Shown here: positions 1-36,958 of the stretch, in pieces
How the letters are laid out: the number at the start of each line of letters is the position of its first letter
Position numbering within the stretch: position 1 is the stretch's first letter
Assembly: GCA_001802375.1 (NCBI GenBank)
Contig: MGXK01000015.1
Span: 1-36,958, forward strand
Direction of reading: 5' to 3'
Length of the DNA stretch: 36,958 nt
Origin: Gammaproteobacteria bacterium RBG_16_51_14
Lineage (GTDB): Bacteria > Pseudomonadota > Gammaproteobacteria > Eutrophobiales > Eutrophobiaceae
The notes under the pieces: model-generated
What the model was told of the DNA's origin: nothing
The model's database searches: none
What the model saw: only the letters and a program-made list of their open reading frames with translations
Position numbers and translations under genes: made by a program

Positions 1-455
1 ATGCGGCACAAAGCTGGACGCACCCGCGTCGCGTTATTGCCAAGATCGAATACACCGACAAAGGCCCGAACCCCCGCTATATTGTCACCAATCTGGAGGG
101 GGAGGCGCCAGCGTTGTACGAACGCCTCTACTGTGCGCGGGGGGATATGGAGAACCGGATTAAAGAACAACAACTGGATCTGTTCGCCGACCGCACCAGT
201 TGTCAGCGCTGGTGGCCCAATCAGTTTCGGCTCTTGCTGTCTTCCCTGGCCTACACCTTATTGGAGGCCCTGCGCCGCCTGGCATTACAAGGCACCGAGC
301 TGGCCAATGCCTATGTCGGTACGCTACGGTTAAAACTTCTCAAGATCGGCGCGGTGGTCATGAAAAACACACGGCGGATCCGCCTTCTGTTATCCAGTGC
401 TTGTCCATATCAGGAGCTGTTCTTTCACGTCGCCGCCAAACTCGCGCCCGGATAG
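1..455 (+). CDS. IS1380-type transposase, C-terminal fragment (cut by window edge)
   Basis: The reading frame is open from base 3 to the TAG at 453-455 with no start inside the window, so this is the end of a longer gene. The protein reads as the C-terminal part of a DDE transposase: the stretch IVTNLEGEAPALYERLYCAR, then GDMENRIKEQQLDLFADRTS, then RWWPNQFRLLLSSLAYTLLE. This order (YxxRGxxENxIKE followed by an NQFRL segment) is what I know from the IS1380 family, where the E of the ENRIKE segment is the last catalytic acidic residue. An ATG at 114 opens the same frame but lies inside the conserved region and is not a real start. Whether the full element is intact cannot be judged from here. 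Confidence 0.85.
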   Translation, partial: AAQSWTHPRRVIAKIEYTDKGPNPRYIVTNLEGEAPALYERLYCARGDMENRIKEQQLDLFADRTSCQRWWPNQFRLLLSSLAYTLLEALRRLALQGTELANAYVGTLRLKLLKIGAVVMKNTRRIRLLLSSACPYQELFFHVAAKLAPG

Positions 456-690
456 TTCACGCGTATTCCCTTTGAGCAACGTGTTTTTGCAAACACGACG
501 GCAAGCCATGCCCGAAAATCACGCAACGGCATTTTGGACCGCGTAAACCTGTGATAACAGCTTCGCGTTTCGTTCAAAATGGAGTCAACACGAATAACAA
601 CACACTGTAATCTGTGTTCAGTAACAAAAAATCAGGTTCCGTAACAAAAATAGGGCAACATCAAGACTGCTCATGCAATATGCGGGTTAA
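1..690 (+). mobile_element. Right end of an IS1380-type insertion sequence (approximate boundary)
   Basis: The transposase fragment ends at 455 and is followed by 231 bases with no convincing gene. IS1380-type elements usually carry a non-coding stretch of this size after the transposase. I place the outer end near 689-690, at the sequence ATGCGGGTTA, because it resembles my memory of the ends of several such elements. The left end is outside the window, so the inverted repeat cannot be checked. The boundary is inference; the presence of the element is not. Confidence 0.5.
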
Positions 691-704
691 TCCCGTATTT
701 TTTT
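680..704 (+). terminator. Possible rho-independent terminator
   Basis: A 7-bp stem (ATGCGGG at 680-686 with CCCGTAT at 692-698, one G-U pair) encloses a 5-base loop and runs directly into a T-tract at 698-704. It is oriented to stop plus-strand transcription leaving the transposase. It overlaps the 3' end of the minus-strand gene that ends at 687. Confidence 0.45.
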
Positions 705-1025
705 ATACAAATGTGGTATAGAAGATATGTCTCCTGCCTTCATATAACGTTCTTCTCCATCCATCGCAGTGATATTTTCATAGACACCTTCATCGCGTTT
801 AACCAGTTTTGTAAAACCGGCTGCTTTGAGTTCTGAAGCGCCTATAGAGGTGCTGATGCAGGGTGGGTGTATCACCCTTCTTACCGGTGCCGTGAATTTG
901 GTATTCCCCATTGTGATCTGTGCTGCATAGCACACTTCACCCCATGTTTTTAATTCAATATCTGCACTGTGGCTGACTTCAATCGTGCGATTATTTTCTG
1001 CACAATAATAATCATAGCGTGGCAT
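687..1025 (-). CDS. FmdB-like small protein, zinc-ribbon cysteines mostly lost
   Basis: The 112-residue product starts MPRYDYYC and continues with a TIEVSHS segment, LKTWGEVCYAA and APVRRVI. That pattern (MPxYxYxC, then VSHS) is the start of the FmdB zinc-ribbon family, often annotated as putative regulators. A true FmdB ribbon has two CxxC pairs. Here only isolated cysteines remain (C8, C32, C56), so zinc binding by the usual motif is unlikely. The gene lies 132 bases downstream of the SoxH-like gene on the same strand. Its stop codon (TAA, 689-687) lies at the presumed end of the insertion sequence, so the C-terminus may be altered. Function unknown. Confidence 0.6.
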   Translation of the reverse strand: MPRYDYYCAENNRTIEVSHSADIELKTWGEVCYAAQITMGNTKFTAPVRRVIHPPCISTSIGASELKAAGFTKLVKRDEGVYENITAMDGEERYMKAGDISSIPHLYKKIRD

Positions 1026-1157
1026 GACACATCACCTTAGTTCCCTGACAACAGAAAACTCAAATACCATAAAAAGTGGCAATATTAATATTGCGTTACA
1101 GGACATATTTTTCAAGAGAACATGAGCAATAGAAAAATATATTTACCATAACCCGGT

Positions 1158-2153
1158 TTATTCCCATTCGAGTCCGGTAAATGCTTTTATTACATTTGCT
1201 TTGTGGTGCTGTTCGTGCAAAAGCCAGTGTACTTTTTCATCATTACCGATCAGTTCCAGTGCTTCGTCAAGAAAGAGGCCATCTGCGATGGCCTGACGAG
1301 TTTCAGTAAGCAGGGTGTCGAGATATCTTTTCTGATCCTGCATTGCCTCAGACAGATTTTTTGCCGTGGTACCATGTCCGGGTATCACGAGACTTACATG
1401 CAGGGTTTTAAGCGACTCCATCACCTTTAACCAACCTTTCAGGTCACCTGTGAGTGAAGGTATACGTTCCCTGAACAACAGATCACCTGCCCAGAGAGTT
1501 CCGGTTTTTTCATCTAGTACCGTCAGGTCACTGTAGCTGTGGGCTGTCGGATAGGCTGTCAGTACCAGCTTACGGTCACCAATATCCAGTTCTTTCGTGT
1601 CTGTAACACCAATTCCGGGTCCGATAATTGAGTTAGTTGATGGATTAGGGCCAAGATCATTCAGGTATTGTTCTAGGAAAAAAGAGCGGTTTCCCTCGAT
1701 TTCGGCCTTGAGGGTTTCATTACCAACAAATTCCGGGTGTTCGTCGACAAAAGACAGGTTGCCGAGGACATGATCGAAATGAATATGGGTATTGATGACA
1801 TAACAAACTGGTTTATCTGTTGTTTCTTGTATTGCCTTATGCAAATTACTCCCGATTGTCACAGAACCACCTGTATCGATAACTGCAGTACACTTGTCCC
1901 CGATTATGAATCCGATGTTGGCAATATCATCATGCTGTTTATCTTCAAAAGTGACATGAACACCCTTATGCAGGTATATGCCGGGAGCCACTTCACTGAT
2001 ATTAAATATGTCTGTATCAGGCGCAGTTGATGATGCACTCGTAACTGATAGTGTGAAAATCATGAGTGCAATTACTGGGTAGTTCAGGAAATTACTTATT
2101 TCAGAATAAGATAGCCTGATCTTCCTTAAATTAAGTGATTTGCTTCTTTTCAC
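1158..2153 (-). CDS. Exported SoxH-like metallo-beta-lactamase-fold hydrolase
   Basis: This 331-residue protein has a basic N-terminus followed by a hydrophobic stretch (about residues 23-40) ending SVTSASSTA, which fits a Sec signal peptide, so it probably works in the periplasm. The zinc site of the metallo-beta-lactamase fold is complete: THIHFDH gives H123, H125, D127 and H128; then H205 in PTAHSYSD, D224 in LWAGDLLF, and H260 in IPGHG. The segments VAPGIYLHKGVH, IANIGFIIGDKC and AVIDTGGS match my memory of the SoxH-like proteins called quinoprotein relay system zinc metallohydrolase. The substrate is unknown. It follows the TetR gene by 19 bases on the same strand, so the two are probably one operon. 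No quinoprotein dehydrogenase or sox gene lies nearby. M31 is a weaker alternative start. Confidence 0.85.
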   Translation of the reverse strand: MKRSKSLNLRKIRLSYSEISNFLNYPVIALMIFTLSVTSASSTAPDTDIFNISEVAPGIYLHKGVHVTFEDKQHDDIANIGFIIGDKCTAVIDTGGSVTIGSNLHKAIQETTDKPVCYVINTHIHFDHVLGNLSFVDEHPEFVGNETLKAEIEGNRSFFLEQYLNDLGPNPSTNSIIGPGIGVTDTKELDIGDRKLVLTAYPTAHSYSDLTVLDEKTGTLWAGDLLFRERIPSLTGDLKGWLKVMESLKTLHVSLVIPGHGTTAKNLSEAMQDQKRYLDTLLTETRQAIADGLFLDEALELIGNDEKVHWLLHEQHHKANVIKAFTGLEWE

Positions 2154-2172
2154 TGGTATTTCTCCAAAGACT

Positions 2173-2757
2173 TTATCGTCCTGTGCTTGTATTCAAAGTC
2201 GCAAGAAGCTGCCTGATGACTTGTTCAAAATGATGACTGTCATTAAGTATCCGGGCAGTCATCATGCCCCCCTCAAGAACAGCAAACACTACCTTGGCCT
2301 GATCTTCAGGAGGACCGTCAAATTTCAGGCTGCCTGCCTCACGCCCTCTGGTTAATACATGTGTGAGCCATTGTTCAATGTCTCTGATAAATCCCATAAC
2401 CTCTTCAACAATTTCGGGGGGCAATGTAACGATATCAATAGCCAGCATGCCACACAGGCACATCCGGTTTCCCCGTGCCAGGGTTTGAATAAACAAATTA
2501 GTAAACTGTTGCAATTTCATCGAAGCATCGTCAATATCCCGATCAATATGGTGTAATTCATCCTTGAACCGGCTTTTGTAATCGACGATGAGGAATTTGC
2601 CCAGATCACTCTTTCTGGGAAAGTAATAGTGTATGCTGGCAGTCTTGATCCCAATCCGCTCAGCAATAGTTCGGTAGCTGAAACCGTTATAACCTTTTGA
2701 CTGGATCAGCGACAATGCCGTGTTGAGTATCATTTGTTGGGTTGATTCAACTGTCAT
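2173..2757 (-). CDS. TetR/AcrR-family transcriptional regulator
   Basis: The 194-residue product opens with a TetR-type helix-turn-helix at about residues 8-55: ILNTALSLIQSKGYNGFSYR, then IAERIGIKTASIHYYFPRKS, the classic recognition helix followed by YYFPRKSDL. The rest is the variable ligand-binding domain, which contains the short cysteine pair MCLCGM. It is the first gene of a probable two-gene operon with the SoxH-like hydrolase, and a perfect 24-bp palindrome lies 31 bases upstream of the start codon. I infer that it represses its own operon through that site and that the ligand is tied to the hydrolase substrate. The ligand itself cannot be read from the sequence. Confidence 0.9.
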   Translation of the reverse strand: MTVESTQQMILNTALSLIQSKGYNGFSYRTIAERIGIKTASIHYYFPRKSDLGKFLIVDYKSRFKDELHHIDRDIDDASMKLQQFTNLFIQTLARGNRMCLCGMLAIDIVTLPPEIVEEVMGFIRDIEQWLTHVLTRGREAGSLKFDGPPEDQAKVVFAVLEGGMMTARILNDSHHFEQVIRQLLATLNTSTGR

Positions 2758-2787
2758 TTTTCTATATTTGTCAGTGCCTATGGGAAC

Positions 2788-2811
2788 AGTCTATCTACTA
2801 GTAGATAGACT
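2788..2811. promoter_or_regulatory. 24-bp perfect palindrome, probable TetR operator
   Basis: The half-site AGTCTATCTACT is followed immediately by its exact reverse complement, giving an uninterrupted 24-bp palindrome. It lies between the divergent TetR gene (start 2757) and the YdcH-like gene (start 2937). TetR-family dimers commonly bind palindromes of this length just upstream of their own gene. A role in controlling the plus-strand gene is also possible. Confidence 0.65.
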
Positions 2812-2936
2812 ATCAAGTCGTAATGTGTCCCTCGGAACTGGATGATCGCGCCCGATTAGTCTAATTTACATTATGTACATGGTGTATTTTCCACAACCAA
2901 CATATCGTTTATTCAGAACAGACGATAGGGGGGATT

Positions 2937-3164
2937 ATGTTCGAATTTGATCAGAATATTGTTGATTCATTGCTAGGTGAGAATAACGACTTTAAACGTC
3001 TCTATGAAAAGCATGGGGAATTAAAAAAACGTGTCAAGGAAGCCAATCTCGGTGCAACGCCAGTTGATCATTTTGTACTCGAAGATATGAAAAAAGAAAA
3101 ATTAATGCTGAAAGACCAGATGGCCGCGATGATTGAAGATTACCGTCGACGGGTGGAGGCCTGA
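2937..3164 (+). CDS. YdcH-family (DUF465) small coiled-coil protein
   Basis: The 75-residue product is almost entirely charged helix. It has the DUF465/YdcH layout: an N-terminal FEFDQNIVDSLLGENNDFKR segment, then LYEKHGELKKRVKE, then EDMKKEKLMLKDQMAAMIED. These proteins are short, widespread in proteobacteria and of unknown function. A purine-rich ribosome-binding site (GATAGGGGGG) precedes the ATG. The gene stands alone and ends before a strong terminator shared with the convergent TauE-like gene. Confidence 0.8.
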   Translation: MFEFDQNIVDSLLGENNDFKRLYEKHGELKKRVKEANLGATPVDHFVLEDMKKEKLMLKDQMAAMIEDYRRRVEA

Positions 3165-3212
3165 TAATAATTGGCTGGTCAATAAGGCTTACGAAAATAT
3201 CAGATCAAAATC

Positions 3213-3250
3213 AAAACCCTGCATAATAATCATGATTATGCAGGGTTTTT
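3213..3250. terminator. Bidirectional rho-independent terminator
   Basis: A perfect 15-bp stem (AAAACCCTGCATAAT at 3213-3227, its reverse complement at 3235-3249) encloses a 7-base loop. A run of A on one side and T on the other makes it usable from both strands. It sits between the convergent YdcH-like and TauE-like genes. Confidence 0.9.
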
Positions 3251-3300
3251 CGTTGTTCTGTATATATTTTATGGGCAAAAACAAATAAGCGTTTTTTAAA

Positions 3301-4089
3301 CTACATCGCCAGACGTACGCCAATCATCAGTAACATGCTTGCCAGTATGGGACGTACAAGCCTGTCTGGTAGTTGTGTCCCAACATGACTTCCAACATAG
3401 ATCCCGGGAAGTGAACCGACCAGAAGATTTGCCAGCAGGATGTAATCGACTGTCCCCAGATGGACATGGCCAAGACCGGCAATTGCCGTAATGGGTACCG
3501 CGTGTGCAATATCAGTCCCGACAATGGCGATAGCACGCATCCTTGGGTACAGAAAAAATAGAAAGGCAGCGCCAAGTGCGCCAGCACCGACGGAGGAGAA
3601 GGTTACAAGAGTCCCGATCATGGCACCGGCAATGATTGTCATGGGTTTTCTCAGGCGTTGATGCAATACGTGGATGCCGGACAGGTGCTCATTACGGCTG
3701 AGTATTTGCAACTTGTTTTTAAATAACAGGACAAGTGATGTAAGAATGAGGGCGATACTCAAAATGGTTGTTATAAGACGTTCAGAGTTAATGCCGCTTT
3801 CACCAAGATGTTTGAGTATGAGGATGGAGATCAGAGTAGCGGGAATGCTGCCAAGAGCCATCAGAAAAACGATTTTCCATTCTATATTGCTGTGTTTATG
3901 ATGCACAAAAACGCCACCTGATTTGGTTATGGCGGCATATAGCAGATCGGTCCCCACAGCGATGGCAGGTTTGATAGCAAAACCCAGCATAAGGATGGGT
4001 GTCATAAGAGATCCGCCACCCACACCGGTCATACCGACAATAAAACCGACCAGAAATCCAGCAAAGATATAAGCAAAGTCCATAATCAC
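3301..4089 (-). CDS. TauE/SafE-family membrane transporter (probable sulfite or organosulfonate exporter)
   Basis: The 262-residue protein is strongly hydrophobic, with about eight membrane segments. It shows the family's two glycine-rich repeats: FLVGFIVGMTGVGGGSLMTP near the N-terminus and GTLVTFSSVGAGALGAA in the second half. Family members export sulfite, sulfoacetate or related anions, though many remain uncharacterised. It is divergent from cysB, with a 130-base AT-rich gap between them, which supports a sulfur substrate and control by CysB. That control is inferred from position only. The start may be M1 or M3. Confidence 0.88.
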   Translation of the reverse strand: MIMDFAYIFAGFLVGFIVGMTGVGGGSLMTPILMLGFAIKPAIAVGTDLLYAAITKSGGVFVHHKHSNIEWKIVFLMALGSIPATLISILILKHLGESGINSERLITTILSIALILTSLVLLFKNKLQILSRNEHLSGIHVLHQRLRKPMTIIAGAMIGTLVTFSSVGAGALGAAFLFFLYPRMRAIAIVGTDIAHAVPITAIAGLGHVHLGTVDYILLANLLVGSLPGIYVGSHVGTQLPDRLVRPILASMLLMIGVRLAM

Positions 4090-4141
4090 CCCAGTTTTCT
4101 ATAGTTATAAAATTGTTCTTATTTTAAGGAAAGATGCTTAA

Positions 4142-5197
<1,056 letters not shown>

Positions 5198-5279
5198 CTA
5201 TGCAGATGGTTAAAAGGAAAACGATGCATAGTTGTCATTTTCAGGATTGTATCAAAGGCGACCTGCTGAATCTCGATGC

Positions 5280-5615
5280 CTAGATAAAGTCGATATCGGG
5301 GTTCATATCCATAATCTCGTCAATTTCCTGTTTCTCCGTGGTACTGGTTTTGAACACTTCTTTGACGAATTGAAAATATACTGTATAGATAACAGGCGCC
5401 TTACCTTCGCTTTCAACGATAAAAAAAGGGGCATACGTTATATTATACTTGCGTGCAAGCTGCATACCTCCACTCTCGGGGTCACGCTCATCTGCGATCA
5501 CGATATTGTCTATCTTGTCCAGTAGTGTTTCCTTGCGCAGAAGCTGTTCGACCTCTGTGCACTTGCGACAGGGTGTTCCATCTGCCCTGATTTTTTTGAC
5601 CATTGTGATATACAT
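5280..5615 (-). CDS. Thioredoxin-like protein with a CRKC active site, next to cysH
   Basis: The 111-residue product has one redox motif, CRKC (C16 and C19), after a short beta-strand-like segment (YITMVKKIRADG). A plausible cis-proline follows in YAPFFIV (P63), as in thioredoxin and glutaredoxin folds. It starts 14 bases after cysH on the same strand, with AGGA upstream of the ATG at 5615, so it is co-transcribed. APS and PAPS reductases need a thioredoxin or glutaredoxin to reduce the enzyme's catalytic cysteine. I infer that this is a dedicated electron donor, or a protein that handles a sulfur intermediate. The fold assignment rests on motif and size only. Confidence 0.6.
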   Translation of the reverse strand: MYITMVKKIRADGTPCRKCTEVEQLLRKETLLDKIDNIVIADERDPESGGMQLARKYNITYAPFFIVESEGKAPVIYTVYFQFVKEVFKTSTTEKQEIDEIMDMNPDIDFI

Positions 5616-5629
5616 GAAAACGATCCTGG

Positions 5630-6394
5630 CTAAACAGATTTCTTATCCAGGTTGCCAGGGTGCAGGCCACATTCCTTTGTTGTGGCTTCTTCCCACCACC
5701 AACGGCCTTCCCGCTCATGCTGGTTCGGGAGTACCGGCCGAGTACAGGGTTCACAGCCAATACTGATAAAACCACGCTTGTGAAGTTCATTAAAAGGCAC
5801 ATCGTTTTTGCGGATATACTGCCAGATCTGGTTAGATGTCCAGTTGGAAAGTGGATTAAATTTGATCAGTCTGTTATCGGATGTTGAAAATGTCCCATCA
5901 ATTTCAATAACCGGGACAGCAGCACGGGTATCTGGACTTTGATCTTTGCGTTGCCCGGTAATCCAAGCATCAAGTGTTGCGAGTTTACGTCGTAACGGGC
6001 CAACTTTACGGATACCGCAGCATTCCTTATGTCCATCCTTATAAAAGCTGTAGAGTCCCTTTTCTTTTACCAGCTCTTGTACAGCAGCGGTATCCGGGAA
6101 AAGGACTTCAATCTGGATGTTGTAGTGTTCTCGAACCTGTTCCAGCAAGCGGTAGGTTTCTGTATGTAGTCTGCCTGTGTCAAGGGAAAATACATTAACA
6201 TCCGGATTAATTCTGACGGCCATATCCACCAGGACAACATCATCTGCGCCACTGAATGAAATGGCAAGATTTTCGAAACTGTCCAATGCAAGTTTAATGA
6301 TCTCGGAAGGTTTTTTTTGGTCGTACTCTTCTGCCAGATGATTAACATCAAATGCAATTACAGTCATGTCTTCTCTTCCCGCTAGCTTGCTCAT
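5630..6394 (-). CDS. cysH: Assimilatory APS reductase (CysH, iron-sulfur type)
   Basis: The 254-residue protein belongs to the PAPS/APS reductase family. The nucleotide-binding segment AISFSGADD lies at residues 44-52. It carries the cysteine pairs that bind a [4Fe-4S] cluster in APS-type enzymes: [10 protein letters not shown] (C125, C126) and CEPC (C214, C217). The C-terminal ECGLH (C242) is the catalytic cysteine that carries the sulfite adduct. The double pair indicates an APS-using reductase rather than the cluster-free PAPS type of E. coli, although substrate choice would need testing. It is the first gene of a pair with the thioredoxin-like protein and is divergent from a small unknown gene across an AT-rich gap. 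The product, sulfite, links it to the nearby TauE/SafE exporter and to CysB. Confidence 0.93.
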
Positions 6395-6629
6395 AATCGT
6401 AGGATAGGGATTGTGATATAAAATGTGCGCAATTCTAACAAGCCATTTATATATCTATATAATACTAAGTGTATATATTTATATATAATATTAATATATT
6501 TGCTGTAAGTTTCAGGGATAGCCGGATAAGAAGTGGTGTACTTTAGATGAAGCAGGGTTCTGTCAGGTAATTATTTACAGAAATCGGCATCTATCGATTG
6601 ATTTGTCAAAATTATAGCGGAGATAACCC
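6395..6629. other. AT-rich divergent promoter region upstream of cysH
   Basis: This 235-base gap holds no gene. Its centre (about 6446-6500) is almost pure A and T, with repeated TATATA steps. Activators such as CysB bind degenerate AT-rich sites, so this could be a CysB-dependent promoter for cysH, but no specific site can be read with confidence. Confidence 0.4.
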
Positions 6630-6950
6630 ATGGCTGATGAAACACAAACCACAACCACAAAAGTAAAAACGATGTGGTCCGAGTCGTTACTTGAGAGTTT
6701 ATATGTCGCTTTGGAAAAAAACAAAGCTAACAAAACAATCATAGAAATTATCAGGGACCTAAGGGCAAAAGGTTATCAGAATGACTACCTGATTGAGAAG
6801 GTACAAAAACAGGCGGGAACCACCGCTGCAACGCGTTTGAAGGGCTTGTTAACCGGCGGTGGTAAAGCATCAGCAAAATCAGGGAGAAAACAGGCTGCCC
6901 CCAGGGAGGGGCCGGGTATGCTTACCAGAATCAAAGGTATTTTTAAATAG
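6630..6950 (+). CDS. Small unidentified protein with basic tail
   Basis: I do not recognise this 106-residue protein. It begins with a Thr-rich segment (ADETQTTTTKVK), has a predicted helical middle (SESLLESLYVALEKNKANKT, then IIEIIRDLRAKGYQNDYLIE), and ends in a Gly/Ala/Lys/Arg-rich low-complexity tail finishing MLTRIKGIFK. There is no signal peptide or membrane segment. A GGAG-type ribosome-binding site (AGCGGAGATAACCC) precedes the ATG. The basic tail could bind nucleic acid or a membrane surface; this is inference. It is convergent with the FHA-domain gene, 22 bases away. Confidence 0.65.
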   Translation: MADETQTTTTKVKTMWSESLLESLYVALEKNKANKTIIEIIRDLRAKGYQNDYLIEKVQKQAGTTAATRLKGLLTGGGKASAKSGRKQAAPREGPGMLTRIKGIFK

Positions 6951-6972
6951 CTATTATTACGAAATCAGAAGC

Positions 6973-7851
6973 TCAGAGTGTCTGGTTCGCAAGATACCTG
7001 GCAGCCATAAACGTCCCGTGTGAGGACAGGTCGGTTAATTGCATCCGGTTTTCACCATCGATCTCTATAACGAGATGTAAACGGGATATATCCCTTAACG
7101 CCGGATCCAGCATAACGGTACTGATACTATCCCTGCCAATAACATTGCGGCCCTGTTTCAGGGTATAGTTTCTTCCTGACTGATCAACAAACTGTATCTT
7201 GTCTCCACCAATCAATTTGCACTTGTGTTTGGATAACAGTATCTCGATCTCCCTGCCCGATTTAAGTGAGAGGCTGACCGACTCGCCTTTTGGCAACCGT
7301 TCCAGATCGCCGTTATCTGAGCCACGTTGCAGAGGCTCGAAAAGAGTATTTTCAAGGATCAGAGTTTCTTTAAAGTCGACCCCTGTTCCTTCATCAGATT
7401 CAGCCCTGGTTTTTGTATGTTTCTTTTTTTCAGAATAAAGATATTTGATGATCTCCTGCCGTGAAGAGAGGTATTGCATATACTTCACAAGGGAAATTCG
7501 TCTGAATTCATCCAGTTCTACACCGCCTTCATTCAGGGCGCTGATAATATCCCGCCATCCGTAGTCTTGGGAGAATATTTGCGGATCCATCTCACGTAAG
7601 GCTCGATTGATGCTGCCAGGTTCTTCAATGGATTTTGAGAGTATTGTAACAAAGCGTTTTTCAATTCCCTTGATTGTAAGGGCTTCTTTTTTCAATTCTT
7701 CGGGTGAAAGCTTGACCATAGAGGTGATCTTCTTTGAAGGTACTGATGTCCGTCCCGCCAGGCTGAATTCGAAGTCGGATAGTGAACAAAACTTGAATGT
7801 TTGCTCGCCAATATGCAGCTCGATTGGTTTGGAAAAAAATTTATTAAACAT
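6973..7851 (-). CDS. FHA-domain protein of unknown function
   Basis: The 292-residue protein ends with a forkhead-associated domain at about residues 225-290. Its phosphothreonine-binding signature is visible: NVIGRDSIST, then RDISRLHLVIE, then LTDLSSHGTFMA, matching the GR...SxxH...N/S-GT pattern. The first 220 residues are charged and probably helical, and I do not recognise them; they contain GIEKRFVTILSKSIEEPGS and DEFRRISLVKYMQYLSSRQE. There is no signal peptide, so it is probably cytoplasmic. FHA domains bind phosphothreonine on partner proteins, but no Ser/Thr kinase gene is in the window. A second FHA protein is encoded at 13822-15639. Confidence 0.82.
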   Translation of the reverse strand: MFNKFFSKPIELHIGEQTFKFCSLSDFEFSLAGRTSVPSKKITSMVKLSPEELKKEALTIKGIEKRFVTILSKSIEEPGSINRALREMDPQIFSQDYGWRDIISALNEGGVELDEFRRISLVKYMQYLSSRQEIIKYLYSEKKKHTKTRAESDEGTGVDFKETLILENTLFEPLQRGSDNGDLERLPKGESVSLSLKSGREIEILLSKHKCKLIGGDKIQFVDQSGRNYTLKQGRNVIGRDSISTVMLDPALRDISRLHLVIEIDGENRMQLTDLSSHGTFMAARYLANQTL

Positions 7852-8044
7852 AACTAAATAGCTAATGTTTTGCAGGTAATCGTCAGATTATATGGCAGAT
7901 TTATTTCATCGCCAGTAAATTCTCGGTCAAACTGTGTATCTTTTCACATTTTGTGACAGATGAATTTTAACTGATTGAATTTAATAATAAATCGAATAAA
8001 TCTGTTTTTGAATAAATATAGTTAACTGAGTTTAAACTGTGATA
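7852..8044. other. AT-rich intergenic region
   Basis: This 193-base gap between two minus-strand genes is AT-rich and has repeated AATAAATC/AATAAATA steps around 7985-8020. I see no gene or clear terminator. It probably carries the promoter of the FHA gene. Confidence 0.3.
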
Positions 8045-8803
8045 TCAATAATATAGTGAAGTGTGTGAAAAAAGCGGCCTTTTATCACTCTGGTTATCGA
8101 CCCACTGGGTAGTGACAAGCCGAATCAGATCAGGCCAGATTTCCTGTGCCGGTTTTTTAAAAACCGTAGCAGCATCTGCCTGCCAGAGATACCAGTCACC
8201 ACGGAGTAATTCGGTCTCCAGCTGGCCGGTTGCCCATCCTGCATAACCTGCATAAACGTTTAGTGCTTCCGGCAGAAAGTCACCGCGGCTGATCTGGTTG
8301 AGTAAAGGGATCGAGTTGACAAGAAAAATATTTTCAACAATATGCCTTGCCCCGACTGGTGTGTTTTTAGCCTGAAAGAGAATTTGTACACGATTTAAGG
8401 CTACAGGACCTCCCATCCGCACCTTGTCTGTCAGGGAATTCATATTATCCTGTTTTGGGAATAAATCAGTGACAAGGAGATCGGCCCGTCTGTTTATGAT
8501 CAAACCACATGTCCCTGTATTGCTGTATTCAGTCAGTAAAATAACGGTCTGACTAAAATTGGGGTCAGCAAGATTTCTGTTGGCAACGAGGAAGATCCCT
8601 TCGCTCAATTCAACCTGCTGCAAATTTGGCTTCGATTGATCCGGATCATTAACGGAGTTCATAGCCAGATATGGGAACTTCCCGGCGGGTACTGCCGTTA
8701 TTAATGTATTGTGACTTGCATTACTGGTCGCATCACCTGGACAGTTAAAGGGACACAGCAACAGATACACAATGGCAATACATCGGTTAGTAATCTGCAG
8801 CAT
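8045..8803 (-). CDS. YqgE/AlgH-family protein with an N-terminal extension
   Basis: From about residue 65 the protein follows the YqgE/AlgH (DUF179) pattern: LSEGIFLVANRNLADPNFSQ, then TVILLTEYSNTGTCGLIINR, then RMGGPVALNRVQILFQ and GYAGWATGQLE. The family is widespread and its biochemical role is unsettled. Usual members are about 185-190 residues and cytoplasmic. This one is 252 residues because of a roughly 60-residue leader with a hydrophobic segment near its start (CIAIVYLLLCPFNC), which resembles a signal or lipoprotein peptide, although the lipobox is not canonical. A start at M48 (8662) would give a normal-length protein, but I see no good ribosome-binding site for either. It follows the aminopeptidase gene by 34 bases in the same direction. 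Confidence 0.82.
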   Translation of the reverse strand: MLQITNRCIAIVYLLLCPFNCPGDATSNASHNTLITAVPAGKFPYLAMNSVNDPDQSKPNLQQVELSEGIFLVANRNLADPNFSQTVILLTEYSNTGTCGLIINRRADLLVTDLFPKQDNMNSLTDKVRMGGPVALNRVQILFQAKNTPVGARHIVENIFLVNSIPLLNQISRGDFLPEALNVYAGYAGWATGQLETELLRGDWYLWQADAATVFKKPAQEIWPDLIRLVTTQWVDNQSDKRPLFSHTSLYY

Positions 8804-8837
8804 TGGAGTCTACTGTCACTATAAATGTTGTATGGTA

Positions 8838-9902
8838 TCAACAGTCAAATTTGGGTAACCTTGCGCTCAGTACCCTATGTCGTAATGATAGTTCACATTT
8901 CCCCAGTGTCGATACGACATCATAAAATGTTGACAGCTCATTGTTGGAAGAATTCAGGAGGGCCAGGAAACCGGGTACATATTGCCGGTAGGTGATCACA
9001 GCAGCCAGCCTGGCATTATTAAGACCAGCTTCGAACCACTTGTCATAGCCTTCATCGGTATCCCACGTCGAACGAATCCGGAAGTAATCTTCCTTCATTT
9101 GCGTGAAAAGACTGTTTTTTTGCATGCGTTTTGTATTTTCAGACAGGGCCTTATTATTATACAGTGCAACCAGTTTCTCCTTGTATCTTGATACCAGATC
9201 GACAAACTGATTTTCCCTTTGCATTTCTTGGTCAAATTTCATTTGCAGTTCATACTGTACCGTGGCGATTAACCAGCGGCGAACTCCCACCTGTGCAACG
9301 GTATCTGCAAAAGCTTCATTAAATCCTGTATCGTCCTTGATATAGATAAGCTGGTGGGCAAGTTCATGAAACATTACCTTGGCCAGTCTTACGCGATCCC
9401 ATTTTAACATTGTGTTTAAAACAGGGTCATCAAACCATCCCAAAGTTGAATAGGCGGCTACACCCCCGACAAAAACATCGAGTCCCTGCTGCTCCAGTTC
9501 CCTTGCATAACGCTGCGCGTTCTCTTCGGAAAAATAACCACGGTACGACAGGCAGCCGACGAACAGGTAACACCATACTTCGGGTTGTAATGAAAACTCA
9601 GGCACGGCGAATACATTCCAGACCACATAATCACGACCGATATCGGCATAACTTCGATAGCTGTTATTTTCCGGAAGATGCAGGTGCTGACTGGCAAATT
9701 CACGGATATCATTGATCCGTTCCAGTTGTTCTCTCGTGGCGTCTTGTATTCCAGGAGTGGCGATTACCTGGTTGATCGATTGGCGTTTACTCAGCAGTGA
9801 CATCTGTCCGGAGACGGACTGGGCATAATAACGAAAAGTAGTACAGGCATCCGTAGCAAGAATCAAGAAAACAGCAAGCATCAAAGTGAATAAACGTGGC
9901 AT
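8838..9902 (-). CDS. Putative zinc aminopeptidase, probable lipoprotein
   Basis: The 354-residue protein has a hydrophobic N-terminus ending ILATDAC, so C20 is a possible lipidation site, though the lipobox is imperfect. The segments YYAQSVSGQMSLLSKRQSI, VWNVFAVPEFSL and GVAAYSTLGWFDDPVLNTM match the family annotated as predicted aminopeptidase (Pfam Aminopep, PF10023). The zinc-protease motif HELAHQ (HExxH) follows in KVMFHELAHQLIYIKDDTGF, with a nearby NEAFADTVA that could supply the third ligand. The substrate is unknown. It is the first gene of a pair with the AlgH-family gene and is divergent from the MarR gene. Confidence 0.85.
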   Translation of the reverse strand: MPRLFTLMLAVFLILATDACTTFRYYAQSVSGQMSLLSKRQSINQVIATPGIQDATREQLERINDIREFASQHLHLPENNSYRSYADIGRDYVVWNVFAVPEFSLQPEVWCYLFVGCLSYRGYFSEENAQRYARELEQQGLDVFVGGVAAYSTLGWFDDPVLNTMLKWDRVRLAKVMFHELAHQLIYIKDDTGFNEAFADTVAQVGVRRWLIATVQYELQMKFDQEMQRENQFVDLVSRYKEKLVALYNNKALSENTKRMQKNSLFTQMKEDYFRIRSTWDTDEGYDKWFEAGLNNARLAAVITYRQYVPGFLALLNSSNNELSTFYDVVSTLGKCELSLRHRVLSARLPKFDC

Positions 9903-9968
9903 TGTATGTTATCAATCTTCAGATATGGAGATAGTGACTTCCAATTTTACACGGAAAATGGCTTTTGT

Positions 9969-9986
9969 TATCTTGACATCAAGATA
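9969..9986. promoter_or_regulatory. Inverted repeat, probable MarR-family operator
   Basis: Two perfect 8-base arms, TATCTTGA and TCAAGATA, flank a 2-base centre (CA). Inverted repeats of about this size and TTGA/TCAA type are common MarR-family targets. A TTGACA lies inside the repeat (9973-9978) and a TATAAT is at 10001-10006, although their 22-base spacing is too long for one standard promoter. The site is 80 bases before the MarR start and also upstream of the divergent aminopeptidase gene. Confidence 0.6.
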
Positions 9987-10066
9987 CGTGCATATACACT
10001 TATAATAGTCAGAATAATGAAATCATGCCTGACTTGCAGATTGAACGATGAATATGTCCCTGAATT

Positions 10067-10525
10067 ATGGTGAAACAGAAATATAGAGCACTGGGTATGC
10101 AGGACAATCCGAAAAATGTCTGTGCATGTCTTGCCATACGCAAGGCAGCACGGGCTGTCACACAGTTTTATGACAGCTATTTACAATCCTTTGGTCTTAA
10201 ACCAACACAGCATTCATTGCTTCTGGCAGCTTATTTTGCTGATGGAATAACCATATCTGATCTTGCGCATTTCATGGTGATGGACAGGACAACGTTGACG
10301 CGCAACCTGAAACCGCTTGAGAAAGATGGATTACTGATTGTAAATCCGGAACAGGACAGGCGAGCAAAGAAGATAGTTATTACACGGAAAGGGGTTACTC
10401 TTCTGAAAAAGATGACCCCTGCATGGGAGAGTGCCCAGCAAGAATTAAATCGCCGTATCGGGAGCACGAAATTCGGACAGGTACTTGAAGATATGTCTTA
10501 TATTGTAGATGCCATTTATTGGTAA
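10067..10525 (+). CDS. MarR-family transcriptional regulator
   Basis: The 152-residue protein has the MarR winged helix-turn-helix: GLKPTQHSLLLAAYF, then GITISDLAHFMVMDRTTLTR, then LKPLEKDGLLIVN and the wing DRRAKKIVITRKG. MarR proteins are usually repressors released by small phenolic compounds or by cysteine oxidation. The early segment NVCACLAIRKAA contains two closely spaced cysteines, so redox sensing is possible but unproven. A start at M11 (10097) is an alternative, as neither ATG has a strong ribosome-binding site. It lies 44 bases before a small membrane protein and is probably the first gene of a four-gene operon. Confidence 0.88.
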   Translation: MVKQKYRALGMQDNPKNVCACLAIRKAARAVTQFYDSYLQSFGLKPTQHSLLLAAYFADGITISDLAHFMVMDRTTLTRNLKPLEKDGLLIVNPEQDRRAKKIVITRKGVTLLKKMTPAWESAQQELNRRIGSTKFGQVLEDMSYIVDAIYW

Positions 10526-10569
10526 ATATCCATGCTGACTATATCACTGCATGACGAAGGAGGTCCAAG

Positions 10570-10950
10570 ATGCCGAAACAAGCCTTTTATTGGCAACTTT
10601 ACATTGCAACGTATACAGGATTACTTGGTTTGCCACTTCTGTTCTTTCCTAAATGGGTCATTCCATTTATGGGTTTCGATACCGCCATGGTGGACGATGG
10701 ACCATTTGTGAGACTAACGGGTATGTTTTTACTTTGTCTTACGCTGATTACCTTCAGGATCTGGCAGAAAAAGATTGAAGAAATGGTACTTGGTACGATC
10801 ATTATCAGGATTTTTATTATTCTTGTATTATTGATTGTAGGTGTAACCGGAGGGTTTCCATTTTTATTTATTATGATTGGTGTTGTTGGTGTTGGTGTAA
10901 TTGGCACGTTATGGTCACTCCGCAGTATCAGATTGCTGGGCTATATGTAA
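10570..10950 (+). CDS. Small four-segment membrane protein of unknown function
   Basis: I do not recognise this 126-residue protein. It has about four hydrophobic segments, including LLGLPLLFFPKWVIPF, LTGMFLLCLTLITF, IFIILVLLIVGVTGG and FLFIMIGVVGVGVIGTLW, with short charged linkers such as RIWQKKIEE. A strong ribosome-binding site (AAGGAGG) precedes the ATG by 7 bases. It sits between the MarR regulator and an anchored alpha/beta hydrolase on the same strand, so it probably belongs to the MarR-controlled operon. Confidence 0.78.
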   Translation: MPKQAFYWQLYIATYTGLLGLPLLFFPKWVIPFMGFDTAMVDDGPFVRLTGMFLLCLTLITFRIWQKKIEEMVLGTIIIRIFIILVLLIVGVTGGFPFLFIMIGVVGVGVIGTLWSLRSIRLLGYM

Positions 10951-10999
10951 TGATTCCAGACTCAATGTATAAATCAGTGATGATTAGAGGAGACAAACG

Positions 11000-11953
11000 A
11001 TGAGCATGACAGGATGGCTAATTCTTTTATTAACGCTGGTAATTGGTCCGGTTCTGGTTTCCTATGTCGTTGAAGCATTAAGGCCAAAACCAACGGTACC
11101 TGCCAAATTGTTATGGGGACCAGATATTCCCATCGAATATGTTGATGTTAATGGGATCAAACTCAGATATGTCACTGTGGGAAAGGGGACACCGTTGGTT
11201 CTGTTACATACATTGAGGACCCAGTTGGATATCTTCCAAAAGGTAATTCCTGAACTGTCAAAATATTTCAAGGTATATGCTTTCGATTATCCAGGTCATG
11301 GATGGTCGGATATTGCAAATGAAAAATTAAAACCAGAGGTATTTTATGAAGCAACATCCGGATTTCTGGACGAGCTTGATATCAGTGGCGCAATTGTTGC
11401 CGGGATATCCATTGGAGGAACAATACCGCTTGTGCTTGCAGCAAGGCACAATCCAAAAATCAAAAAGATTATTTCCATTAATCCATATGACTATGCGAAG
11501 GGACTCGGTATAAAAAGAAGTTCTATTGTCGCCTGCCTTATTTTTTCACTGGCCGGGATCCCCGTGATTGGTGAGACGGTGATGCGTATGCGTAATCGGC
11601 TGGTTGAAATGAAGATATTTGAGGGTGGAGTACACAATACGGACCAATTTCCATCAGCCTTTATCACCGAGTTGTATACAGCAGGATGCCGCCCTGGCCA
11701 TTACAGGTCTTTTTTGTCCCTGATCCGCAATGCATCCCTGTGGGATGAGGCCAGGACGGAATACAAGGATATCAATATACCGGTTCTGCTGATCTATGGA
11801 GAGGATGACTGGTCAAATACAAAGGAGCGTGAAGAAAACCGGCTTGCTATCCCCGGGGTTAAATACGAGATCGTAAAAAATGCCGGTCATTTCCTGTCAT
11901 TGGATGCGCCAGATGAACTGATCCGGCTTATCCTGGAATTTGCGTCACCCTGA
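11000..11953 (+). CDS. Membrane-anchored alpha/beta hydrolase
   Basis: The 317-residue protein starts with a hydrophobic segment (about residues 5-25), probably a membrane anchor. The hydrolase fold follows: VLLHTLRTQLDIFQKVIPEL (oxyanion region), AFDYPGHGWSD, and the nucleophile elbow AGISIGG with S137. LLIYGEDDWSN probably supplies the acidic residue and NAGHFLSLDAP the histidine (H297), so the triad is complete. The substrate is unknown; esters, epoxides and lactones are all used in this superfamily. A ribosome-binding site (AGAGGAG) precedes the ATG. It lies between the membrane protein and the dehydrogenase on the same strand. Confidence 0.87.
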   Translation: MSMTGWLILLLTLVIGPVLVSYVVEALRPKPTVPAKLLWGPDIPIEYVDVNGIKLRYVTVGKGTPLVLLHTLRTQLDIFQKVIPELSKYFKVYAFDYPGHGWSDIANEKLKPEVFYEATSGFLDELDISGAIVAGISIGGTIPLVLAARHNPKIKKIISINPYDYAKGLGIKRSSIVACLIFSLAGIPVIGETVMRMRNRLVEMKIFEGGVHNTDQFPSAFITELYTAGCRPGHYRSFLSLIRNASLWDEARTEYKDINIPVLLIYGEDDWSNTKEREENRLAIPGVKYEIVKNAGHFLSLDAPDELIRLILEFASP

Positions 11954-11995
11954 TGTTGAATCAATCGATTTTGAATGTGATGGAGGCTGGTAATA

Positions 11996-12778
11996 ATGAG
12001 CGACTTTAAAAATAAATATGGCCCATGGGCAATCGTTACCGGCGCATCATCCAGTATAGGCATGGAGTTTTCCCGGCAGCTTGCAGCTAAAGGCCTGAAT
12101 TTGTTCCTGATCGCCAGGAGAGAAGAAAGATTGAAGGCGCTTGCATCGGATCTCAGCAGCAAACATGGTATAGATGCAAGGATTATTGCTGTTGATGTTT
12201 CCAGTGAGGACTTTTTGTCCGGAATCAGAAGCGTAACGTCCGGATTCGAGATCGGATTATTGATTAACAATGCCGGCTTCACGAATACAGGCGCGCTGGT
12301 GGAAAATAACCTGGAAGATGAAATCCGGTTATTACATGTAAATTGCCGGGCACCTCTGATGCTGGCACATGAATTTGGAAAGCAGATGAAGGATCGTAAA
12401 AAAGGAGGCATTATTTTTCTTGCATCCATTGTTGCCTTTGCTTCAGCACCACGCTGGACAAATTATTGTGCATCCAAAGCCTACGATCTCATGCTTGCCG
12501 AAGGGCTGGCTGCGGAAATGAAAGAGTATGGTGTTGATGTGCTGGCATTATGCCCGGGATTTACCCGTACGGAGTTTCAGAAACTTGCCAGGATAAATGA
12601 CCTGATAGCAATGGATGCAGAACCTGTGGTGTGTATGGCGCTGGATAAACTGGGCAAATCCGGGATTGCAGTACCTGGATTGTTTAACAAGTTTGCCAGT
12701 TTCTCGACAAGGTTTCAGCCACGCTCCCTGAACACATTCATATATAAACAGGTCATTAGACATTCACAACAACATTGA
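11996..12778 (+). CDS. Short-chain dehydrogenase/reductase
   Basis: The 260-residue protein is a classical SDR. It has the cofactor loop TGASSSIG (residues 15-22), an arginine pair after the second strand (ARREERL) that suggests NADP(H), the NNAG motif (91-94), and the catalytic S144, Y157 and K161 in NYCASKAYD. The later GLAAEMKEYGVDVLALCPGF is typical of DltE/YqjQ-like SDRs. The substrate is unknown. It starts 42 bases after the hydrolase, with GATGGAGG upstream, and is probably the last gene of the MarR operon. Together with the hydrolase it could act on a lipid or aromatic compound; that is inference. Confidence 0.9.
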   Translation: MSDFKNKYGPWAIVTGASSSIGMEFSRQLAAKGLNLFLIARREERLKALASDLSSKHGIDARIIAVDVSSEDFLSGIRSVTSGFEIGLLINNAGFTNTGALVENNLEDEIRLLHVNCRAPLMLAHEFGKQMKDRKKGGIIFLASIVAFASAPRWTNYCASKAYDLMLAEGLAAEMKEYGVDVLALCPGFTRTEFQKLARINDLIAMDAEPVVCMALDKLGKSGIAVPGLFNKFASFSTRFQPRSLNTFIYKQVIRHSQQH

Positions 12779-12892
12779 CACTTTACACCTGTTATTTAGT
12801 AAGATATTTCCTGATGATGACAGGCGATGGCCATACTCTGACCTCCAGTCACAATTACGATACCTGAGAATCCGGCCATATTGAAACGTTGA

Positions 12893-13726
12893 ATGGATAT
12901 GTACACAACTGTCATTGCTTCAGATGCGCTTGAACGCCATAGCAATGACCCGGATTGGGTGATCATTGACTGTCGCTACGATCTTGCTGATAAAAGCGCC
13001 GGCAAAAATGCCTATATGGAATCCCATATCCCCGGTGCCATCTATGCAGATCTGCATGATGACCTGAGTGGACCACCTGTCACGAACAGGGGGCGTCATC
13101 CCCTGCCGGTCCCGGATGCCATGAAGCAGCTGTTCAGTCGTTTCGGGATCGGCAGCAGGTGCCAGGTGATTGCCTATGACGGAGCCAATGGTTCCTTTGC
13201 AGCCCGCTTGTGGTGGATGTTGCGTTATATGGGGCATGAAGCCGTTGCCGTCCTGGATGGTGGCTGGCAGGCATGGCAACAAGCGAATAGCCCGGTTCGG
13301 CAGGGGCTTGAGACCCGTTCTCCGGTGAGGTTTCAAGGCCAGGCCCGGGAAGACTGGGTGGTGACAGTGGAAAATGTAACCGCTGCGCGCCTGTTAATCG
13401 ATTCTAGGGACCCGGCCCGTTTTGCTGGCGAGATGGAACCGGTGGACAGGGTGGCAGGGCATATTCCCGGCGCCATAAACCGTTTCTGGAAGAATAATCT
13501 TGAAGGGAATGGTAATTTCAAGGATTCCAGTCGGTTACGATATGAATTCCTGGAATTGATGGGTAATATTGCCCCCGCTGATTCGGTATTTTATTGTGGT
13601 TCTGGAGTCACTGCCTGCCACAATCTACTGGCTATAAGTCACGCCGGTCTGGCTATGCCCCGTCTGTATGCCGGTTCCTGGAGTGAGTGGTGTGCGGATC
13701 CGGGACGCCCGATCGCGACAGGATAG
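12893..13726 (+). CDS. Two-domain sulfurtransferase (rhodanese family, SseA-like)
   Basis: The 277-residue protein contains two rhodanese domains. The first includes WVIIDCRYDLAD, SHIPGAIYADLHDDLSG and VIAYDGANGSFAARLWWMLR. The second includes LLIDSRDPARFAGE, VAGHIPGAINRFWKNNL and the active-site loop YCGSGVTACHNLLA, with catalytic C235. A CGSGVT loop, in contrast to CRKGVT, is typical of 3-mercaptopyruvate sulfurtransferases, so sseA is the likely relative. Such enzymes move sulfane sulfur to cyanide or thiols. The gene stands alone between the SDR and the VWA protein and fits the sulfur theme of the window. Confidence 0.9.
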   Translation: MDMYTTVIASDALERHSNDPDWVIIDCRYDLADKSAGKNAYMESHIPGAIYADLHDDLSGPPVTNRGRHPLPVPDAMKQLFSRFGIGSRCQVIAYDGANGSFAARLWWMLRYMGHEAVAVLDGGWQAWQQANSPVRQGLETRSPVRFQGQAREDWVVTVENVTAARLLIDSRDPARFAGEMEPVDRVAGHIPGAINRFWKNNLEGNGNFKDSSRLRYEFLELMGNIAPADSVFYCGSGVTACHNLLAISHAGLAMPRLYAGSWSEWCADPGRPIATG

Positions 13727-13821
13727 AAATAACCGGAAACGGGCACGATAATTCAAATTGGGTATAGATCAAGTCGTAATCGCATTATAATGCAGCCTGA
13801 ACAAAGACATTTTGAGGGATC

Positions 13822-15639
13822 ATGGCTCTCTATTTTCGCACAACAGTTTCCCTGATATTCGGAATAATGCTCGTTATGTCCAGTGCCTGGGCACTGGATG
13901 AAGATAGCGCCGGGGTGGCCGTCGAATCGGCAGAGGAGGCAGATACTGTCACACCCGAATCACCTGCATCACCATTACCTGAGGAAATCGATACACTGCC
14001 GGATGCTGACAAAACAGACGATATCCCCGGTGAACTGCCTCCTGCAGGCGAGACAGGATCTCATGCACAGACCCTGAATCAAAAAGACGTTGTGCTGGTG
14101 CTGGATAATTCCGGCAGCATGAAGAAAAATGATCCCCTGTTTCTGGCGAAACAGGCAGTGACGCAATTTATCAGCGGGCTGGACGAGTCAACACGTGTTG
14201 CCGTCATCATCTTTGATCAGGATGTCCGTCTCGCAGTACCTCTGACCGATATATCCCTGGCCACCCGTGAAACGATACTGGGCAGCCTTAGTCAGATCAA
14301 CTATAAAGGTCTGTACACGGACAGTCCGGCCGGCATTGAAAGGGCGATCTATGAACTCAAGATCAATGGCCGCAAGGAGGCGCAGAAACTCATTCTTTTC
14401 ATGACCGATGGCATTGTTGATACGGGAGATGTCAACCGGGATCTGGAAAAGGCAAAATGGTTGAAGGCCGACCTGGCGGCAGATGCAGCGGACTCCTCCA
14501 TAAGGATATTCGGTGTTGCGTATACGAATCAGGCTGATTTTGAGCTAATCCAGTCCCTGGCGCAGCAAACGGACGGAGAATACTACCGGGCAATGCAGGC
14601 GGAAGACCTGCAGAATGTGTTTGACCGGATCCACACGGCTATCGATACACCGCCTGAGCCGGAACCGGGTCCTGAACAGGCGGCACCTCCGGTTGTTCCA
14701 CCACCTGTGCCTGAACCTGTTCAGGTGCAACCGGTAGCGCCACCACCACCTGTGATCATCGAGGTTCCGGTTCAACCATCTACGGCGCTGGGTAAAGAAG
14801 AGCGGGTTCGCTCCATTATTATACTGGTTGCGGCCGGTATCCTGATTATTGCCCTGCTTGCCATCCTGATCCTGTTACTGCGACGAACGCGCGGTTTGAA
14901 AACGGGTGAGGATGAATATATCCAGGAAGCCTATCTGAATGACATAAACGGGTATACCGACAAGCAGACCCACAGGCTTGGGAAAAAACCGGCGATGATG
15001 GGTCGTGTTGCCGGCAAGGATACTGATCATCTGGATTACATTGTTATACCAGAATCAACAATAGGCCGCCGGCATGCAATGATAGAATACAAGGATTATG
15101 CCTTCTGGATTGTTGATCAGGGCAGTATCAATGGGACGTTCATCAACAATCAACCCGTTACTACTGAAGTTCGTCTTAAACACGGGGACCGGATACGATT
15201 GCATAAGTGCGAATTTGAATTTGTCATGCCGGAGATGGAAGATAGCGGCAAGACCATGATTTCCAGTACCGTATTTGCCGCGCCTGCCGAGGATCGCTCC
15301 GAAGAAGTTACCGCGATCCGTGGCGGATATCACGACACGATGGATAAAAAAGAGCCTGAAATACCCGATTCCGCCTTTGATCTGGATATCGATATTACGG
15401 GTGCAAGCGGAGAAGTGTCAGTACCGACCATTGGCCGGGATGAAGAAGACACAATTATACCTGAAATGCAGTCAAGGGATGAGGACATTTCCATGGATCT
15501 GGATATCAGTACAGATGCCAGTGAGGATATCGATACGAATGATGAGACTATCATGCTGGATGAAAAGGATGAAGACACGGATAATCCGGAAAAACATTTT
15601 GACGATGATGATGCAACGCTAAGGCCTGACAATGATTAG
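13822..15639 (+). CDS. VWA-transmembrane-FHA protein with acidic tail
   Basis: The 605-residue protein has an N-terminal signal peptide (about residues 1-24, ending SSAWA), then an acidic linker. A von Willebrand A domain covers about residues 87-275, with an intact metal site DNSGS (D95, S97, S99) and FMTDGIVDTGD. A proline-rich stretch follows (PPEPEPGPEQAAPPVVPPPV), then one transmembrane helix at about residues 331-353, and an FHA domain at about 392-455 (VIPESTIGRRHAMIEY, then IVDQGSINGTFINNQPV). The last 110 residues are very acidic. The topology predicted is VWA outside and FHA inside, so it could couple an envelope signal to a phosphothreonine partner. A GCATTATAATGC palindrome at 13782-13793 overlaps a possible -10 element. 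Confidence 0.9.
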   Translation: MALYFRTTVSLIFGIMLVMSSAWALDEDSAGVAVESAEEADTVTPESPASPLPEEIDTLPDADKTDDIPGELPPAGETGSHAQTLNQKDVVLVLDNSGSMKKNDPLFLAKQAVTQFISGLDESTRVAVIIFDQDVRLAVPLTDISLATRETILGSLSQINYKGLYTDSPAGIERAIYELKINGRKEAQKLILFMTDGIVDTGDVNRDLEKAKWLKADLAADAADSSIRIFGVAYTNQADFELIQSLAQQTDGEYYRAMQAEDLQNVFDRIHTAIDTPPEPEPGPEQAAPPVVPPPVPEPVQVQPVAPPPPVIIEVPVQPSTALGKEERVRSIIILVAAGILIIALLAILILLLRRTRGLKTGEDEYIQEAYLNDINGYTDKQTHRLGKKPAMMGRVAGKDTDHLDYIVIPESTIGRRHAMIEYKDYAFWIVDQGSINGTFINNQPVTTEVRLKHGDRIRLHKCEFEFVMPEMEDSGKTMISSTVFAAPAEDRSEEVTAIRGGYHDTMDKKEPEIPDSAFDLDIDITGASGEVSVPTIGRDEEDTIIPEMQSRDEDISMDLDISTDASEDIDTNDETIMLDEKDEDTDNPEKHFDDDDATLRPDND

Positions 15640-15916
15640 GCAGGGATCATTGAAAATACTTCTTACTATGCGTTTACCAGGGGGAAATGGTATCAATGCA
15701 GGAATATGTAATTAAGGCAGGACTATCCGTTTTACAGCCCGCAGCCTGTTCCGTCTGCTGTCCTTGATACACTTCCATCCAGATGAGAAAAATTTCCAGG
15801 CAGTCTGCTGGACAGGCCGTCTCCTAAAGAACATCCGGATCATTGCAGGAATGACCTCCTGTATTTGAATAACAGGGGGATTGTCAGTAATCACCCTATT
15901 GTGATCCAGACCCGCC
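15640..15916. other. Intergenic region without recognised gene
   Basis: This is the longest gene-free stretch in the window, 277 bases. The only open frame in it runs on the opposite strand (15712-15918) and shows no homology I recognise. I see no strong terminator or tRNA. It probably carries the birA promoter. Confidence 0.4.
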
Positions 15917-16894
15917 ATGCGTACTGTTTTTCAGATTCTGAGGATCCTGTCAGATGGAAAATTTCATTCGGGTGGAAGCCTGGGGAATAAACTGGGTGTT
16001 ACCCGTACTGCAATCTGGAAGGTTATCAGGAAACTGACGGACTATGGCCTGGATATTCATGCTGTACGGGGGAAAGGATATCGCTTGTCAGTACCGGTCG
16101 AATTGCTCGATCAAGACCAGATAGAAAATAAAATCAGCAAACATGCCAGGAGATTGATCAAGCAGTTTGAAATTTTCGGTGTTATCAATTCAACTAATCA
16201 ATATCTGCTGGAAAAATCGGATACCGGCAACATCCATGGACATGTTGTGCTTGCCGAATATCAGACAAAGGGCAGGGGTAGACGGGGAAATAAATGGATA
16301 TCACCGGTCGGATCAGGCATCAATCTCTCTTTCGGTTGGCATTTTGATAATTTTCCTGAATCTGTCGGGGTGTTATCACTTGTTATAGGGGTTGCCATTA
16401 TTCGTGCCTTGCACAGGGCCGGTATCAATGGGGTTGGTTTGAAGTGGCCGAACGATATTCTCTGGGAACATTGTAAATTGGGAGGCATTCTTCTCGAGAT
16501 GCGAGGTGAAACATCCGGCCCTTTTGATGTCGTCATCGGGATTGGTATCAATATCCATTTCCCAGGAATGGAGATTGCCGGGATCGATCAACCATGGACT
16601 CACATTGCCGGGATTACCCGGACGCCACCTTCAAGAAATGGACTCGCTGCTGACTTGATTACTGAATCATTGCTTATACTGGAACAATTTTCATATGAAG
16701 GGGTTGCAGAAATACTGGACGAATGGAGACGGTATGATTGCATCCACGGACGACAGGCTATGCTGATTCTGCCGGGGAGAAACATTCGGGGGAAAGTCAT
16801 CGGGATAGATGATCGGGGCGCACTCCTGATGTCTGTCCGGGGAGAGAGGAAGCGGTTTAATGCGGGTGAAATAAGATTACGGGTGACATCTTGA
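15917..16894 (+). CDS. birA: BirA, biotin protein ligase and biotin operon repressor
   Basis: The 325-residue protein is the bifunctional type. An N-terminal winged helix (about 1-60) has LSDGKFHSGGSLGNKLGVTR and TAIWKVIRKLTDYGLDI. The ligase domain has the biotin/ATP loop KGRGRRGNKWISPVGSGINL, then KWPNDILW and KLGGILLEMRG. The C-terminal SH3-like part ends with RGKVIGIDDRGALLM. It activates biotin with ATP and attaches it to the acetyl-CoA carboxylase carrier protein; with the DNA-binding domain it also represses biotin synthesis genes. No bio genes are in the window. Its TGA overlaps the coaX start (TTGA), so the two are translationally coupled. Confidence 0.95.
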   Translation: MRTVFQILRILSDGKFHSGGSLGNKLGVTRTAIWKVIRKLTDYGLDIHAVRGKGYRLSVPVELLDQDQIENKISKHARRLIKQFEIFGVINSTNQYLLEKSDTGNIHGHVVLAEYQTKGRGRRGNKWISPVGSGINLSFGWHFDNFPESVGVLSLVIGVAIIRALHRAGINGVGLKWPNDILWEHCKLGGILLEMRGETSGPFDVVIGIGINIHFPGMEIAGIDQPWTHIAGITRTPPSRNGLAADLITESLLILEQFSYEGVAEILDEWRRYDCIHGRQAMLILPGRNIRGKVIGIDDRGALLMSVRGERKRFNAGEIRLRVTS

Positions 16895-17637
16895 ATCTGT
16901 TAGTTGATATAGGAAATACTTGCATCAAGTGGGCTGTAGAAAATAATACAGTCCTGGGGCCGCAAAAGGCATTCCTGTACCGACAAACAAAGTTGCCTGA
17001 GCAATTGAATGAACATTGGAAATCAATACCGTTACCTGGACAGGTTCTCGTCTCCAATGTTGCAGGTAAAGATATCCGGGAAGTCCTGACTGCATGGGTA
17101 AAAGACAGGTGGAATGTTGAAACCAGAATTGCAGAAGTCGAACAGTTTGCCTGTGGTGTTACCAATGCCTATCATGACGTGAGGCAACTGGGTGTGGATC
17201 GCTGGCTTGCCATTATTGCTGCCTGGAACCGGTTTAAGTCACCTGTTTGTGTTGTCGATTGCGGCACTGCCATTACAATTGATGGCGTCGCTGTTGATGG
17301 CATCCACCTTGGCGGCCTGATTATTCCTGGTTTGTTAATGATGCAGGAAGCCCTGGTCAGGAATACCAGAGGTATTGATGTGAAAACCGGCACTGATATC
17401 ACCCCGGAATTCGGTAAGGATACACAAAAGGGGGTAGCCAATGGGTGTTGCCTGGCAGCAGTCGCGCTTATTGATCGGGGCGTGCAGAACATGCATGCTG
17501 AAACAGGCAGTGGATTGAACTGTGTAATTACTGGTGGTGCTGCACGCTTTGTTTTACCCTATCTCGCTGCCGATTTTATTTCCGACCCTCAGTTGGTATT
17601 ACGTGGTCTGTCCAGCTTGTTCAGGGATAAACCATGA
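16891..17637 (+). CDS. coaX: Type III pantothenate kinase
   Basis: The 248-residue protein begins NLLVDIGNTCIKWAVENN, the phosphate-binding loop of CoaX, and has GVDRWLAIIAAWNRF, then CVVDCGTAITIDGVAVDG, then GGLIIPGLLMMQEAL. CoaX phosphorylates pantothenate in the first step of coenzyme A synthesis; type III enzymes need a monovalent cation and are not inhibited by CoA. The start is TTG at 16891, chosen because the frame matches the family from the first residue and overlaps the birA stop. The next gene overlaps its stop by 4 bases (ATGA). Confidence 0.94.
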   Translation: MNLLVDIGNTCIKWAVENNTVLGPQKAFLYRQTKLPEQLNEHWKSIPLPGQVLVSNVAGKDIREVLTAWVKDRWNVETRIAEVEQFACGVTNAYHDVRQLGVDRWLAIIAAWNRFKSPVCVVDCGTAITIDGVAVDGIHLGGLIIPGLLMMQEALVRNTRGIDVKTGTDITPEFGKDTQKGVANGCCLAAVALIDRGVQNMHAETGSGLNCVITGGAARFVLPYLAADFISDPQLVLRGLSSLFRDKP

Positions 17638-18488
17638 AATGGCTGTTTATCCTTCTGTTATTGTGCAATGTCTTCTATTTTGGATGGGAAATTGATCGAC
17701 AGACAAAAATTACGATACGCAATTCGTCAGCAGCCATAGCAATCCCGGAAGGGACAGAAAAATTAAAGTTATTATCAGAACTTGGGGAACCACCTGCGCT
17801 TATAACCACCCAGGCAGAACAGCCAATCCCCGCGGACGAAAAACAGGAAGAGAAGGTGGATACTCGGGAAGAGGATGTCCCGGGGATGAAAGTCGGGGAT
17901 AGTACGGTGGGTGATAACGAACCACCAGACATCGGACTGGAGTTACTCCAGTCACTCCCCGGGGTCAATATCTCCGAACTGACCAAGGATTTAGATCAGG
18001 CTAAACCCCTCTGTTTTACCTATGGTCCGATGCCTGATGCCGCTGAGTCGGACCGGCTGGAAGACTGGTTTCGAAGCCGCCATGTATGGGTTAACCACCG
18101 GCTTACGGATGACAAGGGCAGACAACTCTTCTGGATCTATCTGACGGCACGTGATTCCAGGGAAAATGCCATGGCGGCGATCAGGGATTTAAAAAACAGG
18201 GGTGTCACAGATTTGCGCCTGATCAGTACGGGTGAACTTGTCAATGCCATTTCCCTGGGTCTTTTTTCGACACAGGCAGCGGTGAACAGACGATTGCGTC
18301 AGATCACGGATAAGGGCTATAAACCGGTTGTCATCCCCCATTACGGGGAAAAGAAAATCCACTGGCTGGATATCAGGCTTGACAAGAATGCACCGGTTCT
18401 GAATGAGATTATTGATAGTTTCCCTGCACGCTATAATTCAGTCCCGGTAGCGTGTAATGAAATTGCCATGTCAACCGTTAATCCCTAA
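17634..18488 (+). CDS. Membrane-anchored SPOR-like domain protein
   Basis: The 284-residue protein has an N-terminal membrane segment (KWLFILLLLCNVFYFGW), then a long acidic low-complexity linker (about residues 40-115). The C-terminal part resembles a SPOR domain: LFWIYLTARDSRENAMAAIR, then DLKNRGVTDLRLI and LGLFSTQAAVNRRLRQI. SPOR domains bind denuded peptidoglycan at division sites. A protein of this shape is common after birA-coaX in gammaproteobacteria. The start overlaps the coaX stop by 4 bases, so it is co-translated. The SPOR assignment is by pattern and is moderately certain. Confidence 0.75.
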   Translation: MKWLFILLLLCNVFYFGWEIDRQTKITIRNSSAAIAIPEGTEKLKLLSELGEPPALITTQAEQPIPADEKQEEKVDTREEDVPGMKVGDSTVGDNEPPDIGLELLQSLPGVNISELTKDLDQAKPLCFTYGPMPDAAESDRLEDWFRSRHVWVNHRLTDDKGRQLFWIYLTARDSRENAMAAIRDLKNRGVTDLRLISTGELVNAISLGLFSTQAAVNRRLRQITDKGYKPVVIPHYGEKKIHWLDIRLDKNAPVLNEIIDSFPARYNSVPVACNEIAMSTVNP

Positions 18489-18551
18489 AATACCGTGGAT
18501 TGTATCAGGACTGGTGTTTTTCAGGTTTTTTGTTGTCTGATGTGACGGTAT

Positions 18552-18625
18552 GCCCCGATAGTTAAACGGTATAACCGATGATTTGTAATCATCTATTGGG
18601 GGTTCGATTCCCTCTCGGGGCTCCA
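18552..18625 (+). tRNA. tRNA-Thr (anticodon TGT) with glycine-type body
   Basis: The folded cloverleaf is complete. The acceptor GCCCCGA pairs with TCGGGGC (18615-18621), followed by T73 and an encoded CCA. The D-stem GTTA/TAAC carries the loop AACGGTA with conserved A14, G18, G19 and A21. The anticodon stem GATGA/TCATC holds the loop TTTGTAA, so the anticodon is TGT (18584-18586), reading ACA (Thr). The T-loop is TTCGATT. The body length is 71 nt plus CCA. The D-loop, T-arm and U73 look like bacterial tRNA-Gly, not like ordinary tRNA-Thr, which usually has A73. The position after birA-coaX parallels E. coli, where thrU (also TGT) follows birA-coaA. Confidence 0.93.
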
Positions 18626-18681
18626 GTTTGTGATAAGGTTGAGAAGTACAGATACTGCTGCCTGGGGGCAATTACATAGAC

Positions 18682-19803
18682 ATGAAACAGTTCAAGCGAA
18701 TCACATCAGCGGTTATTCTTTTATGCACCCTTCAGCAGTCCATGTCTGCTGAGTCTCCCAAGGATCAAATCCAGATATTGATCAATGAAGGCCATTTACA
18801 GCAGGCACTGAAACTGGCAGACGAAACACTTGCCGGAGATGAATCTGATATCAGGATCCTGTTTCTTAAAGGCCTCATACTGACCAAGCTGAATGATCTG
18901 GATAATGCCCAGAAACTGTTTGAGAAATTAACGAATGAACACCCGGAATTACCTGAGCCATTCAATAATCTTGCTGTCATTTATGCATTCAAGGGTGAAT
19001 ATGACAAGGCGGAACTGGCATTGCTGACTGCAATCAACACCCATCCTAGTTATGCGACGGCACACGAAAACCTGGGTGATATCTATGCCAAGATGGCAAC
19101 CCAGGCATACAATCAGGCCCTGGCACTGGATCAGGAAAATAAATTCGTCAAGGAAAAATTATTACTGGTGAATGAATTATTTTCGGTACCTGAGTCACCG
19201 GTCGCGATAGCCAATAAGGAAGAAAAGCAGGAGGAAATGATTGCCAAGACAAAACCAGTGATAAAGGAAAGTCCGCAGGTAACACCAGAGGAAATGCCGG
19301 AGGTAGCGCCTGAGGAAAAGCCGGAGATAGCACCAGAGGAAAAGCTACCGGTTGCGCCAGAAGCAAAACCGGAGGAACCACCGGAGGTAATGAAAGAAAC
19401 AGAAGTCGTACCACCTGCCCAGGAAACGGCTTCTCCTAAACAGGAAAGTCAACAGGATGATACATTCAAGACAGAAGTGATCATGGCGTTGCAAGCCTGG
19501 GCCAATGCCTGGTCTTCCAGGGATATGGATGCCTATCTGGCCTGTTATGCCAGTGAATTTGTGCCACCCAACAAGCTTTCCAGAAAGACGTGGGAAGCCC
19601 GGCGCAAAGAGCGGCTGGAGGCACCACAGTTTATAAAAGTAGAGATCTCTGCTATAAACGTTGTGTTTAATGATAATGGGCAGGCACGGATAAAATTTCT
19701 GCAACAATACCAGTCTGATACCTACAGTGACAGGGTAACAAAGGAGATCATGATGAAAAAGAAAGACGGAAAGTGGTTAATCACCAGGGAACTGGACAGG
19801 TAA
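18682..19803 (+). CDS. Exported TPR protein with Pro/Glu linker and NTF2/Cds6-like C-terminal domain
   Basis: The 373-residue protein has a signal peptide (ending MSAES) and about three TPR repeats at roughly residues 28-155: LQQALKLADETLAGDESDIR, FNNLAVIYAFKGEYDKAELA and HENLGDIYAKMATQAYNQAL. A Pro/Glu-rich linker with repeated xAPEEKPE units covers about 185-250. The C-terminal 110 residues (LQAWANAWSSRDMDAYLACY, then YSDRVTKEIMMKKKDGKWLI) look like the NTF2-like domain (SnoaL/DUF4440, Cds6-type) found at the end of some L,D-transpeptidases. The next gene carries a similar domain. It probably organises envelope proteins; the exact role is unknown. Confidence 0.82.
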   Translation: MKQFKRITSAVILLCTLQQSMSAESPKDQIQILINEGHLQQALKLADETLAGDESDIRILFLKGLILTKLNDLDNAQKLFEKLTNEHPELPEPFNNLAVIYAFKGEYDKAELALLTAINTHPSYATAHENLGDIYAKMATQAYNQALALDQENKFVKEKLLLVNELFSVPESPVAIANKEEKQEEMIAKTKPVIKESPQVTPEEMPEVAPEEKPEIAPEEKLPVAPEAKPEEPPEVMKETEVVPPAQETASPKQESQQDDTFKTEVIMALQAWANAWSSRDMDAYLACYASEFVPPNKLSRKTWEARRKERLEAPQFIKVEISAINVVFNDNGQARIKFLQQYQSDTYSDRVTKEIMMKKKDGKWLITRELDR

Positions 19804-19827
19804 TGCAGTAATTCACTATTGTTTGTC

Positions 19828-21042
19828 ATGTTTTCTGCACTCAGAATATTTTTCTTGCTGGTCATGGCCGGCTTTCCCCCATGCACCACCGCGGCGCGGG
19901 ATCGGGCAACACAAACGACGGCTGTTCAAAACGTATCCCATCATTCAGAGCAGCTCCTGCTGAATGCGATCGAGAAAATCAGGAACGATGATTTTGATGG
20001 GGCTTTGACGGAACTCAGGCATCTGGTAAAGCTGAATCCGCAATTCAATCTTGCACAACTCATGTATGCAGACTTGTTATCTGCCCGTGCTCATCGAATT
20101 ACTGACTTCGGGAATTTGTTAACCGCCCCATATAAACAGATCACCGCACTCCGTGAAGAAGCAAAGGCACGGTGGCGTTACCAGCAGTCACAACCTGCCG
20201 TCAAACAGATTCCTGTTTCTTTCGTTCAGTTGGCGAATAAACAGAAATACGCCATCGTTGTTGATCTGGCAATCTCACGTCTCTTTCTGTTCCAGAATCA
20301 CAAGGGGGTCCCATCCCTGATCGAGGATTTCTATGTCACGATCGGCAAGAACGGAACCGGCAAGGTCACAGAGGGTGATCAGAAAACACCGGTTGGGGTG
20401 TATTTTGTCACCGGCTTTATTGATCCGGACAAACTGCCGGATTTATACGGGGACGGGGCATTTCCTATCAATTATCCAAATGTCTGGGATAAACGAGACG
20501 GGCGCACAGGTTACGGGATCTGGTTACACGGGACACCGCATGGTACCTACAGCCGTCCCCCGCGGGACAGTGATGGTTGTGTAATCCTCTCGAACCAGGA
20601 CCTGAAATCGATATCACCTTATATAGACGAGGGACAAACCCCGGTCATACTGGCTGACAGTATTGAATGGCTCTCTGTTGATGATTGGAAGCGGCAACGG
20701 AACCAGTACATGACATTTATTGAACAATGGCGCAATGACTGGGAAAGCCGGAATGCCGATCGCTATTTACGCCACTATTCCAGGGAATATTCCGGGCTGG
20801 GCAAGGATTATGAAGGATGGGTGCAATACAAACGGCGCGTTAATCCATCCAAGAATTTCATCCGGGTGAAATTGATTGACCCCAGTATGTTCCTGTATCC
20901 TGGTGACGAGCGCATTCTGGTTGTTACATTCGATCAGGATTATACAAGTGATGATATTCATCGCCAGTTTACCAAACGCCAGTATTGGCGCAGGGAAGCA
21001 GATGGTGAATGGCGGATTATTTATGAAGGTTCTGTTTCCTGA
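19828..21042 (+). CDS. L,D-transpeptidase with C-terminal NTF2/Cds6-like domain
   Basis: The protein has an N-terminal signal peptide (ALRIFFLLVMAGFPPCTTAA). A TPR-like helical region (about 40-95) is followed by the YkuD-type catalytic domain: KYAIVVDLAISRLFLFQNH, GTGKVTEGDQKTPVGVYFVT, and the active-site block WLHGTPHGTYSRPPRDSDGC with C251. These enzymes form 3-3 peptidoglycan crosslinks or attach proteins to the wall. The C-terminal part (FIEQWRNDWESRNADRYLRH, then KRQYWRREADGEWRIIYEGS) is NTF2-like and resembles the preceding protein's end. I chose ATG at 19828; an in-frame TTG at 19819 is also open, and neither has a clear ribosome-binding site. It overlaps the convergent amidase gene by 22 bases. 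Confidence 0.9.
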   Translation: MFSALRIFFLLVMAGFPPCTTAARDRATQTTAVQNVSHHSEQLLLNAIEKIRNDDFDGALTELRHLVKLNPQFNLAQLMYADLLSARAHRITDFGNLLTAPYKQITALREEAKARWRYQQSQPAVKQIPVSFVQLANKQKYAIVVDLAISRLFLFQNHKGVPSLIEDFYVTIGKNGTGKVTEGDQKTPVGVYFVTGFIDPDKLPDLYGDGAFPINYPNVWDKRDGRTGYGIWLHGTPHGTYSRPPRDSDGCVILSNQDLKSISPYIDEGQTPVILADSIEWLSVDDWKRQRNQYMTFIEQWRNDWESRNADRYLRHYSREYSGLGKDYEGWVQYKRRVNPSKNFIRVKLIDPSMFLYPGDERILVVTFDQDYTSDDIHRQFTKRQYWRREADGEWRIIYEGSVS

Positions 21043-22010
21043 TTCTTTTCAACAGAACGTATCTGCGTACCCAGATTACGTCTCAACCAGTTGACCAGGT
21101 CAACCCAGATATTGTTTATCTCCGTGGAGGTGGGCATGCTGCCGGCATAAGGCAGTTCAATGGTAACAACCGGAATATGTTTCTGGATGCCGGCATAATT
21201 ACCGAGTGAGCCTGGATAGGTACCAATCAGGCTCAGATAAAGTCGACCCAGCCGGTACGGGGCATTTTTCGGTCCATCGTAATCAACGACCCCATGCGGG
21301 GCATGTACGGTAACAATCACATCAGGGTTGAATTGTTCGATCTCCCGGGCCAGCCAGTGAGTTTCAGGTTCACTTAATGCGCTCTTGCCGGGATAGCGTC
21401 TGGGATCGCTGTCTGTCCGGTGTAACCAGTAATCCGCAGTTTCAGTATCCCAGTCAGGCATGGGGAAGTTCCGGTTCAGATCAACCCCATTGGCATTCAT
21501 ACGCTGGGATTTTTCTCTTAACAGGCCGTCGGGGTTAAGCAGGGGCACTACATGCCAGTGGAACAGGCCGGAGTGAAATTTATCGAGTATTTTCATCCAC
21601 TTGAAAACAATGCTTACTGACGAATATTCATCCCCATGAATCCCGCCGATCAGCAGGACGCGCCCATGCGGTGAGCGGGATGGCAAGGGTGGATATTCCT
21701 TGTACAGGATCAAGGCGCCATTGACTGATACACCACCAGTGATAACAAGATTCCGTTCCAGGCACTCATTCTGAAAGATACTGGCAAGCTTGCCCTCGAT
21801 ACGCCTGCACTCACTGGCGGCAGATTTGGAAGGATTACTCGGTTCCGGCGGTGTATGCGCATGATTATTATCAGCGACGGCAGATTGTGCCGTATCCTCT
21901 TCCCGGTGCTCCCATTCATCGAGCTCAGCCGCCTGTATAGGCATCCCTGTAAATAACAGGAATGTCATGGCGGAAGAGGCAAGGCTATTGTGCAGATCTG
22001 GTCTTTTCAT
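21021..22010 (-). CDS. Exported M14-family zinc carboxypeptidase/amidase, MpaA-like
   Basis: The 329-residue protein has a signal peptide (about residues 1-28, ending PIQAAE) and a disordered segment to about 70. The M14 zinc site is intact: GGIHGDE gives H125 and E128, and VTVHAPH gives H236. NANGVDLNRNF supplies the substrate arginine, and E285 in TIELPYAG is the catalytic base. The sequence resembles MpaA, which cleaves gamma-D-Glu-meso-diaminopimelate in murein peptides, but MpaA is cytoplasmic whereas this one looks exported. Next to the L,D-transpeptidase, a role in wall-peptide trimming is likely. Confidence 0.87.
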   Translation of the reverse strand: MKRPDLHNSLASSAMTFLLFTGMPIQAAELDEWEHREEDTAQSAVADNNHAHTPPEPSNPSKSAASECRRIEGKLASIFQNECLERNLVITGGVSVNGALILYKEYPPLPSRSPHGRVLLIGGIHGDEYSSVSIVFKWMKILDKFHSGLFHWHVVPLLNPDGLLREKSQRMNANGVDLNRNFPMPDWDTETADYWLHRTDSDPRRYPGKSALSEPETHWLAREIEQFNPDVIVTVHAPHGVVDYDGPKNAPYRLGRLYLSLIGTYPGSLGNYAGIQKHIPVVTIELPYAGSMPTSTEINNIWVDLVNWLRRNLGTQIRSVEKNQETEPS

Positions 22011-22132
22011 GGGACCATATTATGTATGTATCCTGAAGTGGAAATGCCTCGCTGATTATAACTCATACAACGGAAATGCCAGGAAAAAAAGGTGAATATA
22101 ACCAGTAATCATGGTGATTTTTACATACCGGC

Positions 22133-23446
22133 TCAAAACAGGTAATCCAGAAAGATCCCGAGGAATACGATTGCGCCGAACCAGTTATTGTTCTGAAATG
22201 CATGCATGCACCCTTCCCGCTGCCTGTCCCTGATCAGGTACTGCTGGTACATCGCCAGTACGCAGGCACCGGCAATACCCGAAAAATAATATCCCCCCAG
22301 TTCCGATTGTCTGCCTATCAGGATCAGGACAACCAGCAGCAGCACCTGTATCCCTCCAATAATAACGCGGTCGGCATCATCGAACAAAATCGCAGTAGAT
22401 TTTATGCCGAGCCTCAAATCATCATCGCGGTCCACCATTGCATAAATAGTGTCATAGACCACAGACCAGAGTACATTGGCGATATAGATCAGCCAGGCAA
22501 TTTGCGGCACCGTACCGGTCTGTGCAGCGAATACCATGGGTACACCCCAGCCAAAGGCGAGTCCAAGGAAAAACTGGGGAAGATAGGTAACACGTTTCAT
22601 GTAGGGATAGATTGCCGCAAGCAGGATACCTACTACGGACAGTTGCATTGTCAACCGGTTCAGGGTCATGACCAGCAGAAAGGCAATTGTAATCAGGAAG
22701 GCTGCCACACCCAGTGCCTCCGCTGGTTTGACAAATCCGGCAACAATCTGCCTGCTCCGGGTTCGTTGTACCGCACCATCGAATTTCCTGTCCGCGAGAT
22801 CGTTTATAACACAGCCCCCGGATCGCATCAGGATCACCCCCAGTACAAAGACGGTAAACACATACGGATCGGGAATTCCCCCGGCAGCGATCCACATGGC
22901 CCACAGGGTGGGCCAGAGTAATAAAAAGATCCCGATCGGTTTATCCAGACGTATCAGCAGGGCATAATGGTATAATCTGTCCCTGATCAACAGCAGGTTT
23001 GACCTGATTTTCGCCAGTGTCCATTGCCAATACTGACTGGTTTTATCGAGAACAAATATCCCGTTTTTGACCAGTATTCCCCGAATAATCCGGGTGTAGT
23101 GCACTGTCCTCAGGGTACAGTGGGATAACCTGTCCCTGAGCAATGGCAGGTTTGACCTGATTTTCGCCAGCGTCCATTGCCGGTACTGACCGGCTTTATC
23201 CAGTACAAATAACCCGTTATTGACCAGTATCCCCCGGATGATCCGGGCGTGATGCACTGTCCTCAGGGCACAGTGGGATAACCTGTCCCTGAATAATGGC
23301 AGGTTTGACCTGATTTTCGCCAGTGTCCATTGCCAATACTGACTGGTTTTATCAAGTATAAATATCCCGTATTTAACCAGCATCTGCCTGGCAAACTGGG
23401 CGCAGTGTACTGTCCTTTGCCCTGCTATTTGCCAGTATTCATGCAT
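22133..23446 (-). CDS. ubiA: UbiA, 4-hydroxybenzoate polyprenyltransferase, with tandemly repeated N-terminal extension
   Basis: From about residue 160 the protein is a normal UbiA: RLDKPIGIFLLLWPTLWAMW, the first prenyl-diphosphate motif NDLADRKFD (N215, D216, D219) and the second, VDRDDDLRLGIKSTA (D341-D345), with about nine membrane helices. It attaches the polyprenyl tail to 4-hydroxybenzoate in ubiquinone synthesis. The family is about 290 residues; this one has 437. The extra N-terminus holds three 51-residue repeats (residues 24-74, 75-125, and 126 onward, the last merging into the core) and a partial fourth copy. No ATG occurs between M22 and M184, which lies inside the first membrane helix, so translation through the repeats is likely. 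It overlaps ubiC by 22 bases. Confidence 0.92.
   Translation of the reverse strand: MHEYWQIAGQRTVHCAQFARQMLVKYGIFILDKTSQYWQWTLAKIRSNLPLFRDRLSHCALRTVHHARIIRGILVNNGLFVLDKAGQYRQWTLAKIRSNLPLLRDRLSHCTLRTVHYTRIIRGILVKNGIFVLDKTSQYWQWTLAKIRSNLLLIRDRLYHYALLIRLDKPIGIFLLLWPTLWAMWIAAGGIPDPYVFTVFVLGVILMRSGGCVINDLADRKFDGAVQRTRSRQIVAGFVKPAEALGVAAFLITIAFLLVMTLNRLTMQLSVVGILLAAIYPYMKRVTYLPQFFLGLAFGWGVPMVFAAQTGTVPQIAWLIYIANVLWSVVYDTIYAMVDRDDDLRLGIKSTAILFDDADRVIIGGIQVLLLVVLILIGRQSELGGYYFSGIAGACVLAMYQQYLIRDRQREGCMHAFQNNNWFGAIVFLGIFLDYLF
22950..23420. repeat. 153-bp tandem repeat within the 5' part of ubiA
   Basis: Three copies with a period of exactly 153 bases (51 codons) are visible. The landmark TCGCCAG occurs at 23011, 23164 and 23317, and a related partial unit follows to about 23420. 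Copies begin at about 23377, 23224 and 23071 on the minus strand. Copies one and three share DKTSQYWQW, whereas copy two has DKAGQYRQW. The third copy continues into the UbiA core (RDRLYHYALLIRLDKP), so the repeat appears to have been copied from the native N-terminus. All copies stay in frame with no stop. Confidence 0.92.
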
Positions 23447-23976
23447 TTTGTGATCGCCGGTAGAAAAACCTCAATAACCAGGATGGGCTTTTGTTGAATC
23501 TGAAAAATCGATCGCCGGCCCCATAATTCGCCGCCTGTGTTTGTATTTACGCCAGCAAGCTGATACAGCATGTCCGTTGGCGGGATTACTGCATATCCGG
23601 CATTTTTCCGGCTTGTGCTCTGATCAGCAAATAACACACCGCCAAGAGGACGTTTCCCCAGTGTGGCAAGTCTGCGCTGGGCACCACTCAGGGTACAGCC
23701 CGGGAATATACTGCGGGCATAGACCCATGTGGTGCAATTACATCTGAGCAGTACTTCCCTGATCAGGGCATATTCCCCTTCTTTCAGGCCAAGCAGCTGT
23801 GATTCATCATGTGCCGGGCGTTTCCAGGATTGGTCTTTCAGCTGCAGACAGAACTGACTGCGGCAATATTTCTGCAAATAGCGCGTCAATGAACCCTGTT
23901 CCAGGAGACAGTCACGCAGGCCTTTCGGTAGTCTGTTCAATCCTGACTGCTGTTGTGTTCGCCAGACCAGTCTCAA
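23425..23976 (-). CDS. ubiC: Chorismate lyase
   Basis: The 183-residue protein follows the UbiC pattern: SLTRYLQKYCRSQFCLQL near the start, LIREVLLRCNCTTWVYARSI in the middle, LATLGKRPLGGVLFAD, and LWGRRSIFQIQQKPILVIEV near the end. Conserved Arg, Gly and Glu positions of the chorismate and 4-hydroxybenzoate site are present (WVYARS, RPLGG, IEVFLP). It converts chorismate to 4-hydroxybenzoate and pyruvate, the first committed step of ubiquinone synthesis, and feeds UbiA directly. The start of ubiA lies inside its last codons, so the two are co-translated. Confidence 0.92.
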   Translation of the reverse strand: MRLVWRTQQQSGLNRLPKGLRDCLLEQGSLTRYLQKYCRSQFCLQLKDQSWKRPAHDESQLLGLKEGEYALIREVLLRCNCTTWVYARSIFPGCTLSGAQRRLATLGKRPLGGVLFADQSTSRKNAGYAVIPPTDMLYQLAGVNTNTGGELWGRRSIFQIQQKPILVIEVFLPAITKCMNTGK

Positions 23977-24163
23977 GTTTTTCCCCGGGCCACATTCGTG
24001 GGGTGTTGTGTCAGCATTATCAAGTTTATCATCGCGGGAAACCCGGAATTTTATATTTTATTTTTCCTGTTCATCAGGCCTGTTTATGTTTGCGGTTGCT
24101 GTTTGTGCATCCATCTGCAGTTACGCCGATGGCAACAGCAATAATGTTTTTTATCGTTACCGG
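23977..24163. other. Intergenic region upstream of ubiC
   Basis: This 187-base gap follows recG and precedes ubiC on the same strand. It holds no gene that I can support and no clear terminator hairpin. It probably contains the ubiC-ubiA promoter. Confidence 0.3.
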
Positions 24164-26281
24164 TTAAACGTTACCATAACCGGCATCATCCCCAAGCCAC
24201 CTCCTGATCAGTAATTCTACCCTGTCCGGATATTTATTGATGAGCAATGTTGCTGCCTTCTGTACCTGGGGCAGGAGTCCGGCATCACGCATGAGGTCAG
24301 CAATACGCATCACGGGCAAACCTGTTTGCCGGGTGCCCAGAAATTCACCTGGTCCACGCAGTTCCAGGTCTTTCCGGGCGATCTCGAATCCGTTACTGAT
24401 GTTACGCATGGTTTCCAGTCTGGTACGCGCCAGATCACCAAGCGGTGGCTGGTATAACAGTACGCAATCGCTTTTTATTTCGCTGCGGCCAATACGTCCC
24501 CGCAGCTGGTGTAACTGCGCCAGTCCCAGACGCTCGGCGTTTTCAATCACCATGAGACTGGCATTCGGTACGTCCACACCCACCTCGATAACGGTGGTGG
24601 CAACGAGCAGTTGAATGGCGCCTGCCTTGAATTCCCGCATGACATACTCTTTTGCATCATTTTTCATGCGGCCGTGGATCAGATCGATGCGCAGCGGGCC
24701 CAGATTGTTCTGCAGATAGTCGCAGGTGTCTATGGCGGCCTGGCATTGCAAGGTCTCGGATTCTTCAATCAGGGTACACACCCAATAGACCTGCCGTCCC
24801 TCGGCACAGGCTTCGGCGATTCGAGTAATGACCTCGTCCCGGCGCTGCATGGATATCACGCGGGTAGTAACGGCTTGGCGGTTGGGCGGTAGTTCATCAA
24901 TGACGGTATTATCCAGATCGGCATAAATGGTCATGGCCAGAGTCCGCGGGATGGGGGTCGCCGTCATGATCAGCTGATGTGGGTATTGGCGGAGCCCGAT
25001 CCCTTTTTCCAGCAGCGCCAGCCGCTGATGCACACCAAAACGGTGCTGTTCATCGATAATGACCAGCCCCAGCCGTGCGAAGGTAACCTGTTCCTGAAAC
25101 AGCGCATGTGTACCAATGATGACCAGGGATTCTGCCTGGTTTAACCGGGCCAGCCTTTCCGCACGATCAGACTTTTTCAGCTTCCCGGAAAGCAGCAGGA
25201 CAGGCACACACAGGGGGGCCAGCCATTGACTGAATGTGGCATAGTGTTGTTCGGCCAATAACTCTGTCGGCGCCATCAGCGCCACCTGATAGCCGGCCTC
25301 AATTGCCTGTAAGACGGCATGTGCGGCAACGACCGTTTTCCCGCAACCAACGTCCCCCTGCACAAGCCGTAACATGGCGGTTTCCTGTTGTAAATCCGCC
25401 TGGATGGTTTCTACCGCGTGCTGTTGGGCAGGGGTTAATGAAAAGGGCAGGCTGGCAAGAAAACGCGGGACCAAGCCCTTGCTTAACGGCAATACCGGGG
25501 ACCGTTCCTGGCGTAACAGATCGCGTAATTGCCGCAGACCCAGATGGTGACTGAGCAATTCTTCAAAGGCAAGGCGCTGTTGCGCCGGATGTCTGCCTTC
25601 CCGGAGTGTCCTGGTATCGATCTCCGGTGGTGGACGATGCACATAACGCAGGGCGGAGACCAGATCCGGGAGCCGGAATGTTTCCCGTATTTCGTCAGGC
25701 AGTAATTCAGCTAGCCCGTTGCTGTCTGAAATCATCCAGTTCAACGCCTGTTCAGACAGGTTCCGCAGGCGCCTTTGCTGCAATCCCCCGGTGGACGGGT
25801 AGACCGGGGTCAATTGTTCGTCCAGTCCCGGCGGACAATCCTGATCGATGTGTTGATATTCAGGATGTATCATCTCCAGTGTATTCGGGCCTTTGCGCAC
25901 CTGGCCATAACAGCGCAGCAACACCCCGGGTTTCAGGGTATTCTGCTGTGCCTTTGAGAAATGAAAAAACCGCAGCAGGACCGCACCTGTCCCGTCGCTG
26001 ATACGGCATAACAGGGAACGGCGCCGGCCGAAATGTACCTGGGCCAGTTCAATTGTCCCCTGGATGTAGGCATCCTGACCGGCCAGCAAGGCACCGATGG
26101 GGGTCAGGTGCGTGCGATCAACGTACCGGTAGGGCAGGTGAAACAACAGGTCCTGAACCGTATGGATGGCAAGCCGGTTCAGTTTTTCCTCAATACGAAT
26201 GCCCACACCGTTGAGTCGGGAAACGGGGTCATCAAGCTGTGGTGTGTTGCGATTTGCCAAATGCTGCCCGGGCAATATCAT
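24164..26281 (-). CDS. recG: RecG, ATP-dependent branch-migration helicase
   Basis: The protein of about 705 residues has the RecG layout: an N-terminal wedge domain (YRYVDRTHLTPIGALLAGQD), Walker A LVQGDVGCGKTVVAAHA, the DEQH box in VIIDEQHRFGVHQRLALLEK, motif III in TATPIPRTLAMT, motif VI in QLHQLRGRIGRSEIKSDC, and a C-terminal GEFLGTRQTGLP. E. coli RecG has 693 residues. It remodels stalled forks and Holliday junctions. The start chosen is ATG at 26281, which overlaps the ridA stop by one base (TGATG). An in-frame TTG one codon upstream is less likely. Confidence 0.96.
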   Translation of the reverse strand: MILPGQHLANRNTPQLDDPVSRLNGVGIRIEEKLNRLAIHTVQDLLFHLPYRYVDRTHLTPIGALLAGQDAYIQGTIELAQVHFGRRRSLLCRISDGTGAVLLRFFHFSKAQQNTLKPGVLLRCYGQVRKGPNTLEMIHPEYQHIDQDCPPGLDEQLTPVYPSTGGLQQRRLRNLSEQALNWMISDSNGLAELLPDEIRETFRLPDLVSALRYVHRPPPEIDTRTLREGRHPAQQRLAFEELLSHHLGLRQLRDLLRQERSPVLPLSKGLVPRFLASLPFSLTPAQQHAVETIQADLQQETAMLRLVQGDVGCGKTVVAAHAVLQAIEAGYQVALMAPTELLAEQHYATFSQWLAPLCVPVLLLSGKLKKSDRAERLARLNQAESLVIIGTHALFQEQVTFARLGLVIIDEQHRFGVHQRLALLEKGIGLRQYPHQLIMTATPIPRTLAMTIYADLDNTVIDELPPNRQAVTTRVISMQRRDEVITRIAEACAEGRQVYWVCTLIEESETLQCQAAIDTCDYLQNNLGPLRIDLIHGRMKNDAKEYVMREFKAGAIQLLVATTVIEVGVDVPNASLMVIENAERLGLAQLHQLRGRIGRSEIKSDCVLLYQPPLGDLARTRLETMRNISNGFEIARKDLELRGPGEFLGTRQTGLPVMRIADLMRDAGLLPQVQKAATLLINKYPDRVELLIRRWLGDDAGYGNV

Positions 26282-26667
26282 CAATCAGGCAGTACCATGA
26301 TGGCGTCCATTTCGACCATTGCCCCCTTGGGCAGGCTGGCAACACCCACCGCCGCACGGGCGGGATAGGGTTTGCTGAAGTAGTCTGCCATGATGGCATT
26401 GACCAGGGGAAAATGGGCCAAATCGGTGAGATAAACGGTTAATTTGACAACATCGGCAAGGGAACCACCGGAGGCCCTGGCAACAGCGGAGAGATTTTCG
26501 AATACACGGACAATCTGGTCACGCATATCACCCTGGATCAGTTCCATCGACGCCGGAACCAGTGGTATCTGGCCGGACAGATAAACCGTATTCCCTGTTT
26601 TCACTGCCTGTGAGTAGGTACCTATCGCCTGTGGTGCATCTGCCGTTGTGATGATTTCCCGTTTCAT
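26281..26667 (-). CDS. ridA: RidA-family enamine/imine deaminase
   Basis: The 128-residue protein matches RidA (YjgF/TdcF): [57 protein letters not shown], and the catalytic arginine region [20 protein letters not shown]. It hydrolyses reactive 2-aminoacrylate and related imines that form from PLP enzymes, protecting them from damage. I place the start at 26667 (MKREIIT) because this gives the usual family length and a GGGGGCGG ribosome-binding site lies upstream; an ATG six codons earlier is also in frame. It precedes recG with a one-base overlap. Confidence 0.93.
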
Positions 26668-26727
26668 ACAGTTACCGCCCCCCATTTTGTGTAACCACCA
26701 GCGCCTGATAAAAATATCCCGCCAATA

Positions 26728-28845
26728 TCACTTCGCCCGGCTGACCTGTGAAACAGCCTTGATTCCCCTGAGCCGGCGCATGACATGGGCCAGGTGCGTC
26801 CGGTTTTTTACTTCAATCACAAATGTCATTGTCGTATGGCGGCCCTCCTGTTCCCCCAGTTCGACATTCTCGATGTTGGCATCCTGGTCTGCGATCGCCG
26901 CGGCGACGGTGGCCAGTACACCACGCTGGTTGGTGACATTCATTTTTATACTGGAACGAAAATCCCGGTCAATATTTTCCGCCCACTCGACATTGATCCA
27001 CTTTTCCGGCTGGTTCAGGAACAGGGCGACGTTTTTACAGGATTGATGATGAATGACAATGCCGCGACCGGTCGTCACGAAACCATGAATGGGATCGCCG
27101 GGTATGGGATAACAGCACTTGGGGAAACTGACCACCATGCCTTCGGTTCCCTTGATAGTCAGTGGCAGCGAGCCCTTGTTCTTGCTGATCTTCGTGCGCT
27201 TGTCAGGTTCGTCTGTCACCAGTTTCCGGGCGATCAGGGGCGCCATCCGGTTGCCAAGGCCAATGTCCACCAGCAGGGTCTCTTCCTTGTCAATCTTGTA
27301 TTCATCCAGCAGGCGTTGCAGCAATTGTTTATCGAGGTCCTGGTAGGTTGTCGAAAATACTTCCAGTTCCCTGTTCAGCAGGCGTTTCCCCTGTGCGAGG
27401 GCCTCGTTGTGTTGCAGGTTTTTCAGGTAATGGCGGATGTTGGTCCGTGCCTTGGCGGTAACGACAAAATTCAGCCAGGCCGGGTTCGGTCGTGCGGCAG
27501 GGGCGGTGATGATTTCGACGGTCTGGCCGGTCTGGAGCAGGGTGCTGAGCGGGGCCAGTCTCCGGTCAATCCTTACACCGACGCAATTGTTGCCTACATG
27601 CGTATGGATGGCATAAGCCATATCGACGGCCGTGGCGCCACGGGGCAATTCCATAATCTCCCCCTTGGGCGTAAACGTATAAACGGCATCCGGGAACAGA
27701 TCAACTTTGACGCTCTCAAAAAACTCTTTCGGGTTGCCGGCGGCCTTCTGCATTTCCATGATGTTGCGCAGCCATTCGCGGGCACGCCGGTGTGCATTGC
27801 TGCGGTCACCCACTCCTGCCTTGTAGAGCCAGTGTGCGGCAATTCCGTCTTCAGCGACATCATTCATGTCCTGGGAGCGGATCTGGACCTCGATCGGGAC
27901 ACCATAGGGGCCGAACAGTACCGTGTGCAGTGATTGATACCCGTTGGCCTTGGGGATGGCGATATAGTCCTTGAATTTGCCGGGTACCGGCTTGTACAGG
28001 TTATGCACGGTACCCACCACGCGGTAACAGGTATCGACCTGATCAACAATGATACGAAAGGCATAAACGTCAAACACCTCGGCAAAGGAAAGGCCCCGCA
28101 TGCGCATCTTCCGGTAAATACCGTACGAGTGTTTTTCACGACCAACCACCTGGGCAGGAATTTTTTCCTGGCGCAGGCGGCGCTTCAGTGTGGTACGGAT
28201 CTTGTTGATGATTTCCTTGCGATGGCCCCGCGCCTTTTTGATCTGTTCGTTCAGGATCCGGTAACGCAGCGGATACAGCGCGGCGAAACCCCTTTCCTCC
28301 AGTTCCAGGCGGATGCTGTTGATGCCTATTCTCAGGGCAATCGGGGCATAGACTTCCAGTGTTTCACGGGCGATGCGTCGGCACTTTGCGGGAGGGAGTG
28401 CATCGAGGGTGCGCATGTTATGTAAACGGTCAGCGAGTTTGACCAGGATAACACGGATGTCATCGCTCATTGCCATCAGCATCTTGCGGAAATTATGTGC
28501 CTGGGCCTCGGCGTAACTGTCGAATTCAATCTGGTCCAGTTTACTCACACCATCAACGAGTTCGGCTACCCCTTTTCCGAATTTTTTCCTGATCTCGTCC
28601 TTGGCAGTCGGTGTGTCCTCAATGACGTCGTGTAACAATGCCGCCATGAGTGTCATGTGATCCATGTGCATTTCACTCAGGGTACGGGTTACCTCCAGTG
28701 GATGCAGGATATAGGGTTCACCACTTGCGCGTAGCTGGCCTTTATGGGCCCTGGCGCTGAATTCATAGGCCCGCTGTACCTTATAGACCTGATACGGAGG
28801 CAGATAGGCAGCTATCTGTTCAAGCAGTTCGTCAATGGTATACAC
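26728..28845 (-). CDS. spoT: SpoT, bifunctional (p)ppGpp synthetase/hydrolase
   Basis: At 705 residues (E. coli 702) the layout is complete. The HD hydrolase domain has YILHPLEVTRTLSEMH and ALLHDVIEDTPTA (H72, D73). The synthetase domain (about 220-340) includes GLSFAEVFDVYAFRIIVD and the ATP/GDP region KDYIAIPKANGYQSLHT. TGS (about 390-450) has VYTFTPKGEIMELPRGATAV. The C-terminal ACT domain has NVTNQRGVLATVAAAIADQD. It controls ppGpp levels in starvation. The intact HD motif indicates active hydrolysis. It lies between ridA and rpoZ in the usual gammaproteobacterial order. Confidence 0.96.
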   Translation of the reverse strand: MYTIDELLEQIAAYLPPYQVYKVQRAYEFSARAHKGQLRASGEPYILHPLEVTRTLSEMHMDHMTLMAALLHDVIEDTPTAKDEIRKKFGKGVAELVDGVSKLDQIEFDSYAEAQAHNFRKMLMAMSDDIRVILVKLADRLHNMRTLDALPPAKCRRIARETLEVYAPIALRIGINSIRLELEERGFAALYPLRYRILNEQIKKARGHRKEIINKIRTTLKRRLRQEKIPAQVVGREKHSYGIYRKMRMRGLSFAEVFDVYAFRIIVDQVDTCYRVVGTVHNLYKPVPGKFKDYIAIPKANGYQSLHTVLFGPYGVPIEVQIRSQDMNDVAEDGIAAHWLYKAGVGDRSNAHRRAREWLRNIMEMQKAAGNPKEFFESVKVDLFPDAVYTFTPKGEIMELPRGATAVDMAYAIHTHVGNNCVGVRIDRRLAPLSTLLQTGQTVEIITAPAARPNPAWLNFVVTAKARTNIRHYLKNLQHNEALAQGKRLLNRELEVFSTTYQDLDKQLLQRLLDEYKIDKEETLLVDIGLGNRMAPLIARKLVTDEPDKRTKISKNKGSLPLTIKGTEGMVVSFPKCCYPIPGDPIHGFVTTGRGIVIHHQSCKNVALFLNQPEKWINVEWAENIDRDFRSSIKMNVTNQRGVLATVAAAIADQDANIENVELGEQEGRHTTMTFVIEVKNRTHLAHVMRRLRGIKAVSQVSRAK

Positions 28846-28901
28846 GGTACGTTTTGTCGGGTGTGCCTGACGTCAGTCAGACACGGGCCAGGGATCAGGG
28901 T

Positions 28902-28929
28902 CAGGACAGGAATCCCAGCCCCTGTCCTG
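28902..28929. other. Stem-loop between rpoZ and spoT
   Basis: CAGGACAGG (28902-28910) pairs perfectly with CCTGTCCTG (28921-28929) around a 10-base loop. No T-tract follows on the minus strand, so it is not an intrinsic terminator. A 10-bp palindrome, CTGACGTCAG, lies nearby at 28867-28876. It could tune read-through or mRNA stability between rpoZ and spoT. Confidence 0.5.
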
Positions 28930-28951
28930 CGGTTTGCCGGGATGGATGTCC

Positions 28952-29215
28952 TTAATCAGAGACAGGGATTTCGAAATTACCCGGGTTGATGAATTCCTCA
29001 TCGCTGTCAAATTTGTCGATGGTATTGATATTGGTCTTGTTGACCAGTCCATCCGCAATCTCGCGCAGTGCAATCACCGTCGGTTTGTCATTGTCTCTCG
29101 AGACCATTGGATCGGATCCGAAGGTGATCTGCCTGGCGCGTTTGCTTGCCAGCAATACCAGGTCATAACGGTTATCAACATTCTGGAGACAATCCTCAAC
29201 TGTTAATCGGGCCAT
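28952..29215 (-). CDS. rpoZ: RNA polymerase omega subunit
   Basis: The 87-residue protein begins [20 protein letters not shown], then [10 protein letters not shown], and continues [18 protein letters not shown], the conserved core of RpoZ. Omega helps RNA polymerase assembly and, with the beta' subunit, forms a ppGpp-binding site. Its place between gmk and spoT is the standard gammaproteobacterial arrangement and links it to the stringent response. The C-terminal tail is short and acidic, as is common. Confidence 0.96.
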
Positions 29216-29361
29216 GGTTTTACCTCATTTCATACCGAAGTTGTCTGTTACTGTTAGCAAGGGTGGCGCCTGTTCCCGGATGGTAACTGAAATCAGCCGG
29301 TGAATTCGAAACGGATTCTGTTGGTATATGCCAGGAGCCTGTTCTGTGTATTGTACTGAAT

Positions 29362-30021
29362 CTAGGTGTCTTCCGCCATCATACGGTTGACAAGGGAGTC
29401 GAAGTATCTGGATTGGCGGCAGCGTCCCAGATTGGCTGTGCGGATGATGGCAGTCAGGTCTTCCATGGCCTTGTCAAATTCATCGTTGATGACGATGTAA
29501 TCAAATTCGCAGTAATGAGCCAGTTCCCGCCTTGCCTCCTGCATGCGCCGCTGGATTGCCACACTGTTATCTCCGTCACGCTTCTGCAGCCGATCCTTAA
29601 GGGACTGGTAGGAAGGTGGCAGGATAAAAACGCTCACGGTGCCGGTCATGAGTGAGCGTACCTGCTGTGCCCCCTGCCAGTCGATCTCGAGGATAACATT
29701 CGTGCCGTTGACCAGATGTTGTTTAACCCATTCCCTGGAGGTCCCGTAATAATGATCGAATACCTTCGCGTGTTCCAGGAACAGGTTGTTCCTGATCATT
29801 TCATGATAGGTTGGTTCATCAATGAAATGATAGGCAACCCCGTCCTGCTCGTCCGGCCGTCGCGGCCGCGTAGTGTGTGAAACCGAGACCTGTATGGACG
29901 GCGATGTCTGTGCGAGCGTCTTGACCAGTATAGTTTTGCCTGCGCCGGAAGGCGCCGAGATGATGAAAAGGGTGCCGGACTTGCTGATGTTACGGTTGTG
30001 TTCCTGTGTAGTCATAATCAA
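29362..30021 (-). CDS. gmk: Guanylate kinase
   Basis: The protein has the P-loop FIISAPSGAGKTILVKTLAQ near the N-terminus, then VSVSHTTRPRRPDEQDGVAY, VILEIDWQGAQQVRSLM and FILPPSYQSLKDRLQKR, the complete Gmk signature. It phosphorylates GMP to GDP, feeding GTP and ppGpp pools. The first two Met codons are both usable (M1 at 30021, M3 at 30015), which changes the length by two residues only. The higBA toxin-antitoxin pair separates it from yicC upstream. Confidence 0.95.
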   Translation of the reverse strand: MIMTTQEHNRNISKSGTLFIISAPSGAGKTILVKTLAQTSPSIQVSVSHTTRPRRPDEQDGVAYHFIDEPTYHEMIRNNLFLEHAKVFDHYYGTSREWVKQHLVNGTNVILEIDWQGAQQVRSLMTGTVSVFILPPSYQSLKDRLQKRDGDNSVAIQRRMQEARRELAHYCEFDYIVINDEFDKAMEDLTAIIRTANLGRCRQSRYFDSLVNRMMAEDT

Positions 30022-30215
30022 ATCAGGATGTTGTTATTCAATGTTGTATCTGAATATTAAGTAGGTGCATGAGAGCACGGTTTTTCCTATAGTCATCAAA
30101 ATTAGGTATATATGCAGGCATTAGCGTCCCTCCGCGCAATCCCTTGAGATAGACACCAAGCCAGCCGGGCAAGGGTTCCACGGTTTTCGCCCCGTCGGGC
30201 CAGGCTTGGCAATAA
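30022..30215. other. Intergenic region between gmk and higA
   Basis: This 194-base gap holds no gene. An imperfect inverted repeat with 7-base outer arms (CCAAGCC at 30156-30162, GGCTTGG at 30203-30209) surrounds a GC-rich centre just after the higA stop. It could act as the end signal of the toxin-antitoxin operon or be the edge of the inserted segment. Confidence 0.35.
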
Positions 30216-30512
30216 TTAAACCCGCAGTGGTTCGATCTCGCGGATCTCTTTTTTCTGCCGTACCTCCCACAAGTCCCGCGCTGCTTGCATGTTCAGCCAG
30301 GATTCCGGGGTTGTTTTAAGCAGCCTTGCCAGACGTGCGGCCATCTCCGGCGAACAGGCCCGCTTTTCATGGAGTAATTCACTTACGGTAAGACGCGATA
30401 CGCCCAGCCGTTCGGCAAACTCGGACTGGGTCATGTTCAAGGCGGGTAACACATCTTCACGCAAGATAGCGCCCGGATGGGTCGGCTTGCGGTTAGGGTT
30501 TCTCAAACTCAT
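30216..30512 (-). CDS. higA: HigA-family antitoxin (XRE helix-turn-helix)
   Basis: The 98-residue protein has the HigA/VapI form: NRKPTHPGAILREDVLPALN, then MTQSEFAERLGVSRLTVSEL as the helix-turn-helix (about residues 27-50), then AARLARLLKTTPESWLNMQA and ARDLWEVR. HigA neutralises HigB by direct binding and represses the operon. It starts at the last base of the higB stop (TAATG), so the two are translationally coupled, toxin first, which is the usual HigBA order. Confidence 0.93.
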   Translation of the reverse strand: MSLRNPNRKPTHPGAILREDVLPALNMTQSEFAERLGVSRLTVSELLHEKRACSPEMAARLARLLKTTPESWLNMQAARDLWEVRQKKEIREIEPLRV

Positions 30513-30790
30513 TAATGGTAATCCTCCAGGTTAACGTCAATGGCATCCTCACCTTCAAAGCGAAAGGTCAGCCGCCAATTACCCGATACGCTCACGGCAT
30601 AGTGGCCTTTGCGGTCACCCTTGAGGGGATGGAAACGATACCCCGGCAAGCGCATGTCTTCAGGGCGTGATGATGTATCCAGCTTGTCCAGCAGCCGGTC
30701 CAGACGGGCGGCATACTGCGCTGGAATACCCCGATAGTCTCCACGGGTAAAAAACCGCTCAATTCCACGATGCTTGAATGATCGTATCAT
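30512..30790 (-). CDS. higB: HigB-family toxin (RelE-type mRNA interferase)
   Basis: The 92-residue protein shows the HigB pattern: MIRSFKHRGIERFFTRGDYR, LDRLLDKLDTSSRPEDMRLP, the core GYRFHPLKGDRKGHYAVSVS, and GNWRLTFRFEGEDAIDVN. HigB cleaves mRNA on translating ribosomes; the basic residues of the core and the GNWRLTF strand are those expected at the active site. The gene is full length, so the module looks functional. It lies inside an otherwise conserved chromosomal gene cluster, which suggests insertion. Confidence 0.93.
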   Translation of the reverse strand: MIRSFKHRGIERFFTRGDYRGIPAQYAARLDRLLDKLDTSSRPEDMRLPGYRFHPLKGDRKGHYAVSVSGNWRLTFRFEGEDAIDVNLEDYH

Positions 30791-30806
30791 GTTATGTATT
30801 GGATTA

Positions 30807-30821
30807 CATTGTACTGCAATG
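30807..30821. promoter_or_regulatory. Possible HigA operator upstream of higB
   Basis: CATTG and CAATG arms with a 5-base centre lie 17 bases upstream of the higB start, inside a larger repeated GGATTAC context (30801-30807 and 30821-30827). HigA antitoxins usually bind short inverted repeats overlapping their promoter. The match is short, so this is tentative. Confidence 0.35.
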
Positions 30822-30851
30822 GATTACTATGGACAAGATTAAGACGGCGAA

Positions 30852-30905
30852 GTTGTGGGTGGTGGGTTGTAGGTTGCTAACAACTAACAACTGACAACTG
30901 ACTAC
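30852..30905. repeat. Low-complexity GGTTG / CAACT tract
   Basis: A run of GT-rich sequence (GTTGTGGGTGGTGGGTTGTA) passes into short CAACTAACAACTGACAACTG repeats, just after the 3' end of yicC. Such tracts are often dispersed repeats in bacterial chromosomes. Here it sits at the boundary between the higBA module and yicC. No open reading frame is involved. Confidence 0.5.
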
Positions 30906-30915
30906 GAACAATTCC

Positions 30916-31782
30916 TCACTCAATGTTCTGTATCTGCTCCCGCATCTGCTCGATGAGGACCTTCAGTTCAACCGAGGCGTTACTGGTGTCGAGATGGGCT
31001 GATTTTGCTCCCAGTGTATTGGCTTCGCGGTTCATCTCCTGCATCAGGAAATCCAGGCGGCGGCCTACCGGGTTCGTATCGTCCAGGGCCCGCTTGACTT
31101 CCCCGATATGGGCATCCAGTCTATCCAATTCCTCTGCAATATCCATTTTCTGTGCCAGTAACAGCATTTCCTGCTCGAGGCGATCATGATCCAGTTCCGT
31201 AGACAGTTCCCTGGCCCTGTTGAGTAGTTTTTCACGCAGGTTGCTCACGATAACAGGTAATTTCCTGCGTACCCCGGTCACGATGGCCGCCGCCATGGTG
31301 CAACGTTCCATGATCAAGCCATGAATTTTTGCACCTTCACGCAAGCGGGTCTCGACGACGATTGCCAGCACACAATCCAGCAGTTGCAACAGCGGTTCCC
31401 TGATTTGTTCCGGATCCAGGGCCGCCCGATCGATGACCCCCGGCCAGCCCAGGATATCCAGGGCGCTGATGGGTGCCGGATCGGTAATGGTTGCCTGCAA
31501 TGATTTTGCACTCTGAATCAGTTTTTGCGCCAGAGAGACATTGACAGGCAGCTCGCAGGCAGCGGAGTCCCCGGCTTCAAAACGAAGTGCACAATCCACC
31601 TTGCCGCGTTTCAGGCTGCCTGCAATCCGATCGCGAAATACGTTTTCAAGCATACGCAGGTCTTCAGGTAACCGTATAGACAGCTCCAGATAGCGATGGT
31701 TGACGGTACGAATTTCCCAGACAGCCTGGCCCCACTCACCGGATCCCTCCAACCGCCCGTAGGCCGTCAAACTGGCAATCAT
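30916..31782 (-). CDS. yicC: YicC-family endoribonuclease-like protein
   Basis: The 288-residue protein fits YicC (E. coli 287). It has [18 protein letters not shown] at the start, then [20 protein letters not shown], then [19 protein letters not shown] residues ([20 protein letters not shown]) and a C-terminal [20 protein letters not shown]. The true start is ATG at 31782, with AAGGA upstream; an upstream ATG at 31890 gives an unconserved 36-residue extension. YicC proteins are linked to RNA decay in recent work. It is divergent from rph with a shared promoter region. Confidence 0.93.
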
Positions 31783-31905
31783 GATGTTGTTTCCTTTCGT
31801 TCTGGATTTCCTTTCAATAGTAACGCCTTGTCGGGATGCGGGAAATACTGCGCGGTTGAAAATAACCGTTATAATCGCCCTCTTTTTCATAAACCGGAGA
31901 AAACC

Positions 31906-32622
31906 ATGCGCCCGAGTGGACGTGCCCCAGACGAATTACGCAGTGTCGCTATCACCCGCAATTTTACCTGCCATGCCGAAGGTTCGGTCCTGGTGGAATT
32001 CGGCAATACCAGGGTCATCTGTAATGCCAGTTTTGATACGGGTGTACCCGGCTTTCTCAAGGGCAAGGGCCGGGGCTGGATCACGGCAGAATACGGGATG
32101 CTGCCCCGATCAACGGGTTCACGCATGCGGCGTGAGGCGACACAGGCCAGGCAGGGTGGTCGCACCATGGAGATCCAGCGCCTGATCGGGCGCTCTCTGC
32201 GTGCCATCGTCGATATGCAGGCCCTGGGTGAAAATACCGTCGTGGTTGATTGCGATGTCATCCAGGCGGACGGCGGGACGCGGACCGCATCGATCACCGG
32301 CGCCTATGTGGCACTGGTGGATGCCTTCCGGAAATGTCAGGCCGGTGGCCTGATCAAGGCCGATCCGATCCGTGGCATGATTGCCTCCGTTTCGGTTGGC
32401 ATCTACCAGGGGACACCGGTGCTGGACCTTGATTACAGCGAGGATTCCGCTGCCGAAACCGATATGAATGTGGTGATGAATGATGCCGATCACTTTATCG
32501 AGGTACAGGGCACGGCCGAGGGACATCCCTTCACTACGGAGGAACTGGATCGGCTGCTGGTACTGGCAAAAAAGGGCATCACCACACTGTTCGAACACCA
32601 GCGTCAGTCCCTGCATGGCTGA
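31906..32622 (+). CDS. rph: RNase PH
   Basis: The start at 31906 gives 238 residues, the E. coli length, and the N-terminus [20 protein letters not shown] matches the family; earlier in-frame ATGs are not conserved. Further signatures are [39 protein letters not shown] and [12 protein letters not shown]-like [19 protein letters not shown]. It removes 3' tRNA nucleotides using phosphate. CCGGAGA precedes the ATG, and a TATAAT (31870-31875) lies in the divergent promoter region. Its end overlaps the rdgB start by 8 bases. Confidence 0.96.
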
Positions 32623-33259
32623 TTCACGCCAGGCACATCGTGTTGTCCTCGCCAGCAGCAATACTGGCAAGCTCCGCGAAATCGGGGATATGCTGAAGGG
32701 CTTGCACATGGAAGTACTGCTGCAGGCGCAATTTCATGTCCCGGAGGTCGAAGAAACGGGACTGACCTTTGTCGAGAATGCGATCCTGAAGGCCAGGAAT
32801 GCGGCAAGGTATTCAGGCCTGCCTGCCATCGGTGATGATTCCGGCATTGAGATAGACGCCCTGGAGGGTAAACCGGGCATCTACTCGGCCCGTTATGCCG
32901 GCACCGGGGCAAGTGATGAAGACAACCTCAGGAAACTCATCGGGGAGATCAGGCAAATCCCGGAGGGGAAACGCAGCGCCCGGTTTGTCTGTTGCATGGT
33001 CTATCTGCGCCATGCCGATGATCCGGACCCGGTGCTGGCACGGGGTGTATGGGAGGGGGTTGCCATTACCGAGCCCAGGGGGAGCAACGGTTTCGGCTAT
33101 GACCCCGTGTTTTATGTCCCGACCCATCACTGTACCTCGGCCGAATTACCCCCCGCGGTTAAAAATCAACTCAGTCACCGGGGCCAGGCACTGGGTCAAC
33201 TCATGGAGAAACTGCAAGCAGAAGATTCCGTTATGCACCCGGTAACGCAGACCGGCTGA
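32615..33259 (+). CDS. rdgB: RdgB, XTP/dITP (Ham1-type) pyrophosphatase
   Basis: The 214-residue protein has [18 protein letters not shown] near the N-terminus, [40 protein letters not shown] (catalytic acidic region) and [15 protein letters not shown]. These are the Ham1/RdgB signatures. It removes dITP and XTP from nucleotide pools and so prevents mutagenic incorporation. The start at 32615 overlaps rph by 8 bases and begins the conserved sequence at once. The 3' end overlaps the convergent molybdopterin subunit by 29 bases, so each gene's last codons are encoded on both strands. Confidence 0.95.
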
Positions 33260-35402
33260 GCGGGAGTGTGCGTATACGCTGACCAGTGAGTGTAAAGAGG
33301 GCATTGCACACCGCCGGGGCGATGGGCGGTGTAGCAGGTTCACCGATACCACCGAGGGCTTCATTGCTGTTGATGATCTCGACCTGGACCGCAGGCATCT
33401 GTTGCGGTGTCAATATCGGGTAGGTATTGAAGTTCGCCTGTACAACCCTGCCTTTTTCGATAGTAATCTCTTCCCCGAGTGCAGCCGACAGGCCGTAGGT
33501 AATCCCGCTTTCCATCTGCATGGTGACGATCGCCGGATTCACGGCAAAACCGCAATCCACCACACAGTAAACCCGGTGCACCCTGACCTGGCCGGCTTCG
33601 AGTGAAATTTCGGCCACTTCTCCGACCAGCGTGTTAAACGATTCATGCAGGGCGACCCCCATCGCATGCGATTTACCGTCATGGGCAGTCCAGGGTTTTC
33701 CCTTCCAGGCGGACATCGTGCTGACGGCATCCAGTACCTTTTGATAGCGTGGATGGTCGGCCAGCAGTTTGCGGCGGAATGCAAGCGGATCCATGCCGGC
33801 TGCATGGGCCATCTCATCCATAAAGCATTCCTTGAAAAAGGCATTATGCGAATTGCCGACGGAACGCCAGAAACCGATCGGTGCCGCCACGGGTGCATAG
33901 ACATAATCCAGGCGCCTGTTCGGAATTTCATAGGGCTGATGGATCGCACCATCAATGACCGAATCATCCAGGTCCGGGTTGGTCATCGACCCCGGCAGGT
34001 GACGCCGGAACGGGCCGTCACCAACGATAGTAATGTGTAATGCGACCGGATTGCCTTGCCCGTCAAACCCTGCGCGGTATCTCGCAGCCGTCAGCGGCCG
34101 GTAAAAATCATGCTGCGTATCCTCTTCACGTGTCCATAACACCTTGACCGGTTTGCCTCCCAGTTTATTAGCGAGGGTGACGGCCTGTGCCACGTAATCC
34201 GTGATAAAGCGACGACCGAAACCACCGCCCAGGAAAGGCGTCCGTACCTCGATGGATGCCAGGGGCAGGCCGGTGATACTGGCCGCAGTTGCCGCGACGG
34301 AATCCGCCGCCTGGTTCGGGGCCCAGACAATACAACGTCCGTCCACTACCTGTGCGGTACAATTCATCGGCTCCATGGTGGCGTGGGCAAGGAAAGGTGC
34401 GTCATAGTCGGCCTGGATGGTTTTTGCAGCGCCTTGCAATGCCGTGACCACATCCCCTTCCTGTTCTGCGGTAAAGCCGGCATCATCGAGCCTGGATTGA
34501 ATCTTCTGCAGGTATTGTTTATCCGAGAAATGGCGGTTTTCCCCGTCATCAAATGTAACCGGCAGCTTGTCCAGCGCACTTCTGGCATGCCAGAACAGAT
34601 CCGCAATCACGGCGATACCACCCGGTATCTCTTCCACGGCAATCACCCCGGGTTCCTGCATGATGGCGGCCTTGTCAAAGGCCAGGACACTGCCGCCAAA
34701 AACCGGTGACTGTTTCACTGCGGCATGGACCATGCCCTCAACCCTGGTATCGATCCCAAACCCGGCCCGGCCGGTTGCCTTGGCAAAACTGTCGGTCCGT
34801 TTGATCGATTTTCCGATCAGGCGAAACGCGGACGCGTCCTTTAATGGTACCTCTGCCGGAGGCAGCCGTTTTGCAGCACGCGCTGCGAGTTCACCATAAC
34901 TGCGACGCCGACCGGATGTTTTATGGATAACAAAACCCGGTTCCGTGCTGCATTCTCCGGCAGGGACACCCCAATCATCGGCTGCCGCACTGATCAGCAT
35001 GGCACGCGCGGTTGCCCCAATCTTGCGCATGCTGTCATAAGAAGACCGTACACTCAGGCTGCCGCCGGTAAAACGCCGGGTGTTGCCAAACATGATCTTG
35101 TAATCATCACCATGCGGTGCCTGCACGATATGCAGGGCAGACATCTCGATATCAAGTTCTTCAGCGACAATAGCGGGGATGGATGTATAGGTTCCCTGGC
35201 CCATTTCCACGAACGGGTTCTGGAAGGTCACGGTCCCGTCTTCACTGATACCGATAAAGGCATTCATTACGCCATTGCCGGTATCGGCACGGGCAAAGCG
35301 GCCGAACGGCAGGGTGACACCCAGCACAAACACACTCGCGCCGGCGGCAGTCACACCCAGAAATTCACGCCGGCTCATGGATACATTCAGGATTTTGTTC
35401 AT
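33231..35402 (-). CDS. Tat-exported molybdopterin-binding subunit (IorB-like, xanthine dehydrogenase family)
   Basis: The protein of about 723 residues starts with a Tat signal, [19 protein letters not shown], so it is probably folded in the cytoplasm and exported. It follows the IorB layout: [60 protein letters not shown], and a C-terminal [20 protein letters not shown] with the catalytic glutamate. Known relatives hydroxylate isoquinoline or oxidise aldehydes. The substrate here is not evident. ATG at 35402 overlaps the preceding 2Fe-2S gene by 4 bases; an upstream ATG (35474) would remove the Tat signal from the terminus and is rejected. Confidence 0.9.
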
Positions 35403-35860
35403 GAGGACTCTCCCTGTATTTCCGCTGCCCGTTTTACGGCGGCGAAGATACGCAGATAGCTGCCGCAACGGCACAGGTTGATCATCTTCTCGCGGATCTC
35501 GGCCTCTGTTGGAGTCGGGTTTTCATTCAATAACGCGGCAGCGGCCATAATCTGCCCCGGTTGGCAGTAACCGCACTGCGGCACATCGCCCTCGATCCAG
35601 GCCTTCTGTACCGGGTGACTGCCATCTGTTGAAAGACCTTCAATGGTGGTTATCGCCTTGCCCATGGCGGCACTGATCGGGGTGATACAGGAGCGGACGA
35701 TTTTGCCATCCATATGTACCGAGCAGGCGCCACAAAGCCCCATGCCACAACCAAATTTTGTCCCGGTATGGCCTACCACATCACGGATCACCCAGAGCAG
35801 GGGCATGCTGTCTTCAACATCAACTTCATGTGTCTTGCCGTTGATCACCAATGTCATCAT
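35399..35860 (-). CDS. 2Fe-2S subunit of molybdenum hydroxylase (IorA-like)
   Basis: The 153-residue protein has the plant-ferredoxin-type motif [16 protein letters not shown] with C38, C43, C46 and C58, and the second cluster motif QCGYCQPGQ with NLCRCG (C96, C99, C130, C132). This two-cluster layout is that of IorA, CoxS and related small subunits. It passes electrons from the molybdopterin subunit. I set the start at 35860, preceded by GAGGAG six bases upstream; the upstream ATG at 35890 overlaps the previous gene and lacks conservation. No FAD subunit is present, as in the Ior type. Confidence 0.94.
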
Positions 35861-35870
35861 GGATTGCTCC

Positions 35871-36461
35871 TCAACTTGCCGGTTGTTCATTCAGGGCAGC
35901 GAGATCAGCGGCGTAGTCAATATCAACACCGGCCTCAGGCAACGCTATCATCTGCACATGATCCTGATAATGTATGAGTAATTGTCTGGCACCGGTGTCC
36001 CCCCTGAGCTGCAATAATGCCGGAAAACAGGCCGCCGGAAAGACAGCAGGGACCCCGAAGGTGTCATCATACTGACTGGCGATTATACGCGATGGATTTT
36101 CCATCCAGGCATCCACCAGTGATCGTAATTTGCGCTCATTCAGCAGGGGTTGATCACATAACAGGATCAAAACAGCAGCACAGGAGGAGGGTAATGCCTC
36201 TATTCCGCAACAGATAGAGGATGCCAACCCGTTTTGCCAGTTGTTATTTTCAATGACGCGGATCGCCTGGTCATCAATCGATGCCCTGATCAATTCCGCA
36301 TTCGCCCCCAGCACCACAGTGATGCGATCAGCGAGTACCTTTCCTGCAATCCGGATGCTGTGTCCGATTAATGTTGTGTCCCCATACCGGGCAAGTTGCT
36401 TGGGCGAACCAAAGCGGCCCGATCTGCCGGCTGCCAGGATGAGCGCATGAATCTCATTCAT
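35871..36461 (-). CDS. MocA-like molybdenum cofactor nucleotidyltransferase
   Basis: The 196-residue protein has the nucleotidyltransferase P-loop [20 protein letters not shown], the metal-binding [20 protein letters not shown], and [20 protein letters not shown]. This is the MobA/MocA family that adds CMP or GMP to molybdopterin. Hydroxylases of the xanthine dehydrogenase family use the CMP form, made by MocA, so MCD synthesis is likely. It sits between XdhC and the 2Fe-2S subunit, all on one strand with gaps of about 10 bases. Confidence 0.87.
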
Positions 36462-36473
36462 GGGAAAACAGGT

Positions 36474-36958
36474 TCATTCGGGGGTTTCCCGGTCATGCAG
36501 GGGCCGGGGATTGTTATAAAGCTGACCCCCGTCACGCCGGTGCATGACCGCCTGGATTTCAGCCATGATGGCCAGGGCGATCTCTTCCGGTGTCTCGGCA
36601 CCGATATCAAGACCGGCGGGGCCGAATACCCGGCCCTGTATTCTTCCTGCCATTTCGGCAAGGCTGTCCAACAGGCGGTCGCGCCGGGCGGCCGGGCCCA
36701 GCAGGCCGACGTAGGGGATATTGCCTGCCGCGATCACCTTCAGGTAGCGTTCATCATATTCAATGTTGTGGGTCATCAACACCATGGCGTGTACCTGGTC
36801 GAGCGCAACGGAACCAGCCAGTTCCTCAGGGTAGCAATGCAAAAGTTGATCGGCGCAGGGGAAACGTTCTGGCGTTGTCCAGGCTGGCCGGTGGTCCACG
36901 ATGGTAACCCGCCAGCCCAGGTCTTTGGCAAGTTGAACGACGGGTACTGCATCGGGTC
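36474..36958 (-). CDS. XdhC-family protein (5' end outside window)
   Basis: The frame is open from the right window edge to the stop at 36474, so only the C-terminal part is visible. It reads DAVPVVQLAKDLGWRVTIVD, then HRPAWTTPERFP, MVLMTHNIEYDERYLKVIAA and YVGLLGPAARRDRLLDSLAE, the Rossmann half of XdhC. XdhC proteins bind molybdenum cofactor and insert its sulfurated form into xanthine dehydrogenase-type enzymes. A GTG at 36899 is internal and not the start. It is the visible first gene of the molybdenum hydroxylase operon and fits as its maturation factor. Confidence 0.92.
   Translation of the reverse strand, partial: PDAVPVVQLAKDLGWRVTIVDHRPAWTTPERFPCADQLLHCYPEELAGSVALDQVHAMVLMTHNIEYDERYLKVIAAGNIPYVGLLGPAARRDRLLDSLAEMAGRIQGRVFGPAGLDIGAETPEEIALAIMAEIQAVMHRRDGGQLYNNPRPLHDRETPE

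Follow-up and report, generated by a model that had tools for sequence, protein, structure and literature searches.

The single tRNA gene in the window (by which we mean the whole stretch of 36,958 nucleotides that was analysed) is, by its position, an ordinary thrU and the sole gene of its kind found in its genome, and it has the body of a tRNA type known from tailed phages. We consider it rather probable that a phage-type tRNA displaced thrU in situ and still serves as tRNA-Thr. An initial annotation had described the gene as a threonine anticodon on a glycine-like body that may have switched identity; the evidence below indicates that a switch from glycine is most likely not what happened here. 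The gene, its parts and its neighbours are as follows.

15917 to 16894, plus strand: birA, conserved upstream neighbour (synteny)
16891 to 17637, plus strand: coaX, conserved upstream neighbour and marker of the thrU locus (synteny)
17634 to 18488, plus strand: SPOR-domain gene between coaX and the tRNA (Pfam SPOR, 1.7e-5; synteny)
18552 to 18625, plus strand: tRNA-Thr(UGU) gene with phage-type body and encoded CCA (ARAGORN, Rfam RF00005, genome-wide tRNA search)
18561 to 18575, plus strand: signature D-arm of the type, GTTA AACGGTA TAAC, with U11-A24, A13-U22 and A15 (sequence)
18584 to 18586, plus strand: anticodon TGT, required for reading ACA (ARAGORN, codon count)
18594 to 18597, plus strand: variable loop TATT, four bases with U48, a viral-type feature (sequence, comparison)
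18622, plus strand: discriminator U73, A73 in some relatives (sequence, relatives)
18682 to 19803, plus strand: gene with TPR and Cds6_C domains, downstream neighbour conserved in the family (Pfam; synteny)

ARAGORN finds one tRNA in the window, a complete cloverleaf with the anticodon TGT at 18552-18625, which matches the Rfam tRNA model RF00005 at 63.9 bits (E 8.5e-12). The descriptive part of the initial annotation was thus accurate, both in the cloverleaf and in the AACGGTA D-loop, the T-arm (GGGGGTTCGATTCCCTC), U73 and the length of 71 nt, this being the mature part, to which the encoded CCA is added. The acceptor stem is GCCCCGA/TCGGGGC and the stem of the T-arm GGGGG/CCCTC. Five features are atypical for a bacterial tRNA-Thr(UGU): the U11-A24 and A13-U22 pairs, A15, U48 and the four-base variable loop. 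Among 19 distinct bacterial homologues the fold is nevertheless kept, with 98.5% of pair cells standard and five helix pairs changed on both sides, against about one by shuffling.

The identity elements recognised by E. coli ThrRS are G1-C72, C2-G71, G35 and U36. All four are present in the window tRNA, as had been claimed, and the two acceptor pairs are invariant in 19/19 bacterial homologues; the glycine anticodon elements C35 and C36 are absent, again in line with the earlier claim. Because the threonine elements are present, the acceptor pairs invariant and the helices covarying, the gene is expected, from its sequence, to encode a functional tRNA-Thr that would be charged with threonine. 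Base 73 is of little weight for threonine identity (PMC9976931).

The window's genome is a metagenome-assembled genome (MAG) of 2.67 Mb in 154 contigs, 96% complete. A genome-wide search identified 29 tRNAs, including Thr(UGU) once, beside Thr(GGU) and Thr(CGU); a second tRNA-Thr(TGT), for which the initial annotation had proposed to look, was not found among these 29 tRNAs of the 154-contig assembly. As the tRNA set is incomplete (Phe, Lys, His, Asn and Ile were not found), absence of a second copy is likely rather than proven. In a more complete relative (G005, 37 distinct tRNAs), Thr(UGU) is likewise only of the odd type and present in one copy. ACA accounts for 158 of the 511 threonine codons in 27 genes of the window, and the window tRNA is therefore needed.

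By position the gene is thrU, lying behind birA, coaX and the SPOR-domain gene. The proposal that the place after birA-coaX is that of thrU was borne out by synteny, with the SPOR-domain gene intervening. A Tyr-Gly(UCC)-Thr(GGU) cluster without thrU follows a tsaC-like gene on a different contig. Neither an integrase nor a prophage was seen next to the tRNA gene in the window. Two other features of the window may be mentioned. An int-alpA RNA (Rfam RF02996, 57.9 bits, gathering threshold 35.8) lies at 30141-30210 on the minus strand, between gmk-like and yicC-like genes, and has beside it no long ORF able to be an integrase. A UbiA-like ORF at 22133-23446 on the minus strand carries an N-terminal extension in which a unit of some 50 residues recurs about three times almost unchanged.

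To what tRNA does the unusual body belong? The idea that it derives from a tRNA-Gly gene that changed its anticodon and became a tRNA-Thr draws on features that the window tRNA does share with tRNA-Gly(UCC), namely a short D-loop, a four-base variable loop, U73 and a TTCGATT T-loop. The two differ in the acceptor stem, the anticodon arm, the variable loop sequence and the 13-22 pair. Using conventional tRNA numbering, we compared the tRNAs of the genome with the window tRNA as reference at 64 non-anticodon positions. Gly(UCC) and Gly(CCC) each match at 39/64, which is the background, as Thr(CGU), Arg(UCG) and Trp also match at 39/64 and two Leu tRNAs at 40/64, so that similarity to tRNA-Gly does not rise above that to other tRNAs and the 'much better' match to glycine previously asserted does not hold. 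The sole Gly-like part is the D-arm (19/22 against Gly(UCC)). Nor is U73 a diagnostic mark of glycine, since the Thr(GGU) of the same genome has it too, ending ...GGGCU-CCA.

The same body is found in viruses, and the type is mainly a viral one. A search of about 85,000 bacterial and archaeal species with a collection pattern made of the odd D-arm and the anticodon loop gave 60 matching stretches, and a slightly wider version of the pattern identified the type in at least 120 viral contigs, named phages with the type being Erwinia KEY, Klebsiella AmPh_EK80, Pantoea AAS21, Eos and Vibrio VS1. The consensus of the type has no match in E. coli genomes, and a search of plasmids gave only two partial matches. 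The D-arm is invariant across the aligned bacterial and viral homologues, position 16 excepted. Among the matches listed, the closest viral copies are identical to the window tRNA at 60/71 positions, which is not a recent match. When the D-arm and anticodon are left out, the window tRNA matches viral members at a median of 36/51 positions (best 42/51 among the matches listed), Gly at 26/51 and canonical Thr(UGU) at 28/51; without the D-arm, the Gly tRNAs of the family reach at most 28/51 against the 42/51 of that best viral Thr. Three of the bacterial MAG contigs with the type (L049, L060 and L103, assigned for example to Gastranaerophilales and Rhodospirillales) may be misbinned phage contigs, and in L049 the gene sits within a dense tRNA array.

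Classification by position weights, with the phage-type class trained on viral members alone, gives the window tRNA +26.3 bits for the viral type, with the next best class at -16.5, Gly(UCC) at -18.4 and canonical Thr(UGU) at -41.4, although the viral class was gathered by its D-arm pattern, which makes the D-arm's share of the score circular; apart from a few loop positions, the remainder is free of this. The initial annotation was thus right that the body is not that of a normal bacterial tRNA-Thr. Since the collection pattern fixes the D-arm, the likeness of viral and bacterial bodies might reflect convergence on a short D-arm. We regard this as very unlikely, as the columns outside the D-arm and anticodon score +19.3 bits for the viral type against -19.5 for Gly(UCC) and -19.7 for canonical Thr(UGU), a gap of about 39 bits. 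By region, the viral Thr(UGU) type scores best everywhere except in the near-neutral T-arm, which argues against an identity switch from tRNA-Gly, and the acceptor stem alone scores -15.3 bits for Gly. Each of the 31 distinct bacterial homologues likewise came out as the viral type, and most control tRNAs were assigned correctly.

Another candidate source for the body is a tRNA-Arg(CCU) that lost A20, the D-arm presumably resembling that of E. coli argW. The probability of this origin is close to negligible: no argW-like Arg(CCU) was found in 58 relatives (at up to three mismatches), the Arg(CCU) of the family matches at 39/64 positions and its D-arm is canonical, and the classifier score is -21.9 bits.

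A tree was built from 663 tRNAs without their anticodons. One of its bipartitions (SH 0.89) unites 133 sequences, namely 118 of the 121 that belong to the type and 15 further Thr tRNAs. Once past the bacterial group, the closest sequences are those of viral members. The gammaproteobacterial clade is nested among viral sequences with SH 0.59, support within the type being weak because the molecule offers only 71 positions. The identity-switch proposal had itself named grouping with tRNA-Thr, or being the regular thrU of its clade, as results that would speak against it, and this is largely what was found: the molecule groups with tRNA-Thr of a special type, and in its lineage it is the normal and only thrU. 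Forcing a clade with Gly lowers lnL by 39.6 units, and an AU test on 68 columns does not reject this placement (p 0.20). With its own and viral Gly tRNAs at background, and with the classifier scores given above, an origin from glycine appears extremely unlikely. Some viral tRNA-Thr(GGU) genes (L255, L256, L269 and others) group with the same odd body, so that the type may embrace a family of Thr tRNAs broader than UGU alone.

Amongst known tRNAs, the window gene thus stands nearest to the tRNA-Thr(UGU) of the tailed phages Erwinia KEY, Klebsiella AmPh_EK80 and Pantoea AAS21, with which it shares the anticodon, a D-arm of the type TAGTTAAATGGTATAAC, the four-base variable loop, G1-C72 and C2-G71. 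Unlike the phage genes, it is chromosomal and single, lies at a conserved locus, is the only ACA decoder found, and has the T-arm GGGGG/CCCTC of the bacterial side, where U73 is mostly present. The tRNA-Thr(UGU) of phage T5 has a different body. With canonical bacterial thrU, the window gene shares the anticodon, decoding role, locus behind coaX and threonine identity elements; the canonical body, by contrast, has C11-G24, C13-G22, mostly G15, C48, a five-base variable loop and a canonical acceptor and core.

The distribution of the type in Gammaproteobacteria is patchy. In the window's family, 15 genomes carry the odd type, 18 the canonical Thr(UGU) and four were not assigned; both occur together in none. 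In a sample of the class, 15/369 genomes from about nine families carry it. One cultured carrier is Methylohalomonas lacus. In nearly all gammaproteobacterial cases where the flank is present, coaX or coaX-SPOR precedes the odd gene, no coaX match being found near L056, L083 and L100. Other families have canonical thrU at the coaX(-SPOR) site, and one (f134) has both states there, in different genera. A coaX tree was set aside for placing the switches, as coaX evolves too fast and recG is better suited. Twelve of the canonical members of the window's family have no tRNA at their birA-coaX(-SPOR) locus, and since 7/8 canonical genomes with the tRNA-less locus form one clade of the recG tree (97/98), the results suggest that the canonical gene later returned elsewhere in one branch. 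Canonical members L364-L375 have the Thr(UGU) gene at a different locus. In MAGs of Thiomargarita and Thiotrichaceae (L056, L057, L063, L067 and L070), which are large sulfur bacteria, the type apparently lacks the encoded CCA.

Both states are also found in Polynucleobacter. Canonical Thr(UGU) is present in 97 of 121 sampled genomes. In a subset, the same locus behind sspA-sspB is occupied by the phage-type gene, the canonical gene being absent in 11/11 such genomes checked. The Polynucleobacter copies are nested inside 35 viral sequences (SH 0.98), and the direction from phage to bacterium is well supported in this genus. In other species, a gap of about 18 nt separates a canonical copy from a tyrosine recombinase gene (Phage_integrase plus Arm-DNA-bind_3) and some genomes have two canonical copies 7 to 10 kb apart; the Polynucleobacter tRNA is therefore an integration target, and an in-situ swap could plausibly come about by integration at the tRNA. 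L562, L563 and L564 have the canonical gene beside a P4-type integrase and, 7-10 kb off, a further copy that is sometimes inverted.

Did the type instead arise in bacteria? On this reading, the thrU of an early gammaproteobacterial lineage was altered where it stood, then inherited and partly lost, with phages acquiring the type from such hosts. The bacterial sequences do form a tight group with synteny conserved over many families, on a weak backbone, and in the recG tree, which gives no number of gains, the type is dispersed over families. Against this, the diversity of the type is far greater in viruses than in bacteria, the Polynucleobacter copies sit inside viral ones in a genus that is mostly canonical, and coordinated changes at 11-24, 13-22, 15-48 and the variable loop would have been needed, of which no intermediate was seen. 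We consider a bacterial origin unlikely, at perhaps one chance in a few, and a transfer from phage to bacterium likely in the window's lineage also.

The displacement that we favour would have run as follows. A gene of the type common in tailed phages took the place of the native thrU at the latter's own locus, perhaps through recombination, perhaps through integration at the tRNA gene and a later loss of the native copy, and would then have been retained as sole ACA decoder. The product would most likely be a working thrU, with ACA as its codon and with G1-C72, C2-G71, G35 and U36 as the elements by which ThrRS would charge it. More tentatively, and with somewhat less than even confidence, we suggest at least two in-situ displacements of this essential tRNA gene by integration or recombination, one in Gammaproteobacteria of the window type and one in Polynucleobacter, a canonical return at a new locus in one branch of the window's family, and tRNA-cutting defences as possibly part of the pressure. 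E. coli tRNA-Thr(UGU) is a prime target of the PARIS nuclease AriB, which cuts within U36AAUC|A41 (PMC12409363). Escape from AriB is not supported as the motive, because the window tRNA keeps U36 A37 A38 U39 C40 A41 and hence an unchanged cleavage motif.

The proposed displacement resembles tRNA gene recruitment or remolding by alloacceptor anticodon shift (PMC3923123, PMC4783518), in that another body takes over the function of a resident tRNA, but differs in that the incoming gene, though from another lineage, would already have been a tRNA-Thr, so that no change of amino-acid identity would be needed. We found no report of phage-type displacement of thrU in the open literature, at the level of titles and abstracts. 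Core tRNAs present as a sole copy are usually regarded as inherited, a view with which a phage-type body on the only ACA decoder across several families contrasts. Classification of tRNAs by their bodies can take such genes for other isotypes. In Polynucleobacter, where both states occur at one locus, the swap is open to direct study.
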